From positions 1 to 64,000 of the forward strand of contig NZ_AZCX01000008.1 in NCBI RefSeq assembly GCF_001433995.1: a DNA stretch of 64,000 nt, read 5' to 3'. Under the pieces are notes generated by a model. That model was given only the letters and a program-made list of their open reading frames with translations, had not been told where the DNA came from and did no database searches. This DNA comes from Secundilactobacillus kimchicus JCM 15530 (GTDB lineage: Bacteria; Bacillota; Bacilli; Lactobacillales; Lactobacillaceae). The position numbers were made by a program, and so were the translations under genes. This document shows, one piece after another, positions 1 through 64,000 of this stretch (within the stretch, counting starts at the first letter, position 1; each line of letters opens with the position of its first letter).

Positions 1-3000
1 AAGCCGCTTCGCTTGCACCTGCCGCAGCACTTGAGGCATCTGAAGCGTTACTCGTGGCCGTTGAGGTATCTTGGGCCACACTCGCAGCTGAGCTTGCTTG
101 ACTCGCTGCGCTTGAAGCTGTGGACGCCGCACTGGACGCCTTACTTTCAGCGCTTGAAGCTGCCGATGCAGCGTCTGAGGCAGCATCTGAAGCCTTACTT
201 GCTGCTGTTGAGGCACTGTTAGCCGCACTCGCAGCACTTGAAGCCACACTTGCAGCACTGGAGGCTGCTGATCCCGCACTTGAAGCGGCTGAACTATCGC
301 CTGCTGCAATTGCTGAACTGGCTGCGGAAGCCGCACTTGATGCTTCTGACGCCGCACTTGATGCTTGCTCCTCAGCGGTTGACGCCTTACTTGCTTCTTC
401 ACTAGCTGTCGAGGCTGCGTTAGATGCAGCGGTTGAGGCACTATCAGCATCACTGGCTGCGCTTGAAGCATCATTTGAGGCCGAACTGGCCGTTGAGTTC
501 GCATCCGAAATATTGGCATTACTTGGATTATCCTTGGCTAAACTATCAGCATCACTGGCTGCATTTGAGGCTGCTGATGCCTCGCTGGCAGCACTAGAAG
601 CTGCATTTGAGGCAGCTGTTGAATCGTCTTTGGCACCAGTCGCTGCCGAACTTGCATTGGAGGCAGCCGTTGAGGCTTGTGATGCATTGCTCTGGGCATT
701 GCTATCATCAGTTGCCGCAGCTGATTTGGCCGCATCAGCATTGCTGGCAGCACTACTTGCCATTGAAAAGGCATCGTTGGCCGCAGAAGCTGCACTGGCA
801 GCGGTTGAAGCAGCACTTTCTGCTTTATCAGCTGCCGTTGAAGCATCTGAAGCAGCACTGCTAGCAGCAGTTGAAGCAGCGGTCGCTTCAGAAGCAGCAG
901 TTGAAGCCACGCTTGCAGCACTGGAAGCCTTTGCCACTGCGCTACTTGCGGCATCAGTATCGCCGCTAGCTGCCGCTTCACTTGCTGCCTTAGTTGCTTC
1001 GGAAGCTGCTGCACTGGCAGCGGTTGCTTCATCGTTAGCAGTTGAAGCTTTTGCCGCCTCACTCTTAGCCTTTGCAGCAGCACTGGCAGCATCTGAAGCG
1101 GCACTTTCTGCTTCACTCGTTGCCTGACTTGCCACCGTTGAAGCTTCTGTCACATCATCAATTGCTTGACTAATTGTCTTATCATTTGGATAGGCTGACG
1201 CCAGACTATTCGTTTGGTCGACTGAGTTACTAGTCGCCGTTGAACTCACTGTTGCTTCACTAGCCGCGGTCGAAGCCCGAGTGGCGTCTGAGGCAGCGTT
1301 TGAGGCATCGGCATCCGCATTGTTAGCGGCTTCGCTAGCAGTTGTGGCATCTGAATCAGCTGCCGTACTATCCGAAACGGCAGCACTTGTAGCTGCACTC
1401 GCTTCGCTTGCTGCGCTGGTAGCAGTGGCAGCAGCGCTGGAAGCAACACTCGCTTGGGTGGTTGCGATTTCCTTTGCACTAACTGCCTCACTCGCTGCGC
1501 TGGAAGCCACTAAAGCTGCGCTAGCGGCCTTGCTATTTGCATCGCTAACCACAGTCGCTGCACTGGAAGCAGTGACGGCTGCAGAATTAGCGTTTGAAGC
1601 GTAGCTTGACGCAAGATCGGTATCACCGATAGCCGCAGCCTCGCTTGCTGAGGAGGCATTTTCACTCGCAACGTTAGCGGCGCTCGTCGTCACTGCAGCG
1701 GCAGAGGCAGCTTCCGATTCAGCATCTGACGCCGTCGAAGCGGCAACTGAAGCCACCGTAGCAGCAGAGTCAGCCACCATAGCAGCGGACTGAGCAGTTG
1801 AATTAGCGCTCGAAGCTGTTTCATTAGCCGTTGTAATCGTTGGATTAGACGGATTTTCACTTGCCAGCTGATCCGTTAATGAACTTGCTGAACTAGCAAT
1901 TTCAGCCGCACTAGTAGCCGCGCTGGCAGCTTCAGAAGCTAGCTCAGCGGAACAGGACGCGTCCGTTTTGTGGGATGCCGCTGAAGCAGCGTCGTCAGTT
2001 GCTAAAACGTTCGCATCATCAGCGGTCGATGTGGCTTCAGAAGCCGTGCTGGCTGCATCCCCAGCCTTTTGCGCAGCTTGAGTAGCTTCCTCTTCAGCAT
2101 TCTTCGCCACTTCAGCTGCGTTTGATGCTGCTTGCTGAGCAGCGTTCGCATCATCAGCTGCGCTTGCCGCTTTAGCAGCGGCAGATGAAGCAGCTGATTC
2201 CTTAGCAGCCGCGTTGCTAGCCGCGATTGAAGCAGCAACCGACGCAACCCGAGCAGTAGTGGCCTGAGAATTAGCGTTTGTTAAATCTCCTTCAGCCGCA
2301 TATGAACTTGCCGCGGTAGCAGCAGCACTTGCAGTATCAGCGGCGGTAGAAGCCGCGTTTGAGGCCACTTTAGCTGCAGTAGCCGCTGAATCGGCATCCT
2401 TGGAATAGCTATCCGCAGCGCTGGCTGCTGACTGTGCCTGATCTGCTGCACTTGAAGCAGTTTGGCTTGCTGAATCTGCCTTAGTTGCAGCACTTGCAAT
2501 TATTGGATTATTGGGATTTTCCGAAGCCAATTGATCGGTTACTGTTACGGCCGAACTAGCAGCCTCACTACTGTTATTAGCAGCACTTGTTGCGCTATCA
2601 GCTGTAGATTTCGACTGATCAGCGGCTTGTTGATGGTTGTCAGCCGTAGAAGCAGATTGTTTGGCAGTTGTTGAATCAGCAGCTGCCCCGGCGGCGTCCT
2701 TCGCGGCACTATCAGTAATCGTTGCTGCGTCTGCTACTGCTTGTTGCGCAGCTTTTAACGCATCTTCAGCAGATTTCTGCGCCTCTGCCGCTTTTGCTTC
2801 TTCCGCCTCAGCCGTCTGTTGAGCTGCTACAGCACCGTCAGCCGCGGATTGAGCGGCCTGATTGGTAGTTGCAACTTTCTCAGCAGCAGTTTCTGCTAAT
2901 TCAGCACTGGCACTTGCTAATGCGTTTAGTCGATCTGCTTCAGTGACGTCACCGTTGTTGGCTGCTTTTGTTGCCGCCTCAGCTGCCGTAATAGCTGCTC

Positions 3001-6000
3001 GGGCTGCATTTGCGGCTTCCGTAGCTGCCGCCGAGGCCTTCTGACTTTCACTAACTGCTGTGTCAGCAGCAGTTTTAGCGGATTCGGCCGCCGTTGACGC
3101 GGCAGCGCTAGCCGCTTTAGCATCATCAATTGCAGCACTGGCCGTCTCATTCGCCTTAATGACGGTCTGATTAGCCGGATTATCTTTCAATAAATCAACA
3201 ATTTCGTCAGCTGCCGACTCTGTTGCGGTTGAACTGGCCTTAGCTGCGTCAGCCGCCTTTTGGGCAGCATCTGCGGCATCATTCGCCCGTTGAGAAGCAT
3301 CTTGAGCAGCAGTTAAATCGGTGCCAGCTGCTTCACTCGCTTTGTTTGCGTTACTAGTAGTATCAGTTGCTTTAGTTGCCCCTTCTTGGGCGTTCTTTGC
3401 TGCCGTTTGGGCTGCCGCTAAAGCGGCTTGGGCGGCTTGGTTAGCCAGATCAGCCGCCGTTGAAGCCGCTTTGGCCTGATCTGCTGCGGCTTTAGCAGCA
3501 GTTTCAGCCGTCGTCGCCTTTTCCTTAGCAGCAGCAACTAATGCGCCGGCTTCTGCTGCAGCGTTGGCAGCAGACAAAGCCAGGTCATTATTTGTAGCTG
3601 TGCCAATCGTATCGCCTGTCGCGGCTGCTTTCTTAGCATCAGCTGCCGCACTAGCTGCAGCCTGGTTCATGTCATTAACAGTTTTGACAGCTTCATTCGC
3701 CTCAGACACGGCTTCCTGAGCAATATCAGCCTGTTTTTGAGCTTCTGCTGCTGCCTGTTGAGCGGCTTCAGATTGATCTGCCGCTTCTTTTGCAGCACTC
3801 GTTGCTTTTGTTGCGGCATCAGCCACAACCGTATTTGTGGCGTTTGAGGCAGCGATTTGGTTGACGGCCTCGCTTGCTTCCGCAGCCGACGTTGCACTCT
3901 TTTCAGCCCCTTCCGCAGCCGTTTTAGCATCGGCAGCATCTGAGCCAGCATTTGTATTGGCCGTTGTAACACTTGTCAGATCTTGGTCTGCTGCATTCTT
4001 AGTTTCTTGAGCAGCTTCGGATTGTTGGTCCGCTAAATCAGTCCCAGTTTGCGCCGTTTCAGCCGCTTCTTGAGCATCTGTTAGCGCTTTTTGAGCATTT
4101 TGGTTAGCTATTTCGGCCGTTTCAGCCGCCGTCTTTGCATCATCCGCAGCTGATTTTGCCTCATTTGCGGCAGATTGGGCCGCTGTGTTTTGGTCAGCTA
4201 CTATTTGAGCAGCAGCGGTTGCTTCACTGGCAGCTGCCGAAGCGGTTGCCGTGTAATTTTCAGCACCCTTTAAATCACCTGTTTTTGCCGCAGCCTCAGC
4301 ATTTTTAGCAGCTTCTTGAGCCGTTTGATTAAGCGTTTCGACTTGATCTGCAGCTGATTTTGCAGTCGCTGCTGCGCTAGAAGCAAGGTCAGCCTTTGTC
4401 TTAGCGACATCTGCTGCGGATTGGGCTGCAGCAGATTGTTGGTTGGCTTCGGTGACGGCCGACTTCGCGGTGGTGGCTGCACTGGCAATCGCTACATTTT
4501 CTGCATGACTACTTTGCAACGCGTCAATGGCATCACTAGCCTGAGCCGCCGATTTTGCGCTGGCTGCTGCGTCAGAAGCCGCTTGATTTGCGTCTGAGAC
4601 ATCTTGTGCTGCATTTGTATTAGCAGCGTTCGCCGATGTTAAATCTAAATTAGCGTTGGTTTCAGCTGTCTGAGCAGCTTCTGATTGGGTCCCGGCATCC
4701 TTGATTGCTTGATCAGAAGCACCAGCTGCTTGCTTGGCATCATTTAGCGCCTGCTCAGCTTTAGCCTGAGCCGCTGCCGCATCGTCAGCGGCTTGTTTTG
4801 CAATGGCCGCTTGATCCGTTGCCTGCTTTTCAGCAGTCGCAACGTCCTTAGCTGAGATTTCGGCCTCGCTAGCCGCACTCGTTGCCTGACTTGCCAAATC
4901 AGCAGCCGCTTGATTTAACGAACTAGCCGAGTCAGTTTGTCCTTTTTGGGCTGCTTTCTTAGCTTCATCAGCCTTTGCTTGCGCTTGTTGGCTCAAATCC
5001 TGCGCATTGCTTGCTGCAGCATTTGCTTTATCAACTGCCGTTTGCGCATTTTTAGCTGCTGTAGCTGCACTAGAAGCAGCAGCAGCCGCACTTTGAGCCT
5101 GATCAGTTGCATCATCAACCGCTGTTTTTGCCGTACTTGCAGCACTGGCAACTGTGGCATTTGATCCGTGACTTGTTAACAGATCGTTGATCCCTTCAGA
5201 GGCTGTTGTTGCAGCGTCTGCACTAGACTGGGCTTGCTGAGCTGAAGCCGCAGCGTCATCAGCGGCCTTATTTGCCTGTGTGCCACTGCTTTGAGCAGCC
5301 GTTCGTGCTGCCGTTGCAACATCATCGGCCTGGCTTGCCTCAGTACTGGTCGTTGCTGCAGAATCGCTATCCGCTTGAGCAGACTTGGCAGCACTTTCAG
5401 CGGCCGTCAAAGCATTTTGCGCTTGCTGGTTTGCCGTTTCTGCTAATTCAGCAGCCTTCTTAGCATCCGCAGCCGCGTTTTGAGCTGCTTTTTCTGCTGC
5501 AGCTGCCTTTTCATTGGCAGCTGTTACAGTCGCCGCAGTCGTTGCCGCAGAGTCGGCTGCTGTTTTGGCCTGCTTATTGAGGTCAGTTGCACTGGCAGTA
5601 TCGCCCTTTGCCGCCGCATCTTTAGCAGCTTGAGCCGCCGTACTTGCTTGCTGGTTTAGCGTCGTCACTTGCGCCGCGCCCGCTGCGGCATCACTTGCTG
5701 CTTGTTTTGCAATCGCTGCTTGCTCTGCCGCCGTTGAGGCTGCAGTTGAGGCCGCAGTCGATTGCGCATTGGCATCCGAAACTGCTTGTTGTGCCGTGGT
5801 AGCCGCACTGGTCACCGTTGCGTTTTCTGCGTTGTCCTTAACAATGTCTTGAATGGCGTCGCTGGCCGCCGCAGCCGATTTTGCACTTTCCCCAGCTGCT
5901 TTAGCAGAATCTTTAGCTTCGCTGGCTGCCTTAGCAGCATTCGTATCCGACGCGCTAGCCGATGCTGCAGCCAAGTCAGAGGCGTCTTTAGACTGCTGAG

Positions 6001-8662
6001 CACCTTCGGAAGCAGTGTTAGCCTCACTGTTAGCCGTTTCAGTATCCTTAACTGCGGCTTGGGCTTTTTTCAAAGCCGCTTGAGCGGCATCGTTAGCAGC
6101 GCTCGCAGCTTTTAAGGCACTCACAGTTGCGTCAAACGCAGGCTGTACCGCTTTTACTGCTTGAGAAGCCGCATCACTAGCGTCGTATGCCCCAAGCCGG
6201 TTATCAAAATCGGAGGGTAGATCTTCCTGATCCTCGTCCCCCCGCATGATGAGTAATGTGTCATGGGCTAATTTCTGAGCTTCTTCAAGTTTCCCCTGAG
6301 CTAATAAATCCTTGATTGGATCAATGTTTGCCAGCGCTTCGTCAGCATATTCGTTATGTTTCGTTAAATATTTCTGCGCATCACTCACAGATGCCGCCGT
6401 AGATGTATTTGTTGCCGAAGCAGATGATAACGCGTTCGCCGCTGCAGTTGACTGAACCAATGCCTCACTCAGTGCTGCTTGTGCCTCGCTGTTTGCCTCG
6501 ACAATAATCGGATTGTCTGGGTTATTCTTCAGTAAATCTGCAACGCTCCCAGCTGCCGAAGACGCCATTGTCGTATTGTCAGCAACTGAACCAGCTGTTG
6601 TAACCGTTGATCCAGCAATCGTAGCAACTGAATCAGCTGACTCACTGGCCTGCTTTAAATACCCTGCAATTTCATCTCCATTAGCACTCACGTCTGACCG
6701 AATGTCATCAATTGCCTTATTGACATCAGCCGTTATCGCGGCGTCGATTGCCTTTTGGCTCGCATCTGCACCAGCATCTGCTGCTGTCTTAGCAATTTGA
6801 GCGGCAGTTGTCGCACTGACCGTCGCATCACTGATGGTCTGATTTCCAGCGGTAACGGTCTGCGACTCTGCCACAGCCTCGGATGCCGCTGCACTTGCCG
6901 CACCGTAGTATTTAGTTGCATCATCTAGGCTACCAGCGTTTGCGGCTTCAACCGCAGAACTTGCTGCAGATGAGGCAGCTGCCGCATTAGCTGCTAGTGA
7001 GTCTGCTGCACTCTTAACAGAGGCGTAGGCTGCAGCGGCACTATCCGCCGCTGCCTTAGCATTATTCGCAGCAACTGCGGCTGAGCTACTTTGATCCTGG
7101 GCTTTTTTTAGCTCATCTAAGGCAATGCTAGTAGCTGGTCGATACTGCCCAGCACTGTCCATCTGAGCAGTATCATTTTTTTGGATAGCCGCTGAAGCGG
7201 CATCTGCACTACTTTTAGCAGCAGCCGCTGATTTCTGAGCTTCTGAAGCCGCTTTACTTGCAGCTGTCACGTTATCCGCCGCACTCAATAACGCTTCCTG
7301 AGCATTCGAATTAGCCAACGAAGCGGCCGTTGAAGCGGCAGCCGCAGATTCCAAAATTGGTATTGCAGCAACCGCTGTTTGAGCCGCTTTTAAAGCGTCT
7401 TGAGCGGTTTGATTGGCCTGGGCAGCGGCCGTGCTCTGAGCGGCTATAGCGTCAGCAGCTGCTTTAACCGTCTCAATCGTAGTGTCTAGTGCAGTACTCG
7501 CCGCTTGATACACAGATAACCTGGGCGTTATCTGTGTGTTAACCAGCGATATAATGCCCTGAGTATCGGCGTCCACTTGCTTTTGATTTCCCGAAACGGC
7601 CATACTTTGAAGCTCAACGTATTGCATTTGAACAATAGCATTCGTTTGGCTCATAGCTGCCACTGCACTAGAAGTTGAAGCAACCGTACTCGATACGGCC
7701 GCAGCTACGGAAGACGCTTGAACCGCTGTGGACTTTACAGCACTCAACTGTGAATTAGCACTATCAACTGCCGCACTAGCGGTTGATGCTGCGCTTTGAA
7801 CCGCAGCATTACTTGCATTGGAGGCCAATATTTTCTGAATCTCAGCATAGGCACTTGCCGCTGAACTAGCAGCCGCACTAATTTGACTGACCGCTGCACT
7901 GGCAGCACTGGCGTAACTCGTAGCATCTTTAGGTCCTTGTGACGCCTGGCTGGTGACTTCGGCCACCATCGAAGCAAGTGAGATGGCCATAGATATTGCT
8001 TGAGAAGTAGCTGCAGCGGAACTCGCACTTACACCGGTACTAGCGGCACGCAACATTTTAGTCTGCGGTGATTTTACTGCAACTGAGGCCGTAGAAAGGT
8101 TACTAGACTTTTCCACACTACCCTGCGTTGCTTCACTGGACGCCAAAGTGGACAAGCTGGATTGCCCTGAATCTTGGCTGCCAGTTTGTCCTGATTGAGT
8201 GGTTTCAGTCGAGGATGAGGCAACATCAGTAGTTGCCGAACTCGTTGACTGACTCGTTGCCGAACTTACACTTGTACTGCTTGCTGGTACGACACTTGTT
8301 GTTTCACTGCTAGTCTGAGTCGCTGTACCAGAATCTGGAGCACTTGCTGGCATAATATCGCCTAACCCAGTGCTGCCATTCAAAACCGGTGCACTATCGG
8401 TCTGTTCTCCAGGCGCCAACGTCACGGTGTCGCTACTCTGAAGCTGAGCGCTCGCTGACTCACTATCCTGGCTACTCTGCGCCACTTCTGAACTAGAAGT
8501 TGCCACAGTATCGGCCTTAGCCGTTGGTGCCGTTGCGACACCCAAGGCTAAAGCAACCGAAAAAGCGGACGCAAATATCCAGCTTTTACCAGCTTTATAC
8601 ATTTTAAAATGGCCGTTTTTGGCCCCTTTTTCGCGTTTTAAATTTTGTAGGTGCATAAACAT
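1..8662 (-). CDS. Giant Ala/Ser-rich repeat surface adhesin, KxYKxGKxW signal (3' end outside window)
   Basis: The frame is open from the ATG at 8662 to the window edge, at least 2887 codons. It was read directly over most of its length and spot-checked elsewhere, with no stop found. A GAGGGGG ribosome site lies 9 bases upstream. Residues 20-28 read KMYKAGKSW, the KxYKxGKxW signal motif linked to accessory-Sec-exported serine-rich glycoproteins, followed by a hydrophobic core and a TAKAD-like cleavage site near residue 50. Residues about 50-200 are Ser/Thr-rich. The rest is almost entirely Ala, Ser, Thr, Asp, Gln and Lys and is probably a long helical or coiled-coil stalk with an exact 221-residue repeat. 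The gene follows two glycosyltransferases by 29 bp, so Ser/Thr O-glycosylation is likely. No secA2, secY2 or asp genes are in the window. The wall anchor, if any, lies outside. The class is confident; the ligand is unknown. Confidence 0.9.
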   Translation of the reverse strand, partial: MFMHLQNLKREKGAKNGHFKMYKAGKSWIFASAFSVALALGVATAPTAKADTVATSSSEVAQSSQDSESASAQLQSSDTVTLAPGEQTDSAPVLNGSTGLGDIMPASAPDSGTATQTSSETTSVVPASSTSVSSATSQSTSSATTDVASSSTETTQSGQTGSQDSGQSSLSTLASSEATQGSVEKSSNLSTASVAVKSPQTKMLRAASTGVSASSAAATSQAISMAISLASMVAEVTSQASQGPKDATSYASAASAAVSQISAAASSAASAYAEIQKILASNASNAAVQSAASTASAAVDSANSQLSAVKSTAVQASSVAAAVSSTVASTSSAVAAMSQTNAIVQMQYVELQSMAVSGNQKQVDADTQGIISLVNTQITPRLSVYQAASTALDTTIETVKAAADAIAAQSTAAAQANQTAQDALKAAQTAVAAIPILESAAAASTAASLANSNAQEALLSAADNVTAASKAASEAQKSAAAAKSSADAASAAIQKNDTAQMDSAGQYRPATSIALDELKKAQDQSSSAAVAANNAKAAADSAAAAYASVKSAADSLAANAAAASSAASSAVEAANAGSLDDATKYYGAASAAASEAVAESQTVTAGNQTISDATVSATTAAQIAKTAADAGADASQKAIDAAITADVNKAIDDIRSDVSANGDEIAGYLKQASESADSVATIAGSTVTTAGSVADNTTMASSAAGSVADLLKNNPDNPIIVEANSEAQAALSEALVQSTAAANALSSASATNTSTAASVSDAQKYLTKHNEYADEALANIDPIKDLLAQGKLEEAQKLAHDTLLIMRGDEDQEDLPSDFDNRLGAYDASDAASQAVKAVQPAFDATVSALKAASAANDAAQAALKKAQAAVKDTETANSEANTASEGAQQSKDASDLAAASASASDTNAAKAASEAKDSAKAAGESAKSAAAASDAIQDIVKDNAENATVTSAATTAQQAVSDANAQSTAASTAASTAAEQAAIAKQAASDAAAGAAQVTTLNQQASTAAQAAKDAAAKGDTASATDLNKQAKTAADSAATTAATVTAANEKAAAAEKAAQNAAADAKKAAELAETANQQAQNALTAAESAAKSAQADSDSAATTSTEASQADDVATAARTAAQSSGTQANKAADDAAASAQQAQSSADAATTASEGINDLLTSHGSNATVASAASTAKTAVDDATDQAQSAAAAASSAATAAKNAQTAVDKANAAASNAQDLSQQAQAKADEAKKAAQKGQTDSASSLNQAAADLASQATSAASEAEISAKDVATAEKQATDQAAIAKQAADDAAAAQAKAEQALNDAKQAAGASDQAIKDAGTQSEAAQTAETNANLDLTSANAANTNAAQDVSDANQAASDAAASAKSAAQASDAIDALQSSHAENVAIASAATTAKSAVTEANQQSAAAQSAADVAKTKADLASSAAATAKSAADQVETLNQTAQEAAKNAEAAAKTGDLKGAENYTATASAAASEATAAAQIVADQNTAAQSAANEAKSAADDAKTAAETAEIANQNAQKALTDAQEAAETAQTGTDLADQQSEAAQETKNAADQDLTSVTTANTNAGSDAADAKTAAEGAEKSATSAAEASEAVNQIAASNATNTVVADAATKATSAAKEAADQSEAAQQAAAEAQKQADIAQEAVSEANEAVKTVNDMNQAAASAAADAKKAAATGDTIGTATNNDLALSAANAAAEAGALVAAAKEKATTAETAAKAAADQAKAASTAADLANQAAQAALAAAQTAAKNAQEGATKATDTTSNANKASEAAGTDLTAAQDASQRANDAADAAQKAADAAKASSTATESAADEIVDLLKDNPANQTVIKANETASAAIDDAKAASAAASTAAESAKTAADTAVSESQKASAAATEAANAARAAITAAEAATKAANNGDVTEADRLNALASASAELAETAAEKVATTNQAAQSAADGAVAAQQTAEAEEAKAAEAQKSAEDALKAAQQAVADAATITDSAAKDAAGAAADSTTAKQSASTADNHQQAADQSKSTADSATSAANNSSEAASSAVTVTDQLASENPNNPIIASAATKADSASQTASSAADQAQSAASAADSYSKDADSAATAAKVASNAASTAADTASAAATAASSYAAEGDLTNANSQATTARVASVAASIAASNAAAKESAASSAAAKAASAADDANAAQQAASNAAEVAKNAEEEATQAAQKAGDAASTASEATSTADDANVLATDDAASAASHKTDASCSAELASEAASAATSAAEIASSASSLTDQLASENPSNPTITTANETASSANSTAQSAAMVADSAATVASVAASTASDAESEAASAAAVTTSAANVASENASSASEAAAIGDTDLASSYASNANSAAVTASSAATVVSDANSKAASAALVASSAASEAVSAKEIATTQASVASSAAATATSAASEASAATSAAVSDSTAADSDATTASEAANNADADASNAASDATRASTAASEATVSSTATSNSVDQTNSLASAYPNDKTISQAIDDVTEASTVASQATSEAESAASDAASAAAKAKSEAAKASTANDEATAASAAASEATKAASEAAASGDTDAASSAVAKASSAASVASTAASEATAASTAASSAASDASTAADKAESAASTAASAASAANDAFSMASSAASNADAAKSAAATDDSNAQSNASQASTAASNASSAATGAKDDSTAASNAASSAASEASAASNAASDADSLAKDNPSNANISDANSTASSASNDASSAASDADSASTAASNAASTASEEASKASTAEEQASSAASEASSAASAASSAIAAGDSSAASSAGSAASSAASVASSAASAANSASTAASKASDAASDAASAASSAESKASSAASTASSAASQASSAASVAQDTSTATSNASDASSAAAGASEAA
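527..6526 (-). repeat. 663-bp (221-aa) long-period protein repeat, about ten units
   Basis: A landmark of the form (D/E/S)N-P/A-x-N-x-x-I/V occurs once per unit on the minus strand. Its first dipeptide codons start at + positions 527, 1190, 1853, 2516, 3179, 3842, 4505, 5168 and 5831. Every interval is exactly 663 bp. The next landmark, at 6521, is 690 bp away, and one at 7817 is two looser units further on. A second landmark (NQxAQxAL) recurs near 4085, 4748 and 5411, again 663 bp apart. Unit sequences are strongly diverged although their length is fixed. Confidence 0.88.
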
Positions 8663-8691
8663 AGATGTAATCCCCCTCGCGGTAGCCTTCC

Positions 8692-10206
8692 CTAGCTACC
8701 GAATGCTTGCTGCCAGGCCTTAAATACAGTTGCCTCCCCATACGTTTGGGCAGTGTCAAATGCAGCTTGGCGCATTGTCTGTCTAAATGCGTCGTTGGTC
8801 AAAATTTCCGTCAACCGAGCGGCCAGAATACTGGTGCTCCCATCGTGAACTAAAAAGCCGTTTTCGCCGTCACGAATTTGTTCTTTTAAGCCGTATCGGA
8901 CATCGTAAGCAACGGCTGGGACCCCGTAACTGAACCCCTCAGTAACAGTCATTCCAAAGCCTTCCCCACTTGCGGTTTGCAGTAGCACGGCTGCGTTTTT
9001 ATAGCGTTTTGCTAACGCGTCTCCCGTCACATACTCGTCAAAAGTCACGTGCTCGGTCACTCCTAATTTGTCTGCTAACTGCTTCAGTTCAGTTAAATAC
9101 GTGGCACTAACCGGGTATCCGCGGAACTCTAAGGTGGCATCGGGCACGTTCTTAATAACGGTCGCAAACGCTTTTAACGCCTCTTCCGGTCGGCGCTCTG
9201 GCGATAGCCGACCGACCCATAAAATGTGGTGCGCCTCGCTCGACGCCGCTGGTACCCCCTCATCTAGGCGTGGTTGCTCGACTACCGTATCCGGGGCAAC
9301 AACAACGGTCAACTTGGGGAATCGGCGTTTGATATCTTGCTTTTGGGCCTCTGTTGCCACAAAAACACCAGCAAAATCTTTTGCTCGAGACTCCAGAACC
9401 GGAACGTAAGCTTCAAACAAACGCCCTTTAAGTGGCTCCTTTTCATCCACGATATGAATGTCGTGAAGGTAGGCCCACTTATTGTGAACCGCTGTGACGT
9501 CTGCCACCACGTAATCGAGACTCCGACGGTCGGAAATCACAAGTGACTCCGGATCCGTCATCAACTGTTCATTCAGGAAAAACAGAAATAGTTGATCTTC
9601 GGTGTTAAATCGAAAGTTATGCCCTTTGTAATTCAGCAACTTCCACATGGTGGCTTGAAGTTTGCCATCCACGTTCATATGCGTAATCTCAATGACCGTA
9701 TCTCCAGCCGCATTTAAAATCTTGCGAACCCCAAGTTGGCCGTCTGGATGGAAGTAATCAATTGAGGACTTAAACCCCCGCCAATCCCAATTTTCCCGAA
9801 CCGTCGTATTGCCAAACCGATCATAGTAGCTAATGTCACCAACCAATCCAACCGTTGCTGGCATCACATTAACTCGTGCGATTGGAACCCCGGCATGTTG
9901 GATAACTGAGTAGTTTGGATTGTCTGACACAATGTGGTATTGATCTAGCGGAATTTGTTTTAGTAACCGAAGCGGCTGTTCAACGCGAACTGTATCGGTG
10001 CGCCCCTGAAAGAAATCGTACATATTCAGGACCTGGGTGTGGTCTAATCCGAGTGCTACTGCATCACGAGCCAGAAACCGGTTGTAGTCCCGCGTCACGT
10101 ATTTCGCATTAGCCCCCATTTTATTAAACAACCGGGTCCGCTTCGCTTGACTATGCTCTGTACCTGAATTGAAGGCGAAGATATTTTCACTGACAAAATA
10201 ATTCAT
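8692..10206 (-). CDS. TagE/GtfA-family glycosyltransferase, probable partner subunit
   Basis: A 504-residue protein of the two-domain TagE/GtfA type: an N-terminal DUF1975-like beta-rich half (about 1-270), then a GT4 GT-B half. The E-x7-E motif (EGFGMTVTE) is present. In the phosphate-binding loop, GRLSPERRPEE carries Arg where the catalytic relatives have Lys (R-x4-EK). It is paralogous to the upstream gene over its whole length, and its ATG overlaps that gene's TAA (TAATG), implying coupled translation and probably a heterodimer. In L. plantarum two such paralogues, GtfA and GtfB, are both needed for protein O-glycosylation; in streptococcal accessory-Sec systems GtfB is a chaperone for GtfA. 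The adhesin starts 29 bp downstream, which makes it the likely substrate. The substituted Lys suggests, but does not prove, the non-catalytic role. Confidence 0.82.
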   Translation of the reverse strand: MNYFVSENIFAFNSGTEHSQAKRTRLFNKMGANAKYVTRDYNRFLARDAVALGLDHTQVLNMYDFFQGRTDTVRVEQPLRLLKQIPLDQYHIVSDNPNYSVIQHAGVPIARVNVMPATVGLVGDISYYDRFGNTTVRENWDWRGFKSSIDYFHPDGQLGVRKILNAAGDTVIEITHMNVDGKLQATMWKLLNYKGHNFRFNTEDQLFLFFLNEQLMTDPESLVISDRRSLDYVVADVTAVHNKWAYLHDIHIVDEKEPLKGRLFEAYVPVLESRAKDFAGVFVATEAQKQDIKRRFPKLTVVVAPDTVVEQPRLDEGVPAASSEAHHILWVGRLSPERRPEEALKAFATVIKNVPDATLEFRGYPVSATYLTELKQLADKLGVTEHVTFDEYVTGDALAKRYKNAAVLLQTASGEGFGMTVTEGFSYGVPAVAYDVRYGLKEQIRDGENGFLVHDGSTSILAARLTEILTNDAFRQTMRQAAFDTAQTYGEATVFKAWQQAFGS

Positions 10207-11807
10207 TAGTCTTGCACCTCCTGATGATTTGGTAAGGCCGCTAACTTAGTGGGCCATTTATGTTGGGCATCGGCAATCAAGCGTTGCCAAGCCGCCCACA
10301 CATTCGCATCTGAATACCGTTCAGCCGATTCGTAAGCCCCCGTTGAATACCGCTGGGCTAAGTCCGGATCCTGCAAAACCTTAAGCATTGCATCCGCCAA
10401 GGCCTGAACATTTTCATAAGGGACCACGTTCCCGTTAACCCCATCCTCCACAATTTCGTTTGGTCCGTAGTTCACATCGTAGGTAAATGAAATCAGGCCA
10501 TGTGAGATGGCTTCCATAATGGCCAAATTAAATCCTTCCATTCGAGACGTTAGCCCATACATCATCGCAGAATCTTCAACTTTGCCAACGTCGGTTGTGT
10601 ACCCCTTCATCGAAACAACGTCTTCTAGGTGGTAGTCTTTGATGGCGGCTTCCACGGCTCGACGGGCTTTATAGTTGTCCGAAGAGTCCGCGTAGCCATA
10701 CAGATCAAGGCTAACTTCTGGAACGGTCTGATGAACGATACCAACCGCTCGAACAAGGTCGTCAAGGTGCTTTTCCCAAGCAATTCGGGCAAACGCCACC
10801 ACCTTGCCAAAGGTCCGGTCCTTAACCGGGACCCGTGGCGCTTGCAGTTGACTGTTTGGCACGACGCCAACTGGGATCGTAAAGAGTTCCGTTTTCGGAT
10901 GGAACCGTGCAATAACGTCTTGAGTCTGCTTATGCGTCGCAGAAACGACCGCATCGTACTCATCCAGCGCATTCATCGAGAATTCGTAGTGGTTATTGAG
11001 AACCGAATGCATCGGATCTTGCGCGTCCCCCGCATGTGAGTTATGTAAATGCATCACAACGTAGGCCGGTCGCTTTAAGTGTAAGAGGCCCCAATCACCA
11101 AGGTGCCCACGATCGAGAACGAAGATGTTAGGTTCATCATCCGACCAAAAGTCGTCATTCAGGCAGTCAAAAAAGTGCAACGTCAATAACTCAATTGAAT
11201 CAAACTGCCAGACTTTGCCCTGCTTATCTGTTAACCGCCAACCAGATTTATTGGTTTCGCCCACTGCATTGGCTCGGTTAAAGCTCTCAATAACAGTCCG
11301 GCCACTTGGTGTTTGCCAAGTTTCTGTCCCAATCTTATTGTCCGGCGTATACCACTGACTAAGTGAAACAAAACCACGACGGTCATACTGGTCCACCCGA
11401 TACAGATTGTTAAAGCCGTCGAATAATTCAGTCGAAACAACCCGTTGATCATCCGTGGCATCAACGTTAACCCTAGCCACCAGCTGCCCTGACCGGGTTG
11501 TCACAAGGTAACGATTGTGGCCCGCTTCCCACTCGTTTTTGGTATGGAGAACGCCAAAATCGAGGTCACCTACGTGCAGCTTTTTAGCCGAAACGTGAGT
11601 CGCCTCTTGAAAGTAGTCAAACATATTAATGAGTTGATCATCTGAAATTCCCGCATCATTAGCGTTATAGTGAACATTTGGATCCCAGTCTCGCAAAATC
11701 ACCCGTGAATCAACACCGTGCCCATTTAACAATTTGAACCGCTTTAATTCAGCGTGTTCAATCCCCGATTTCTGTCGCGGCATTGTTGCATTAACATGAA
11801 AAAACAT
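10206..11807 (-). CDS. TagE/GtfA-family glycosyltransferase, probable catalytic subunit
   Basis: A 533-residue protein with an N-terminal DUF1975-like half and a C-terminal GT4 domain. The sugar-nucleotide motif is complete (ARIAWEKHLD, the R-x4-EK pattern), and E-x7-E is intact (EGFNLAIME). This fits a retaining GT4 enzyme that adds the first sugar, GlcNAc in well-studied GtfA systems, to Ser/Thr of the exported adhesin. It is first in the three-gene order glycosyltransferase, glycosyltransferase, adhesin. The start is the ATG behind the third copy of a repeated AAGGGGAGA ribosome site. The alternative role of poly(glycerol phosphate) teichoic acid glucosylation (TagE) uses the same fold, but the position next to a KxYKxGKxW adhesin favours protein glycosylation. 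Confidence 0.83.
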   Translation of the reverse strand: MFFHVNATMPRQKSGIEHAELKRFKLLNGHGVDSRVILRDWDPNVHYNANDAGISDDQLINMFDYFQEATHVSAKKLHVGDLDFGVLHTKNEWEAGHNRYLVTTRSGQLVARVNVDATDDQRVVSTELFDGFNNLYRVDQYDRRGFVSLSQWYTPDNKIGTETWQTPSGRTVIESFNRANAVGETNKSGWRLTDKQGKVWQFDSIELLTLHFFDCLNDDFWSDDEPNIFVLDRGHLGDWGLLHLKRPAYVVMHLHNSHAGDAQDPMHSVLNNHYEFSMNALDEYDAVVSATHKQTQDVIARFHPKTELFTIPVGVVPNSQLQAPRVPVKDRTFGKVVAFARIAWEKHLDDLVRAVGIVHQTVPEVSLDLYGYADSSDNYKARRAVEAAIKDYHLEDVVSMKGYTTDVGKVEDSAMMYGLTSRMEGFNLAIMEAISHGLISFTYDVNYGPNEIVEDGVNGNVVPYENVQALADAMLKVLQDPDLAQRYSTGAYESAERYSDANVWAAWQRLIADAQHKWPTKLAALPNHQEVQD

Positions 11808-11812
11808 GATAA

Positions 11813-11859
11813 ATTCTCCCCTTTACTCGCATTCTCCCCTTTACTCGCATTCTCCCCTT
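11813..11859 (-). repeat. 18-bp tandem repeat, 2.6 copies, each carrying a ribosome-binding site
   Basis: On the minus strand the 18-bp unit AAGGGGAGAATGCGAGTA occurs twice, followed by a third AAGGGGAGA that serves the ATG at 11807. The first two copies each place an ATG directly behind an SD sequence. The upstream ATG opens a frame of about 19 codons (MRVKGRMRVKGR and onward) that ends at a TAA inside the glycosyltransferase start region. Confidence 0.75.
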
Positions 11860-12083
11860 GCAGCTAACAATCGCTATTTATGTATATTTAGCTGACTTTC
11901 TACCCGTCCTAAGCAACTAAATAGTCGCCTTTCTCGAAAATCAATTTCCGGAAAATTTACACACTCTAACAATTCTGATATTGTTGAGCAAAAATTTAAA
12001 CCTTTCAATCAAACAATAATACGATTTTGTCACTAGAAAAACAAGGGATATGTCCCGTGTTTTTTTAAAATTTTCAAAAAAAT
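11860..12083 (-). promoter_or_regulatory. Promoter and long 5' UTR of the glycosyltransferase-adhesin unit
   Basis: On the minus strand TTGTTT (12044-12039) and TATTAT (12021-12016) are 17 bp apart, predicting a start near 12009 and a leader of about 200 nt. A small palindrome GGGATATGTCCC (12045-12056) abuts the -35 and could be an operator. Nothing coding is visible in the leader except the short frame in the SD repeat. Confidence 0.5.
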
Positions 12084-12118
12084 AAAACGCTCATCTCAAG
12101 GTTTGAGATGAGCGTTTT
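12084..12118 (-). terminator. Terminator after azlD
   Basis: Perfect 16-bp inverted repeat (12084-12099 with 12103-12118), with A/T-rich flanks on both sides. Confidence 0.85.
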
Positions 12119-12129
12119 ATATTATAAAA

Positions 12130-12474
12130 TTATATAAGCATTGCTAATAAGAATACGCTAACTAATCCAATGACAACCGATATCGCCATTGAGCGGGTAA
12201 AGTAAGCGATGACCCCCACGATAATGGCCGAAATAATTTCCGGTAGGTGGGCCATCGGGTCAAATTGATAGGTGGCCGTAATAAACAAATCTTTGACCAC
12301 TAAGGCGGTAAAGAGCGAGACTGGCACAAACTTCATCCACTCGTTGAACCACTCTGGGATCTTACGTTGGGTAAAAATTTTGATTGGAATGTACCGGGGG
12401 GCAAAAGCCACAAAAAAGCCCAGTACAACAAGCCAAAAGTGTTGCGTCGTATTCCAAGTGTTTACTGTGTCCAT
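12130..12474 (-). CDS. azlD: Branched-chain amino acid exporter small subunit AzlD
   Basis: 114 residues, almost wholly hydrophobic, with about four membrane helices. The length and the pattern of conserved small loops (FAPRYIPIKIF near residue 23) match the AzlD half of AzlCD exporters, which export branched-chain amino acids or their analogues such as 4-azaleucine. An AGGGGAG ribosome site lies 4-5 bases before the ATG, and the stop of azlC is 9 bp upstream, so the two are co-transcribed and presumably form one complex. A strong terminator follows. No Lrp-type regulator is adjacent. Confidence 0.88.
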   Translation of the reverse strand: MDTVNTWNTTQHFWLVVLGFFVAFAPRYIPIKIFTQRKIPEWFNEWMKFVPVSLFTALVVKDLFITATYQFDPMAHLPEIISAIIVGVIAYFTRSMAISVVIGLVSVFLLAMLI

Positions 12475-12483
12475 ATTGCTCCC

Positions 12484-13275
12484 CTACAAACTTTCATCAC
12501 TAGCATTTTCAACTGGTTCGCCACCACTGCCCGGACTGTGAAGTCGCCATAAGAACCGACTTTTCGGTCGCCGGACGCGAAGTTCGTGTTCAAGTGCGAA
12601 CCCGAGAAACGACGCAATCAGCGTTGCAATGACTAATCCTAACGTACTCTTAGTCAGCATCAGGAAAAAGACGGCTAATGCCGCTGAAATCAAGGCAACT
12701 AGAATCGCCAAGCGACTCTTAACCTGCATGATGATCATGTACAAGAACAACGCGGTTAACGCAAAGTGCACAACGTCGAGATTAATCTTCAGCGCACTGC
12801 CAATTAAACTCCCAATCACGTTACTGACAGACCAAAACAACAACGACCAGTGCTCCACTTGGAGAGCGTCAGTCGGCGTCCATTTTTTATCCGTCGCAAA
12901 CTTCAAATAGTTTACGGCGTAGTTTTCGTCATTCATTGAAACTGCAAAAAAGAATAAAAAGCCCTCATTCTGGCCCCTCAAATATTTTGAAAGGCTAGAA
13001 CCAAGCAAGGCGTATCGAAGCTCCAGGAAAAAGAGCATTAAAACAATGGATAGGAGCGGCGCATTGATTGTCAACATTGAAGCAATCATGAATTGCGCGC
13101 CACCGGAGAAAATCACCACGGAAACCAATGCGGTCAACAGCGTATTAAACCCAGCCGCATGCAATAAAACACCAGCAGCTAGGCCAATTGGCACGTAGCT
13201 CAAGTTTAACGGCATCGAAATTTGCAGTGTTCGACGCCACCGTGGCTCATTTGGATCTGGCACTTGTTTAGTCAA
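12484..13275 (-). CDS. azlC: Branched-chain amino acid exporter large subunit AzlC
   Basis: About 263 residues, with repeated membrane helices and the AzlC hallmark (PLNLSYVPIGLAAG, then FSGGAQFM). It is the permease half of AzlCD. The longest open frame begins at a GTG at 13293 without an SD. A GGAGG eight bases before the TTG at 13275 makes that TTG the better start. The C-terminal tail is basic. azlD follows after 9 bp. The start call is an inference; the family call is firm. Confidence 0.85.
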   Translation of the reverse strand: MTKQVPDPNEPRWRRTLQISMPLNLSYVPIGLAAGVLLHAAGFNTLLTALVSVVIFSGGAQFMIASMLTINAPLLSIVLMLFFLELRYALLGSSLSKYLRGQNEGFLFFFAVSMNDENYAVNYLKFATDKKWTPTDALQVEHWSLLFWSVSNVIGSLIGSALKINLDVVHFALTALFLYMIIMQVKSRLAILVALISAALAVFFLMLTKSTLGLVIATLIASFLGFALEHELRVRRPKSRFLWRLHSPGSGGEPVENASDESL

Positions 13276-13409
13276 GAATAATGCCTCCATCACAAAGCGT
13301 CATCGTGCCAGCAATCTTTGGGCTGGCCGATATGTAGCCTGACTACTAATTCTTCACAACATTGTTTATTCTACCATGTTTCAAATCATTTTCATACACC
13401 ATATCAGTG

Positions 13410-14732
13410 TCAAAACAGCGCAAGAAAATCCCGCCATACCCGGACGAACCAGTTTGCCCGGTCATCGGTCTGGCTAACCTTTGCCGGCGCCATCGTTGAG
13501 CCATCAACACTGGCCACCTTTTGACCATCGAGCTTCAGCGAAATGCGCCCAACATCAGCGCCCTTCTTAATGGGGGTTTTCAAGCCGTCCTTTTCAGTCG
13601 CGCTTTTAGCCAACTGCAACTGACCGGAGATGGTTGACTTTGACTGGGTCTTTTTCAGCCACAACGTCGTGGGTTGAGCAAGGGCGATGTCAGCGGTTTT
13701 GGCCCTACCATAGAAGGCCTTGACACTATCCGCACCAGCCACTGCCGCCCCGGTCGCCAGCTTAACTGGTCGATAGGTGGCATAAACCCAGTTCATTAAC
13801 CGCCGAGTTTGAACAAACCGGGTGGCATCACCACCGTTGCCGTTACCGGCGTGCATCACCACGGTAATCAGTCGGTGGCCTTGCTTGTTCACAGTCCCCA
13901 CAAAGTTCCCACCGGCCGCCGTTGACGTCCCGGTTTTAAGGCCGTCAACGGGGAGGTTCGCCGTTGCTTGGCTACCACCCTTTAACATCAAATTCCAGTT
14001 TATCATCGCTGTTTGGCTGCTGCCGCCCTTATCAAACCAGGCCGCACGACGACCGGTCGTTTGCAGAACCGCCGGAAAATCCGCGATTAACCGCTTGGCC
14101 AGCTTAGCGACATCAATGGCTGACATTTTATTTTCAACTTTAGCGTCCACCTTGGGATCGCCCAACTGGCGACCAGCTTGACCATTCGTAATCCCTGAGG
14201 CAGTCGCAATTTTGGCTGAGGTTAAGCCTAATTTGAGCGCCGTTTCACGCATTTTGGTTAAAAACTTTTGCGGACTACCCGCGATTTTAGTCCCTAGCGC
14301 CGTCACCGCAGCGTTTGCGGAATAAATCAACGTGGCGTTATAGAGCTGACGGACTGAATACTTATGACCAGCCGTCAAGGGCACGTTAGTTAGAATCGAC
14401 TTGTGACTTAATTTGGCCGTCGCACTGTCAATTTTGACCGGCGTTTGCCACGTCAACTTGCCTGATTTAATCTGCTCTAACACGATATAGGTTGATAATA
14501 ACTTCGTCACCGACGCAATCGGTAGTGCCTTTTTGGCCTGTTTCTGGTAAAGAATCTGCCCCGAATCAGCATCAATGGCGATGGCTGATCGGACCGCTAG
14601 TCCAGGCTTTGCCGCGGCGTTTGCCGGGTGAGCAGTCCCCACAAAGACCGCAGTCATCAGGACAGCAAAACAAGCGAGCGCCTTTTGGCTCCCGCTTTTA
14701 AGTTGCTTAATGAGTTTCAGTTGTTTCATCAT
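13410..14732 (-). CDS. dacA: D-alanyl-D-alanine carboxypeptidase (penicillin-binding protein 5/6 type)
   Basis: About 440 residues with a secretion signal ending near ANAA. The serine D,D-peptidase triad is present: SxxK as SVTK, SxN as SAN in YSANAAV, and KTG in DGLKTGTS. A PBP5-type C-terminal beta domain and a short C-terminal amphipathic helix (VRVWRDFLALF) would hold it on the membrane surface. It trims the terminal D-Ala of peptidoglycan stem peptides and so limits cross-linking. The ATG at 14732, with GGAGG ten bases upstream, is preferred to the TTG that lies inside that SD. The start lies within the 3' end of the sensor kinase gene (26-bp overlap), so the two-component system and the carboxypeptidase are translationally linked, an arrangement reminiscent of vanRS-vanY. 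Confidence 0.9.
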   Translation of the reverse strand: MMKQLKLIKQLKSGSQKALACFAVLMTAVFVGTAHPANAAAKPGLAVRSAIAIDADSGQILYQKQAKKALPIASVTKLLSTYIVLEQIKSGKLTWQTPVKIDSATAKLSHKSILTNVPLTAGHKYSVRQLYNATLIYSANAAVTALGTKIAGSPQKFLTKMRETALKLGLTSAKIATASGITNGQAGRQLGDPKVDAKVENKMSAIDVAKLAKRLIADFPAVLQTTGRRAAWFDKGGSSQTAMINWNLMLKGGSQATANLPVDGLKTGTSTAAGGNFVGTVNKQGHRLITVVMHAGNGNGGDATRFVQTRRLMNWVYATYRPVKLATGAAVAGADSVKAFYGRAKTADIALAQPTTLWLKKTQSKSTISGQLQLAKSATEKDGLKTPIKKGADVGRISLKLDGQKVASVDGSTMAPAKVSQTDDRANWFVRVWRDFLALF

Positions 14733-15906
14733 CGGTGAGTGTTCCTCCAAGAGTGTCGGGAATTTGGGCTTGTAACTTTTGCCCGTGCTGGATTGGCAAG
14801 TGAATGATGAAGCGGGTCATTGAAGGCGCCGAAGTCACGTAGATGTACCCGCCGTGTAACTGCACAATACTTTGGGCGATGGCTAATCCTAGCCCGGTAC
14901 CGCCCGTCGCTTTCGAGCGCGACCCTTCGACCCGATAAAACCGTTCAAACACTTGATCAAGCGACTGCTGAGGAATTTCAGCACCGTCGTTTTCAACGCT
15001 GGCAGCCACTTCATTTGCATTAACTTGCTTAACCCGTAAATAAATATTATGCCCACCATCACCGTATTTCAAGGCGTTCGTAATAAGATTATTGAAGACC
15101 CGACCTAACTTTTCCGCATCCGCTTGAATTCGGATTGGCTGGTCCGGCGTGTCAACGTGCAGTGTCATGCCCTGCTCGTTGGCTTCCAGTTCAAAACTAG
15201 CCGCCAACTGCTCCAACATCTGGCCAAGGTCCAGTTGTGCAATTGACAATGGCGTATCTGCTTGGCGCATTTTGGTGTACACAAACAAATCGTCAACCAG
15301 GGACTTCATTTGAATGGCCTTATTGTACGCCGTATTCGTGTATTTTAATATTTCCTCCTCAGAATGGTACTGGCGGTTTTCAATCAACCCCAGGTAACCA
15401 ATGATGGAGGTGAGTGGCGTCCTCAAGTCATGGCTGACGTTGGTGATCAACTCATCCTTTGATTTTTCGATCCGGCGCTCTTCTTGAATCGACTCAATGA
15501 CTGAATCGACCAAGGCATTGACGGACTCAATCACCCGCTGCGTGTCGCCCTTGATCTTAAACGGAATCCGGTGATCGTAATGACCGTTGGCGATGTAGTG
15601 CAGTTCATCAATAATGTGGCGCAGCTGCATCTGCCGGTACCGACGAATCAAGCGCCAGTAAACCACGATTCCGTCTGCAATCAGCATAGCGCCGATAAAG
15701 ACGTTCTCCCAGCTCCAGAGCTGATAGCGTGCCGGACCAATCACAATCGACCGTTTGATGATAAAGATACCATCTTGAAGTCCCGGATTAGTCTGGATCA
15801 TTTCATTTAAAATGACTATCACGGAGAGATTCAGCAGCAGCAAAATAATCACCGTGACAATTCCCTCCATAATAAGGGCACTTTTTTCCCGGCCTGTAAG
15901 TTTCAA
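14707..15906 (-). CDS. Sensor histidine kinase, VanS/EnvZ class
   Basis: About 399 residues. Two N-terminal membrane helices (about 14-35 and 65-85) flank an extracytoplasmic loop of roughly 30 residues. A HAMP-like linker follows, then the H box (SHDLRTPLTSI, phospho-His near residue 170), the N box (NALKYG), and G boxes (GGTGLGLAIAQS). ATG is absent at the start. The TTG at 15906, six bases after GGGGA, is the best supported start; TTG 15912 is the alternative. The response-regulator gene is 20 bp upstream and the D,D-carboxypeptidase overlaps downstream, pointing to cell-wall precursor or envelope stress sensing. The signal is not deducible. Confidence 0.87.
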   Translation of the reverse strand: MKLTGREKSALIMEGIVTVIILLLLNLSVIVILNEMIQTNPGLQDGIFIIKRSIVIGPARYQLWSWENVFIGAMLIADGIVVYWRLIRRYRQMQLRHIIDELHYIANGHYDHRIPFKIKGDTQRVIESVNALVDSVIESIQEERRIEKSKDELITNVSHDLRTPLTSIIGYLGLIENRQYHSEEEILKYTNTAYNKAIQMKSLVDDLFVYTKMRQADTPLSIAQLDLGQMLEQLAASFELEANEQGMTLHVDTPDQPIRIQADAEKLGRVFNNLITNALKYGDGGHNIYLRVKQVNANEVAASVENDGAEIPQQSLDQVFERFYRVEGSRSKATGGTGLGLAIAQSIVQLHGGYIYVTSAPSMTRFIIHLPIQHGQKLQAQIPDTLGGTLTDDETTETH

Positions 15907-15926
15907 ATACAATCCCCGATTCCAAA

Positions 15927-16616
15927 TTAGTGTGACTCAATTTTGTAACCAACACCCCAGACGGTTTGAATCACTTTTTCACCGCCGGTGGCCTCTTCGA
16001 TTTTATCCCGCAAGTGACTGACATGAACCATCACCGTTTTAGCGGACACAATGGATTCTTGGCGCCAAACGCGCTCAAAAATTTCGTCAGCCGAAAAGAC
16101 CCGGTTTGGATGGCTTGCCAATAAGTATAAAATGCCAAATTCCAGCGCCGTCAAGTTGACTTCTTGATCGTTCAGGGTCTTAACTTCGTGTGAGTCTTTA
16201 TTGATGGTTAATGAGCCAATGTCTAAAATATCCGGTTCGTCTTCCGTCACTTGGTTTTGAGACCGGCGTAGTAATGATTTGATCCGCGCCATAATTTCAA
16301 GTGAGTTAAACGGCTTCGTCACGTAATCGTCGGCGCCACTGATAAGTCCCTGAATTTTGTCCATATCATCGGCTTTTGCTGATAGGATCAAGATGGGAAT
16401 CTGGGAGTCTTTCCGCACTTCCTTGATGACTTCGATCCCGTTCATTTCGGGCATCATGATGTCGAGGACCATCAAACCAATATCTGGCATGGTATGCAGC
16501 TTCGTTAGGGCTTCTTTTCCGTTGTAGGCAGCCACTGGTTCGTAGCCTTCGTTTTTAATGTAAATTTCTAATAAGTTCGCAATTTCTGTATCGTCATCTA
16601 CGACTAATATTTTCAT
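15927..16616 (-). CDS. OmpR/PhoB-family response regulator
   Basis: 229 residues. The receiver domain (1-120) has the acidic pocket (VVDDD), phospho-acceptor Asp in VLDIMMPEMNG, and the conserved Lys in DDYVTKPF. A winged-helix DNA-binding domain follows (about 130-228), ending with the usual VWGVGYKIE. AAGGAG lies eight bases before the ATG. It is first in the regulator-kinase-carboxypeptidase unit and diverges from the sugar transporter on the other strand. The regulon is not visible, but autoregulation of this unit is the usual arrangement. Confidence 0.9.
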   Translation of the reverse strand: MKILVVDDDTEIANLLEIYIKNEGYEPVAAYNGKEALTKLHTMPDIGLMVLDIMMPEMNGIEVIKEVRKDSQIPILILSAKADDMDKIQGLISGADDYVTKPFNSLEIMARIKSLLRRSQNQVTEDEPDILDIGSLTINKDSHEVKTLNDQEVNLTALEFGILYLLASHPNRVFSADEIFERVWRQESIVSAKTVMVHVSHLRDKIEEATGGEKVIQTVWGVGYKIESH

Positions 16617-16783
16617 GTTATGGACTCCTTTATCGGTTTCGTTCAGGTAACGCGCTGCGTTATTGGTTCTATTGTACCAAAACCAGCCTCAAACAACAGG
16701 GTTTCACCCCTTGTTTTATTAACTCATAAGCGGATTAAGAAAAGCTTAAACAGCCACTTTTTAAGTCCCCCACACATTATCAC

Positions 16784-16812
16784 TTTCACCGCCACAATTC
16801 AAAGTGTACAAT
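16784..16812 (+). promoter_or_regulatory. Probable promoter of the GPH symporter
   Basis: TTTCAC (16784-16789) and TACAAT (16807-16812) with a 17-bp spacer, 38 bp before the ATG. Confidence 0.4.
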
Positions 16813-16849
16813 TATATTGTAAATCATCAATTGAAGGAGGACCCGATAG

Positions 16850-18172
16850 ATGCAAATTGGAACCTGGCATACCTCTTGGCGCGAACGAGTCAGCTATGGC
16901 TTAAGTGATGCGGCTGATAACCTCGTCTTCCAGCTCATGACCACGTACCTGCTCTTTTTCTACACAGACGTTTACGGTCTCAAAGCCGCTGACGTGGCCC
17001 TTATGTTCATCGTCGCCCGAATTGCAGATACCCTTGAGAGCCCGCTAGTCGGGATTATGATTGATAAAACCCATTCCCGCTACGGCAAATCACGGCCGTT
17101 TTTCCTGTGGTATGCCGTGCCCTACGTTGTTTTTGCGGTCCTGACTTTTGTGATCCCACCGGCAACTTACGATATCAAGCTTCTCTGGGCGTACGGCACC
17201 TACCTTGGCCTCGGCTTCTTTTATTCAACGGTCAACCTGCCCGTCACGTCAGTCTTACCCACCCTGTCGGACAACCCAAAAGAATTAACGCTCCTCGGGG
17301 TCATCCGCCAATTCTTCGGCAGTTCCGTTCAGCTAGTCGTGGCCGTGTTCACCCTCCCACTGGTGAGCTTCTTTGGCGGTCAAGACCAAGCAAAGGGGTT
17401 CTTTTTGACCATCCTGTTGTTCGGTGCGATCTCACTTTTTTTGATCTTAAACACGTTCTTTCAAATTCGCGAGCTATTTAGCCAACCCGAGCTTGCCCAT
17501 AAGCCGCTGCGCACCATTTTTAAAGCGGCACGAAAAAACCACCCATGGTTGGTGCTAACCGCCATTATCATCTTATTTTGGCTGGTCACGGCCATTAAAA
17601 ACCAGACGACTATTTACTACTTCAAGTATGGTCTAAATAACGAAGGCCTCGTCGCTTGGGCCAACAGCTTCACTTTCACTTCGTTAATTGGCGTGCTAGC
17701 CATCATTTCACTCGCTAACCGGTTTGGCCACAAGAAAACCATGCAAATTGGTCTGAGCCTTGCCATAACAGGTCAAGTGGTCCTAGCGATTGGCGTCTAC
17801 GGTCACCAGTTAGGCTTGCTCCTCACGGCCATTGCGATCAACGGCATCGGCCAAGGGATGGTCGTGGGCTTAATATCCATCATGATTGCCGACACAATTC
17901 GCTATGGGGCAACGTTTGGCGTCCAAGCAGAAGGGGTCTTCTCTAGTGCAAGTGACCTGGGGGTCAATCTAGGGCTTGGCCTCGGCGGTCTGATAACTGC
18001 CGGATTATTTGACCTCTCAGGGTATGTCGCTAATCATGCTCAAAACGCCGCAACACTGACAATGATTAACGTTAACTACGTCTGGATTCCACTTGTCATC
18101 TACGCTGCGATGATGGCACTCTTACACTTTTACAACGAAGCAGCCATGGATCGCGTTCTGCTTCGGCGTTAA
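16850..18172 (+). CDS. GPH-family sugar:cation symporter
   Basis: 440 residues and twelve predicted membrane helices. The N-terminus (RERVSYGLSDAADNLVFQ) and the loop DKTHSRYGKSRPFF match the glycoside-pentoside-hexuronide symporters, the family of MelB, XylP and LacS. It lacks the EIIA-like C-terminal domain of LacS. AAGGAGG precedes the ATG by nine bases. The gene stands alone between a divergent two-component system and convergent guaB, with no sugar hydrolase beside it, so the substrate cannot be named. Confidence 0.87.
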   Translation: MQIGTWHTSWRERVSYGLSDAADNLVFQLMTTYLLFFYTDVYGLKAADVALMFIVARIADTLESPLVGIMIDKTHSRYGKSRPFFLWYAVPYVVFAVLTFVIPPATYDIKLLWAYGTYLGLGFFYSTVNLPVTSVLPTLSDNPKELTLLGVIRQFFGSSVQLVVAVFTLPLVSFFGGQDQAKGFFLTILLFGAISLFLILNTFFQIRELFSQPELAHKPLRTIFKAARKNHPWLVLTAIIILFWLVTAIKNQTTIYYFKYGLNNEGLVAWANSFTFTSLIGVLAIISLANRFGHKKTMQIGLSLAITGQVVLAIGVYGHQLGLLLTAIAINGIGQGMVVGLISIMIADTIRYGATFGVQAEGVFSSASDLGVNLGLGLGGLITAGLFDLSGYVANHAQNAATLTMINVNYVWIPLVIYAAMMALLHFYNEAAMDRVLLRR

Positions 18173-18217
18173 GCCCATTCGGTGGCGTTTCTTTCACCGC
18201 CACTTTAATCATGACTG

Positions 18218-18260
18218 AAAAGTGCTCGTAATGGTCACATCGACCGTCACGAGCACTTTT
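18218..18260. terminator. Bidirectional terminator between the symporter and guaB
   Basis: 12-bp perfect arms (18218-18229 and 18249-18260), A-rich on the left and T-rich on the right, between two convergent genes. Confidence 0.85.
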
Positions 18261-18271
18261 GTTTGTTTTGC

Positions 18272-19481
<1,210 letters not shown>

Positions 19482-19546
19482 CAACTCTCATTGAATTGTT
19501 AGTAAAAAAGTTCGTGAAACCGGTTTGATTCGAATTAAGAACACGC

Positions 19547-19579
19547 AAAAAGCCCATTACCCCAGCTGGATAATGGACT
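19547..19579 (-). terminator. Terminator after the DUF1129 gene
   Basis: On the minus strand a GTCCATTATCC / GGGGTAATGGGC stem is followed by TTTTTG. Confidence 0.75.
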
Positions 19580-19611
19580 ATTACTGAAATTATGAGTTAA
19601 AGTGTTCGGGT

Positions 19612-20367
19612 TTAGCGCCGTGGCTGGGTGCTGAAGAACCCTTGCGTTAATTTCCACTTGCGACGGACAAGGTAAGCTGCGCCACCGGCAATCACGCCTA
19701 GCGCAATCTGGAGCCATGCCGGAATGATCGGGTTCATCCACCATGGTAGGTAAGCCATGCCATAGAAGAGTCCCAGCCAAATCACAACAAAAATCAGGGC
19801 AAATAAAATCCGAATCCAGATGTTAAACCGGTGTTGCCGTTTCGTGTCAAATGCCCGTGGAATCATTGGTAATGCAATCCCAGCAATGATGGCACTAAAC
19901 AGGACCGACACAATACCGACCTGTTGGCCGGTTTGGTTGCCTTTTGCAAAGAAGTACATAATGCCAAACATGACGCCGAAGAACATGAAGAAAGTCAGGC
20001 CGTTGTATAGGGCACTCGGCCAAAATGGATCGTCCGCGCCAACTGGTCGCTTAGGACCGTTGACCAAACCGTCGATGCGGGTCTTAATATCGCCATACTG
20101 ACTCTTAGCCGTCATCCCTGACTTCTGGCCTTCAATCAGTTCATCAACCATACCCTGAACGATTTCAGTCTTCTTGTCGGTATCTAGTTTAGTGACGTTT
20201 TGTAACGCCTGGTTAAATCGAAACATATAATCGGCGTTGCGCTTTGTTAAACCAATATTGTCAAACGCTGACCGCTCTTCTTTGACCGCTGAGTTACGGT
20301 CTTGCTTAACGCCAGCGTTACGCTGTTGATGACCAGCGTTGCGAGGTTGCGTCTTATTTTCACTCAT
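19612..20367 (-). CDS. DUF1129 family membrane protein
   Basis: 251 residues. The N-terminal 45 residues are polar and basic, rich in Asn, Gln and Arg. A cytoplasmic helical region (about 45-125) comes next, then four membrane helices between about 125 and 240, and a short basic tail. Members of this family are conserved in lactobacilli next to ychF and guaB, as here. The function is unknown. AAGGAG lies before the ATG, and a terminator follows the stop. It is probably transcribed with the ychF-parB group or from its own promoter in the 126-bp gap upstream. Confidence 0.8.
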   Translation of the reverse strand: MSENKTQPRNAGHQQRNAGVKQDRNSAVKEERSAFDNIGLTKRNADYMFRFNQALQNVTKLDTDKKTEIVQGMVDELIEGQKSGMTAKSQYGDIKTRIDGLVNGPKRPVGADDPFWPSALYNGLTFFMFFGVMFGIMYFFAKGNQTGQQVGIVSVLFSAIIAGIALPMIPRAFDTKRQHRFNIWIRILFALIFVVIWLGLFYGMAYLPWWMNPIIPAWLQIALGVIAGGAAYLVRRKWKLTQGFFSTQPRR

Positions 20368-20493
20368 GGGGTGGTGCTCCTTTCTGGGGTGCTAGGGCTT
20401 AGCTTTTATTTCTCGGATGTGCCACAGTTAATACGTGTTTCAAAACCCGGCTTGCACCTAATTCGTCGCAAGCAACTCGGTTCTGTCACACTC

Positions 20494-21594
20494 TTAGACG
20501 TTAAATCTAAACTCTACGATATCCCCGTCGGCCATGGTGTAATCTTTACCTTCCACGCGCAACTTACCGGCTTCTTTAACAGCCGCTTCCGATTCATACT
20601 GGTCTAAGTCTTCAAACGACATCACTTCTGCGCGGATAAAGCCCCGCTCAAAATCGGAATGAATGATCCCAGCTGCTTGGGGAGCTTTGGTGCCAGCTCT
20701 AAACGTCCAAGCTTTGGTTTCCTTACCACCGGCCGTGAAGAACGTTTGTAAGCCTAACAGTGAGTATGAGGCCCGAATCAACCGGTTCAACCCGGGTTCT
20801 TCCACGCCTTCAGCTTCTAGAAAGTCCGCCTTTTCAGCATCGTCTAATTGCGCGATTTCTTCCTCGGCTTCCGCCGCAACCGCAATGGCCTCAGCCCCTT
20901 CTTGGGCCGCATAGTCTTCAATTGTTTTGAAGTACTTCGAGCTTTCCGGATCAGCCATGTCATCCTCAGCAATGTTGGCCACGTACAGGACAGGCTTGCT
21001 CGTGAGCAAGAATAAGCCCTTAACGATTGGCTGTTCATCCTCATTAAACTCGATGGTTCGAACGCTTTTACCAGCCTCCAACACCGGCTTGATCTTTTCG
21101 AGTACCGCTAATTCAGCTTTGGCTTCCTTATCGTTCCCCTTGGCAGCCCGTTGAACCTTGGCCAACCGCTTATCAACGGCTTCCAAGTCAGCTAGTCCAA
21201 GCTCGAGGTTGATGGTTTCGATATCATCCACGGGATCAACCTTACCAGAAACGTGGGTAATGTTATCGTCATCAAATGCTCGGACAACGTGCACGATGGC
21301 GTCAACTTGGCGAATATTTTCCAGGAACTTGTTACCAAGACCCTCACCCTTGCTGGCCCCTTTAACGATGCCGGCAATATCCGTAAATTCAAACGTGGTC
21401 GGTACCACTTTCTTGGCTGGGATCAGTTCTTGAATGCGATCTAAGCGTTTGTCTGGCACTTCAACCATCCCAACGTTTGGGTCGATCGTCGCAAACGGAT
21501 AGTTCGCCATTTCCGCTCCCGCTTTGGTGATTGCGTTAAATAAAGTCGACTTACCAACGTTTGGCAACCCAACGATTCCTGCAGTTAATGCCAT
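20494..21594 (-). CDS. ychF: Redox-regulated ATPase YchF (Obg family)
   Basis: 366 residues. The P-loop is GLPNVGKST, switch I contains NYPFATIDPN, and the G3-like motif is DIAG. A coiled-coil insertion (about 130-200) and a C-terminal TGS domain ending DIVEFRFNV complete the YchF architecture. YchF is an Obg-family protein with ATP rather than GTP preference; it binds ribosomes and affects oxidative-stress responses. DUF951 lies 24 bp upstream, keeping the standard gene order of this cluster. Confidence 0.95.
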   Translation of the reverse strand: MALTAGIVGLPNVGKSTLFNAITKAGAEMANYPFATIDPNVGMVEVPDKRLDRIQELIPAKKVVPTTFEFTDIAGIVKGASKGEGLGNKFLENIRQVDAIVHVVRAFDDDNITHVSGKVDPVDDIETINLELGLADLEAVDKRLAKVQRAAKGNDKEAKAELAVLEKIKPVLEAGKSVRTIEFNEDEQPIVKGLFLLTSKPVLYVANIAEDDMADPESSKYFKTIEDYAAQEGAEAIAVAAEAEEEIAQLDDAEKADFLEAEGVEEPGLNRLIRASYSLLGLQTFFTAGGKETKAWTFRAGTKAPQAAGIIHSDFERGFIRAEVMSFEDLDQYESEAAVKEAGKLRVEGKDYTMADGDIVEFRFNV

Positions 21595-21618
21595 GATTCA
21601 CTCTCACTCTTCCTTTAA

Positions 21619-21819
21619 TTATTCTGCTTCACTTGCATGCTCGAGGACTTTTTTAAGGCGCTTTTCAAAGTCGCGACGGCTCATCATCACAATGTGACCG
21701 CACCCCGTGCACTTAATTTTGATGTCGGCACCCATGCGAATGATTTCCCACCGGTTTGTTCCACACGGATGTGCCTTTTTCATTTCTACCATATCGTGTA
21801 AATCGTACATTCGAACCAC
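21619..21819 (-). CDS. DUF951 family small zinc-binding-like protein
   Basis: 66 residues. The sequence carries a Cys in KKAHPCGTN and a CxxC in IKCTGCGH, which could bind a metal. The domain YDLHDMVEMKKAHPCG is the DUF951 hallmark. It is conserved in Firmicutes between parB and ychF. Its role is not established; the Cys pattern suggests a small nucleic-acid-binding or zinc-ribbon protein. AAAGGGTGG lies before the ATG. parB ends 13 bp upstream. Confidence 0.9.
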   Translation of the reverse strand: MVRMYDLHDMVEMKKAHPCGTNRWEIIRMGADIKIKCTGCGHIVMMSRRDFEKRLKKVLEHASEAE

Positions 21820-21832
21820 CCTTTCTAACGAA

Positions 21833-22717
21833 CTAATCCAAATGAACGTCCAGCAATTCCAATATCCGGTTCAAGTCGTCCTCCGACAAGTATTCAATCT
21901 CAATCTTGCCGTAACCCGGCTTCTTTGATTCATTAATGGAAACGCTGGTGCCAAACTTATCTTGTAATACGTTTTCGCTGGCACGCAGGTACGGTGACTT
22001 GGCCTTGGTTGATTGGCGAGTTGGCTTAGCCTTGGCTTGCCCATTCAACTTGTTGACCACGTCTTCTAGCGCCCGAACGGTCATCTGACCATCCGCTGCC
22101 CGATTAGCGACACTGACGATCTTGGAACGGTCCTTTAATGACAGTAACGTCCGGGCCTGACCCATCGAGAGTTTTTTCTTTTGTAGTAAGTCCTTCACCT
22201 GCTTGGGTAACCCTAACAACCGCAAATAGTTTGCGATGTAGGGCCGGCTTTTACCTAGTCGTGACGACACCTGAGCCTGAGTCAGATTCAAGTTACTCAT
22301 CAACATGTCGTAGGCTTCTGCTTCTTCCAACGGGGTCAAATCCTCCCGTTGCAGGTTTTCCAAAACCGCGATTTCCATCATTTGACTCTCAGTCACTTCT
22401 CGAACAATGGCTGGAATCGTTTCGTTTTCAATCATTTTAGACGCCCGGAACCGACGTTCACCGGCTAATATCTCATACCGCGCAACTTCGGGATCAGGTT
22501 GCCGAACGATGATGGGCTGGAAGACCCCGGATTTTTTGATGGACTTCGCAAGGTCCTTCAGCGCGGCTTGGTCAAATTTTTGGCGTGGTTGATAAGGGTT
22601 TGGTCGGATTTGGCCAAGCTTCAAATCAACAACGGTCTCTTTTTCTGGATCGACGCTATTGTCGGAAAAGAGCGCTTCAATCCCGCGCCCTAGCCCTTTA
22701 TTGTTATTACTTGCCAT
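21833..22717 (-). CDS. parB: Chromosome partitioning protein ParB (Spo0J)
   Basis: 294 residues. The N-terminal CTPase/ParB fold includes NPYQPRQ and GERRFRA. ENLQRE follows, then a central helix-turn-helix (TQAQVSSRLGKSRPYI) that reads parS, and a C-terminal dimerisation helix. It binds parS near the origin, slides as a CTP-dependent clamp and loads condensin. The start overlaps the end of parA by 11 bp, so the two are translated together. Confidence 0.95.
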   Translation of the reverse strand: MASNNNKGLGRGIEALFSDNSVDPEKETVVDLKLGQIRPNPYQPRQKFDQAALKDLAKSIKKSGVFQPIIVRQPDPEVARYEILAGERRFRASKMIENETIPAIVREVTESQMMEIAVLENLQREDLTPLEEAEAYDMLMSNLNLTQAQVSSRLGKSRPYIANYLRLLGLPKQVKDLLQKKKLSMGQARTLLSLKDRSKIVSVANRAADGQMTVRALEDVVNKLNGQAKAKPTRQSTKAKSPYLRASENVLQDKFGTSVSINESKKPGYGKIEIEYLSEDDLNRILELLDVHLD

Positions 22718-23474
22718 GAGCTGCTGCCACTTCCTTTGCTAGGTCCGTATATACTTTTGCACCGGTCGACTTCGGGTCATAATCAATGATTGGAAGCCCG
22801 TGGCTTGGGGCTTCGGACAGTCGGACATTTCGCGGAATAATGGTGTTGTAGACCTTTTCTTTGAAATACTTTTTGACTTCCTCATTAACCTGACGGCCGA
22901 GGTTGGTTCTAGCATCATACATCGTCAACAATACCCCTTCAATTCTGAGGTCTGGATTGAAGTGTTTGCGAACGAGTTGAATCGTGTTCAACAGCTGGCT
23001 TAATCCTTCCAATGCGTAGTATTCACTCTGCACCGGAATCAGGATGGAATCGCAAGCCGTAAAAGCGTTAATGGTCAGTAATCCCAACGATGGCGGACAG
23101 TCAATTAAAATGTAATCGTAATCGTCGCGAACCGCCTTTAAAGCTTCTTGAAGACGGGTCTCTCGAGCAATTTGTGAGGTTAACTCAACCTCAGCACCAG
23201 ACAGTTGGATCGTAGCAGGAGCGATGTCCAACCCAGCATGTTGGGTGTGAATCACGACGTTTTTAATGGGCTCTTCATTGACTAAAACATCATAAATGTC
23301 CTTATCAATGGCCGATTTCTGCACCCCAACGCCACTTGTGGCATTTCCTTGCGCATCAATATCAACGATTAATACGTGGTTGTTCAGGCTCGCTAAACCG
23401 GCGCCCAAATTAACACCGGTGGTGGTTTTGCCAACGCCACCTTTTTGGTTTGCTAGCGCAATGATGATAGCCAT
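22707..23474 (-). CDS. parA: Chromosome partitioning ATPase ParA (Soj)
   Basis: 255 residues. The deviant Walker A motif KGGVGKTT carries the signature lysine. Walker A' (DIDAQGNAT) and Walker B (YILIDCPPSLGLL) are also present. It is a dimerising ATPase that binds DNA non-specifically and works with ParB in origin segregation; in Bacillus, Soj also controls DnaA. noc lies 9 bp upstream and parB overlaps downstream. Confidence 0.96.
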   Translation of the reverse strand: MAIIIALANQKGGVGKTTTGVNLGAGLASLNNHVLIVDIDAQGNATSGVGVQKSAIDKDIYDVLVNEEPIKNVVIHTQHAGLDIAPATIQLSGAEVELTSQIARETRLQEALKAVRDDYDYILIDCPPSLGLLTINAFTACDSILIPVQSEYYALEGLSQLLNTIQLVRKHFNPDLRIEGVLLTMYDARTNLGRQVNEEVKKYFKEKVYNTIIPRNVRLSEAPSHGLPIIDYDPKSTGAKVYTDLAKEVAAAHGK

Positions 23475-23483
23475 TGGTTGTCG

Positions 23484-24314
23484 TCACTCCTTTTCTTTTT
23501 TCATAATGTCGATGATGATTCGGTACCGGTCCGATTCATTTTGCTCTTCCGCTTCAATCGGTAATCCCGCATCTGTCACCATCTTAATCGATTGGCGAAT
23601 CGTGTTGACAGCGACTCGGGTGTCCCCAGACACCGACCGAGTCGTCGGTTTCTTTTTGGTCTTGACCTTCATTCGCTGAATCAGCCGTTCCGCATCCTTG
23701 ACCGTCAAATGATCACTCATAATCCGTTTCAATAATTTGGCCTGTTGTTTATCCGTCACGGCTAAGAGTGCTCGACCATGGCGTTCGGAAATTTCATGCG
23801 CCATCATCGCGTCTTGAACGGGCTGGCTCAGCTTCAGTAAACGTAACTTATTGGCAATAAAGGACTGGCTCTTCCCCACCTCGCCCGCAAGTTGGGCTTG
23901 GGTCAGCTGGTTTAACTTCATCAAAGCTTGGTAAGCCTGCGCTTCTTCAATGGGAGACAGCCCTTCACGCTGGAGGTTTTCAATCAGGGCTAGCGACGCC
24001 GTCTCGTCATCACTCAACTTTTGAATGATGGCTGGCACCGTGTCCCACTTGAGTTCATTAACAGCGCGGAACCGCCGTTCACCCGCAATAATCTCGTAGT
24101 GTTCTGGTTCGTATTCCCGTAACACAATGGGTTGGAGCAAACCGTGTTCCTTGATGGTCTCCGCTAATTCCGTAATCCGGCGTTCATCAAATACCTGCCG
24201 CGGTTGGAAGCGGTTAGGCATAATCGCTGATACGGGAACCATGACAACGTTTTGCTTAACCGGCATCGCGTCCTCTTTTTGCTCTTTGTTATTACCGAAT
24301 AATGAAAATGCCAT
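23484..24314 (-). CDS. noc: Nucleoid occlusion protein Noc (ParB paralogue)
   Basis: 276 residues. The first about 12 residues (MAFSLFGNNKEQ) fit the N-terminal membrane-binding amphipathic helix of Noc. A ParB core follows (NRFQPRQVF, GERRFRA, ENLQREG) with a helix-turn-helix (TQAQLAGEVGKSQSFI). Its position directly upstream of parA and after rsmG is the standard noc locus. Noc binds its own sites over the chromosome and blocks division over the nucleoid. GGAGGG precedes the ATG. Confidence 0.9.
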   Translation of the reverse strand: MAFSLFGNNKEQKEDAMPVKQNVVMVPVSAIMPNRFQPRQVFDERRITELAETIKEHGLLQPIVLREYEPEHYEIIAGERRFRAVNELKWDTVPAIIQKLSDDETASLALIENLQREGLSPIEEAQAYQALMKLNQLTQAQLAGEVGKSQSFIANKLRLLKLSQPVQDAMMAHEISERHGRALLAVTDKQQAKLLKRIMSDHLTVKDAERLIQRMKVKTKKKPTTRSVSGDTRVAVNTIRQSIKMVTDAGLPIEAEEQNESDRYRIIIDIMKKEKE

Positions 24315-24334
24315 GCAAATCTTCCCTCCATGAC

Positions 24335-25066
24335 CTAACTTTCGCCGAGCGGTTCCTTATTAGGTGTCCCCGCTTTGCGCGGATAACGCTTCGGCGTTGC
24401 TAGTTTTTTTTCAATGACCACAATGTGTCGTGGATCGCCGGATTCCGGCAACGTTAGAGCTGAGTCTAACGTCACGTGGCCCCCTAACAATTTAATGGCC
24501 TTTTGGCCCTGTTCGAGATCACTTTCAGCCTGGGCCGCTTTGAGCGCCACAAATTGCCCGCCAACCTTGACTAGTGGCAGGCAGAGCTCACTCAAAACGC
24601 TCATGCGAGCGACCGCCCGGGCCGTCACAACGTCAAAGGCTTCCCGGTATGCTGAACGTTTGCCACCAAACTCTTCAGCTCGCGCGTGGTGAACCGAAAC
24701 GTCTGTTAAGCCCAGTTTGGCAATCAGCGTCTCTAAAAACTTAATGCGTTTATTTAAGGAATCCACAATCGCGACCTTAAGTTGCGGAAAGACAATCTTC
24801 AGTGGAATTGACGGGAACCCCGCCCCCGCACCGACATCGCACAGCGTAAGCGCATCGTGCTGTAAAGCTGGCACAAAAAACGCCGGTGTGATTGAGTCGA
24901 AAAAGTGCTTTAAATAAACGTCCCCGCGTTCGGTAATCGTGGTTAAGTTCAAGTGCTTATTCGTCTCCACCAACAATTCAAAGTATTGATCAAATTGCTT
25001 GAGTTGATGCTCATTTAATGTGATACCGTGCGCTTCAAGTGCCGAAATAAATTGTCCTTCGTTCAT
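24335..25066 (-). CDS. rsmG: 16S rRNA (guanine527-N7)-methyltransferase RsmG
   Basis: 243 residues. The SAM-binding motif [17 protein letters not shown] is complete, followed by [12 protein letters not shown] and the DVVTARAVA segment typical of RsmG (GidB). It methylates G527 of 16S rRNA, and loss gives low-level streptomycin resistance. GGGAGAA lies before the ATG. It heads the rsmG-noc-parA-parB group. Confidence 0.96.
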
Positions 25067-25294
25067 GTGATTCTCCCATCAAAATCTGTGAAACACTCAT
25101 GTTTCACGTACCGTTCTACTTTACCCTAAATGCCTAGCTTACGCAATAGAATAAGCCATTCGAGATTCGATCACGGGCATCTCAGTTTCTGTGCCGTCTA
25201 TCTGTTATTATACTAGATTATTGGTCCATGTGAAACGGGTTCCTGAGGATGCGTCCCAATCAAAAAAGCCGTCCAATTGGACGGCTTTCGATGG
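25067..25294. promoter_or_regulatory. Intergenic region with a parS-like inverted repeat and the iunH-side terminator
   Basis: 25088-25107 reads GTGAAACA-CTCA-TGTTTCAC, two 8-bp perfect arms. TGTTTCACGT (25100-25109) matches the left ten bases of the canonical 16-bp parS, but the right half is not there. It sits just upstream of rsmG. Confidence 0.4.
25265..25288 (-). terminator. Terminator after the nucleoside hydrolase
   Basis: A perfect 24-bp palindrome (AAAGCCGTCCAA mirrored), followed on the minus strand by TTTTG. Confidence 0.88.
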
Positions 25295-26209
25295 TTAATT
25301 TTGAATTGCTTTGACTTCTTCAATAAACCACTTGTTAAAAGCGTCAGCATCAATGTCCACACAAACTGCCGTGTTCGTCTTACCATTGTGGTAAGCACCG
25401 CGGATATCACCGACTGTTTCGCCCATGGCCGGACCTTCAGTTTGAACGTCCACCCACATCTTTTCAGTGGTGATGGCTTCCGGATGAAGCAGGTAGAAAA
25501 TGGTGTTAACGTCGTGCATGGCGATGCCCTTATCTGAATTATCACCATCGTTAATGATGATATCGTGAAGCATCTTGCCGGTCTCGTTTAACGTTGGTAA
25601 CGTTTCGATGCTATCATGCGTTAACAAGGCCTTCATGGTAATGTCGAGACCCACCATCACGATTGGAACCCCTGAGTGATACATCATTTTAGCCGCGTGA
25701 GGATCGGTAAAGACATTAAATTCAGCAGCAGAGGTCATATTGCCTTTGCCAAGCGTCCCACCCATCGCAACAATGCGTTCAATATGGTCCTTTACTTCGG
25801 GGTACTGGGCGAACAACAACGCAATGTTAGTGTACGAGCCAGTCGGTATCAAAGTGATTTTTTCATCACTGGCCATAATTTCATCTCGTAAAGCCTCAAC
25901 CGCATTTTTTTCAAGCGGCGTTGGTAAGTCTTCTGGGAAGACGTAGCCGGGCATCCCCGATTCGCCGTGAATCCGAGCGGCGTCTTCAAATGGTTTGATT
26001 AAGGGTTGTTTCGCCCCAGCTGCAACCGGAATATCCGAGTTAAAGAAACGAACGAGCTTTAAAGCGTTTTTCGTCGTTTTATCGACTGTCACATTCCCCG
26101 CCACCGTTGTGATTAACTTCAAGTCAAGCTTTGGGTCGTTAATCGCCATCGTAATTGCCGCGGCGTCGTCAATTCCTGGGTCTGTGTCCATAATTATCTT
26201 AGTGGTCAT
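25295..26209 (-). CDS. Ribonucleoside hydrolase (IunH/RihA-C family)
   Basis: About 304 residues. The calcium-binding signature DTDPGIDDA is at the N-terminus. The family's TTVAGN motif and a later FNVFTDPHAA segment with the second metal Asp are present. It cleaves nucleosides to base plus ribose for salvage. The ATG at 26209 follows GGAGGAACTATCA; the longer frame begins at a TTG inside that SD and is rejected. The neighbours are a purine/pyrimidine permease, a nucleoside transporter and a phosphopentomutase relative, and rpiA is nearby, a consistent nucleoside catabolism set. The specificity (purine, pyrimidine or both) cannot be told. Confidence 0.9.
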   Translation of the reverse strand: MTTKIIMDTDPGIDDAAAITMAINDPKLDLKLITTVAGNVTVDKTTKNALKLVRFFNSDIPVAAGAKQPLIKPFEDAARIHGESGMPGYVFPEDLPTPLEKNAVEALRDEIMASDEKITLIPTGSYTNIALLFAQYPEVKDHIERIVAMGGTLGKGNMTSAAEFNVFTDPHAAKMMYHSGVPIVMVGLDITMKALLTHDSIETLPTLNETGKMLHDIIINDGDNSDKGIAMHDVNTIFYLLHPEAITTEKMWVDVQTEGPAMGETVGDIRGAYHNGKTNTAVCVDIDADAFNKWFIEEVKAIQN

Positions 26210-26285
26210 TGATAGTTCCTCCAAACAAAGATTTGTTCATCTCTTATCATACCTGATTTAGCCAAAATTGGAAACGGATTCACAA

Positions 26286-27587
26286 TTACAATATAGCGCT
26301 GAGCACTAAATCAGCTAAAAAGAGACCACCCAATACGTACATTGCGGGGTGTAAATTGCGACCGTCACCGGAGGCCACTCGCAAAATCGGGTAACAAACA
26401 AAGCCAAAGGCTAACCCCGTCGAAATGCTGTTGGTCAGCGGAATCAACACAATAATCAAAAACGCTGGGAACCAGGCCGCAAAATCGTGCATATCAATGT
26501 TGCCGATAGCTTCCATCATGATAGCGCCCGTAATAATGATAACGGGGGCAATCGCGGCTTGAGGAACGTAACTCAAAAGTGGCACAAAAAATAGCGACAA
26601 CGTAAACATGACCCCAGCCGTGATCGCCATGACGCCCGTCCGGCCACCAGATTCAATTCCCGACGCGCTTTCGGCCGCAGCCACGGTCGGACTTGTGCCC
26701 AAGAAACCGGAGATAAAGGTCGAAATCGAACTCGCCCGAAACGACTTTTTAAATTTCCGATTATCCGGCAAAATTCCCTGCAAAAGCCCCATCGACTCAA
26801 ACACTAAAATCATCGTCATTGAAAAGGTTGCCAGGATAAACGGGACACTGATGAGCTGTGAAAAATCGCCTTTAAACATAATTTTCGGGTAATCAACCAG
26901 CCGTAACAAAGAAACCGTGACACTATCGCTGTCCTTTATTTTTAGCAGGACACCAATGACACTGGTTGCAATGATTCCAATCAAAAATCCACCATTAACG
27001 TTACGAATATAAAGCACCAGGGTCAAGACGAGACCAAACAGTGCCAGAAGGGGCCCGGGAGCCGTTAAATGACCAAGTTCAATCAACGAAGACTTTCCAG
27101 CAACAATCAGACCGGCCTTTTGAAGGCCAATCTCAACCAAGAACATCCCAATGCCGGCCGTGATGCCGCTTTTTAGCGAGTTCGGAATTTCGGTCGCCAA
27201 CACGGTGCTGAGCCTGGTGTGAGCAATAACGGCATAGATCCCACTGGCGATAATTGAAATCGCAATGGCCGTCTGCCAAGACAGCCCCATCCCCACAACA
27301 ATCGTGTAGGTGAAAAAGGCATTAACCCCCATTCCAGGCGTCAAAACGACAGGTGCATTGGCATAGAACCCCATAATGAAGCAACCGATAACGGAACTGA
27401 AAATGGTCGCAAAAACACTCAAGTCGCTAGGAATACCTGCGTCTTTAAGAATTAGGGGGTTAACGATGATGATGTAAGAAATAGCAAAAAAGCTGGTCAA
27501 ACCAGCCACAATTTCGTTTCGTAAAAGATCTTTACGAGACCAAACTTGAGCCAGAGACAATTTATTTTTTTGATCCAATTGATTCAT
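26286..27587 (-). CDS. NCS2-family nucleobase permease (AzgA/PbuG-like)
   Basis: About 433 residues and twelve or more membrane segments. The features TPGMGVNAFFTYTIV, SASGIESGGRTGVMA and GTSPTVAAAESASG match the AzgA-type guanine/hypoxanthine/adenine permeases. The ATG at 27587 follows GGAAGG. The longer open frame from 27782 translates the palindromic repeat element and is not real. It lies between the nucleoside hydrolase and the nucleoside transporter, so it probably imports or recycles the bases released. Confidence 0.88.
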   Translation of the reverse strand: MNQLDQKNKLSLAQVWSRKDLLRNEIVAGLTSFFAISYIIIVNPLILKDAGIPSDLSVFATIFSSVIGCFIMGFYANAPVVLTPGMGVNAFFTYTIVVGMGLSWQTAIAISIIASGIYAVIAHTRLSTVLATEIPNSLKSGITAGIGMFLVEIGLQKAGLIVAGKSSLIELGHLTAPGPLLALFGLVLTLVLYIRNVNGGFLIGIIATSVIGVLLKIKDSDSVTVSLLRLVDYPKIMFKGDFSQLISVPFILATFSMTMILVFESMGLLQGILPDNRKFKKSFRASSISTFISGFLGTSPTVAAAESASGIESGGRTGVMAITAGVMFTLSLFFVPLLSYVPQAAIAPVIIITGAIMMEAIGNIDMHDFAAWFPAFLIIVLIPLTNSISTGLAFGFVCYPILRVASGDGRNLHPAMYVLGGLFLADLVLSAIL

Positions 27588-27678
27588 GATAAAACCTTCC
27601 AACTCGCGACGGAATGAGGTGGGCATTGCAACCAGCAGGGGCGAGAGCAGCTGGTTGGGTTTCAGGTCAGAGTGTGAG

Positions 27679-27775
27679 CCAAGGCGGTTAAACCGCGGAG
27701 TGGAAGCGGGAAACTCGGAAAATCCGGGTTTGGATTTTGTGAGTTTTTCGCTTCCACAGTAGCGGTTTGCCTTGG
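27679..27775. repeat. 97-bp imperfect palindromic intergenic element
   Basis: Read on the minus strand: outer arms CCAAGGC-ACCGC / GCGGT-GCCTTGG, middle arms GTGGAAGCG / CGCTTCCAC, inner arms AACTC-AAAATCC / GGATTTT-GAGTT around an AAACCC loop. The same architecture, with other arm sequences, recurs at 51866-52243. Confidence 0.8.
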
Positions 27776-27960
27776 GGAGCACGTTTAGAGTACACCAAGG
27801 CGGTTAAACCACCCGAGTCTTCCTCCGACTTTCGGTCACCCGTCTAAACAACCCAGATCAAAGCGATCTGGGTTGTCAGGTGCCATTTAAGGCGGTGTTA
27901 AATTCTTTAGATAATGAGGTGCCATGTTAACGTGGCCGACCGAGCATCAAATCACCCGGT

Positions 27961-27991
27961 AAAGTGAGCGCGCAGACGCACGCACCACTTT
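27961..27991 (-). terminator. Probable terminator after the NupC-type transporter
   Basis: An AAAGTG / CACTTT stem with an inner GCGTGC / GCGCGC part begins two bases after the stop. The U-tract on the minus side is weak. Confidence 0.45.
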
Positions 27992-27993
27992 TT

Positions 27994-29265
27994 CTACCAC
28001 ACGAACAGACCCACGATCCCGGCAGACATTAATGAAACCAAGATCCCTGACAATAGCATGTAACCAACATTTTTTGAAATCAAGTTGTTTGATTCTTTGT
28101 TGGCTAAGCCCTTGAAGGCCCCGATAATCATACCAGTCGTACTGAAGTTAGCAAATGACGTTAAGAAGACCGTCAATTGGGCTTGATAGTGAGCACCGTA
28201 CTTGGCAACATCGTGAATCGTTGGGGCAATTTTACCCATCACAACGAATTCGTTTGTGACCAACTTAGTCCCCATATATTGGGCAAACTGGAAGGCATGA
28301 TCGACATCCAGACCCATTAACCATGCAAATGGGAACATGATAATCCCAAGAATGTGTTCTAGTGATAGCCATGGGTTGAAGAGGCCCAAAACCTTATCAA
28401 TCAACGCTGCCAAGGCAACGAATGCGATAACGTTAGCGGCAATAATCAAGATCAAACGCCCCGCACCCAAGATGGAATCACCCAAGAATGAGAAGAATGG
28501 TTCTTTTTTACCATTCTCTTCAAGGCCATCAGCCTCAGCGGCACCGTTATCGGTAGAGCCACCCATCTTAGCGATGGTATCTTCTTCTTTAGAAACTGAA
28601 ACGGGGTTCAAAATATTGGTGATAATAATAGCGTTTAAAATGTTCAATGGAATCGCTGTCAAGACGTAGTTCCCTGGCACCATTTGGGTGTAAGCACCCA
28701 CGATGGAGGCCGTAATACATGACATGGACATCAGAGCAATCGTAACGTTACGTTCTGCCCGCATTGATTGAATCTGTAACCGTGAAACGGCCAACGCTTC
28801 CGTGTTACCAAGAAACATCATTTCAACGGAGAAGAATGATTCGAACTTTGGTTGACCCGTGATTGCTGATAATCCACGGCCAATCCATTTGATAACCCAT
28901 GGCAGGAAGCCAATGTAGGTCAAAATATCAAACAATGGCACAATCAACAGAATTGGTAACAGTGAACTCGTAACGAAGTTCATGGATTTGGCAGTTCCGC
29001 CAAACTCAGGTGTTACCCAGTTAGGCAATGCAAAGTTGATCCCCGTATAAGCCACTTGAACTAACCAGTTGAAACCATCAGCAGCAGCTTGCACTGCATC
29101 ACGGCCCCAAGAAAAGCTAGTCAAGATCCATGCAATAACAAGGTTCAAAACCAACACAATCCCAGTGGATTTCCAGTTGATTTCCCGCTTCTTCTTTGAG
29201 AATAGAAGTGCGATTGCGAGATAAACGATAATCCCTAAAATGTTGACGAGCAAGTACATCGACAT
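27994..29265 (-). CDS. nupC: Concentrative nucleoside transporter (NupC/CNT family)
   Basis: About 423 residues. An N-terminal helix trio leads into the CNT core (PLFDILTYIGFLPWVIKW, FLGNTEALAVSRLQIQ, VGAYTQMVPGNYVL) and a C-terminal GMIIGAFKGL segment. It is a cation-coupled nucleoside importer. The ATG at 29265 follows GAGGG by nine bases. The longer frame to 29340 overlaps the upstream gene and lacks an SD. The pseudo-phosphopentomutase gene ends 49 bp upstream, so the two are probably one transcript. Confidence 0.9.
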   Translation of the reverse strand: MSMYLLVNILGIIVYLAIALLFSKKKREINWKSTGIVLVLNLVIAWILTSFSWGRDAVQAAADGFNWLVQVAYTGINFALPNWVTPEFGGTAKSMNFVTSSLLPILLIVPLFDILTYIGFLPWVIKWIGRGLSAITGQPKFESFFSVEMMFLGNTEALAVSRLQIQSMRAERNVTIALMSMSCITASIVGAYTQMVPGNYVLTAIPLNILNAIIITNILNPVSVSKEEDTIAKMGGSTDNGAAEADGLEENGKKEPFFSFLGDSILGAGRLILIIAANVIAFVALAALIDKVLGLFNPWLSLEHILGIIMFPFAWLMGLDVDHAFQFAQYMGTKLVTNEFVVMGKIAPTIHDVAKYGAHYQAQLTVFLTSFANFSTTGMIIGAFKGLANKESNNLISKNVGYMLLSGILVSLMSAGIVGLFVW

Positions 29266-29314
29266 CCAATTAAACCCTCTTTCTAGTTTTTGAGACAAAC
29301 GCATTTGAAAGTCG

Positions 29315-30118
29315 CTAGTCGCCATCCATGTGATGATCAACCAGCCCTAACTCAGTTAAAAACGGGTGGCCCATTGCTGGAACCAACGGTGTGACGGTGG
29401 CCATGATACTAGCCGAAACATCAGCTAACGTTCGGCGAATCCCGAGTGCTTGACCAGTCCCCTGACCTTTAACCTCGATTAATAATGGCACGTACTCTCT
29501 TGTAAAACGGCCAAGGGTGGGATCGGTTGCAACGGATGATGTCACAATCAACCAGTCATCGGGTGATAATTGTTCACTTAACGTTGCAAGTTCGTGATCC
29601 ACCCACTCAAGCCACGTGGCAAAACCGCCAACGTCGCCTCTTAGCGAATGGGTTAACCCCGAGCCAAGACGTAAGTATTGCACGTTCTGATCAGCGCTTC
29701 GCACCATCTCAAATCCGGCACGGTCGTCATCCACAAGTAAAACGGGAAACGATATCCGATCAACGGGCATTGCACTGATAAGTTGCACCGAAGCAAACTG
29801 ACTTACCTGGTGTAACGTCCGATCAGCATCCCCCTGCCAGAGCTCCGCAAACCCAGTGTCTTGGTTCCAATTGGTCGTTTCGACGTGAACGCGGCCAAAG
29901 TAACCTAACGCTGAATCCACCGGCTCTATTCCGGCAATGGGGTGGTTAAATCGGACGTTGCCTAGTCCCCAACGTTGCATTGTGGGCACGCTAAACTCAG
30001 GTACCGATGAAGCCGTATGACCTAGGCCATCTGCGCCGACTGAATCGTAACGATTCGCCTCAGGCGCCTCGCCAAATCCAGTAGCAAACAGGTCTACGAT
30101 CACAATATGGTCTGGCAT
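29315..30118 (-). CDS. Phosphopentomutase-like protein lacking metal ligands (probable pseudoenzyme)
   Basis: 267 residues against about 390 for DeoB. The N-terminus (EAPEANRYDSVGADGLGHTA) and the stretch MQRWGLGNVR follow DeoB closely. The C-terminus follows its TREYVPLLIE and RRTLADVSASI segments. The cap domain is mostly gone. Sites that bind the two metals in DeoB are replaced: the ADHG motif reads SSVA, the His of DHTRE is Phe (RFTRE), and GHRRD reads GFEMV. The phospho-Thr motif DTTTGHWE is reduced to NQDTGFAE. Mutase or phosphatase activity is therefore unlikely; a binding or regulatory role, or recent decay, is possible. The frame is intact. GGAGG lies 13 bases before the ATG. nupC follows. 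Confidence 0.75.
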   Translation of the reverse strand: MPDHIVIVDLFATGFGEAPEANRYDSVGADGLGHTASSVPEFSVPTMQRWGLGNVRFNHPIAGIEPVDSALGYFGRVHVETTNWNQDTGFAELWQGDADRTLHQVSQFASVQLISAMPVDRISFPVLLVDDDRAGFEMVRSADQNVQYLRLGSGLTHSLRGDVGGFATWLEWVDHELATLSEQLSPDDWLIVTSSVATDPTLGRFTREYVPLLIEVKGQGTGQALGIRRTLADVSASIMATVTPLVPAMGHPFLTELGLVDHHMDGD

Positions 30119-30184
30119 AGTTGGTCATCCGCCTCCGTTTTTAACTAAGCCTTTCTACCTACGAAAGACCTCGTCGTTTATGAT

Positions 30185-30203
30185 ACCGTTTTTCCAAAAC
30201 GGT
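30185..30203 (-). promoter_or_regulatory. Inverted repeat in the phosphopentomutase-like gene promoter region
   Basis: ACCGTTTT-TCC-AAAACGGT, perfect 8-bp arms, 67 bp upstream of the ATG. TTGACA (30218-30213) and TTGACG (30235-30230) are nearby -35 candidates. Probably an operator. Confidence 0.5.
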
Positions 30204-30302
30204 GTAAATAAGTGTCAAAACGAGAATTCCGTCAACCCCTAGTGAGACGTGGAAATGATATAAATTTCATTTATAAGTGAACATAATTTCACTACCAAGG
30301 AT

Positions 30303-30515
30303 AAAAAAAGGACTCACTGTTGATTTCAACGGTAAATCCTTTAAGAGAAGACTATTAGCCTTCTGCCCCTGCCAAGGAACTTCATTATACGCCTCGGAGG
30401 AGATTGCCGTCTCGTGTAGTTGAGAAAATCTTCTCGCAATAAACACTTGTTACCAACAATAGCCGGAAACTGAAACGTCATCAGTCGTTTGTGACGCGTT
30501 CAAAGTTCCCAAGAC
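30303..30515 (-). ncRNA. Possible second structured RNA or leader with terminator
   Basis: No plausible gene. On the minus strand a GAGAAGA / TCTTCTC pair (30435-30429 with 30351-30345) closes a domain of about 90 nt containing CCTCCGAGG and CCTT-N-AAGG hairpins. A strong terminator hairpin (30338-30310) with seven Us follows. I found no convincing separate promoter, so it may be read-through from the longer RNA or an attenuated leader of the downstream gene. Confidence 0.4.
30310..30338 (-). terminator. Terminator of the 30.3-kb structured RNA
   Basis: 14-position stem with one mismatch (minus strand AGGATTTACCGTTG / CAACAGTGAGTCCT), followed by TTTTTTT. Confidence 0.75.
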
Positions 30516-31134
30516 AAAAACATAGGACTCAAGGGATGTGGTTAAGCTACAATCCCTGAGTCCTATGACACTTTGGAAGAGACGCGGCGATTAAACCCGT
30601 GAACCCGTTTCGTAAACATACACTTAATAATCTATCGCCTCATATTATCTTCATTTTCAGTCAGCTGCCGTGAACACTGTAATCGTACTGATCGTCGTTT
30701 CGATTCACCGCTAACCAAATCAGTAAGTCTGATACTTTCTAAAACTGGAACTTCAACCTGAATCTCATCACTTCGACTCTTTACGCTCCAAAGACTTTTC
30801 TTAGAGTCATCGCATAAACCCAGCCTACATGACATTCGAACCCTTTGTAACTCCTAAGATGATGCTGCTAAATCTAAGGCATTCGCACGTTTTGAGCAGA
30901 AACGCTAAGCTGAAACAAGCTATTCAATTGTTTGGTGTTACAAAAACTTAGGGGCTAGTGTTCGTTAGAAATCCGGTGGTGCTTTGAATCACACATGACG
31001 CTTTTTAAGCTTGAGAACAAACACTTTGTTTCTAAATTCGTTGTACCAATAAGGATCTACAAAACGGGTGTAAATCATAATCTTAGTGGTGCTACTTCAT
31101 TGAAACGCTGGGTTTGAATCCCATCTCTTCCACG
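30516..31134 (-). ncRNA. Long structured noncoding RNA, about 620 nt; candidate ROOL-class RNA
   Basis: Transcription is predicted from TTGTAA (31168-31163), a 17-bp spacer and TATATT (31145-31140), starting near 31133. The RNA begins with GGAAGAGA (31131-31124), which pairs perfectly with TCTCTTCC (30582-30575), closing a domain of 557 nt. A terminator hairpin and U-tract follow at once (30567-30516). Internal stems are visible: TGGG-N-CCCA at the 5' end, GGCGAT / ATCGCC near the 3' end, GACTC-N-GAGTC in the middle. No frame inside has an SD or family resemblance. The size, closing stem and lactobacillus host fit ROOL (about 580 nt; an abundant long RNA of this kind is known in L. salivarius). 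GOLLD or a new class remain possible, since I could not test the sequence against a model. Confidence 0.7.
30521..30567 (-). terminator. Terminator of the long noncoding RNA
   Basis: CATAGGACTCA-GGGAT / ATCCCTTGAGTCCTATG on the minus strand, about 16 bp with one bulge, followed by TTTTTG. Confidence 0.88.
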
Positions 31135-31139
31135 TCCTT

Positions 31140-31168
31140 AATATACCATATCATGTAACCGGTTACAA
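31140..31168 (-). promoter_or_regulatory. Promoter of the long noncoding RNA
   Basis: TTGTAA - 17 bp - TATATT on the minus strand, seven bases before the closing stem. A TAACCGGTTA palindrome overlaps the -35 and spacer and may be an operator. Confidence 0.75.
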
Positions 31169-31224
31169 CAAAAAAGCCGCTAAAATTCAAAAATTTTTTT
31201 CGACCGGCTAAAACGCCCGTAAAA

Positions 31225-31431
31225 CAAGAAAGAAGCCAGACTGCTGGGGGGCAGCCTGGCTTCCAATTGACTGAATAAACGAACCTAATTTGAGGTACTC
31301 CTTGGGAGAAAATACAATGCTTTTGGATAGTATTCTAGGGGTGAACTGGGTGAATCCACCGTCGGAGTATTCTCTGAGATTCGACTATTCTTCTGTCATG
31401 ACTTGACGCGGTTTGGTTCATCGCCATCCGC
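31225..31431 (-). ncRNA. Small structured RNA, about 205 nt, 6S-like in size
   Basis: TATAAT (31443-31438) is preceded by TTGTTT at a 16-bp spacing, giving a start near 31431. A terminator ends the transcript near 31225. Near its ends GAACC and GGTTC can pair, and a GGTGGATTCACC hairpin lies near the middle, so the fold is rod-like. Length and shape would fit 6S RNA, but I cannot confirm the central bubble or the template site, and other small RNAs are possible. No SD-led frame is present. Confidence 0.6.
31232..31263 (-). terminator. Terminator of the 205-nt RNA
   Basis: 13-bp stem GAAGCCAGGCTGC / GCAGTCTGGCTTC with one mismatch, then TTTCTTGTTTT on the minus strand. Confidence 0.85.
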
Positions 31432-31443
31432 AAATTCATTATA

Positions 31444-31953
31444 ACAAAATGCTCCCGAAAAACAAATAATACATTACCAGTTTTTTGTCCTTTGTTTGCT
31501 TCGTTCTTCAGCTTTATACAAATATAAACAACATGTTCACTAAATAAAATTATTTTTATGCATACTTTACGTCAAATATACACTTTCAATCAGCTGTCAC
31601 ATTTCTTGGAACATCCCCAGACCCGGCCAGAAAATCGCTAATTTTTTTCATCAAAAACTAATAAACGGCTGTAAAAACGGGTATTTTTTACCACGATTTT
31701 TTTTATTTTTATCCCCCTCATTCGGCGGGCACGCTTTTTAAGCCAAAAATCTGATGGGTACTTTGACGCTTCTCAACTGAGATAATATGCAAAAATCGAG
31801 CCAATGTTATTAACAAATTTTACATCAATTATTTTACTAAATTTCACAATTTTTTCGCCATGCCACTGATTTGGCCAATCTCCCTAATAAGCCCAGTATA
31901 TCAACGTTCACAGACTGAGGCAAGTTGTGTATTTAACCCCTCTTTTTTCAAAC
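31444..31953. other. AT-rich intergenic stretch without a gene
   Basis: About 510 bp of AT-rich sequence with homopolymer runs and frequent stops in all frames. Apart from the -35 element of the 205-nt RNA at its left end, I see no gene or convincing promoter. Confidence 0.6.
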
Positions 31954-32001
31954 AAAAAAATTTCTGTAATCAAATTTTTTTGATCAATCAGAAATTTTTT
32001 T
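31954..32001 (-). terminator. Terminator after rpiA
   Basis: AAAAAAATTTCTG / CAGAAATTTTTTT arms with an inner ATCAAA / TTTGAT stem, ending in a U-run on the minus strand. Confidence 0.8.
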
Positions 32002-32023
32002 AAAAAAAAGCTAGGAAAATAGA

Positions 32024-32704
32024 CTACTTGTTCATTAGTTTCGTGCCATCTTGCCCACCAATGACCACTGTCTGGGTCATATCGAGGAACAACCCATGCT
32101 CAACAACGCCGGTCATGTTGCTAAGCTTGTCTGCTAATGCGTATGGGTCGTCAATCTGGTCTAAATGCAAGTCAATAATAATGTTACCTTCATCTGTTTC
32201 GAATGGTTGGCCATCAACCAACCGAACTTCTGGACGATAGCCCAGATCAGCCATCCGCTTAACCAGTTGTTTGTGGCCGTATGCGAGCACCTCGACAGGT
32301 AGTGGGAACTTGCCTAGTTGATCCACAACCTTACTTTCATCAACAATCCAAGCACAGGTCTTCGAATTCGTTGCAACTAACTTTTCCCAGGTTTGGGCAC
32401 CGCCACCACCCTTAATCCCGTTTAGGTCAGGGTCCACTTCGTCCGCACCATCAATGGTAATGTCGATTTGATCGACATCGTCCAATGATTTGATTTCCAT
32501 TCCGAGCTCGCGGCCGTAATCGGCAGTCCGCTTAGACGTCGGCACACCAATAAAGTGCACGCCATCCTTTTTGATTCGTTCGCCAAGGGCGTCAAGTAAG
32601 TAACGAACGGTACTCCCCGTTCCGAGCCCAACGGTCATGCCGTCTTCAACCAAGTCAGCCGCGCGATAGCCAGCTTCTTTTTTTAACTCATCTTGTGATT
32701 TCAT
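32024..32704 (-). CDS. rpiA: Ribose-5-phosphate isomerase A
   Basis: 226 residues. The substrate-binding and catalytic motifs are present: GLGTGSTVRYLLDAL near residue 26, DGADEVD with the key acids near residue 85, KGGGGA near 98, and the DGNxxxD-like segment DEGNIIIDLHL. It interconverts ribose 5-phosphate and ribulose 5-phosphate in the pentose phosphate and phosphoketolase routes and can process ribose from nucleosides. GGGAGG lies five bases before the ATG. It is monocistronic, with its own promoter and terminator. Confidence 0.96.
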   Translation of the reverse strand: MKSQDELKKEAGYRAADLVEDGMTVGLGTGSTVRYLLDALGERIKKDGVHFIGVPTSKRTADYGRELGMEIKSLDDVDQIDITIDGADEVDPDLNGIKGGGGAQTWEKLVATNSKTCAWIVDESKVVDQLGKFPLPVEVLAYGHKQLVKRMADLGYRPEVRLVDGQPFETDEGNIIIDLHLDQIDDPYALADKLSNMTGVVEHGLFLDMTQTVVIGGQDGTKLMNK

Positions 32705-32760
32705 GTGAGCCTCCCAGCAAAGTTAGTAAATCGTTTTGATAAATTTCATTTCCATTGTTA

Positions 32761-32789
32761 ATGGTACTTTTTAATCGCAATTGGGTCAA
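32761..32789 (-). promoter_or_regulatory. rpiA promoter
   Basis: TTGACC (32789-32784), 17-bp spacer, TACCAT (32766-32761) on the minus strand, about 57 bp before the ATG. Confidence 0.6.
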
Positions 32790-32819
32790 GATGAAAGCGC
32801 CCTCTAAACCTTAAATCCA

Positions 32820-32850
32820 TTAGGTAAACAAATGACTTCTGTTTACCTAA
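32820..32850. promoter_or_regulatory. Long-armed inverted repeat upstream of rpiA
   Basis: TTAGGTAAACA - 9 bp - TGTTTACCTAA, perfect 11-bp arms, 31 bp upstream of the rpiA -35. It may be an operator for a sugar-responsive regulator or a second hairpin behind the adhesin terminator. Confidence 0.5.
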
Positions 32851-32860
32851 TCCACGCAAA

Positions 32861-32894
32861 AAACGACGAGCCAAAATGTTGAGGCTCGTCGTTT
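32861..32894 (-). terminator. Terminator after the LPXTG adhesin
   Basis: AAACGACGAGCC / GGCTCGTCGTTT, 12-bp perfect arms, followed by TTTTG on the minus strand. Confidence 0.88.
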
Positions 32895-32912
32895 CAAGGT
32901 TGCGCTTCGGTA

Positions 32913-35900
32913 CTAATTCCGCTTGCGAGACACCCACAAGGCCATCGCAAGTAACGTCAATCCGCCAAAACCGGCTAAAACAAGAAGCCAGTTGGCCGCT
33001 AAGAATTCGCCCGTTTGTGGCAGGAAGCCTTTGCCTGGTGTTGTGCCTGCCGGAGTCGTCGTCCCCGTACCCGAAGCTCCAGTGACCCCTGATGGGCCAG
33101 CTGCACCCATCGCTCCGGTGGTTCCAGTCGTCCCCGTCATTCCCCCACCACCAACGAAACTTGGCAAATCTGCTAATTCCGGCGTTGTTGGGTCGTGGGA
33201 TTCTGGTAGGTCCGTTAAGCGGTACGCATTCGTGTAGTGCACCGTATTTTGAGACGTGCATTGATCATGCACCGTTCCCGATACAACGCGGGTATCACGA
33301 GCCGTGCCTGTCCCTTGCGCCACGCTTGTCACATAACCATCTGCTGAATAGTCAGCTTCTTCAATATGGTAGCTCGTCCCGTTCAACAGTTGGAACCGGA
33401 TCGTCTCGCCGTGTTTTAATTCAACGGAAGCTCGGCCTTGTTCATCGAGGTGCAGTTGCCCAGTGACACTCGGGCTTGAACTAGACACTTTCACGTAAGG
33501 CACAAGCCCCGTCACTGGCCGCTGATCCGCGTCAGTAAACTGAACTGTAAAGTTGAATGCCCGATCATCATTCACGACACCTGTCACCGACTTCGATAAC
33601 GTTAACCACGTGTTGATTGGGGTCGTCTCACGGGTGTTCGTGAAGGCGATTCGGGTCGTTTGACCATCCTGAATCGTCACAACCCCCGTCTTAGCTCCCG
33701 CAACACTGGCTTGCAAGCCCACTTTATGGGTCGTCACAAAACCGTCACCGTTAGTCTCAGTCACCGTGACCCGCTGTTGTGGCAACAGATGATGAAGGGT
33801 TAGCCGTTCATCTGCTTTCAGGTGAACCGTCGCCACCCCTTGATGAACCGCTACTTGGACCGACTGATCGCCCTTGGCCGTGTGATGGGTCGCCGATACC
33901 TGCCGATTCAGGGTTGTGTCAACGGCCAGGTCATGATTCAAGAATGTGATGTCAAAGGTGAAGTCTCGGTTCCGATCGGTTTCGGATAAGTCCCCGGCAA
34001 CCGTTTTTTCAACTTGTAATTCACCAGACGCTACCGCGTTCACAAAATGCACATCGGTCAAACTCGTACCAGAAAGTGCCATGGCTTTTGTCGCCAGCCC
34101 GTCCACGTATGCCCCACCGTTCAGTGACCACTTAGTTGTCATCTGTTCAATGGTTGGCGCTGTTTCCCGGACGGTGTATGATCCAAGGGTTAGTCCGCTC
34201 AAGCGAACTGTTTGGCCACCCTTGACCGTCACCATCAATTTCCCCGCGTCAAATTTTAGGTTGGCGTTAACTTCAATCACCTGACCGTCAGCGTCAATTC
34301 GTTCAAGTAGAATCGGGCCGGTCACGTCGAGGTCGGCCGCGGCTTCCACCACAAATTCATAGTCTTCATCAGCATCAACTGGTCCCGTCACCGTTTTGTT
34401 GAGCTGTAACTCAGCGGTTTGATGTCGCTCGTTTTTGAACCGCAAATGCTGAGTGGTTTGCCCAATTTCAATTTCAGGTAACTCAGTTGCGTCATAAGCC
34501 TTGTATGCCCCGTTGTTCAGTGACCAGTACGGCGTCATATCAGACACTGTCGCCTCGGAGACACTGATGCCCACGCCTGCCGGTAAATCTGTCAGGTGCA
34601 GCGTTTCCCCGTGCTGCAAGTGCACAGTGGCTTCACCGTTCTTGAAGGTCACCGTCATTTTTTTTTCGTTGATTGTTGCATGATACTGACCGTCAGGCAT
34701 CCGGTCAGCATTTTTCGTCAGCTTCAGGTTAAACTTAAAGTCTTGTTTCAAATCGCCAGGCTCCGCCCCCGACACCACTTTGGTTAACGTGAAATCGCCG
34801 GTTGACAACGTATTGGTGAAGACAACGTTCAGCTGTTGGTTTGCTTCCAACGGCAGATTAGCCGCGATTAGCCCCGAACCGGCCTGCTGATTTGCTGTCC
34901 AAGTGGTCGTCATTCCCGCCACTTCAGGATCGTTTTCACTGACCTGGTAACTCGCAAGTGGCAATTCGTCGAGGATGATGACTTGCCCAGCGGTCAAATT
35001 AACGAGAGCTTCGCCGTTAACAAACGCTACGTTGTAAGTGTATTCCGCTTGGCTCTCACCCTTAGTGTAAACCTGTGCTGGTACACTCCCAGCATAACTA
35101 TCATCACTAGATTTAATCGCGAAGGTAAAGGTTTCTTCTGAACTCACCTTGCCCTGGCCCACTTTCTCAATCCGAAGTTTACCTTCCGGCTCGCGAGTGT
35201 TGGTAAAGGCAGCACCAACCGTCTTGTTCATCTTTATCGTTACAGTTGCCTTAGCCCCGTCACCCGACGCGCCAGCCAAGTCTTTCCAAGTGGTCGTAAA
35301 GCCATGCTGGGCTTCTTCTTCAATCGTAAACTGCATCTCGCTTGGCAGATTAACGATTTTCAAGTGTTCAGCATGTGCAAGCGTCACTGTTGCAACCCCG
35401 TTTTCAAAAGTTATCTCTTTTTGTTTGGTATTTCCTTCAACATCGAAGGTGCCCTCAAACTGATCGTCTGAAGTCGTAATCCGGAACTTAAAGTCTCGCG
35501 TTTCATCCTGATCGCGACCATTAACCACCGTCTTATGCAGTTCAAGGTCACCAACCCGTGGCGCATTGGTGATGGTAATTCCGCTGGTTTTACCGTCAGC
35601 CAGCGAGACCGGTTTAGTCGTATAGCGGTCACCATTAGCCTCACCACTTGGTGAACTGATCACGTCATACTGACTGGCTCCTAATTCTGTCGCCGATAAT
35701 TGGAGCGAATGCGGCAGGCCAACGACACTAAGGCTTTCATTGGCTTTCAACTGAAGGCTCGTTTTCCACTCATTGTCGTCGATCTTAAATTGCATTTGAC
35801 CAGTCACCAGTCGAACCTTTAAACGTGAGTGGGTTTGACCGTCCGATCCAGAAATCGTGCCGTCAAAGGTCGTATTCTCCGAATCAAACTTGTCAGCGGC

Positions 35901-38900
35901 GGCCACTTCAAAGTTGAATGTTTGGCCAGTCAACACGTTTCGCGGATCATCCACTGTCTTGGTCAAGACAAAGTCCCCAGCCCGTTTCGCATTTCTAAAG
36001 AAAACGTGGCGCGTTTGGTCGTCATCCAACGTGATAACGGATGACTCGGTACCCACTGTCATCTGCTCGTTATCGACTGCCACCGTGGTTTCGTAGTTCG
36101 CATCGGTCGACTTCACTTCTTCAACTTGGTACTGCCACTTGTCTGAGGTGCCCGGAATCAAGACTGGCAAATTAATCACTTCTAACTTCCCGCCCGCTTC
36201 AATGGTCACCGTCGCTTCACCGTGGTGGAAGACGACTTTTTTAGCGGACCCTTCAACCTGATAACTGTTATTAAACCTTGTATCAACTTCACCATTACCC
36301 GTCACAGCCCGGATTTTAAAGGTGAAAACATTCAGGCCTAAGTCGCCTGCCACCGTCTTGCGAATCAATAGGTGGCCAGTCTTCCCGATGGGATAGTTGG
36401 TAATGGTTCGCTCTGACTCCTCGAGTTTTTCATACGACGCATACGTAAACTCAAACGGTTCAATATTCGAGTCATAACCCGCTTTTGCGTTCACTTCAAC
36501 CAACCGGTACTTCGGATCTTGAGCTAAGTGGTAAAATTCCAAGAATCCTTCAGGGGTCACCGCAACGTCATCATACGTCTCATGAAGGAGGTTCTCGGCC
36601 ACTTTCCAAGCACCGGTCGTCGCGTCATATTGTTCAAGCCGGAACTTTGCCCCGGTTTGAGGTTGATTTTTTTCATCAACCTTAAAGAATCTGGCCGAGA
36701 ATTCCGACAGTAAGGCCTCCGAACTAATATTAGCCGTATAGGACGTTTGAATCCGCCACAGATTAGACTTCATTTCAACTGCATTACTATACCAGTCCGA
36801 ATTGCTCGACGATTCAGCCGTTTTAATCGTTGCATACTGTAGTAACACTGGTTTAGTCAAACTTGCCATTCGGATGGTAAACGACTTACCATCCGCTGCC
36901 GGAACGAGATCGTAATCGACGCCTCTCGTCAGCTGTTTTTGACTATTGGGGACAACTGTCGGAACGTACTTATTCCCCTGCCTCTCATGGGTAACGTCCA
37001 CGGTATACAAATTGAATTTATCCTCGGAAAACGCGTACTCGTGACTACCTGTTAACGCATCTTTAATCACCACATTTTCGTGTTTTTCACCGCGAGCGTT
37101 CAGGATTACTTTCCAATTTATTTGCCCCTTTTCCTCATTCCACTCAGCGGTTTTATTCGCGTACAAACCGTTCAAGGACACCTCTTGGCTGGCTTTAACC
37201 TCTTTGAAGTCAAGGTCGTTGTACGAGACCTTTGCGGCATTCTTGAAGATGGCTTTTTCTGGCTGAGTCTTGCCTTCTTCAACCTGCCAAGCATTCCAGT
37301 CAATGGGTGTATCAAACCGCAAGGCCAACCGATCGTACTTCGTCGGGCCCTTCATCTGAATGGTGATTTTAACCAGGTTGGCATCCTCCTCATCCTTAAC
37401 TATCCTGATGTCGTAGGCGTCTTCTGGAATCGGATTGTCCTTGACCACCAATTGATGGTTCTGGCCCACCTCCACTTCATGAAGCGTAAAATCCCGACTC
37501 GTCAAATAGCTTAAATAATTTGGTGTGCCATCGTTCAATTTTTCAGCCACCGTAATCTCTTGTACATTTCCTTCCCCGCCAAATACCGTGTTCCAACGAG
37601 TCCCAAACCCAACCGTCCACGTCACTGAACTGGTCTTATCAGGGTCATCACTTAGGTTCAGCTTACCCTCTTTAAATCCGTTATGGGCAATTGGCGATGG
37701 AATCCAGACGGTGGCGTCATCTTTTTCCCATAAAACTCGCGAATTATAAGTGCTCTTCGCTGAGACCTTATTCACGTGAGTCACTACCTGATCATCAGCA
37801 TTCGCATCCGGCCAATCGTGACGGGTTACAATTTTGATGGTCACTGGACCAGGTGAGTAGCTTTCATCCAAAGTGAACTTTATGGCATTGGGTTCTTTGT
37901 CCGTACCAGCTTCAGGTACGAAGTGATAGTTGTGCTCTTTCGAATCATAATCGCCATCAGAGTACCCAAAAACGTGTGCCGAATATTTGTTTCCATTTAC
38001 TAATACTTGTGACACACCGTCTTTCGTCACGCCCGTCGGCAATAAGTCAACAATCTCCACCGTCTCAAAATCATGTCTGGGAATCGTCAACGTCCACTCG
38101 ACCTTGGCTTTATTCTCTGAAGCCGAATAGTCAAACGTCCCGGTCTTTTGAATTAAAAATTTCTCTGTGACGTTAGCACTCGTCTTTTGCGAAATTGTAT
38201 CAAGTTTCGCGGTGATGTCGTTGTCGATTGCGTCTAAATCGCCTTCACCATCAACCGTTTTGGCGACCGATTTAAACGTCAAAGACAGTGTCGGATTTGA
38301 TTTCAAAGCTTCGACCAGCTCATCTAACTCACGCCCTTGATCAATCGTCAACGTGAGCTGTCGCTCGTTATCGGGATTAATTTCAGACTTAAATAAGCTC
38401 GTATAGTCCTGCGACGACCCCACCGCCACTTTCAGGTCAAGCTTCTCTGCCTCAAACGCTTGCGGGCCTCTGAGTGTATCCGTTAAGGTCAACGTCCTGA
38501 GCAAGCCTTCGGTAATTTCGTACCCCGCCAAATCCACGTCAACCTGCCAAGTATACGTCCCTTCGGATTGCGCATAATCTAACAATTGCTTATCTAACCC
38601 GTAGGCAGAAACGGAAGCCGTAACTTCTTTACTAATTGGGTCACCGTCCTGCTGAACCTGGGCAGCATTCTTAAAGAGTACTTGGTCATTGGCCTCTTGA
38701 TATTCGGTGTAGATGGTAAATTCAAGATTGTCCGTGACCTCCAGATAAGACGGTTCCTCTTCATCACCGACCGCCACCTTTTTTGCAGCAACCACCAGCT
38801 TGTCATTTTCAATCTTCGCCGTGAAATACTCGCTGACATCCTTGTCACCCATTCTCACCAGGATCTTATTATCTGTTGGTGTCACTAAACTGTGGTTACC

Positions 38901-40316
38901 GGATACGACCTGGTCGACTAAGGAAAAACCATCCATCTGGCCGGACAAATCTTCCCATTTTTTCTGATCCAAAGTAACCGTCCATTTAATCTTCTGGTCT
39001 CCGACAAACTGACCCTGTTTTGAAACGATATTATCGTCCTTAGATGGATCGACATTAATAATTGCCTCGTCTCGGAATTCCGCGATAATCGGGCCGTCCC
39101 CGTAATAGGACATGTCCAAGGACATCGTAAAATGAGCTGGCGTGATGAGGGGGCGTTCATCGCTAAACGTAATCGTCACTTCTAAATACGGTCGTGATGC
39201 CGAGCCACCGTTTAAAACGGTATAGGTACCCACTGTTCCATATTCAGACTTAATTTCACCATTTTGAACCTCTTGTTCGAGATGATTAACCCCGTAAATC
39301 CTGAATTTATAGAAATCATTTAGTGACAAGCCGTCGCCAATTTTTTTCTTTAACGCCTCCGTTGACCAGGCATAATCTAACTTAAAACTCTCGCCGGTAA
39401 GTTGACTAACATCAAACTCACCGCCATTTGTAATGTCTTGCGCCGCTTCACCCTTGGGGGTTAACGTCACTTTGTCAAAGAATGAATCACCGGCATCCAA
39501 GGCGGTTGCCAAATCACCATTTTGCACTGCTCGATTTTTCGCCGTCCGGCTGTTGGTTTCGCTAGCGCCCTGTCGCGCCTTTAAAACCGCTTTAGCTTTC
39601 GTTGCTTCCGCTAACTGGTCACTTGCGTTTTGAGCACTCTTTCGAGCCTCATTTTGGGCCGTTGACTGCGCAGTTGCCGCTTCCGTCTCAGCATCCCCAA
39701 CCTGCGCTGACTCCGTCTTTTCTGCCTGTTCATTAGCGGCCAACCGGTCAACAACCCGGCTCGGCCAGCGGTTTTCGTCAACGGGCTGCTGAATCGCTTC
39801 CTCGCTGGCGTCACCCGCTAGAATTTCTAGTGGTGATAGCCTAGTTGTCGCATCCCCAATCATCACTGGTAGCGCATAGCGAGTCATTGGCGTGCCTAAC
39901 TGAACTGGTAACGTTACGCTAAATGTCGCGGTATTTTCCACGTTGAACCAGTTTAAACTCAGCTTCTGTTGCCGATTGCGCCGGATTTCAACCGTACCGC
40001 CGCCCGTCGTTGCGTCAACCTCCAATGGTAACTTATCAGTCACTATTTTCAGCTGTTCTTCAGGCAACCAAATTTGAACCCGCCCCCGGTCAGTATCACC
40101 GGACTGGGGGGAGAGGGTCACCTGTAACTGTAAATTGGCATCGGTGCCCGACTTCACCCGATCGCCAATAACTTGATCATCTGAGGTCACAAGCCTCGCG
40201 CTATTGATGGCCACTGGTTCGACCGAAGTTGTTGCTAAAGCCGATGTACTTGGAAAGACGGTTCCAAGAATCAACGTTAACGCAGATATGAATTGAATCA
40301 TCGCTTTCTTTAACAT
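32913..40316 (-). CDS. LPXTG-anchored multidomain adhesin, 2467 residues
   Basis: A signal peptide ends near LATTS. An Ala-rich helical segment (about 190-250) leads to a row of Cna-A-like fibrinogen/collagen-binding folds (about 260-1200; recurring WTV-x-L and NxVxIxDxL motifs). A SpaA-like module follows (about 1205-1300). Then come eight modules of 110-140 residues starting near 1310, 1445, 1590, 1710, 1840, 1970, 2100 and 2235, each with K-T/V-V-x-G at the start, an E before TTW, and V-x-F-T/K-N at the end. That is the Lys-Glu-Asn layout of isopeptide-locked Cna-B/prealbumin domains. A collagen-like Gly-X-Y stretch (about 2390-2420), LPQTG at 2432, a membrane helix and SRKRN close the protein. 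ATG 40316 follows AAGGAG by eight bases; GTG 40325 lies inside the SD. The ligand is unknown. Confidence 0.9.
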   Translation of the reverse strand: MLKKAMIQFISALTLILGTVFPSTSALATTSVEPVAINSARLVTSDDQVIGDRVKSGTDANLQLQVTLSPQSGDTDRGRVQIWLPEEQLKIVTDKLPLEVDATTGGGTVEIRRNRQQKLSLNWFNVENTATFSVTLPVQLGTPMTRYALPVMIGDATTRLSPLEILAGDASEEAIQQPVDENRWPSRVVDRLAANEQAEKTESAQVGDAETEAATAQSTAQNEARKSAQNASDQLAEATKAKAVLKARQGASETNSRTAKNRAVQNGDLATALDAGDSFFDKVTLTPKGEAAQDITNGGEFDVSQLTGESFKLDYAWSTEALKKKIGDGLSLNDFYKFRIYGVNHLEQEVQNGEIKSEYGTVGTYTVLNGGSASRPYLEVTITFSDERPLITPAHFTMSLDMSYYGDGPIIAEFRDEAIINVDPSKDDNIVSKQGQFVGDQKIKWTVTLDQKKWEDLSGQMDGFSLVDQVVSGNHSLVTPTDNKILVRMGDKDVSEYFTAKIENDKLVVAAKKVAVGDEEEPSYLEVTDNLEFTIYTEYQEANDQVLFKNAAQVQQDGDPISKEVTASVSAYGLDKQLLDYAQSEGTYTWQVDVDLAGYEITEGLLRTLTLTDTLRGPQAFEAEKLDLKVAVGSSQDYTSLFKSEINPDNERQLTLTIDQGRELDELVEALKSNPTLSLTFKSVAKTVDGEGDLDAIDNDITAKLDTISQKTSANVTEKFLIQKTGTFDYSASENKAKVEWTLTIPRHDFETVEIVDLLPTGVTKDGVSQVLVNGNKYSAHVFGYSDGDYDSKEHNYHFVPEAGTDKEPNAIKFTLDESYSPGPVTIKIVTRHDWPDANADDQVVTHVNKVSAKSTYNSRVLWEKDDATVWIPSPIAHNGFKEGKLNLSDDPDKTSSVTWTVGFGTRWNTVFGGEGNVQEITVAEKLNDGTPNYLSYLTSRDFTLHEVEVGQNHQLVVKDNPIPEDAYDIRIVKDEEDANLVKITIQMKGPTKYDRLALRFDTPIDWNAWQVEEGKTQPEKAIFKNAAKVSYNDLDFKEVKASQEVSLNGLYANKTAEWNEEKGQINWKVILNARGEKHENVVIKDALTGSHEYAFSEDKFNLYTVDVTHERQGNKYVPTVVPNSQKQLTRGVDYDLVPAADGKSFTIRMASLTKPVLLQYATIKTAESSSNSDWYSNAVEMKSNLWRIQTSYTANISSEALLSEFSARFFKVDEKNQPQTGAKFRLEQYDATTGAWKVAENLLHETYDDVAVTPEGFLEFYHLAQDPKYRLVEVNAKAGYDSNIEPFEFTYASYEKLEESERTITNYPIGKTGHLLIRKTVAGDLGLNVFTFKIRAVTGNGEVDTRFNNSYQVEGSAKKVVFHHGEATVTIEAGGKLEVINLPVLIPGTSDKWQYQVEEVKSTDANYETTVAVDNEQMTVGTESSVITLDDDQTRHVFFRNAKRAGDFVLTKTVDDPRNVLTGQTFNFEVAAADKFDSENTTFDGTISGSDGQTHSRLKVRLVTGQMQFKIDDNEWKTSLQLKANESLSVVGLPHSLQLSATELGASQYDVISSPSGEANGDRYTTKPVSLADGKTSGITITNAPRVGDLELHKTVVNGRDQDETRDFKFRITTSDDQFEGTFDVEGNTKQKEITFENGVATVTLAHAEHLKIVNLPSEMQFTIEEEAQHGFTTTWKDLAGASGDGAKATVTIKMNKTVGAAFTNTREPEGKLRIEKVGQGKVSSEETFTFAIKSSDDSYAGSVPAQVYTKGESQAEYTYNVAFVNGEALVNLTAGQVIILDELPLASYQVSENDPEVAGMTTTWTANQQAGSGLIAANLPLEANQQLNVVFTNTLSTGDFTLTKVVSGAEPGDLKQDFKFNLKLTKNADRMPDGQYHATINEKKMTVTFKNGEATVHLQHGETLHLTDLPAGVGISVSEATVSDMTPYWSLNNGAYKAYDATELPEIEIGQTTQHLRFKNERHQTAELQLNKTVTGPVDADEDYEFVVEAAADLDVTGPILLERIDADGQVIEVNANLKFDAGKLMVTVKGGQTVRLSGLTLGSYTVRETAPTIEQMTTKWSLNGGAYVDGLATKAMALSGTSLTDVHFVNAVASGELQVEKTVAGDLSETDRNRDFTFDITFLNHDLAVDTTLNRQVSATHHTAKGDQSVQVAVHQGVATVHLKADERLTLHHLLPQQRVTVTETNGDGFVTTHKVGLQASVAGAKTGVVTIQDGQTTRIAFTNTRETTPINTWLTLSKSVTGVVNDDRAFNFTVQFTDADQRPVTGLVPYVKVSSSSPSVTGQLHLDEQGRASVELKHGETIRFQLLNGTSYHIEEADYSADGYVTSVAQGTGTARDTRVVSGTVHDQCTSQNTVHYTNAYRLTDLPESHDPTTPELADLPSFVGGGGMTGTTGTTGAMGAAGPSGVTGASGTGTTTPAGTTPGKGFLPQTGEFLAANWLLVLAGFGGLTLLAMALWVSRKRN

Positions 40317-40640
40317 CGTCTCCACTCCTTTTTAAACCGACAGTTTTACTACAACTTCAGGATACCATCTAAATATGTACAAAAATGGAACAAAGTGTGA
40401 CTTTTGTTTTATGTTATTTAATTGGTTCTCTAATGCCAGTTAAAATATGAAGAAAGCCGATTATATAACCTATTAAACCCCCTAATTTCCCCCGGCCAGA
40501 CAGCATTTCGGTCTATTCAAGGTAGAGTCGTAAAACCTTCAAAGTATTTTCAACTTTTCTTCACATATTTATCGCTTTTACACCATATTTTTTTGGGATA
40601 CTAATCATGCATAAGGGGTTCATGCATAGGAGGTGACCAA
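40317..40640. promoter_or_regulatory. Divergent intergenic region between the adhesin and the anchored protein
   Basis: No gene is seen. On the plus strand TTTACA (40577-40582) and TACTAA (40599-40604) with a 16-bp spacer suit the 149-residue protein. CATGCATA is directly repeated at about 40606 and 40621. The adhesin promoter on the minus strand is not obvious. Confidence 0.4.
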
Positions 40641-41090
40641 TTGGTATACCGTTCCACGGGTAGGCGCCGGATTCTGATATTAGCCATCTTAACGGTTACG
40701 GTACTCATTAGTCTTAGCCTAATTTTCACAAAACAGTCACACCATTCGGTTCAGCAATTTCAGTCATCAAAAGCGATTTCACAGCATCAGGTTCAGCTGA
40801 AGTTTTACACGGGTAAACAGCATTTTTTGGGGAGCTGCCCTTGGTCTAGCGCTCACGCAAAGACGCCCGGACAAGACGTGACTGACCTGTTAAATGACGA
40901 TTTGATGACAGAAGGCAGTGATGTTTTGGCCCAGTTTCCGCACAACTACAAGTTAGATCGGACTAATCTTGAAAATGTGAAAGCACTGCGGTCGGTGAAG
41001 CTGGGCGAGACCGTAAAGTTGATTATGGTGAAGGTTTCGACTTCCGAACAACACAATGCTTACCAGGATTTTATTGATTGGTGGCATTAG
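40641..41090 (+). CDS. Small membrane-anchored extracellular protein, unknown function
   Basis: 149 residues. A basic start (YRSTGRRR) precedes one hydrophobic helix (about 10-30) and a soluble domain outside the membrane with a single Cys (LGSCPWSSAHA). I do not recognise a family. The start is a TTG seven bases after a near-perfect AGGAGGTGA; no ATG is available. It diverges from the adhesin gene and converges on the metalloprotease. A co-regulated envelope role is only inferred from position. Confidence 0.75.
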   Translation: MVYRSTGRRRILILAILTVTVLISLSLIFTKQSHHSVQQFQSSKAISQHQVQLKFYTGKQHFLGSCPWSSAHAKTPGQDVTDLLNDDLMTEGSDVLAQFPHNYKLDRTNLENVKALRSVKLGETVKLIMVKVSTSEQHNAYQDFIDWWH

Positions 41091-41107
41091 ACTGAATTTG
41101 GCTAAAT

Positions 41108-41139
41108 AAAAATGCCGCTATTGACATAGCGGCATTTTT
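41108..41139. terminator. Bidirectional terminator, 41.1 kb
   Basis: AAAAATGCCGCTA / TAGCGGCATTTTT, perfect 13-bp arms between convergent genes. Confidence 0.88.
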
Positions 41140-41155
41140 ATATAAATTGTTGATC

Positions 41156-42346
41156 TTACCAATATCCTAATTTAAACCCAAGCTTGGCCCGGTCAATGTC
41201 TCGCGGTGATAACTGGCCGGTTTCGTTTCGAGTTGATCCGGGGTCTTTCGGCGTCTTCCACGCGTACTTAGCGTCCACCGCGTCACTGAACCCGTCGGAA
41301 CTAGCATCTGCATACATCACATCAATCAGATATGGGGTGTGATCGATCCCCAGTGAATGACCGAGCTCGTGGGTGATCACGTTTTCCCAGTACTGGCGAG
41401 CGGTCGGTGCAGCCGCAATTTGGGCAGCCGACATTTTATCGGCCAACGCATTGGCTTCTAAGCGGTAAGATTCCCGGTCTGACATGCTTGAAGCGGCTTT
41501 ATAGTTGGCAACGGCCGCTGTGTATTGCGCATACAACGTCCGAATCTCCGGCGTATCAGCAACCGTGTTCGTATAGTTCGGGTCACTTAACCCCTTTGAG
41601 TTGACGTAGATGGTGTCGCCCTGGTTCAACCCATCCCACTGGCTGCTGGCTTTGGTCGTCAGCGTAATATTATGATCCGCCGCTGAGCCCAGCGTGAACA
41701 CCGTCCGACCAAGCGCCTTGTTCCAGGTGGCCATAGCATCCTGAACGTAGCTGGTTAGGTTGCTCTTAGCAACGTAGATTTTTGCCCGGTGATTTGTAAA
41801 GTTAGAAATTTGCCCATTCATGTTGAAGTTCTTTTTTAGGACACTCTCGTATGTTTTATAAAATGCACTCGGTTGGTTGAGAATTTGTGCTGACGGATCT
41901 AAATCCGTTCCCGTATCAATTAACGTCTGCAAAGTGCTCATCGAAATAAGCGTTGGTTTCTTTGATGAGGCGGCTGACGAACTTGAAGATGACTGCCGTG
42001 TTAAATAGCCGTTCCAAACCCAACCGGCTTTTTTATTACTTGAGTTGGTCACATAGTAGTAAAGCCGGTTTGAGCCGTTCACCTTTAGCTTCGCTGAGCG
42101 GCTTGAATAAAAGGTCGTCTTTTTATAGTTGGAAAGCTTTAGCACCTTGTGCTTCAGTCGACTGGTGTACACGTACCCCTTAGCCGAAGACTTAACCTTG
42201 AGGGTCTGTTGGCCCGTCTTTTTATTCCAAACGACCTTTACTTTTGCGGCTGCTTGCGCCGTTGCGGGTTGGCCAATCGACTGGCTGACCGTCCCAATCA
42301 TACCAGCCGCTAATAACGCGACGGCGAATCGTCCAATCTTTCTCAT
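41156..42346 (-). CDS. Secreted matrixin-like zinc metalloprotease
   Basis: 396 residues. A signal peptide ends near AQAAA. An N-terminal surface-associated domain (about 35-115), rich in Lys, Tyr and Ser, resembles SH3-like cell-wall-binding repeats. A Ser-rich linker follows, then a catalytic domain with HELGHSLGIDH, the HExxHxxGxxH zinc site of metzincins, and a Met-turn (DVMYAD). This is the M10-like class common in lactobacilli; the substrate is unknown. No clear propeptide Cys switch is seen. The start is ATG with AGGAGG eight bases upstream. Confidence 0.88.
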   Translation of the reverse strand: MRKIGRFAVALLAAGMIGTVSQSIGQPATAQAAAKVKVVWNKKTGQQTLKVKSSAKGYVYTSRLKHKVLKLSNYKKTTFYSSRSAKLKVNGSNRLYYYVTNSSNKKAGWVWNGYLTRQSSSSSSAASSKKPTLISMSTLQTLIDTGTDLDPSAQILNQPSAFYKTYESVLKKNFNMNGQISNFTNHRAKIYVAKSNLTSYVQDAMATWNKALGRTVFTLGSAADHNITLTTKASSQWDGLNQGDTIYVNSKGLSDPNYTNTVADTPEIRTLYAQYTAAVANYKAASSMSDRESYRLEANALADKMSAAQIAAAPTARQYWENVITHELGHSLGIDHTPYLIDVMYADASSDGFSDAVDAKYAWKTPKDPGSTRNETGQLSPRDIDRAKLGFKLGYW

Positions 42347-42754
42347 TCCAATTCCTCCTATGATCCAATCCTATCCATCAATATCATACCATAGCACCCG
42401 TCAACCACCGGAAATGACACATAATTGACACCAAATCGAAATCTTTTTCGTCGAAGCATTTCTAGCTTAAGTATAACTTAAAAAATTGCGATAAATCTAA
42501 AAAAGATCGTCTCGCGACGACCTTCGGGGAAGCAAGTCATTGTCTTGCGACAAATTGCTTGACGGGTGATGTGGTCATAAATTAGCCCATCGCCCGCAAA
42601 AATTGCATGAACCCGAGAAAAAAACCGGGCTGGGGATAGCCCTTACTGAAAAGATAGCACATCCCCCCACGAACAAACATACACAATTTCGGGTCAACTG
42701 TGGTTCTCACCCGTTTTTTACACTGTTACCAGCTCAAATACTCACCAGTCTGAT
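42347..42754. other. Intergenic region, no gene seen
   Basis: 408 bp between two minus-strand secreted-protein genes. A short CGTC-TCGC-GACG palindrome lies near 42512. TTGACG about 55 bp before the metalloprotease could be part of its promoter. The rest is unexplained. Confidence 0.5.
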
Positions 42755-43702
42755 TCACTTTACAGTAATTGTGAACGTCCCACCCAAGACAACTTTTTCA
42801 GCCTCCGGCGTGGAACTGCTAGTAAAGGTGTGACCGGCTGGGACGTTTTGCTTGGCCACGTCCCAGAGGCTGACCGTCGTATTCAAAACATCCTGCATCC
42901 GCGCACCAGCCACCTTATTAGCTTGTGGCCGGAAATCCGCTTCGGGAATATTCCAGAGATAACTCCCCACGGTCTGACCTGCTGAATCTTTGTACACCAC
43001 GGTGACATAGGTGGTCGTCGTCGTTGGCATTTCAGGTTGGGCTTCCGCGGGGGCCTCAAGTCCAGCCGCGTAAATCCAGCCGTGAACCGCACTGTCTCGT
43101 TCATCCGTCACGAGATAATATAAGCTACCCTCCCGAGTTTTAGTCACGGCATCACGAATCACAAACGTGTCGCCCGCTCTATAACCTGCCCAACTCCGCT
43201 TGGCCGCTTTATACTGAGTCCATTGTGGTGCATTCCAGAGATCATTGCCTCCGCCACCCAGACTATAACCTCGCAAAACAAGTGGCAGCGATTCTTGTTG
43301 TGTCGTTTGGGCCGTTTTTAGACCGCCGGCGAAATTCCCGGCAGTGCGACCACCATACACCCAGCCGCGGTACTTACCATCAAAGGAAACCATCTTGTAA
43401 TAGACCGCCCCCTTGTTAGTCGTGGCAATCTGGTAAACCCGGAAATAATCCCTTGAGTTCGTTGAGCTTGCTAGCCGTTTCATGGTTGCCATTGAAGCAA
43501 CCGTTTTTTTCGACCGCATAAACCCTGCCTTAGAATATAAGGCATTGCGACCAGTCGGTACCACGTTTCGAGTTGCTGCGGGTGTCGTCATTGTTCGGTT
43601 TGAGACAATCTTTTGTGGCGTTTTCGCGGTAGCCGTTTTCATCCCAGTGCCTCCTATGGCCAGCATGGCGCCTGCCGTTAATACTAGTTGGTAAGTCTTC
43701 AT
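42755..43702 (-). CDS. Secreted SlpA-like surface protein (paralogue of the adjacent S-layer protein)
   Basis: About 315 residues. A signal peptide ends near TATAKT. Over about residues 30-200 it aligns with the neighbouring S-layer protein and with L. brevis SlpA (VSNRTMTT, NALYSKAG, GAVYYKMVSFDGKYRGWVYGG, TREGSLYYLV): the cell-wall-binding half of SlpA. A Thr-rich linker and one further domain (VTVVYKDSAGQTVGS to the end) follow. It lacks the last module of its neighbour. The ATG at 43702 follows AAGGGAG by eight bases. It is likely a non-covalently bound wall protein. Confidence 0.82.
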   Translation of the reverse strand: MKTYQLVLTAGAMLAIGGTGMKTATAKTPQKIVSNRTMTTPAATRNVVPTGRNALYSKAGFMRSKKTVASMATMKRLASSTNSRDYFRVYQIATTNKGAVYYKMVSFDGKYRGWVYGGRTAGNFAGGLKTAQTTQQESLPLVLRGYSLGGGGNDLWNAPQWTQYKAAKRSWAGYRAGDTFVIRDAVTKTREGSLYYLVTDERDSAVHGWIYAAGLEAPAEAQPEMPTTTTTYVTVVYKDSAGQTVGSYLWNIPEADFRPQANKVAGARMQDVLNTTVSLWDVAKQNVPAGHTFTSSSTPEAEKVVLGGTFTITVK

Positions 43703-43856
43703 CACGATTACTCCCTTCAACTGATAGTATTGCGTCATCTACATTAGATTCAGCGTACCAAACTTACTTATTGCTGACAATTTTTATACCACAGATGAGC
43801 AAAAGTCGGGAAAATGAGTGAAAAGTGTCTGATTTTTATGCCATGTACGCAAAAAA

Positions 43857-43883
43857 CCACCGTAATTTTAGAAATTACGGTGG
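43857..43883 (-). terminator. Terminator after the S-layer gene
   Basis: CCACCGTAATTT / AAATTACGGTGG with a 3-nt loop, followed by TTTTTTG on the minus strand. Confidence 0.9.
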
Positions 43884-43903
43884 CCAATGAGCTTAAATAA
43901 TGC

Positions 43904-45160
43904 TTAGCTAGCAGAGTAGTATAGGTGAACAGTATTACCAAACGTTGTGTTTGAGTTTGCGTGAAGCGTATCCGTTAAGTTGAAGGTGTAAGTCTTACCA
44001 CCAACAGTGATCGTGTTCATACCAGTTCCAGCAGTAAATGGTGCAGCATTGTAGACTGACGTACTAATGGTTTTACCAGCGTCACCAGTGAAGGCTGACT
44101 TGTCGGCATTTGCAATAGCGGTCTTAGTCGATTGATCGAATGAACTTTCAGGAGCAACTGAGTAGTTGCCGCTTCCACTCTTGATATAGTAGTCAAATTT
44201 TGAAGTTGCTGTTGTAGCAGCCTTAACTTGAACCGTGTAAGTGCCACCAACTGCTAATGTTGCAAGGTTAGTCAGGTTAGCACTAGTGTCAATCGTATAA
44301 CCCTTAGGTGCGTTGGTTGCTGCGGCAGTCGTTAATGAATTTGTCGTGTTCAAAATATCGACTAATTTAGCACCGGCCGTAGCGGTTGCACCACTCTTTA
44401 AATCAGAGGCCCCGATAGTCCACTTAGCTGTCCCAACAGAGGTACCGGCTGAAGTTACGTAGTTGATGTTGACAACACCATTTTCAACTGTTTGCTTCAA
44501 CCCATCCACAAAGACCCAACCCGTAACATTAGCGTTGTTTTCGTCAACAACTTGGTAGTATAACCAGCCTTCACGAGATTTCGTAGCGGCACCGATAATC
44601 TTAAAGGTATCGCCAGCCTTGTAGCCACTCATGTCAGATTGCTTTGCCAGGTATTGGCTCCACTTTGGTGATTCCCACAGCGTGTTCTTGTTGATGTCCA
44701 CTAAGCTGTAGCCAGTCGTTGATGATGGTAGCGCAGCGCTGGTCATCGTGTCGGTAGTGGTGATGCCACCGCCAAATGCAGCTGTTGAGGTGCCACCGTA
44801 AATCCAGCCACGGTATTGTTGGTCAAATGACACAACCTTGTAGTAAACAGAACCGCGGTTAGTTGTTGCAACCCGGTAAGCCCGGAAGTACTTTTGTGAG
44901 CTCTTTGAGTTACCCAATTGAGCTAACGTTGACTTTGAAGCAACCACGCGGGCCCCACGTAACGTTCCAGCCTTCGTGTAAAGCGCGTTAGTCCCATTAG
45001 TGACCACGTTTCGTTGGCCAGGTTCTGATGTCATTAACCGGTTAGACGTCACGCGAGCGTACGTCTTAGCACTTGCATTAGATGATGCAAAGCCAGCAGC
45101 GCCTAAAAATGAAACGGCTGCTAACCCAAAATATAGTGATTTCTTTAACCCTTTATTCAT
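43904..45160 (-). CDS. S-layer protein, L. brevis SlpA type
   Basis: About 418 residues. The signal peptide (KKSLYFGLAAVSFLGAAGFA, cleavage near ASAKT) and N-terminal half match L. brevis SlpA closely (NGTNALYTKAG, RVATTNRGSVYYKVVSFD, RGWIYGG, TKSREGWLYYQV). The C-terminal half is Thr, Ala and Ser rich, of the kind that forms the lattice, and ends in a short beta-rich module. Its codons are pyrimidine-ending and regular, as in highly expressed genes. The ATG at 45160 follows AAGGAAG. It is the second of two related genes in tandem and has its own strong terminator. Whether this or another gene makes the main lattice cannot be told here. Confidence 0.88.
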   Translation of the reverse strand: MNKGLKKSLYFGLAAVSFLGAAGFASSNASAKTYARVTSNRLMTSEPGQRNVVTNGTNALYTKAGTLRGARVVASKSTLAQLGNSKSSQKYFRAYRVATTNRGSVYYKVVSFDQQYRGWIYGGTSTAAFGGGITTTDTMTSAALPSSTTGYSLVDINKNTLWESPKWSQYLAKQSDMSGYKAGDTFKIIGAATKSREGWLYYQVVDENNANVTGWVFVDGLKQTVENGVVNINYVTSAGTSVGTAKWTIGASDLKSGATATAGAKLVDILNTTNSLTTAAATNAPKGYTIDTSANLTNLATLAVGGTYTVQVKAATTATSKFDYYIKSGSGNYSVAPESSFDQSTKTAIANADKSAFTGDAGKTISTSVYNAAPFTAGTGMNTITVGGKTYTFNLTDTLHANSNTTFGNTVHLYYSAS

Positions 45161-45565
45161 AAGGATACACTTCCTTGTTAAGTATTCGGCTCCCCAAACA
45201 TGAACCACGGTGTTCTTCTAACACCAGAATAAGGGTAACATTTAAGTCAAATTATTACAAACCTTAAACTATGTTTCCAAATAAATGTAATATTACAAAT
45301 TGCGTTCACCACATAATAATATAAACGAGGTAATCTTCAATAACGACTGATTGAGTATCAAGTTAATTACGATAACCTATACCAATTTATAATTTAGCTT
45401 GTGAAACTTGCTCATAAAGTCCTATAGATTGCTGTTTTTATCACAAACAAGGGTATTGTAACCAATTCAAGAATGCGCTATCATTTAGACATGGAGGTTA
45501 GTCCTCCTAGTTCCGTAGTCTTATTAAAATCTGTTAATGCAACAGTCACCTATAGGAGGCAAAAT
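45161..45565. promoter_or_regulatory. Divergent AT-rich promoter region of the S-layer and aldehyde dehydrogenase genes
   Basis: 405 bp without a gene. The AT-rich part (45200-45470) would supply the long leader usual for S-layer genes on the minus strand. On the plus strand the aldehyde dehydrogenase has AGGAGG six bases before its ATG. I cannot assign -35/-10 boxes with confidence. Confidence 0.4.
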
Positions 45566-47002
45566 ATGTCATATGCTACGATTAATCCTTATAACAACGA
45601 AGTCGTGAAGGAGTATCCTTACGCGACCGACGAAGCCTTACAAGAAGCACTAACAACCGGTCACGCCCTTTATCAGCGAACCAAAAAGCAGCCCATTGCT
45701 GAGCGAGCCAAAATTCTCCATAACGTGGCCGCCAAGTTACGCGACTACTCTGATGAACTAGCCCGGACTTGTACGATTGACATGGGGAAGTTGCTTCGAG
45801 AATCCGAGGGCGAGGTGGAACTTTGTGCCATCATCGCAGACTGGTTTGCTGATCATGGCGAGGACCTGTTGAAACCAGAAGTTGTCGACACCATTGCAAC
45901 CGGGGCGGCTGAGATTCACCATCAAGCAACCGGCATCGTCATGATGGTTGAACCTTGGAACTTCCCGTACTACCAAATTATGCGGGTGTTTGCACCCAAC
46001 TTCATGGTCGGCAATCCCATGATCTTGAAGCACGCCGCCAACACGCCTGCCTCAGCCCAATTATTCGCAGACATTGTCAAAGCTGCTGGTGCCCCAGATG
46101 GTGCCCTGACCAACCTGTTCTTATCCTATGACCAAGTTACCGAAGCCATCGAAGATAAGCGGGTCCAAGGCGTGGCCCTGACTGGCTCCGAACGTGGCGG
46201 GACCGCAGTCGCCGAAGCGGCCGGAAAAAATCTGAAGAAGAACACGATGGAACTTGGCGGGATGGACCCGTTCGTTGTGCTCGGCGATGCTAACATGGAC
46301 GACGTCATCGACATTGCTTGGCGGGCCCGGCTCTACAACACCGGTCAAGTTTGCACGTCATCCAAGCGATTCATCGTCATGGATAACGTTTATGACCAAT
46401 TTGTTGAGGCCTTAAAGGACAAGTTCAGCAAAGTCGTCCCTGGTGACCCGTTAGACCCTAACACGTCCTTGGCACCAATGAATACTAAGCGGGCTAAGGA
46501 AAAATTGCAAAAACAACTTGATGAAGCCATCAAGGCGGGGGCCAACGTTGCTTATGGTAACGAGCCAATCGACTTACCAGGCCAATTCTTCATGCCAACC
46601 ATCTTAACGGATATTGATAAAAATAATCCGGCTTATGCGGAAGAGATGTTTGGTCCAATCGCAGCCGTCTACAAGGTTCATTCAGAAGCCGAAGCCATCG
46701 AGCTTGCTAACGATAACCCATACGGCCTCGGGGGGATTGTCTTTGCCGGTGATGAAGATCACGGTGCCGAAGTTGCCGCCCAGATTGAAACTGGTATGGT
46801 CTTTGTTAACAACTTCATGGTGACGTTACCAGAACTGCCATTTGGTGGGGTAAAGCTCTCCGGCTATGGCCGTGAAATGAGCCACATCGGGGCATTGGCC
46901 TTCACCAACGAACAACTGATCGTCAAGACAGCCAAACCAAATCTTGATAATGTTGCAGGTGGACTCGTAGCCACTGATCCGGTTCCAGCTAACCAAAAGT
47001 AA
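45566..47002 (+). CDS. NAD(P)-dependent aldehyde dehydrogenase, succinate-semialdehyde dehydrogenase type
   Basis: About 478 residues. The cofactor and active-site motifs are present: EPWNFPYYQ with catalytic Asn, ELGGMDPFVV with the general base Glu, NTGQVCTSSKR with the nucleophilic Cys, and EEMFGPIAAVY. It oxidises short aldehydes to acids; the closest pattern is GabD-like. The ATG at 45566 has AGGAGG in front; the longer frame from 45473 has none. It is monocistronic, ended by a terminator. The substrate is inferred from family only. Confidence 0.9.
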   Translation: MSYATINPYNNEVVKEYPYATDEALQEALTTGHALYQRTKKQPIAERAKILHNVAAKLRDYSDELARTCTIDMGKLLRESEGEVELCAIIADWFADHGEDLLKPEVVDTIATGAAEIHHQATGIVMMVEPWNFPYYQIMRVFAPNFMVGNPMILKHAANTPASAQLFADIVKAAGAPDGALTNLFLSYDQVTEAIEDKRVQGVALTGSERGGTAVAEAAGKNLKKNTMELGGMDPFVVLGDANMDDVIDIAWRARLYNTGQVCTSSKRFIVMDNVYDQFVEALKDKFSKVVPGDPLDPNTSLAPMNTKRAKEKLQKQLDEAIKAGANVAYGNEPIDLPGQFFMPTILTDIDKNNPAYAEEMFGPIAAVYKVHSEAEAIELANDNPYGLGGIVFAGDEDHGAEVAAQIETGMVFVNNFMVTLPELPFGGVKLSGYGREMSHIGALAFTNEQLIVKTAKPNLDNVAGGLVATDPVPANQK

Positions 47003-47015
47003 TCGACTATATAAG

Positions 47016-47052
47016 AAGCCGCTGAGTTCAACTCGACTCAGTGGCTTTTTTG
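47016..47052 (+). terminator. Terminator after the aldehyde dehydrogenase
   Basis: AAGCCGCTGAGT / ACTCAGTGGCTT stem followed by TTTTTG. Confidence 0.85.
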
Positions 47053-47099
47053 TCGCACTATTTTGGCGTAAACTACCTATACAAAGAGAGGTGTTTTTC

Positions 47100-47636
47100 A
47101 TGTTTAGTTATATGATTGACGATCAGATTCAGTTGGCGATTCCCCGACCTCAATCCGACGGCCCTGCCCTATTTGCGCTACTTGATGCAGACCGGGCAAC
47201 GATTGGGCGCTTTCTCCCCTGGGTTGCCGAGATTCAAACGGTCACTGACGAACAGGACTCACTGGTTACCTTCAATGAACATTTCGGGCATAACGAGTCC
47301 CTCAACACCGTCATTTGGGTGGACTACCAGCCCGCTGGGATGATTTCCTTTAACCATTTTTACAATAATGCCAGCGCTGACATCGGCTACTGGCTCGGTG
47401 CCCCATTTCGTGGCCAGGGCATCATGCACCGCGCCGTTTTAGGCTTTAGCCAACTCGGGTTCGCTGAGGCTGGTCTCAATAAGGTGATCATCCGGGCGGC
47501 CACAGACAACGTTGAGAGTAACGCGGTCGCCAAACGCGCCGGCTTTCATCTGGATGGCACCCATCGGGACGGTGAGCGGCTAGCTGACGGTTTTCATGAT
47601 GAAAACGAATGGTCATTACTCACCTCGGACATATGA
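47100..47636 (+). CDS. GNAT N-acetyltransferase, RimJ/RimL type
   Basis: About 178 residues with the GNAT fold of ribosomal-protein N-acetyltransferases: ADIGYWLGAPFRGQGIM forms the acetyl-CoA loop, and NKVIIRAATDNVESNAVAKR followed by GFHLDGTHRDGE is the typical RimJ/RimL C-terminal part. It acetylates an N-terminal or side-chain amine; the substrate is unknown. The ATG at 47100 follows GAGAGGTG; the GTG nine bases earlier lies in that SD. Confidence 0.88.
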   Translation: MFSYMIDDQIQLAIPRPQSDGPALFALLDADRATIGRFLPWVAEIQTVTDEQDSLVTFNEHFGHNESLNTVIWVDYQPAGMISFNHFYNNASADIGYWLGAPFRGQGIMHRAVLGFSQLGFAEAGLNKVIIRAATDNVESNAVAKRAGFHLDGTHRDGERLADGFHDENEWSLLTSDI

Positions 47637-47768
47637 TGGTCGCCAATCCTTGAAATGTCACATTTTTCCAAACTCGTAATCGACTTTTAAACTAAAAACC
47701 GCCAAAATGTGATATGTTTATAGGGTAGACGTTGTCTACAAGTTTTTGATAAATGGGAGGAAACAACA

Positions 47769-47942
47769 ATGGGGTTATTTTTATCTGGTATCACAAACCT
47801 TACTTTGGGTAGCTTATTAACAGTTGGTGCATGGTTAACAAAGCCATACGCCGTTGTTCAAGCCTTGATTTCAGGCTTAGGCAAGTCAACGGGGACTGCT
47901 ACTGATGCTTCAGCAGCCACGACAACAACCACTACTAAGTAA
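47769..47942 (+). CDS. 57-residue hydrophobic peptide with Thr-rich tail
   Basis: The frame starts with ATG eight bases after GGGAGGA. Residues 1-38 are hydrophobic and glycine-containing (MGLFLSGITNLTLGSLLTVG at the start), ending near SGLGKS; residues 39-57 are Thr/Ala-rich with six consecutive Thr and a final Lys. There is no Cys and no double-glycine leader. It stands alone, with an intergenic gap on each side. It could be a bacteriocin-like or modulin-like secreted peptide or a small membrane protein; I recognise no family. Good SD and codon use favour a real gene. Confidence 0.65.
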   Translation: MGLFLSGITNLTLGSLLTVGAWLTKPYAVVQALISGLGKSTGTATDASAATTTTTTK

Positions 47943-48049
47943 TTCGTTTGCTACGAACGGCGCCCACCAGGTGCCGTTTTTTTAATTCTAGTATTTTTAA
48001 CAAGAACTCGTATAATGAAGAATAACTTCAAAATTACGGGGAGGCACAT

Positions 48050-48925
48050 ATGACCAAGACAGCAATTGTCACGGACTCAGCCAGTTATCTGGACGCCGCA
48101 GAGGCCAAGAAATGGGGAATAACTGTCGTTCCAATTACGGTTATTTTTGGCCGGCAAACTTTCCTAGATAACGTGGACATTACAACTGAAGAATTTTATA
48201 CGCGAATGGCTGCCAGCGCCGAACTACCGACGACCGCGCAGATTACACCTGAACAAATGAAGGAAACCTACGACCGCTTAGCTGAGGCGGGGTATGAGGC
48301 CGTCATCAGCATTCACTTATCAAGCGGGATTACCTCGTTTTACGACAACCTCGTCAACTTTTTACCCGCTGTGGATAATATCAAGGTCTATCCGTTTGAC
48401 TCAAAAATTGCCTCGGCTGGCGAAGCAAACCTAGCGACGCTCGCGGCCCGATTAGCGATGGCTGACAAAGAACCCGAAGAAATTATTGCCCAACTCACCA
48501 AGTTCCGCGAGACCATTGACGCCTACTTTGTCGTCGACGACCTCACTCACTTAGTGCGGACTGGCCGGTTGTCCAACGCGTCAAGTTTCATTGGCAATCT
48601 TTTGCGAATCAAGCCCATCTTAACGTTTAACGATAATGCCCAAATCGTTGCCGTTGACCGTGAGCGCACTATGAAGCGGGCTTGGACGTCACTGAAAAAG
48701 CGGTTCAGCGAAGCGGATCAAAAAACGAATTATCCGCTCCGCCTAACGATCGTTGATGCCGACGCTAAGGCCACCCAAGTCAAATGGGGCGCCGAACTTC
48801 AAGCGGCTTATCCTGACTTGACTATTGATACAAGTAATATTGGGCCAGTCGTTGGGGTCCACGTCGGCGCCGGGACCATGGCGTTGCTCTGGGATTACGA
48901 CTGGGAACAATGGCCCATTGATTAA
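48050..48925 (+). CDS. DegV family fatty-acid-binding protein
   Basis: 291 residues. The N-terminus (AIVTDSASYL, then a Thr/Ser-rich SAELPTTAQITPEQM) and DLTHLVRTGRLSNASSFIGN are DegV hallmarks; the fold binds a fatty acid between two domains. Such proteins (FakB) present exogenous fatty acids to the kinase FakA for phospholipid synthesis. GGGGAGG lies before the ATG. niaR begins 19 bp downstream, so it may be co-transcribed with it. Confidence 0.92.
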   Translation: MTKTAIVTDSASYLDAAEAKKWGITVVPITVIFGRQTFLDNVDITTEEFYTRMAASAELPTTAQITPEQMKETYDRLAEAGYEAVISIHLSSGITSFYDNLVNFLPAVDNIKVYPFDSKIASAGEANLATLAARLAMADKEPEEIIAQLTKFRETIDAYFVVDDLTHLVRTGRLSNASSFIGNLLRIKPILTFNDNAQIVAVDRERTMKRAWTSLKKRFSEADQKTNYPLRLTIVDADAKATQVKWGAELQAAYPDLTIDTSNIGPVVGVHVGAGTMALLWDYDWEQWPID

Positions 48926-48944
48926 TCACGAAAGGACGAGTGTC

Positions 48945-49451
48945 ATGGATAACGAAACCCGCCGCCGACAAATCAGAAACACGCTGTTAGCGGCCTCGCA
49001 GCCCGTCACCGCCGCCACCCTATCGCATCAACTTAACGTCAGCCGCCAAACGATTGTCGGTGATGTCGCGTTGTTACGGGCCAAGGGTGAAGCCATCATC
49101 CCCACGGCCCGCGGCTACCAATACGAAACGACCGCAGCGGCGACAATGGCCGTCGTGGTCCGGCATTTTCCCGACGACACGACTTCTGAGCTCAACCTCA
49201 TCGTTGACGCTGGCGGGGTCGTTGATAACGTTGAAATCGAACATCCGCTTTATGGCTTATTGAAAGGTGAGCTGCACATTGCAACCCGCGCCGAGGTCTT
49301 AACCTTCGACCGAAAGCGCAAGGAACTGGGCGGCCACTTACTCTCCGAGCTTACGGATGGGGTACACACCCACCAGATTTCAGCCCCCGATCGCGCCACC
49401 TTAACTGCGATTAAAACGGCCCTACGCACGGCCGGCTACCTATATGAGTGA
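48945..49451 (+). CDS. niaR: Niacin-responsive transcriptional repressor NiaR
   Basis: 168 residues, the usual NiaR length. The N-terminal winged helix (TLSHQLNVSRQTIVGDVALL) and C-terminal 3H domain with conserved His residues in EHPLYG, GELH and DGVHTHQI match the family, which binds a metal and nicotinate and represses NAD-precursor genes. The ATG at 48945 follows AAAGGACGAG. The transporter downstream has two identical GTGTCTTGACAC palindromes at its promoter, the expected NiaR targets. Confidence 0.9.
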   Translation: MDNETRRRQIRNTLLAASQPVTAATLSHQLNVSRQTIVGDVALLRAKGEAIIPTARGYQYETTAAATMAVVVRHFPDDTTSELNLIVDAGGVVDNVEIEHPLYGLLKGELHIATRAEVLTFDRKRKELGGHLLSELTDGVHTHQISAPDRATLTAIKTALRTAGYLYE

Positions 49452-49462
49452 ACCACTAATGA

Positions 49463-49496
49463 CCCCCCTCAATGTTAATCACAATATTGAGGGGGG
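49463..49496 (+). terminator. Probable terminator after niaR
   Basis: CCCCCCTCAAT / ATTGAGGGGGG stem directly after niaR. There is no U-run behind it, so it may only be a stem-loop. Confidence 0.5.
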
Positions 49497-49500
49497 CCAT

Positions 49501-49512
49501 GTGTCTTGACAC
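49501..49512. promoter_or_regulatory. NiaR operator 1
   Basis: GTGTCTTGACAC, palindromic with a 2-base centre, 16 bp upstream of the -35 of niaP. Confidence 0.65.
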
Positions 49513-49527
49513 ATTTTAAATTATCCA

Positions 49528-49556
49528 TTGCAAACTAAGCTGAAATCTCGTATATT
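49528..49556 (+). promoter_or_regulatory. niaP promoter
   Basis: TTGCAA (49528-49533), 17-bp spacer, TATATT (49551-49556), predicted start near 49563. Confidence 0.75.
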
Positions 49557-49569
49557 AAGTTAAAACAGG

Positions 49570-49581
49570 GTGTCTTGACAC
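49570..49581. promoter_or_regulatory. NiaR operator 2
   Basis: A second GTGTCTTGACAC, 69 bp from the first and just inside the transcript, placed to block initiation or early elongation. Confidence 0.7.
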
Positions 49582-49599
49582 CTGTATGAGGTGACGAAC

Positions 49600-50796
49600 T
49601 TGCAAACTGAACCAAGTTATCGAAAATTACTAGCTGCTGCTGGCTTTGCCTGGCTTTTTGACGCGATGGACGTCGGGATGCTGTCCTTTGTGGTGGCTGC
49701 TTTGGCCAAAGAATGGCAGTTAACTAGCGCCCAAGTGGGGCTGATTGGGAGTATCAGCTCACTGGGAATGGCGGTTGGCGCGGTCGCTTTAGGCGCCTTA
49801 GCCGACCGATTCCAACGTCAAAATATTTTGATTTCAAGTCTCCTGATCTTTTCAATTTTTAACGGGCTGTCCGCCCTTGCAGGTAGTTACATCGTCTTTA
49901 TCGGCCTCCGGTTTATTGTGGGAATCGGCCTGGGTGGTGAACTACCCGTTGCTTCTACTTTAGTCTCAGAGAAGGCCCCAGCCACCATCCGTGGGCGAAC
50001 CGTTGTCCTCCTTGAAAGTTTCTGGGCCGGTGGTTGGCTGCTGTCCGCGCTCATTTCTTACTTTCTCATTCCCCAATTTGGCTGGCGAGTCGCCGTTGCC
50101 ATGACGAGTTTGACGGCGGTCTACGCGATTGTCTTGCGCATCCACTTAAAGGGCACCACATCACAAGTGCCCCAACAAAGATTAAGTCTGACCACCCGTC
50201 TTCGCACCATTTGGAGTGGCACTTACTTCTCAGCAACCCTCATGCTATGGACGGTCTGGTTCATGGTCGTTTTCTCCTACTACGGCATGTTCCTCTGGTT
50301 GCCAAGCGTCATGGTCTTGCGCGGCTACAGCATCGTAGAAAGCTTCGGCTACGTTTTACTAATGACGTTAGCCCAGTTACCTGGTTATTTCACGGCCGCC
50401 TGGGCCATCGAGCGTTGGGGCCGCAAGCTCACGCTGGTGGTGTTTCTCACGGGGACCGCATTTTCCGCCATCCTTTTTGGCCTCGCCCAGTCGCTGGTCA
50501 TGCTCATGATTTTCGGCGTCCTCCTCTCGTTCTTCAACCTTGGCGCTTGGGGTGCCCTTTACGCCTACTCACCGGAACAGTACCCAGCTGAAGTTCGGGG
50601 AACTGGTACCGGCCTGGCTGCAGGTTTCGGGCGAATTGGCGGCATTGTCGGCCCACTTCTGGTCGGCCTTCTATTGCAAGCCCACGTGGCGATCACCATT
50701 ATCTTCGGGATTTTCTTCGCGGCCATTCTGATCGCAATCGCCGCAATTTTGATCCTCGGTAAAGAAACGATGGCTGCCCAAAATCCAGCTGCTTAA
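49600..50796 (+). CDS. niaP: MFS nicotinate transporter NiaP
   Basis: About 398 residues and twelve membrane helices. The start FAWLFDAMDVGMLSFV and the motif GIGLGGELPVASTLVSE place it in the SLC22-like branch of the major facilitator superfamily that includes niacin transporter NiaP. The start is TTG at 49600 behind GAGGTGA; the GTG at 49591 is part of the SD. niaR upstream and two identical operators at the promoter support niacin uptake under NiaR control. A benzoate or other aromatic-acid permease is the alternative by sequence alone. Confidence 0.85.
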   Translation: MQTEPSYRKLLAAAGFAWLFDAMDVGMLSFVVAALAKEWQLTSAQVGLIGSISSLGMAVGAVALGALADRFQRQNILISSLLIFSIFNGLSALAGSYIVFIGLRFIVGIGLGGELPVASTLVSEKAPATIRGRTVVLLESFWAGGWLLSALISYFLIPQFGWRVAVAMTSLTAVYAIVLRIHLKGTTSQVPQQRLSLTTRLRTIWSGTYFSATLMLWTVWFMVVFSYYGMFLWLPSVMVLRGYSIVESFGYVLLMTLAQLPGYFTAAWAIERWGRKLTLVVFLTGTAFSAILFGLAQSLVMLMIFGVLLSFFNLGAWGALYAYSPEQYPAEVRGTGTGLAAGFGRIGGIVGPLLVGLLLQAHVAITIIFGIFFAAILIAIAAILILGKETMAAQNPAA

Positions 50797-50812
50797 CCGA
50801 GACCGCCTAACT

Positions 50813-50847
50813 AAAAGGTCGCTGAGCGGAAACGCCCAGCGACCTTT
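50813..50847. terminator. Bidirectional terminator after niaP
   Basis: AAAAGGTCGCTG-GCG / CGC-CAGCGACCTTTT around GAAA, between convergent genes. Confidence 0.88.
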
Positions 50848-50857
50848 TTTGGTTCAT

Positions 50858-51757
50858 TTACATCTCTAAAAACTTCGGATCCTCATACGCCGGATTGGGA
50901 TAAGTGTAGAACCCTTCACCCGATTCACGGCCCAGTTTCCCGGCATCAATCATTTCCTTGAGTCGGCTAACTGCGGTTTGAAGCGTCTCATCGTGGCTTT
51001 GGTTAGATAGCGTCGCCCCGATGTTATAGGCTGTCCGAAGGCCCACAATGTCTAGAATCGCAAACGGCCCCTGAGGTGCGCCGGTTGCTTTCATCCATGT
51101 CTTGTCAATGGTTTGTGGATCGGCAACTCCCTTGGCCCACAAGGTCTGACCAGCGTTTAAAAATGGAATCAACAGCGAGTTTAAAATATAACCGGGTTGC
51201 TCTTTTTTAAGTTGAATCGGCACCATCCCAATTTCCCGGGCAAAGGCAACGATCTCATCATAAACCGCCGGATCCGTTTTCGGCGAGCCCATGACCTCCG
51301 CCGTATTGTTCAGCCAAACTTGGTTTGCAAAGTGCAGGTTCAAAAACTTCTCCGGTCGGCCGGTCTCAGCCATGAACAAACTAGGGACCATGGTCGACGA
51401 ATTGCTAGCAAAAATCGTTTTCGCCGGCGCCACCGCTGCCAATCGCGCGTAAAAATCGTGTTTGATCTCTGGTTTTTCCGGAATTGCTTCAATCACTAAG
51501 TCCGCATCGGCCACTGCCGTTGCTAAGTCCGACGAATATTGGACCCGCTCCAGTCCTGCTTCAAACTGACTATCCGTAATATCAAGGTCTTTTTTATACA
51601 ACGACCGCAAACTTTTAATCCGGTCCTTAGCCTTGGCAATCGCCTCATCATTAATATCGTAAATGATGACGTTTTTGCCACTATAGGCCGATTGGTACGC
51701 AATTTGACTGCCTAACACACCACTACCAGCAACGGTCACATTACTAATATGTGTCAT
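50858..51757 (-). CDS. 3-hydroxyacyl-CoA dehydrogenase family protein
   Basis: 299 residues. The NAD-binding motif VAGSGVLGSQIA is at the N-terminus. The catalytic segment NLHFANQVW contains the His-containing FxNP-like site, though the usual NPVxxxxLVE wording is altered to NQVWLNNTAEV. The C-terminal domain includes PGYILNSLL. Members act on 3-hydroxybutyryl-CoA or related 3-hydroxy acids. Other fatty-acid oxidation genes are absent, so a 3-hydroxy-acid or L-gulonate-type dehydrogenase role is possible. GGAGGG precedes the ATG. Confidence 0.82.
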   Translation of the reverse strand: MTHISNVTVAGSGVLGSQIAYQSAYSGKNVIIYDINDEAIAKAKDRIKSLRSLYKKDLDITDSQFEAGLERVQYSSDLATAVADADLVIEAIPEKPEIKHDFYARLAAVAPAKTIFASNSSTMVPSLFMAETGRPEKFLNLHFANQVWLNNTAEVMGSPKTDPAVYDEIVAFAREIGMVPIQLKKEQPGYILNSLLIPFLNAGQTLWAKGVADPQTIDKTWMKATGAPQGPFAILDIVGLRTAYNIGATLSNQSHDETLQTAVSRLKEMIDAGKLGRESGEGFYTYPNPAYEDPKFLEM

Positions 51758-52229
51758 GATAACCCTCCTTGTCCGCGTTGAGACAAACCTTTCGCTCTAT
51801 CCAACAGCAGTTTAGCCGGTTTCGAAAACGGTTACAAGAAATTAGCTTGTTTTTGGGCTCACACTTTAAACGTGCTCCGTGACACTGATTGCTACTGTGG
51901 AACCGAAATAGCCAAAAACTCCAAACCCAGGAGTTTCTGGCTATTCCGCTTCCACTCCGCAATCAACCCGTGTCCCGTCACACTCTCTTCCTTAAACGTG
52001 CTCCGCGACACTGATTGCTACTATGGAACCGAAAAACTCACAAAATCCAAACCCCGGATTTTCCGAGTTTCTCGCTTCCACTCCGCAATCAACCCGTGTC
52101 CCGTCACACTCTCTTCCTTAAACGTGCTCCGCGACACTGATTGCTACTATGGAACCGAAATAGCCAAAAACTCCAAACCCGGGAGTTTCAGACTATTCCG
52201 CTTACACTCCGCGGTCTAATCGCCTTGGC
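51758..52229. other. Intergenic region dominated by a palindromic tandem array
   Basis: The gap holds the 126-bp array described separately. Upstream of 51866 there is only the short leader region of the dehydrogenase gene. Confidence 0.7.
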
Positions 52230-52243
52230 TCACACTCTCTTCC
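51866..52243. repeat. Tandem array of three exact 126-bp palindromic units
   Basis: Units start at 51866, 51992 and 52118, and the flanking junction motif recurs at 52244, so the spacing is exactly 126 bp each time. Each unit reads TTAAACGTGCTCCG, an outer arm GACACTGATTGC, TGGAACCG, an inner hairpin around CCAAACCC, then CGCTTCCACTCC, GCAATCAACCCGTGTC and TCACACTCTCTTCC. Units 1 and 3 have the inner stem ATAGCC-N-ACTCC / GGAGT-N-CTAT; unit 2 has AACTC-AAAATCC / GGATTTT-GAGTT. Unit 3 carries a different right outer arm. The array extends into the 3' end of the flavoprotein gene by 14 bp. Confidence 0.88.
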
Positions 52244-54056
52244 TTATCAACGTCTGCGCCGCCCGTCGGCCCTGCTGCACGATGCCCGCAATTGCGACGC
52301 CCGATCCTGGGTAGAATGGGCCTAACCACCCGCCCGCATTTAACCCTGCGGCGTACAACCCTCTGATTGGCCAGCCTAGGGTGTCGAGTACCTGGCCGTC
52401 CTGATTAATTCTCAGGCCGCCGATTGCACCCAAGTTCATCAGTCGGTTGCGGTGGGCGTAATACGGTCCTTCAATCGGCTTCAATCCGGTTCTCCGGTTC
52501 CAGGCCTCATCCGTTCCCTTTGCCACGTCTTGATTCCAGCGAGTCACTGTTGCTTCCAAGTTGATAGCGGAGAGGCCAATTTTATCCGCCAGGTCAGCTA
52601 GTGTCGCCGCTTTGCTCAATGTGCCTGCTGCAACCTCAGCTGCTAACTGGTCAGCCGTCCATGGGCTGCCCGGCTCGTTTGCATTTGCTTCACCAAAGAT
52701 CATATAGGTGGGTTTGCCCAACGCCGCTTCCTGTTGGAAAACAGCTCGTGATGAGTACCCGTAAGTCGTATCTTCACAGACAAACCGCTGACCCAACGCG
52801 TTCACAAAAATCATCGGCATCGCAGGCACTTTATTAGTCGTACCCACGGCCGTTTTTTCTTCTAAGTCAATCACGCCACCCATTCCGGTCACGGCAGCAT
52901 CGCTTGCCATTCCAAGGAACAGACCGTCCCCGGTATTCGTACTTGCTGAGCGGTTCGCGTGGCGTTGTAAATCTGCATAGTGCTGCGGATTGAATGCTTT
53001 GGCAAGCTCCAGATTATGGTCAATACCCGCTGTGGCCAATATTACGCCGCGCGTAGCTTCAATGTTTTGCCGAGTCCCTTCAACGTCTACCGCAACACCG
53101 TAAATTCGCCGTTTTTGGGTATCTTGAATAAGCGCCACCGTTGGTGAATCCAGACTTAAAACAGCCCCCGCCTTTTGCGCTTCAGCTAACAACGTTTGGG
53201 TTAACACGATGCCATCGCCCATCTGACCGCCGCCACCCTTACCGTTATCATAGACGTGAATGCGATCGGCCAAGTCCTGATCCTCAACAAGTGGCAAATG
53301 GTTGGCGCCGTACACCGACTGCCATTTAATTCCCATCTCAGCCAGCCAGTCAATATTTTCAGACGCGTGCTTGGTAATGTCTTTGACCAATACCGAGTCA
53401 ACGAGATCTGAACCGGCATCTAACAACATCCGCGCATGCTTTTCCGGGGTATCATCCTGATTATCCGTCAATTGCTTCTGATAATCTGTCCCCGCCGCCT
53501 GCATGACGCCACCCGAAAAGTTCGTCGTCCCACCTGGAACACCCGCTTTTTCTGAAATGAACACCGAAAGACCAGCGCGCGCAGCTTCAACGGCGGCCGA
53601 TAAGCCGGCACCGCCTGAGCCAACGACCACGATGTCATAGCTGGCGTCAAAGTCAAACCCATCGTGGTAGGCAATCGGCTTCACAACCGGAGACGGATTG
53701 CGAACAACCGTATTGGTATTCATAGACGCACTCGCAACGGTATCGGCTGCTTGAAAGGGACTTGGCGTTGCCGGATCAGTTGCCTGTTCTGCCGTCATCT
53801 CCCCTTTCGAAACGGCAACCGCTTTTTGCGCCGCGTTCAAAAAGCCAATTGAACTGACCGTGGCCCCAGCAATGGCGTCCACATCAACGCTGCCGGCTTC
53901 AGTCACCCGGTCAGCCAATCGGTCGAGACCTAAGCCGCCCACCGTCCCTGGTTCATAATCTACTGAAGCTTGAACAATTCGATCGCCATCTAACACTACC
54001 TTGGCTTTGATGGGCCCATGAAACCCCTTTGCTTGACCCTGATACGTTTCAGTCAT
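52230..54056 (-). CDS. Fumarate reductase/urocanate reductase-type flavoprotein
   Basis: About 608 residues. An N-terminal FMN-binding domain (about 1-85) has the Thr of AGATVSS, where FMN would be covalently attached. The FAD-binding domain starts at DIVVVGSGGAGLSAAVEAA near residue 138, followed by the GGTTNFSGG segment and, near the C-terminus, NAGGWLGPFYPGSG. The whole is a soluble flavocytochrome-like reductase without the heme domain. Such enzymes reduce fumarate, urocanate or similar unsaturated acids as electron sinks. The ATG at 54056 follows GGAGGG by eight bases. A dedicated FMN transferase (ApbE) is not in the window. The substrate is unknown. Confidence 0.87.
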   Translation of the reverse strand: MTETYQGQAKGFHGPIKAKVVLDGDRIVQASVDYEPGTVGGLGLDRLADRVTEAGSVDVDAIAGATVSSIGFLNAAQKAVAVSKGEMTAEQATDPATPSPFQAADTVASASMNTNTVVRNPSPVVKPIAYHDGFDFDASYDIVVVGSGGAGLSAAVEAARAGLSVFISEKAGVPGGTTNFSGGVMQAAGTDYQKQLTDNQDDTPEKHARMLLDAGSDLVDSVLVKDITKHASENIDWLAEMGIKWQSVYGANHLPLVEDQDLADRIHVYDNGKGGGGQMGDGIVLTQTLLAEAQKAGAVLSLDSPTVALIQDTQKRRIYGVAVDVEGTRQNIEATRGVILATAGIDHNLELAKAFNPQHYADLQRHANRSASTNTGDGLFLGMASDAAVTGMGGVIDLEEKTAVGTTNKVPAMPMIFVNALGQRFVCEDTTYGYSSRAVFQQEAALGKPTYMIFGEANANEPGSPWTADQLAAEVAAGTLSKAATLADLADKIGLSAINLEATVTRWNQDVAKGTDEAWNRRTGLKPIEGPYYAHRNRLMNLGAIGGLRINQDGQVLDTLGWPIRGLYAAGLNAGGWLGPFYPGSGVAIAGIVQQGRRAAQTLIRKRV

Positions 54057-54259
54057 CACAATCACCCTCCATTGTTGTATCCGCTTACAATTTCATTGAC
54101 TCTATCATATCACCTTTGTTCGGTTCAGACAGTGGCTTTTATCATTAAGCCGCCGAGGCCATATTTACTGAGCGGAAAAGCTGACTTGGACCTTACCGTC
54201 ATGATATTCTGAATATAAGACAAAACTATGACAGTGTATAACGGCAAGGAGGAACCTCT

Positions 54260-55792
54260 ATGAAGAAGACGTTAAAACTAAGTCTCCTATTCGCGATGAC
54301 CCTTTTTATTGGTGGTGGCATCATCACCTCAACGCCACCGATCAACGGTACCAAGGACACGGTTCAAGCTGCCGAGTCTATGTATCAGGTTAAATTTTTA
54401 ATCGATGCCCAAGCCGGCAATCAGACCCCCATTCCAATATCGGATGGCGCAACGGGGACTGTTCCCCAAATTCCGGCTAGTGGCCTCCAGAGCACAACAT
54501 ATCTCGATTTAATTAAACAAGCGGACGATCGACTCATGGTGACCCTCCAGCAGTTAGTCGCTATCTCTGATTACGTCAATAATCGAACGTCGGCACAAAC
54601 GGCAACCGATCTCTACAATGCAAATAATCCAGGTGAATCAGCGCTCACGGTTGACGCTTTTAAAGAACTTGCAACAAGAAACTGGGAAGGCCTGGGCTTT
54701 GATGGCTACTATCTGAGCCAAGACAGTCTCAACGCCCAGCTCGCGCAACTAGCGACGTTCAAAACACCTGAAAATGGTGAGGTCGAAACAAAGCTCACCT
54801 TGCATTTAACTAAAAATTCAACGCAAGTCACCGGCCAATTTTCCGTCGGTATTGCTAAAGACGGGGCCGCCGCCCAAACCTACAAAACAGGTCAGCTAAC
54901 AACGATGGATAATACGCTGACCAACGCAACGTTCCAGGACCTCTACACCGACTATCTTAACCAGAACGGTGCTCAGGCTGACTGGGTGTCAGGGCTCAAA
55001 ACGATGACGCAGTATCTGAACCACGAGCTCGCGCTGGTCGATGCAACCAACGCTTACAACCAAGCCAGCAAGACTAACCTGACCACGGATCAGTTCCACA
55101 AGCTCACTGATGAGGTTAACGCCCAGTTTGGCCTCCAAGGCTACATGGTTGACGAGACCGCTCTAGCCCAGCAGCTCGGGCAACGGCTGGGAGGCGTCCA
55201 AATCAACGGCAACCAGGTCTCCTTACCACAGCTGGTCGTTCCAATGGTGCCAATCCCAACGCATCCGGCACCGCCAGTCAGTGGCTTAACTGGTCTACCG
55301 GAAGCCGTTAATGGGTTATACCGCGGCCAAGCCGTGTACGCCGTAAAAGCCATCAACTTGTACAGTAGCCCAACGTTTACCAGTAAGACCAAACGCCTTC
55401 ACTACAATAAGCAACGCCGGATCAATCGTCCAATGTTTGTTGTTACCGGCTTCAGCTATAGTTCTGCTGGCCGCTTGCGCTACAAGGTCCGAGACGTGAA
55501 TCACACTTGGAAATCGGCGGGAAAGACCGGCTACATTACCGCTAGAGCCAGTTTTGTGCAACCCGTCTACTACCGGACCTTAGCTAAGGGCAAAGTCATC
55601 ACCGTTGTGGCTAAAAATGGTCTGAATGCTTATCGGACAAAATCACTGACGGGGAAAAAGGCCCACTTTAAGAAGGGCACCCACTTACGGGTGGTTAAGC
55701 TAGTAAGGCATCATTTAACGACTCGCTACCAGCTCAGCAACGGCGACTATGTATCCACCAACAAGAAGTTGATTATTGCTGGACGGTATTAA
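54260..55792 (+). CDS. Secreted DUF5776-domain surface protein
   Basis: 510 residues. A signal peptide ends near VQAAES. A middle part with two similar helical and beta segments (about 75-180 and 225-310, each with an LYNANN- or YNQASK-type stretch and a GF/LxGYxL motif) looks like an internal duplication. The C-terminal 150 residues are basic and form two DUF5776 modules (AVYAVKAINLYSSPTF onward; KNGLNAYRTKSL to the end), a domain widespread at the C-terminus of lactobacillus surface proteins and thought to bind the wall. AAGGAGG precedes the ATG. Ligand and role are unknown. Confidence 0.8.
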   Translation: MKKTLKLSLLFAMTLFIGGGIITSTPPINGTKDTVQAAESMYQVKFLIDAQAGNQTPIPISDGATGTVPQIPASGLQSTTYLDLIKQADDRLMVTLQQLVAISDYVNNRTSAQTATDLYNANNPGESALTVDAFKELATRNWEGLGFDGYYLSQDSLNAQLAQLATFKTPENGEVETKLTLHLTKNSTQVTGQFSVGIAKDGAAAQTYKTGQLTTMDNTLTNATFQDLYTDYLNQNGAQADWVSGLKTMTQYLNHELALVDATNAYNQASKTNLTTDQFHKLTDEVNAQFGLQGYMVDETALAQQLGQRLGGVQINGNQVSLPQLVVPMVPIPTHPAPPVSGLTGLPEAVNGLYRGQAVYAVKAINLYSSPTFTSKTKRLHYNKQRRINRPMFVVTGFSYSSAGRLRYKVRDVNHTWKSAGKTGYITARASFVQPVYYRTLAKGKVITVVAKNGLNAYRTKSLTGKKAHFKKGTHLRVVKLVRHHLTTRYQLSNGDYVSTNKKLIIAGRY

Positions 55793-55803
55793 TCAGCCAT
55801 CAA

Positions 55804-55840
55804 AAAAGGCCAATCAGTTCAAAAACTGGTTGGCCTTTTT
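55804..55840. terminator. Bidirectional terminator, 55.8 kb
   Basis: AAGGCCAATCAGTT / AACTGGTTGGCCTT stem with A-run before and T-run after, between convergent genes. Confidence 0.88.
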
Positions 55841-55842
55841 AA

Positions 55843-57732
55843 CTACCCTTTAAACTTCGTATACAGCTGGTCAAAGTTCACGGTACCCAGCCCCGTTGCT
55901 TGGTTATACAACGTTCCAGGCGTCCCGGCATAGTATAAATTATCGTTGTTAAACGTGTCATTAAGTGGTGTAAATGGTGAATCAGAGGCTTGCGCGTACT
56001 TGTAAATTTGGGGGTTCCAGAAACCCGCGGGCTGACTCAAACCGCTGTTCATCACAGCGCTGGCCGCTGCCATTTGCGGTGCTGTGGCGCTAGTGCCACC
56101 CGCAATCTGCCAGACTGTTTGTCCCTTTTCCTTTTTACTATGCGCCGCTGTCAGGCACAGCCCATAGCCGGTGTCTGGATCGGCATTGCCCGCGATATCC
56201 GGCAAGTTCCGACCCGTGCCGGTGCCGTGAATGAGTTGCGGATTTTTGATGACCTTAAAGTAGGCTGGCAGTGGAATTTTAAACCGATGACCAAAGAGGC
56301 TCAGTTTAAAGACGCCCTTCTTCTTGTACTGTAAATGCTTGATGGCGGTAAAGGTATTCACCCCGGGCACCCCGACTTGATAGCGGGGTGTCGCATTCAA
56401 CCGTGAAAAACCGCCACCACCGGCTGGATAAGGTTGTCGCAGGAACTTCGCTAGTGGGTTGATGTTATAGATATTACCCCACGCGCGTTCCTTTTTAACG
56501 TGGACAACATGGCCATTTTCAATCTTTTCAAACGGCAACGTGGTGCCCCCAACCGAGACTTCATACGGTGACGTCATCATATCTTGGTTGAATTTTGCGC
56601 TCACGGCACTATATGGACCACTGTCCCCGCTAGCGTTGAACACCGTGATGCCTTGCAATGCCGCTTGTTCAAAGGCTTGGTTATAAGCGGCGCTATACTG
56701 TTGCTTGGTTTCACTTAAGTCGCTGCCCAGACCCGTGACCTCGTTACCCATCGCGATGCTGGTGGAAAGTTGTTTGTCTAAATTATCGCTAATGGCGGCG
56801 TTAAAAGTATGCAGGAGCGACATGTCTGGTGACATGACCTTGTCAGCCTCCGGGTAAATGTAGACGTCAACGTCAGCACCCGGTGCGACTGAGGCGGCCT
56901 GTTCAACATCCAGCGTCACCTCGGCCTGCATGCTCGCATCCACCGACATCGTATACTGACTGGCCTTTTTGGAACCCAGGTAGATCTTATGAATCCGCGA
57001 GACATCCGTCGCCAGACCATTTTGTTTGAGGTATTTTTGAACGTCTGACTTATAAAAATCAGCGGCGGCGACGAGGCCAATTCGTTGGCCCTTCCCCGTC
57101 AACTGACGCTCGTAGACCTTATCCAGTTGGTATTGATCCGCAAATTTGGCTGGACCATACTTTTCTGAAAAGGTCGACTTCTGACCCGTTAGTGCCGGGG
57201 TTTGCCCGGAAGTATCAATCTTTGTCTTGAGTTTGAACCCCTGAGCTTGCAAAAGCGCCTTGCGGGTCCCGACCAGCCCAATCACCGACGACACCTGGCG
57301 TTTCAGCGCGCTAGGCAATTTGTAAACCGTGCGGTGCTTGCTCAGCTTGGCGTGAAAGGCCCGCTTGACGTTGCCGTATGATCCCTTGACCTTTAAGAAC
57401 AAGTTTCCCGCGTACGGATTAGCCTGAACGTGGTATTTTTTAAAATACCGTTTAAACTGATTGATGTCACTCCCGGAGCGGCCATACTTATCGGCGACGT
57501 CTCTGGGCGTTAAGTACTTGCGGTACTGGTCACTTGTTGGATCGGCGGTGGCGTAAACCTGGTCAACCATCCCCGCTTGGTCGGTTGGTTTTAAAGCAAC
57601 TGACACCGCGTACTGTGACGACTTTGCCTTTACTTTTGCTTCGGCGGCCTGAGGCGCCACTGTGAGTTGCACACCCGCGACGAACGCGGCACCCGCTAGT
57701 GCTGCAACTAACCGTTTCCTAGCCATTTTCAT
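55843..57732 (-). CDS. Secreted S53 family serine-carboxyl peptidase (sedolisin/kumamolisin type)
   Basis: About 629 residues. A signal peptide ends near AAEAK. A pro-kumamolisin activation domain (about 40-190, with YLTPRDVADKYG) precedes the catalytic domain. The Glu/Asp pair lies in EVTLDVE, the oxyanion-hole Asp in SGDSGPY, and the nucleophile in GGTSATAP; a C-terminal Asp-rich calcium site is expected near DTFNNDN. Sedolisins act best at low pH, which suits an acid-producing bacterium. The ATG at 57732 follows AGGAGG by seven bases; the start at 57750 would place the SD inside the gene. It is likely an extracellular protein-degrading or surface-remodelling enzyme. Confidence 0.9.
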   Translation of the reverse strand: MKMARKRLVAALAGAAFVAGVQLTVAPQAAEAKVKAKSSQYAVSVALKPTDQAGMVDQVYATADPTSDQYRKYLTPRDVADKYGRSGSDINQFKRYFKKYHVQANPYAGNLFLKVKGSYGNVKRAFHAKLSKHRTVYKLPSALKRQVSSVIGLVGTRKALLQAQGFKLKTKIDTSGQTPALTGQKSTFSEKYGPAKFADQYQLDKVYERQLTGKGQRIGLVAAADFYKSDVQKYLKQNGLATDVSRIHKIYLGSKKASQYTMSVDASMQAEVTLDVEQAASVAPGADVDVYIYPEADKVMSPDMSLLHTFNAAISDNLDKQLSTSIAMGNEVTGLGSDLSETKQQYSAAYNQAFEQAALQGITVFNASGDSGPYSAVSAKFNQDMMTSPYEVSVGGTTLPFEKIENGHVVHVKKERAWGNIYNINPLAKFLRQPYPAGGGGFSRLNATPRYQVGVPGVNTFTAIKHLQYKKKGVFKLSLFGHRFKIPLPAYFKVIKNPQLIHGTGTGRNLPDIAGNADPDTGYGLCLTAAHSKKEKGQTVWQIAGGTSATAPQMAAASAVMNSGLSQPAGFWNPQIYKYAQASDSPFTPLNDTFNNDNLYYAGTPGTLYNQATGLGTVNFDQLYTKFKG

Positions 57733-57840
57733 ATCATGTCCTCCTACCATCTACCCTCCTGTTTAGTCTAACAGAGCCACTGCCTGGGCGAAAGGCTTCA
57801 CGTAACAATCGCAACATCTCGTGAAAATTGTCACACAAAG

Positions 57841-57873
57841 AAACGTGATGTCTAGTAACGGCATCACGTTTTT
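57841..57873. terminator. Terminator after the TetR-type regulator
   Basis: ACGTGATG / CATCACGT stem with A-run and T-run flanks. Confidence 0.65.
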
Positions 57874-57883
57874 GATTGAACGT

Positions 57884-58432
57884 TTAATTGATGGTCGACG
57901 ACCGGTTAATCAAACCCCGCCCATTATCCGTCAACCGCTGAAACAGCTGTGTTTGCTCGACTATGAAAGGGGCAATCGGTCCGCCGACAGCAAGGCCGGC
58001 TTTAATCAGCCCGAGGCTCACTTCGGTGTAGTAGTTGACTAGAATCGGCCGTTCAGATGGCGCCACCGTTCCGATTAGTCGCCCCGCGACCCAGTTACGA
58101 ACATCCGCTTCGAGCTGCGGCCCTAATTGGGCCCACACCACCAGCTTTAACAAAGCCCGGTTCGGCACCCAGAACTCAAGAATCGTCTCAACAAAGTGCT
58201 GAGAGTTTTTAAACGGCGTGGCAGTGCGCGCTTCAAACTGACGCATTCGTTGCTGTAAGGCAATCGAAATTGGTGTGGTTAGCGTTTTATAGTGTCGGTA
58301 AATCGTCTGCCTTGAAATACCAGCGGCGTGAGCGACTCCGGCCACGGTCAGCCGGTCAAAGGGTTGGTTGGCCCGTCTGAATCGGTCTAGCGCCGTCATA
58401 ATGGCTAGGTACGTCCGTAGGGTCCGTTCCAA
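57884..58432 (-). CDS. TetR-family transcriptional regulator
   Basis: About 182 residues. The N-terminal helix-turn-helix (LTVAGVAHAAGISRQTIYRHYK) is a clear TetR DNA-binding domain; the rest is a helical ligand domain without a recognisable subgroup. The start is a TTG nine bases after AAAGGA; a TTG six codons earlier overlaps the SD. Neighbours on the same strand are an Ig-like secreted protein and a 34-residue peptide, but there is no obvious divergent target such as an efflux pump. Confidence 0.83.
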   Translation of the reverse strand: MERTLRTYLAIMTALDRFRRANQPFDRLTVAGVAHAAGISRQTIYRHYKTLTTPISIALQQRMRQFEARTATPFKNSQHFVETILEFWVPNRALLKLVVWAQLGPQLEADVRNWVAGRLIGTVAPSERPILVNYYTEVSLGLIKAGLAVGGPIAPFIVEQTQLFQRLTDNGRGLINRSSTIN

Positions 58433-58496
58433 ATCAGTCGGTCCTTTCAAAGCCCGCGGTTATTGCTAAGGGGCTTTGGCAATAACGATCACTGGT

Positions 58497-59189
58497 CTAT
58501 TGAACCATCATCGTTTGGACGGCCGTGGTGTAACCGGAATGACTCGCGGTCACGTCTAACTTGGTGCCGGTTGACACCTTTTGCGTTAATTTTGTGCTAA
58601 ACGTGCCGTTCGATGTGGCGTAACCACTAGCCAGAGTTCGGCCGCTCTGAGTTCGAACCGTCACCTTTGCACCGGCCGTGGCTCGGCCAGTAACCCGAGT
58701 CGAATTCGACGTGACCCGGTCGACTGATAATGTCGTGGCCTGCTTAGTCGCCGCAACAACTGGCGCCAACTTTCTGGTCACACCATCATTTTTCACCGCA
58801 ATCTGGAGTTTTTGTTGCGGGTCGAGCTTATCGTTTAATTTAGCGGTAAAGGTCCCTTGGCTGTTAGCGGTCGTGCTGCCCAAAACGTGGCCCTGCGCAT
58901 CCTTGATTGTAACCTTGGCCCCAGCAGGTGCTTTACCGGTGACCGCTTGGGTATTTGGCTTTGGCGTGGTCACACTCGTATTCGCTGCCGTTGGGGCCTT
59001 AGCCGTCGTCCCCTGTTGCGCCGTCGTTGGGGTATGAGTGGCCGTCCCGGTCTTACTAATCGTTCGGCTCGTCGTTGATTGAGACTGTGAGTGAGTCGGT
59101 GTTGTAGCGGCGTTGGCAACCACAGGGGCACCAAGAGTGGCTAAGGTTAAAGTAGTAGCGGATAATTTAGTTAACATGTTTTTCATCAT
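58497..59189 (-). CDS. Secreted protein with two bacterial Ig-like domains
   Basis: 230 residues. A signal peptide ends near ANAATT. A Thr/Ser/Gln-rich linker (about 28-75) looks unstructured. Two Ig-like modules of the bacterial Big_6 kind follow (about 80-150 and 155-228), each with the pattern VTGxAxxGAKVTV, G-T/Y-A/T-x-S-x-GTF and a final KxD-like strand. There is no LPXTG or membrane anchor at the C-terminus, so it is secreted or loosely bound. AAAGGAG lies before a double ATG. The 34-residue ORF lies 49 bp upstream and may share its transcript. Confidence 0.8.
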   Translation of the reverse strand: MMKNMLTKLSATTLTLATLGAPVVANAATTPTHSQSQSTTSRTISKTGTATHTPTTAQQGTTAKAPTAANTSVTTPKPNTQAVTGKAPAGAKVTIKDAQGHVLGSTTANSQGTFTAKLNDKLDPQQKLQIAVKNDGVTRKLAPVVAATKQATTLSVDRVTSNSTRVTGRATAGAKVTVRTQSGRTLASGYATSNGTFSTKLTQKVSTGTKLDVTASHSGYTTAVQTMMVQ

Positions 59190-59238
59190 AAGTAATCTCT
59201 CCTTTAAGTTAAATCAGTTATTAGTTGGCCAATTAAGT

Positions 59239-59343
59239 TCAGTGGAAAACCTGACGAATGACCTTTGCGTCGGCTGAGAAGATGTTCGCAACGGTATTGG
59301 CACCCGCGGAAAGTCCCGCCTTAATACCGTTAAAGATAATCAT
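59239..59343 (-). CDS. 34-residue peptide
   Basis: ATG eight bases after a strong AAGGAGG, ending at TGA 59239. The peptide starts MIIFNGIKAGLSAGA, continues NTVANIFSADAKV and ends in VFH. A net positive, amphipathic helix with no Cys is plausible, similar in general character to modulin-type or bacteriocin-like peptides. The good SD and its place ahead of a secreted-protein gene favour expression. I know no matching family. Confidence 0.6.
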   Translation of the reverse strand: MIIFNGIKAGLSAGANTVANIFSADAKVIRQVFH

Positions 59344-59689
59344 GACTCATGCCTCCTTTCGATCGTTGATCAACAAGTGATTGCCTTGCTGATGTTATTA
59401 GAATACGGCGACCAACTTAATGACAACTTAACGCCAGCTAAAGCGGGCCTTAAAGTTTATGACAAATTCTGCCGGCCTGTCCGCGGGTCGATTCTTCTCG
59501 CTACCCGCGCGCCACCGCGATTAAGGAGCGGACCTCAACCTAAAAGTTCGTGACAGGCCACTCGCATTTAAGCGTCACTGTCACATTTCACCCGCCTTTT
59601 TCCCGCTACTTTCAATCTGGTATGAACCTGATTGGTCATTTTGCACAAAAAAAATGAGGCTCCCTGCCTCATTTCGTGAACCTCTCCAA
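59344..59689. other. Intergenic region upstream of the small peptide
   Basis: 346 bp. On the minus strand a direct repeat TTAAGTTG occurs twice with an 11-bp period (around 59415-59435), ahead of a TATTCT or TCTAAT -10 candidate, which could be a regulator site. The region also has the terminator of the 115-residue protein gene. No gene is seen. Confidence 0.4.
59651..59674 (-). terminator. Terminator after the 115-residue protein gene
   Basis: AAATGAGG / CCTCATTT hairpin followed by TTTTTG on the minus strand. Confidence 0.8.
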
Positions 59690-60037
59690 TTAATCGACGG
59701 CTTTCACCTTTTCAATCACCTCTAACAAGTGATCCTTGGCCTTTTCGTAATCGTCGATTTGATTGCCAAACTGCTGGTTGAAGCCCTCCAGGCCACCGCC
59801 GGCAAAAGCGTACTCGTACTTGTACACGGCGTCATAGGCGGCCGCAAATTCTACTAACAGCGGATGCTGCGCGTCACCGCTTAACTGCAGGGCCATTTCA
59901 ATCACCCGAAAATCCGTGTAGGCCAGTTCGAACTGCACGGCCCAAGCCCGAATAAATTCGTGTTGGTTCTTAATGTGGGCAAAGTGGCGCGTCACCGTGG
60001 TACTTAAATTATCAATGGAACCCTTAACATCTAACAT
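59690..60037 (-). CDS. Conserved-looking small helical protein, unknown function
   Basis: 115 residues, soluble, predicted mostly helical, acidic at the C-terminus (YEKAKDHLLEVIEKVKAVD). A central GGGLEGF loop lies between two helices. I do not recognise a family. GGGGGAGGA precedes the ATG by eight bases. The esterase ends 18 bp upstream, so it is the third gene of the isochorismatase-esterase transcript. Confidence 0.7.
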   Translation of the reverse strand: MLDVKGSIDNLSTTVTRHFAHIKNQHEFIRAWAVQFELAYTDFRVIEMALQLSGDAQHPLLVEFAAAYDAVYKYEYAFAGGGLEGFNQQFGNQIDDYEKAKDHLLEVIEKVKAVD

Positions 60038-60055
60038 TTCTGAATTCCTCCCCCG

Positions 60056-60850
60056 TTACATTGTTTGCCGTAAGAATAAGACGGTTTCGTCGTAAACATC
60101 ATCCAGATACCCTTTCGCATGCCGGGTCCCCGTTAGGAAGCGCGTTGTCACCGGAATACCGTGATCCACCAACGTTTGGGCCAGTTGAAAGACACCACTG
60201 GTTGGCACAAATTCATTCATCGAGTTCGCTAAGTACATGGGACCAGTTTTATCTGAAACCCGGTGGTAAGGCGTGCCCGATTCAAACTCGGTGGTCTTAT
60301 CATCAAAGTAATTCAACACAAACCACTTATAAAAAGCATCATTGGCACCTGTCTGGTTAATGTCACTGCTTGCGGTGCTATTGAACTGACTCGTATCGCC
60401 CTCTTGGGGGACAACGTCTTGGTGGTCAGCCAACCAGTGGTCGATGTCTAAAATCCCGGAAAGTGAGACCACTGGTAAGCCGTACCGAATCCCCATTTCA
60501 ACCGCCATGTTGCCCCCGGCTGAAGATCCCACCACGCCAATGTGGTCGTGATCAAACGGATAGTCCGACGTTGTGAGCCAGTAGTACAGGGCCTCCATAT
60601 CGTTCAACGGGGCCGGAAAATGGGCGGCTGGGGCGTACCGGTAATTTGGCACAAACACGTAGTACCCCTCGCCAGCTAATCGTTGCGCCCAATCCGCATC
60701 CTTAGCCTTATCCCCGCGAAACCAGCCGCCACCGTGAATATCGATAACGGCGCCAGCGTAGTCCTCAAGGTCGGCATCGTAGTACACATCGGCCTTTAAT
60801 CCCTCATCTGAGTTGTATAAAACGTCCAGTTCACTTTTTATTGCTGTCAT
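60056..60850 (-). CDS. Alpha/beta hydrolase, esterase/lipase (HSL-like)
   Basis: 264 residues. The oxyanion motif DIHGGGWFRG and nucleophile elbow GSSAGGN are typical of the hormone-sensitive-lipase branch. The catalytic Asp is probably in the FVPTSGV-adjacent loop, and the His in TGTRHAKGY. There is no signal peptide, so it is cytoplasmic. It hydrolyses small esters or lactones; the substrate is unknown. AAAGGAG precedes the ATG. It sits 12 bp after the YcaC-like hydrolase gene. Confidence 0.87.
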   Translation of the reverse strand: MTAIKSELDVLYNSDEGLKADVYYDADLEDYAGAVIDIHGGGWFRGDKAKDADWAQRLAGEGYYVFVPNYRYAPAAHFPAPLNDMEALYYWLTTSDYPFDHDHIGVVGSSAGGNMAVEMGIRYGLPVVSLSGILDIDHWLADHQDVVPQEGDTSQFNSTASSDINQTGANDAFYKWFVLNYFDDKTTEFESGTPYHRVSDKTGPMYLANSMNEFVPTSGVFQLAQTLVDHGIPVTTRFLTGTRHAKGYLDDVYDETVLFLRQTM

Positions 60851-60862
60851 TTTACGTCTCCT

Positions 60863-61480
60863 TTATAACGAGAGGAAAATCCCAGTATCAACCAAGCTCT
60901 TAACAAAGGCTGGGACAGTGTCAATCCGGTTCCAATCACGCTGGAATTCGCAGGCCAATTGAGCAAACGTCGTCAGGTGGGCGCCGGCTTGTTCAACCCG
61001 CCGTAAGGCCGTCTTATGAGCCGTCACACTCGTGCCACCCACCGCATCAACAACGGGATAGACATTGTAGCCTTCACCAATTGCGTCAAGCGTTGGAAAC
61101 GTCAGACAAGCTTCCGTCCAAAGGGCCGCAATGATTAAGTTTGGCCGTTTCAAGGCTTTAACGGCATCGTTAAATTCTTTATCTTCCCAGGCATTAATGG
61201 ACGTCCGGTCATAGCTCTTCTGGTCTGGTAACAGATTCTTAAGTTGCGGCACCGTTTCCTTGTTACGACCGGTTGCGACGTTAACGGTCGATAAGACGAT
61301 GGGAACCTTGTAGGCCTGCATGAGTTTCGTCACGGCCGAAATGTTTTGAATCAGCTGGAACCGGTCCATTGAATTGATTGAGTCGATTTGCGTTGGTTGG
61401 TAATCGATCAATAAAAAAGCGCTGTTATCCGGGCTCAGTAATTCATCCTTTTGCGGATCACGAGGTGCTAAACTAGTCAT
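60863..61480 (-). CDS. Isochorismatase-fold cysteine hydrolase, YcaC-like
   Basis: About 205 residues. Asp of LLIDYQ and the nucleophilic Cys of LWTEACL are placed as in YcaC. The segments INAWEDKEFNDAVKA, DAVGGTSVTAHKTALRR and FAQLACEFQRDW follow YcaC closely; that branch forms an octamer and its substrate is not settled. The usual catalytic Lys of other isochorismatase-fold enzymes is not obvious at the INAW position, as in YcaC itself. The ATG at 61480 lies about ten bases after AAAGGA. It leads a three-gene transcript with the esterase and the 115-residue protein. Confidence 0.85.
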   Translation of the reverse strand: MTSLAPRDPQKDELLSPDNSAFLLIDYQPTQIDSINSMDRFQLIQNISAVTKLMQAYKVPIVLSTVNVATGRNKETVPQLKNLLPDQKSYDRTSINAWEDKEFNDAVKALKRPNLIIAALWTEACLTFPTLDAIGEGYNVYPVVDAVGGTSVTAHKTALRRVEQAGAHLTTFAQLACEFQRDWNRIDTVPAFVKSLVDTGIFLSL

Positions 61481-61654
61481 AAGTAACACATCCTTTCTAG
61501 ATTGTAACTGTAGTATAAGGGCGTCCTTAAGGCATTGAAAGCGTTTAGCTTGCTCAATTTTGGCTTTGACTGCTCACCAGCTCAATCATCAGAACCGTCA
61601 CCCCTCTCACAATCGTGATTTAATCGCGGTTCACAAGGAATCTAAATTTTCTTC

Positions 61655-61683
61655 TTGAATAATCGAACATTTGTTCGTATAAT
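61655..61683 (+). promoter_or_regulatory. SOS-type promoter with LexA box in the spacer
   Basis: TTGAAT (61655-61660) and TATAAT (61678-61683) are 17 bp apart. The spacer contains CGAACATTTGTTCG (61664-61677), a perfect Gram-positive LexA palindrome. Confidence 0.9.
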
Positions 61684-61719
61684 GAGTTTAACTTATTAAT
61701 TCAGTTGGAGGGATTGCCA

Positions 61720-61944
61720 ATGACGGTTCAAGCAAGCATCGAAGAAGCGATGAAGTACGGCGAATTATTGAAGGTTCAACTCGAACTGCCCGATCAACTA
61801 CCTGTGACCTACTACGGGTATGCCACCGGGTGTCGCGACGATCAACTCACCCTGGCGACGACGACCCACGGTGAACTCAGACTCCCCCTTTCACGGGTTG
61901 TCCGGGCAGGGTCGGTCTTCAACGAGGTCAGCGACTATGAATAA
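61720..61944 (+). CDS. YolD-like small protein of an SOS operon
   Basis: 74 residues, with a beta-rich pattern (VTYYGYATGCRDDQLTLATT, then ELRLPLSRVVRAG) that fits the YolD-like domain found next to Y-family polymerases in Firmicutes. No polymerase gene is next to it here. The ATG at 61720 follows GGAGGGA; the longer frame begins at a TTG inside the SD. The LexA-boxed promoter gives a clear DNA-damage control. The second gene overlaps its end by eight bases. Confidence 0.72.
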   Translation: MTVQASIEEAMKYGELLKVQLELPDQLPVTYYGYATGCRDDQLTLATTTHGELRLPLSRVVRAGSVFNEVSDYE

Positions 61945-62194
61945 CATTGATAACTACGGCTTGAACGGGACCCTCGTCAACGAGCCCAAGCTAGTGCGCA
62001 ACGATCCACCCGCCATCGTGTTTAAGGTGCAATACAACGAGCAAGTCCTGAACTGTTTCATGACCCGACACGCCCTCAACTTTTTGTACGAGGGCCACCC
62101 AGGTGATAAGATTGCGCTATACGGCCACATCAACGAACATCACCAGTTTGTCGTCCAAAAAGCGCTGGTTCAGCCACGGCTAGAGTTATTTTAA
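61937..62194 (+). CDS. Small protein, possible OB-fold (SSB-like), second gene of the SOS operon
   Basis: 85 residues. The order of strands and loops (LNGTLVNEPKL, AIVFKVQYNEQVLNCFM, then LYEGHPGDKIALYGHI and a final FVVQKALVQPRLEL) resembles a minimal OB fold such as the core of single-stranded-DNA-binding protein, without its acidic tail. Its ATG lies inside the end of the YolD-like gene, so it is translated by coupling and shares the LexA control. The OB assignment is inference from pattern, not a confirmed family. Confidence 0.65.
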   Translation: MNNIDNYGLNGTLVNEPKLVRNDPPAIVFKVQYNEQVLNCFMTRHALNFLYEGHPGDKIALYGHINEHHQFVVQKALVQPRLELF

Positions 62195-62278
62195 GGTGAC
62201 CAAGCCGGTCGAGCCCCGATTTGACACGCCTGATATACTTAAAATGTTATTCCATTAATATATAAAGAAGGCTTTAAA

Positions 62279-62875
62279 ATGTTAAATATCGGAATTATAC
62301 TTGGTTCGATCCGAGCCGGTTCGCTGGGCGAAACCATCTTAGACTACTGGCAAAAACAGACACCCAATACGGCTGATGTGACGTACCACTGGCTCAAATT
62401 ACGGGACTTTCCCCTTGCACCCTACCACCACGACGAAACGCCCCTGAGCCAACGCATCCAAGACTTGCAGGAAAACGAATCCCGCTGGCTTGAAACGCTG
62501 GCTAAAATGGATGGTTTCGTCTTCGTGTCGCCAGAATACGACCACGCCTTAACCGGGGCTTTTAAAAACGCCCTCGACTACGTGGGTCCCGAAACCGACC
62601 ACAAGCCCGTTCAGATCGTCACCTATTCTTCTTACAGTGATGGTGGGATGTTAGCCGCAGCAAACATGGTGGGTATTTTACAGATGCTCCAGATGATTGT
62701 CCTGCCGACGCCCGTGCTACTGTGGAACGCTGGTGACAACTTTGCCGCTGACGGGACCTTAAAGGACCACCCCAACAGCGCCCACTTTGCGAACCGCTTA
62801 GCCGAAGCCACGCACGATATTACGTTTTATAGCCAACTGCTTAAGGACCACCCTTACGAACCGATTAATCATTAA
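62279..62875 (+). CDS. NADPH-dependent FMN reductase family protein
   Basis: 198 residues with the flavodoxin-like fold of quinone or azo reductases. GIILGSIRAGS binds the FMN phosphate, and SPEYDHALTGAFKNALDYV matches the family's PEYN-type motif. The C-terminal third is slightly longer than usual. It probably gives two-electron reduction of quinones or flavins, protecting from oxidative stress. AAGAAGG precedes the ATG. It is monocistronic, following the SOS operon by 84 bp without a visible LexA box. Confidence 0.87.
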   Translation: MLNIGIILGSIRAGSLGETILDYWQKQTPNTADVTYHWLKLRDFPLAPYHHDETPLSQRIQDLQENESRWLETLAKMDGFVFVSPEYDHALTGAFKNALDYVGPETDHKPVQIVTYSSYSDGGMLAAANMVGILQMLQMIVLPTPVLLWNAGDNFAADGTLKDHPNSAHFANRLAEATHDITFYSQLLKDHPYEPINH

Positions 62876-62901
62876 TTAACCCAGAAGCGATTATAATGCG
62901 T

Positions 62902-62945
62902 AGCGGTGACCCGACCAACTAACGGCCGGCGTCACCGCTTTTTTT
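62902..62945 (+). terminator. Terminator after the FMN reductase
   Basis: AGCGGTGAC / GTCACCGCT arms followed by a run of seven T. Confidence 0.85.
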
Positions 62946-63079
62946 GTCCCGCACGAAAAACGAGCGTTAATTGCTTGCGGAGGCGTCTTTGAGACCGGGG
63001 ATTAAATTAAAAAGGTCCCCCATAGCGGCGCTCAAGTTTAAAGGTGAGCACTGTTAGAAGGACCGGTTAAAAGCAGCTA

Positions 63080-63253
63080 TCACTTTTCGTGACGAAAAAA
63101 TTGATAGATCCCGGCGATTGCAATAGCTATGCCACCACCAAGAATTATCCAGAAAACCTTTTGCCAAGTCATATTAAAAACAGTCGGCCACAGGAAAGAG
63201 ACCATAATTAATGTCAGAAATAACACCGTAAAAACTGTCAGGATTCCTTCCAA
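63080..63253 (-). CDS. Small two-helix membrane protein, possibly interrupted
   Basis: 57 residues from a TTG at 63253 to TGA. Two hydrophobic helices are clear (about 4-24 and 33-51), joined by a polar turn (VFNMTWQK), with a basic tail (YQFFRHEK). A TAA directly precedes the TTG, and the same frame upstream begins at an ATG (63277, MTEWGWS), so this may be a gene broken by one stop codon. The SD context for the TTG is poor. The function is unknown. Confidence 0.45.
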   Translation of the reverse strand: MEGILTVFTVLFLTLIMVSFLWPTVFNMTWQKVFWIILGGGIAIAIAGIYQFFRHEK

Positions 63254-63363
63254 TTACGACCAACCCCATTCCGTCATCTGATTTTCACGTCTGTACTCTA
63301 ATACCTCGAATCAAAAATATCAACCGTTTACATTCGCCGAGATCCGTTATTAATAAAAGGCAA

Positions 63364-63409
63364 AAAGGCTGGCTCACCGGAATCCAAAGATTCTAATGAG
63401 CCAGCCCTT
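63364..63409 (-). terminator. Terminator after the small secreted protein
   Basis: AAGGGCTGGCTCA / TGAGCCAGCCTT arms, followed by TTTTG on the minus strand. Confidence 0.85.
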
Positions 63410-63441
63410 TATCATGGCATCACAGTTTTCAGAATGGTCAA

Positions 63442-63840
63442 CTAGACCACCGTAAACGGGTTCGCGTTATCATAATAAACCCGACCATTGAGGTACCACT
63501 CGCCAAATTGAAAATTGTACGTAGTGGTGCCAACTTTTTTGAACTTAAAGTATCGGGTATAGCCACCCGATTTGCACTTCACCACGGTCGTCTGACCGCT
63601 AACCGCGAACTTTGCATGGGTTGAATACAACCGGCGATAAGGCGTTTTGTACGTGATCGTGTTTGCCGTGGCGGTGATGGTGTCAACACCGCCGTCTTCC
63701 TTAAACTGCATCGTTTGGTGTCGAATTAGGCTCGGGGTCCCAGCGTGCCACGTTGCGGCGGAGGCCGTTTGATTAGCGGCTAATCCCCCGAATCCTAGGG
63801 CGGCCCCTAATGCTAGCCAGCCCAATGTTTTCTTAATCAT
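63442..63840 (-). CDS. Small secreted protein, unknown function
   Basis: About 132 residues. The signal peptide (KKTLGWLALGAALGFGGLAA) ends near ASAAT. The mature part is about 95 residues, rich in Thr, Tyr and Lys, with alternating beta-strand patterns and one Cys (VVKCKSGGYTRYFKFKK). Similar small extracellular beta proteins are common in lactobacilli, but I cannot place a family. The ATG at 63840 follows GGAG by nine bases; the longer frame is unlikely. Confidence 0.75.
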   Translation of the reverse strand: MIKKTLGWLALGAALGFGGLAANQTASAATWHAGTPSLIRHQTMQFKEDGGVDTITATANTITYKTPYRRLYSTHAKFAVSGQTTVVKCKSGGYTRYFKFKKVGTTTYNFQFGEWYLNGRVYYDNANPFTVV

Positions 63841-63976
63841 ACCGATCAACTCCAATATTTGAGAATAATCGTTTGTCACCCCAAGTTATCAGTAAGCCAC
63901 TGCCTAATTTCAGTCTACCCCGCAATTTGAGCGAGCGCCAACCACAAAACACCAGAAAGTGTGTACAACGTCAAAA

Positions 63977-63999
63977 GGCCTCACCGTATTGGCAAGGCC
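63977..63999 (-). terminator. Terminator for a gene beyond the right edge
   Basis: GGCCT / AGGCC hairpin with TTTTG following on the minus strand. It would end a minus-strand gene starting beyond 64000. Confidence 0.55.
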
Positions 64000-64000
64000 C

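Follow-up and report, generated by a model that had tools for sequence, protein, structure and literature searches.

A long structured noncoding RNA gene with a cre-type promoter in Secundilactobacillus kimchicus and its relatives across Lactobacillaceae

The locus

We analysed a window of 64,000 nucleotides from Secundilactobacillus kimchicus JCM 15530 (contig NZ_AZCX01000008.1, positions 1 to 64,000). On its minus strand, in the chromosome between rpiA and a phosphopentomutase-like gene (29315-30118), lies what is close to certainly the gene of a long structured noncoding RNA (Table 1). Along that strand the order is TTGTAACCGGTTACATGATATGGTATATTAAGGAC, then GUGGAAGAGAU, about 550 nt later GUCUCUUCCA, and then the terminator. 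The genome carries one copy, as judged by blastn. An earlier note on this DNA, made from the letters alone, had proposed a TTGTAA-17-TATATT promoter and a rho-independent terminator directly behind a stem joining the two ends of the transcript. Both promoter boxes are where the note put them, and the terminator, hairpin and U run included, follows the stem and is paired in the consensus of 13 aligned sequences (columns 739-782). The terminator at 30567-30516 is absent from the list made by an automatic scan, probably because its loop exceeds the scan's 8-base maximum.

Table 1. Features of the long RNA gene, in window coordinates
Feature	Position	Strand	Details
Long structured noncoding RNA	30516..31133	-	about 618 nt; start near 31133 placed from the -10 box
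3' limit of long RNA	30520-30516	-	U run of terminator; from sequence
Sigma-A-type promoter	31140..31168	-	-35 TTGTAA 31168-31163; 17-nt spacer; -10 TATATT 31145-31140
cre-type operator TTGTAACCGGTTACA	31154..31168	-	overlaps -35 box; from sequence
Closing stem, 5' strand UGGAAGAGAU	31123..31132	-	invariant in genus
Closing stem, 3' strand GUCUCUUCCA	30574..30583	-	consensus pairing
Second long-range helix, 5' strand CCCGUUUUGUAGA	31056..31068	-	helix 3 of 13-copy alignment
Second long-range helix, 3' strand UUUACGAAACGGG	30604..30616	-	helix 3 of 13-copy alignment
Variable insert	30975..31001	-	alignment columns 161-310; short in window, longer with AGNNYCA heptads in relatives
Conserved core domain	30760..30974	-	multibranched, helices 4-12
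Covarying core hairpin	30793..30808	-	GACUCUAAGAAAAGUC in window; GGUUAU/AUAACC in most relatives
3'-domain helix, 5' strand	30713..30719	-	columns 568-574, helix 13
3'-domain helix, 3' strand	30656..30662	-	columns 627-633, helix 13
Invariant motif UGAGGCGAU	30634..30642	-	13/13 Secundilactobacillus and 17/17 Levilactobacillus copies
Intrinsic terminator CAUAGGACUC...GAGUCCUAUG	30516..30567	-	hairpin 30567-30521; U run 30520-30516

The setting was said to be free of prophage or plasmid context, and so we find it: blastn of the long RNA against phage and plasmid sequences gives no match, and ARAGORN finds no tRNA or tmRNA in the window. We reject tmRNA on this result, and a phage or plasmid origin on the blastn result together with the exact promoter pattern described below, which occurs on no viral contig.

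Other elements lie close by. A second small RNA-like element at 30303-30389 (minus) consists of TATAAT, TTCCTTGGCAGGGGC and a AAAGGATTTACC...GAGTCCTTTTTTT terminator, and its start region is matched near the long RNA in 12 of 12 relatives. At 31231-31443 (minus), on the upstream side of the long RNA, a further short transcript may be bounded by a TATAAT box near 31443 and a strong terminator (31264-31231); the flanks retrieved from 12 relatives hold no match to it. Farther along, at 32913-40325 (minus), is a repeat-rich surface-type protein of 2470 aa with an LPQTG motif near its end.

Coding potential

The longest open reading frame on the RNA strand has 67 aa (30632-30835). It has no Pfam match at E<=0.01, and the homologous frame contains a stop in 12 of 12 relatives. 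Substitutions relative to one related locus (L026) are spread evenly across the codon positions (19, 19 and 17), and the position of the longest frame differs from copy to copy. With the frame not conserved and no Pfam match for it, we reject a protein gene, in agreement with the earlier view that nothing inside looks like a gene. Shine-Dalgarno-like GGAG is depleted in the body type to which the window belongs (type A, below), with 6 occurrences against 22.8 expected in Secundilactobacillus and 3 against 33.0 in Levilactobacillus; outside type A the depletion is weaker or absent, and Companilactobacillus shows none.

Conservation and fold

Features of the single sequence are modest. The promoter matches the consensus at 9 of 12 positions and has a TG ahead of the -10 box, and taken alone it is not clearly above chance (7 promoter-like sites within 2.1 kb, where shuffles give 4.4 with an sd of 2.1). 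The predicted fold is mildly stable, with a z of -1.47 and 0 of 20 shuffles folding as well. As neither promoter nor folding energy is impressive on its own, we built the case on comparison.

By blastn, 13 of the 15 Secundilactobacillus genomes contain a homologue, the window's own included. G005 and G008, the two genomes in which blastn finds nothing, have the same kind of promoter, with 0 and 2 mismatches, followed by bodies of 612 and 504 nt that start with GAGGAAA and end with UUUCCUC before a terminator. Given the homologues in 13 genomes and the same promoter and closed-end design in these two, all 15 appear to have such a gene, in two body types.

The 13 aligned copies measure 602-708 nt, terminator included. 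The perfect 8-nt pairing of the ends reported earlier is present in every one of them and extends to 10 pairs by one U-A and one U-G. Its letters are identical in all 13, so there is no covariation for it within this set. Between genera the letters differ and pairing is kept, as in Companilactobacillus (GTGGTAAGG/TCTTACCAC), L. brevis (GCGGAAAGGT/GCCTTTCCGC) and Pediococcus (GAGGAAG/CTTCCTC). The earlier note would have given up the RNA gene if related genomes kept an open frame here and lost the closing stem; the relatives show the reverse, with the stem in 13 of 13 and the frame broken in 12 of 12.

RNAalifold predicts 118 pairs from the 13 copies, 27 of them with compensatory changes. Of these pairs, 91 lie outside the terminator; 98.1% of their cells are paired, and 21 of the 91 have changed on both sides. 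When partners are slid by 1-3 columns, 30-47% of cells pair and 1-3 double-change pairs are left. As a fold picked from an alignment is biased towards that alignment, we compared these counts with alignments simulated along the tree without structure, 30 times within each genus, each of which was refolded. This comparative folding, which had been suggested as a check, gives 35 double-change pairs in Secundilactobacillus (13 copies; null mean 8.4, maximum 14), 29 in Levilactobacillus (17 copies; 8.6, maximum 14) and 13 in Companilactobacillus (7 copies; 4.9, maximum 10). The 20 Limosilactobacillus copies offer no such support, with 4 double changes against a null mean of 2.7 (maximum 8); their folding energy of -66.9 lies under the null minimum of -52.4. 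These Limosilactobacillus sets omit three loci with uncertain ends (L045, L068 and L080). In a mixed alignment of 30 Secundilactobacillus and Levilactobacillus sequences, an R-scape-like G-test finds no pair at E<0.05, and a count of events gives moderate support (77 against a null mean of 35.8, maximum 50).

All cells of the second long-range helix are paired (100% over 13 pairs), and 5 of its pairs vary one-sidedly. In the core hairpin (helix 12), 4 of 6 pairs have changed on both sides with 94.9% of cells paired. The 3'-domain helix (helix 13) has 5 of 7 pairs changed on both sides and 90.1% of cells paired, with the window sequence slightly out of register in the alignment. Compared by eye, Levilactobacillus is predicted to have a core arrangement similar to that at 30760..30974. 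The possibility that the locus is a set of chance features in an ordinary intergenic region would accord with the promoter scan, close to shuffled expectation, and with the modest z of the single fold; it is contradicted by conservation in 13 of 15 genomes and by the covariation, and we regard its probability as virtually nil.

Comparison with known RNAs

No part of the window matches an Rfam 15 model at its gathering score. When 30400-31300 is searched up to E 10, four weak matches appear, the best at E 0.89 and all far under their cut-offs, and ROOL, GOLLD and 6S are absent among them. Across 16 loci of the family and 18 more from other genera and body types, the Rfam matches are T-box, tRNA, FMN and rRNA, outside the RNA. 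The long RNA is a member of a family without an entry in Rfam 15. The earlier note had left the choice between a divergent ROOL and a new class, and had proposed the ROOL and GOLLD covariance models as the deciding search. With no match to either at E<=10, we reject ROOL (RF03087) and GOLLD (RF01998), and the part of the suggestion that stands is a class absent from Rfam 15. As a positive control, the ROOL model matches 4 of 151 Lactobacillaceae genomes and has 0 matches in the window's own genome; two genomes (G122 and G140) hold both ROOL and the promoter of this family, on different contigs.

Likeness of form to ROOL and GOLLD nevertheless exists, as all are long, closed at their ends and complex in fold, with a variable linker inside. 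An ornate RNA that assembles with itself into an RNA-only cage or oligomer, acting like ROOL or GOLLD with no kinship in sequence, would fit the size, the closed ends, the multibranched covarying core and the variable inner linker, and the available text of PMC12286853 describes a disordered internal loop in ROOL and GOLLD too. We nonetheless consider self-assembly unlikely: the ROOL and GOLLD models find nothing, phage and plasmid matches, exact-pattern matches in viruses and tRNA genes in the window are all lacking, and bodies of only about 130 nt in two Lactobacillus strains are ill-suited to one cage. Unlike ROOL and GOLLD, the long RNA is chromosomal, between rpiA and the phosphopentomutase-like gene, and has a cre-type promoter; the phage or tRNA-island setting of ROOL is not seen at the long RNA.

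6S RNA (RF00013) is rejected as well, with no match at the locus at E<=10. The 6S RNAs of lactic acid bacteria likewise have a cre over the -35 region of their genes, with a probable inhibitory role, according to the available part of PMC8414754. At about 160-200 nt they are much shorter than the long RNA, and the genome's own 6S candidate sits elsewhere (C34:253391-253581; 40.6 bits, under the 46.4-bit cut-off).

Lactobacillus plantarum supermotifs (LPSM), noncoding elements of 800-1000 nt cited in the part of PMC5643018 available to us, are specific to L. plantarum and present in many copies; the long RNA has one copy, and the two are set apart by description alone. The open-licence PMC literature searched, by titles and the first part of abstracts, describes no such RNA, which is a weak absence, and term look-ups in the accessible text of PMC5643018, PMC12286853, PMC8632094 and PMC11109978 likewise return no description of one.

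A family across Lactobacillaceae

An exact promoter pattern drawn from the family, and including the first GNGG of the RNA, occurs on 60 contigs among 84,980 genomes, 59 titled Lactobacillaceae and 1 Oscillospiraceae. With up to 2 mismatches it matches 161 of 397 Lactobacillaceae genomes in 26 of 40 genera (the reversed pattern, 3 of 397), and 161 of 397 is to be read as an upper figure because the inexact pattern also matches ordinary genes. Of 19 places inspected, 2 of which are exact matches, 8 have a gene-like frame of at least 108 aa starting within 130 bases.

A loose test for the closing stem passes 55 of the 60 exact matches, among them one (L080) probably assigned to the wrong terminator. 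Three of the misses are cut at the locus end (L068, L079 and L091), a fourth (L045) has a hairpin without a run of four T after the stem, and the fifth, the Oscillospiraceae match L087, is by eye the start of a gene. As the loose threshold also passes 33.1 of 60 with shuffled ends, we relied on a stricter score (at least 18). By that score 43 of 60 have the stem at the first terminator, compared with 2.9 of 60 when the 5' ends are shuffled. If any terminator is allowed, 44 of 60 have it, compared with 14 of 180 for random anchors. The operator and this family across the Lactobacillaceae are additions to the earlier note.

The closed ends and the terminator are shared, and it is the bodies that differ. 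Clustering of 69 sequences, which took 9 of the 20 loci of a further set and excluded L087, gives groups mostly by genus, with body lengths of about 130-820 nt. Type A (n=19) comprises Secundilactobacillus and Levilactobacillus and includes the window; type B (n=24), Limosilactobacillus and Paucilactobacillus; type C (n=7), Companilactobacillus; and type D (n=12), which is held together only at E<1e-3, Loigolactobacillus, Schleiferilactobacillus, Agrilactobacillus, Pediococcus, S. malefermentans and another genus. Four smaller groups, mostly of Lactobacillus, have 7 members in all.

Neighbouring genes link several of these bodies. mvaS precedes the RNA in 7 of 7 Companilactobacillus loci, in L050 (Agrilactobacillus) and L092 (Bombilactobacillus), and in 4 of 5 Lactobacillus loci, just 134 bases being available upstream of the fifth (L048). 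L050, L092 and 5 of 5 Lactobacillus loci are followed by rlmD, for which the Companilactobacillus loci gave no match. In Secundilactobacillus rpiA is upstream in 10 of 11 loci (3137 bases away in S. collinoides) and is not so placed in S. malefermentans, and Limosilactobacillus loci often have a YbjQ-like gene downstream. That different bodies follow one promoter at a shared locus points to a single ancestral gene whose body changes fast; horizontal exchange is also possible.

The same neighbours bear on whether the RNA could serve the downstream phosphopentomutase-like gene as a leader, riboswitch-like or an attenuator. With its terminator the RNA does end ahead of that gene and in the same orientation, and a homologue of the gene also follows in L. 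brevis (L081) and S. collinoides (L066). In the window, however, an element with its own -10 box and terminator intervenes, the other Secundilactobacillus loci compared have no homologue of the gene in the stretch retrieved, and in 5 Lactobacillus loci and 1 Bombilactobacillus locus the next gene, rlmD, is oriented the opposite way. The long RNA is not the leader of a neighbouring gene, and we hold the phosphopentomutase version of that idea to be very improbable.

AGNNYCA heptads and other motifs

Within type A, AGNNYCA heptads are enriched (76 against 17.5 expected in Secundilactobacillus, 100 against 25.1 in Levilactobacillus), as they are in four Agrilactobacillus or Schleiferilactobacillus sequences (33 against 10.9). 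They are often spaced by 7 nt in the inserts, and the window RNA holds 8. An unsupervised scan of degenerate 7-mers places GNNYCA first among the motifs common to four groups (5 of 13 Secundilactobacillus, 5 of 17 Levilactobacillus, 2 Agrilactobacillus-type and 2 Schleiferilactobacillus sequences). Copies within a genus are kin, so these scores overstate independence; recurrence in different genera, together with the free NN, argues against plain slippage. The heptads are barely more unpaired than the remaining RNA (0.43 against 0.37; 0.41 against 0.40). They are not clearly enriched in Limosilactobacillus (z 2.3), Companilactobacillus (2.4), Loigolactobacillus-type (-0.6) or Lactobacillus (-1.7) bodies, and a heptad platform cannot for that reason be the function of the whole family.

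Control by CcpA and possible function

The operator agrees with the cre consensus. All 13 aligned Secundilactobacillus copies fit the pattern TTGNAANCGNTTNCA, and a combined cre and -10 pattern, defined only after the family had been examined, has one occurrence in the window when up to 1 mismatch is allowed, where chance would give 0.01. The genome encodes CcpA (554.8 bits; cut-off 442.35), along with 9 further genes of the LacI family that match the ccpA model weakly. CcpA control of the long RNA seems likely from the sequence, and another LacI-family protein could bind the operator instead.

CcpA-repressed RNAs and long structured RNAs are known kinds already. RosA of Bacillus subtilis and RsaI of Staphylococcus aureus are stand-alone RNAs repressed by CcpA, as given in the available text of PMC8216469 and PMC9266662, and at our locus the letters likewise place a cre-type operator on the promoter of an RNA gene that stands by itself. 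It is possible, if doubtful, that the long RNA is a regulator of that sort, a base-pairing RNA or sRNA sponge that, at low sugar, would use its exposed stretches to pair with mRNAs or small RNAs. Its stand-alone gene and predicted control are those of RosA and RsaI (the same sources, in part), the AGNNYCA repeats and conserved loops could serve as pairing sites, and type D bodies are enriched in AGGTG/GGAGG (36 against 11.7). Yet in type A the GGAG sites of the kind that RosA and RsaI use are depleted, as noted above, and the covarying long-range structure goes beyond what such sRNAs would seem to need. AGGTG/GGAGG is likewise depleted in type A, which speaks against G-rich regions of the RosA/RsaI kind that pair with C-rich sRNAs. 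A RosA-like G-rich sponge we reject on the depletion of G-rich motifs in type A, type D's enrichment notwithstanding. Compared by description, the long RNA also differs from RosA and RsaI in its length of 600-710 nt, its covarying long-range fold and, in type A, its depleted GGAG.

We lean slightly towards a CcpA-repressed structured RNA of sugar depletion that acts as a stable platform. With a preferred sugar present, CcpA with HPr-Ser46-P would sit on the operator and block RNA polymerase. Once the sugar is exhausted, repression would be lifted and a compact RNA with sealed ends would build up. With less certainty, this RNA might then be a binding platform of the starvation phase: the folded core would make the RNA stable and display its conserved loops, the invariant UGAGGCGAU among them, and an RNA-binding protein would find repeated sites in the AGNNYCA heptads of the flexible inserts. 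We would give the platform role by itself perhaps one chance in three.

It is tempting to speculate further that promoter, cre switch, closing stem and terminator form a fixed frame in which the body has been rebuilt repeatedly, with the heptads of type A read by an RNA-binding protein. We offer this tentatively, on the basis of body types of about 130 to 820 nt that do not align, several of them beside mvaS, of two types within one genus, and of promoters repeated in tandem in Companilactobacillus. If so, this starvation RNA would be of a new kind: its sealed frame would be kept, and the payload inside would be free to evolve.

This RNA gene occurs in many genera of lactobacilli, bacteria with uses in food and as probiotics, and it appears to be linked to their main sugar switch. 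If it is expressed as predicted, a long structured RNA joins catabolite control, the natural variants may show which parts of a large RNA matter, and the heptads give a testable way of finding the protein or RNA by which they are read.

Further members and repeated units

Inexact promoter matches were also seen at four loci of one genus (L149, L150, L152 and L153, in G083, G232, G300 and G110). Closing stem and terminator lie at about 270 nt in two of these and at about 620 nt in the other two, from which the family probably extends to further genera.

In genomes of one genus the promoter pattern stands in tandem, as at positions 7998, 8430 and 8908 of G312:C2 and likewise in Companilactobacillus L083, with two or three copies about 430-1300 bases apart, suggesting tandem RNA genes. 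Two Loigolactobacillus loci (L082 and L084) contain a module like GTCTTCGGCAGACTGCTAAGACACGAAATAGCAGTCGTTGGTAACA several times per body. At L019 (Lactobacillaceae), inspection by eye finds three similar units of about 130-150 bases upstream of the promoter, with AACGTGCTTCT/CAGCACTTCG-like ends, which are perhaps repeated small RNAs.
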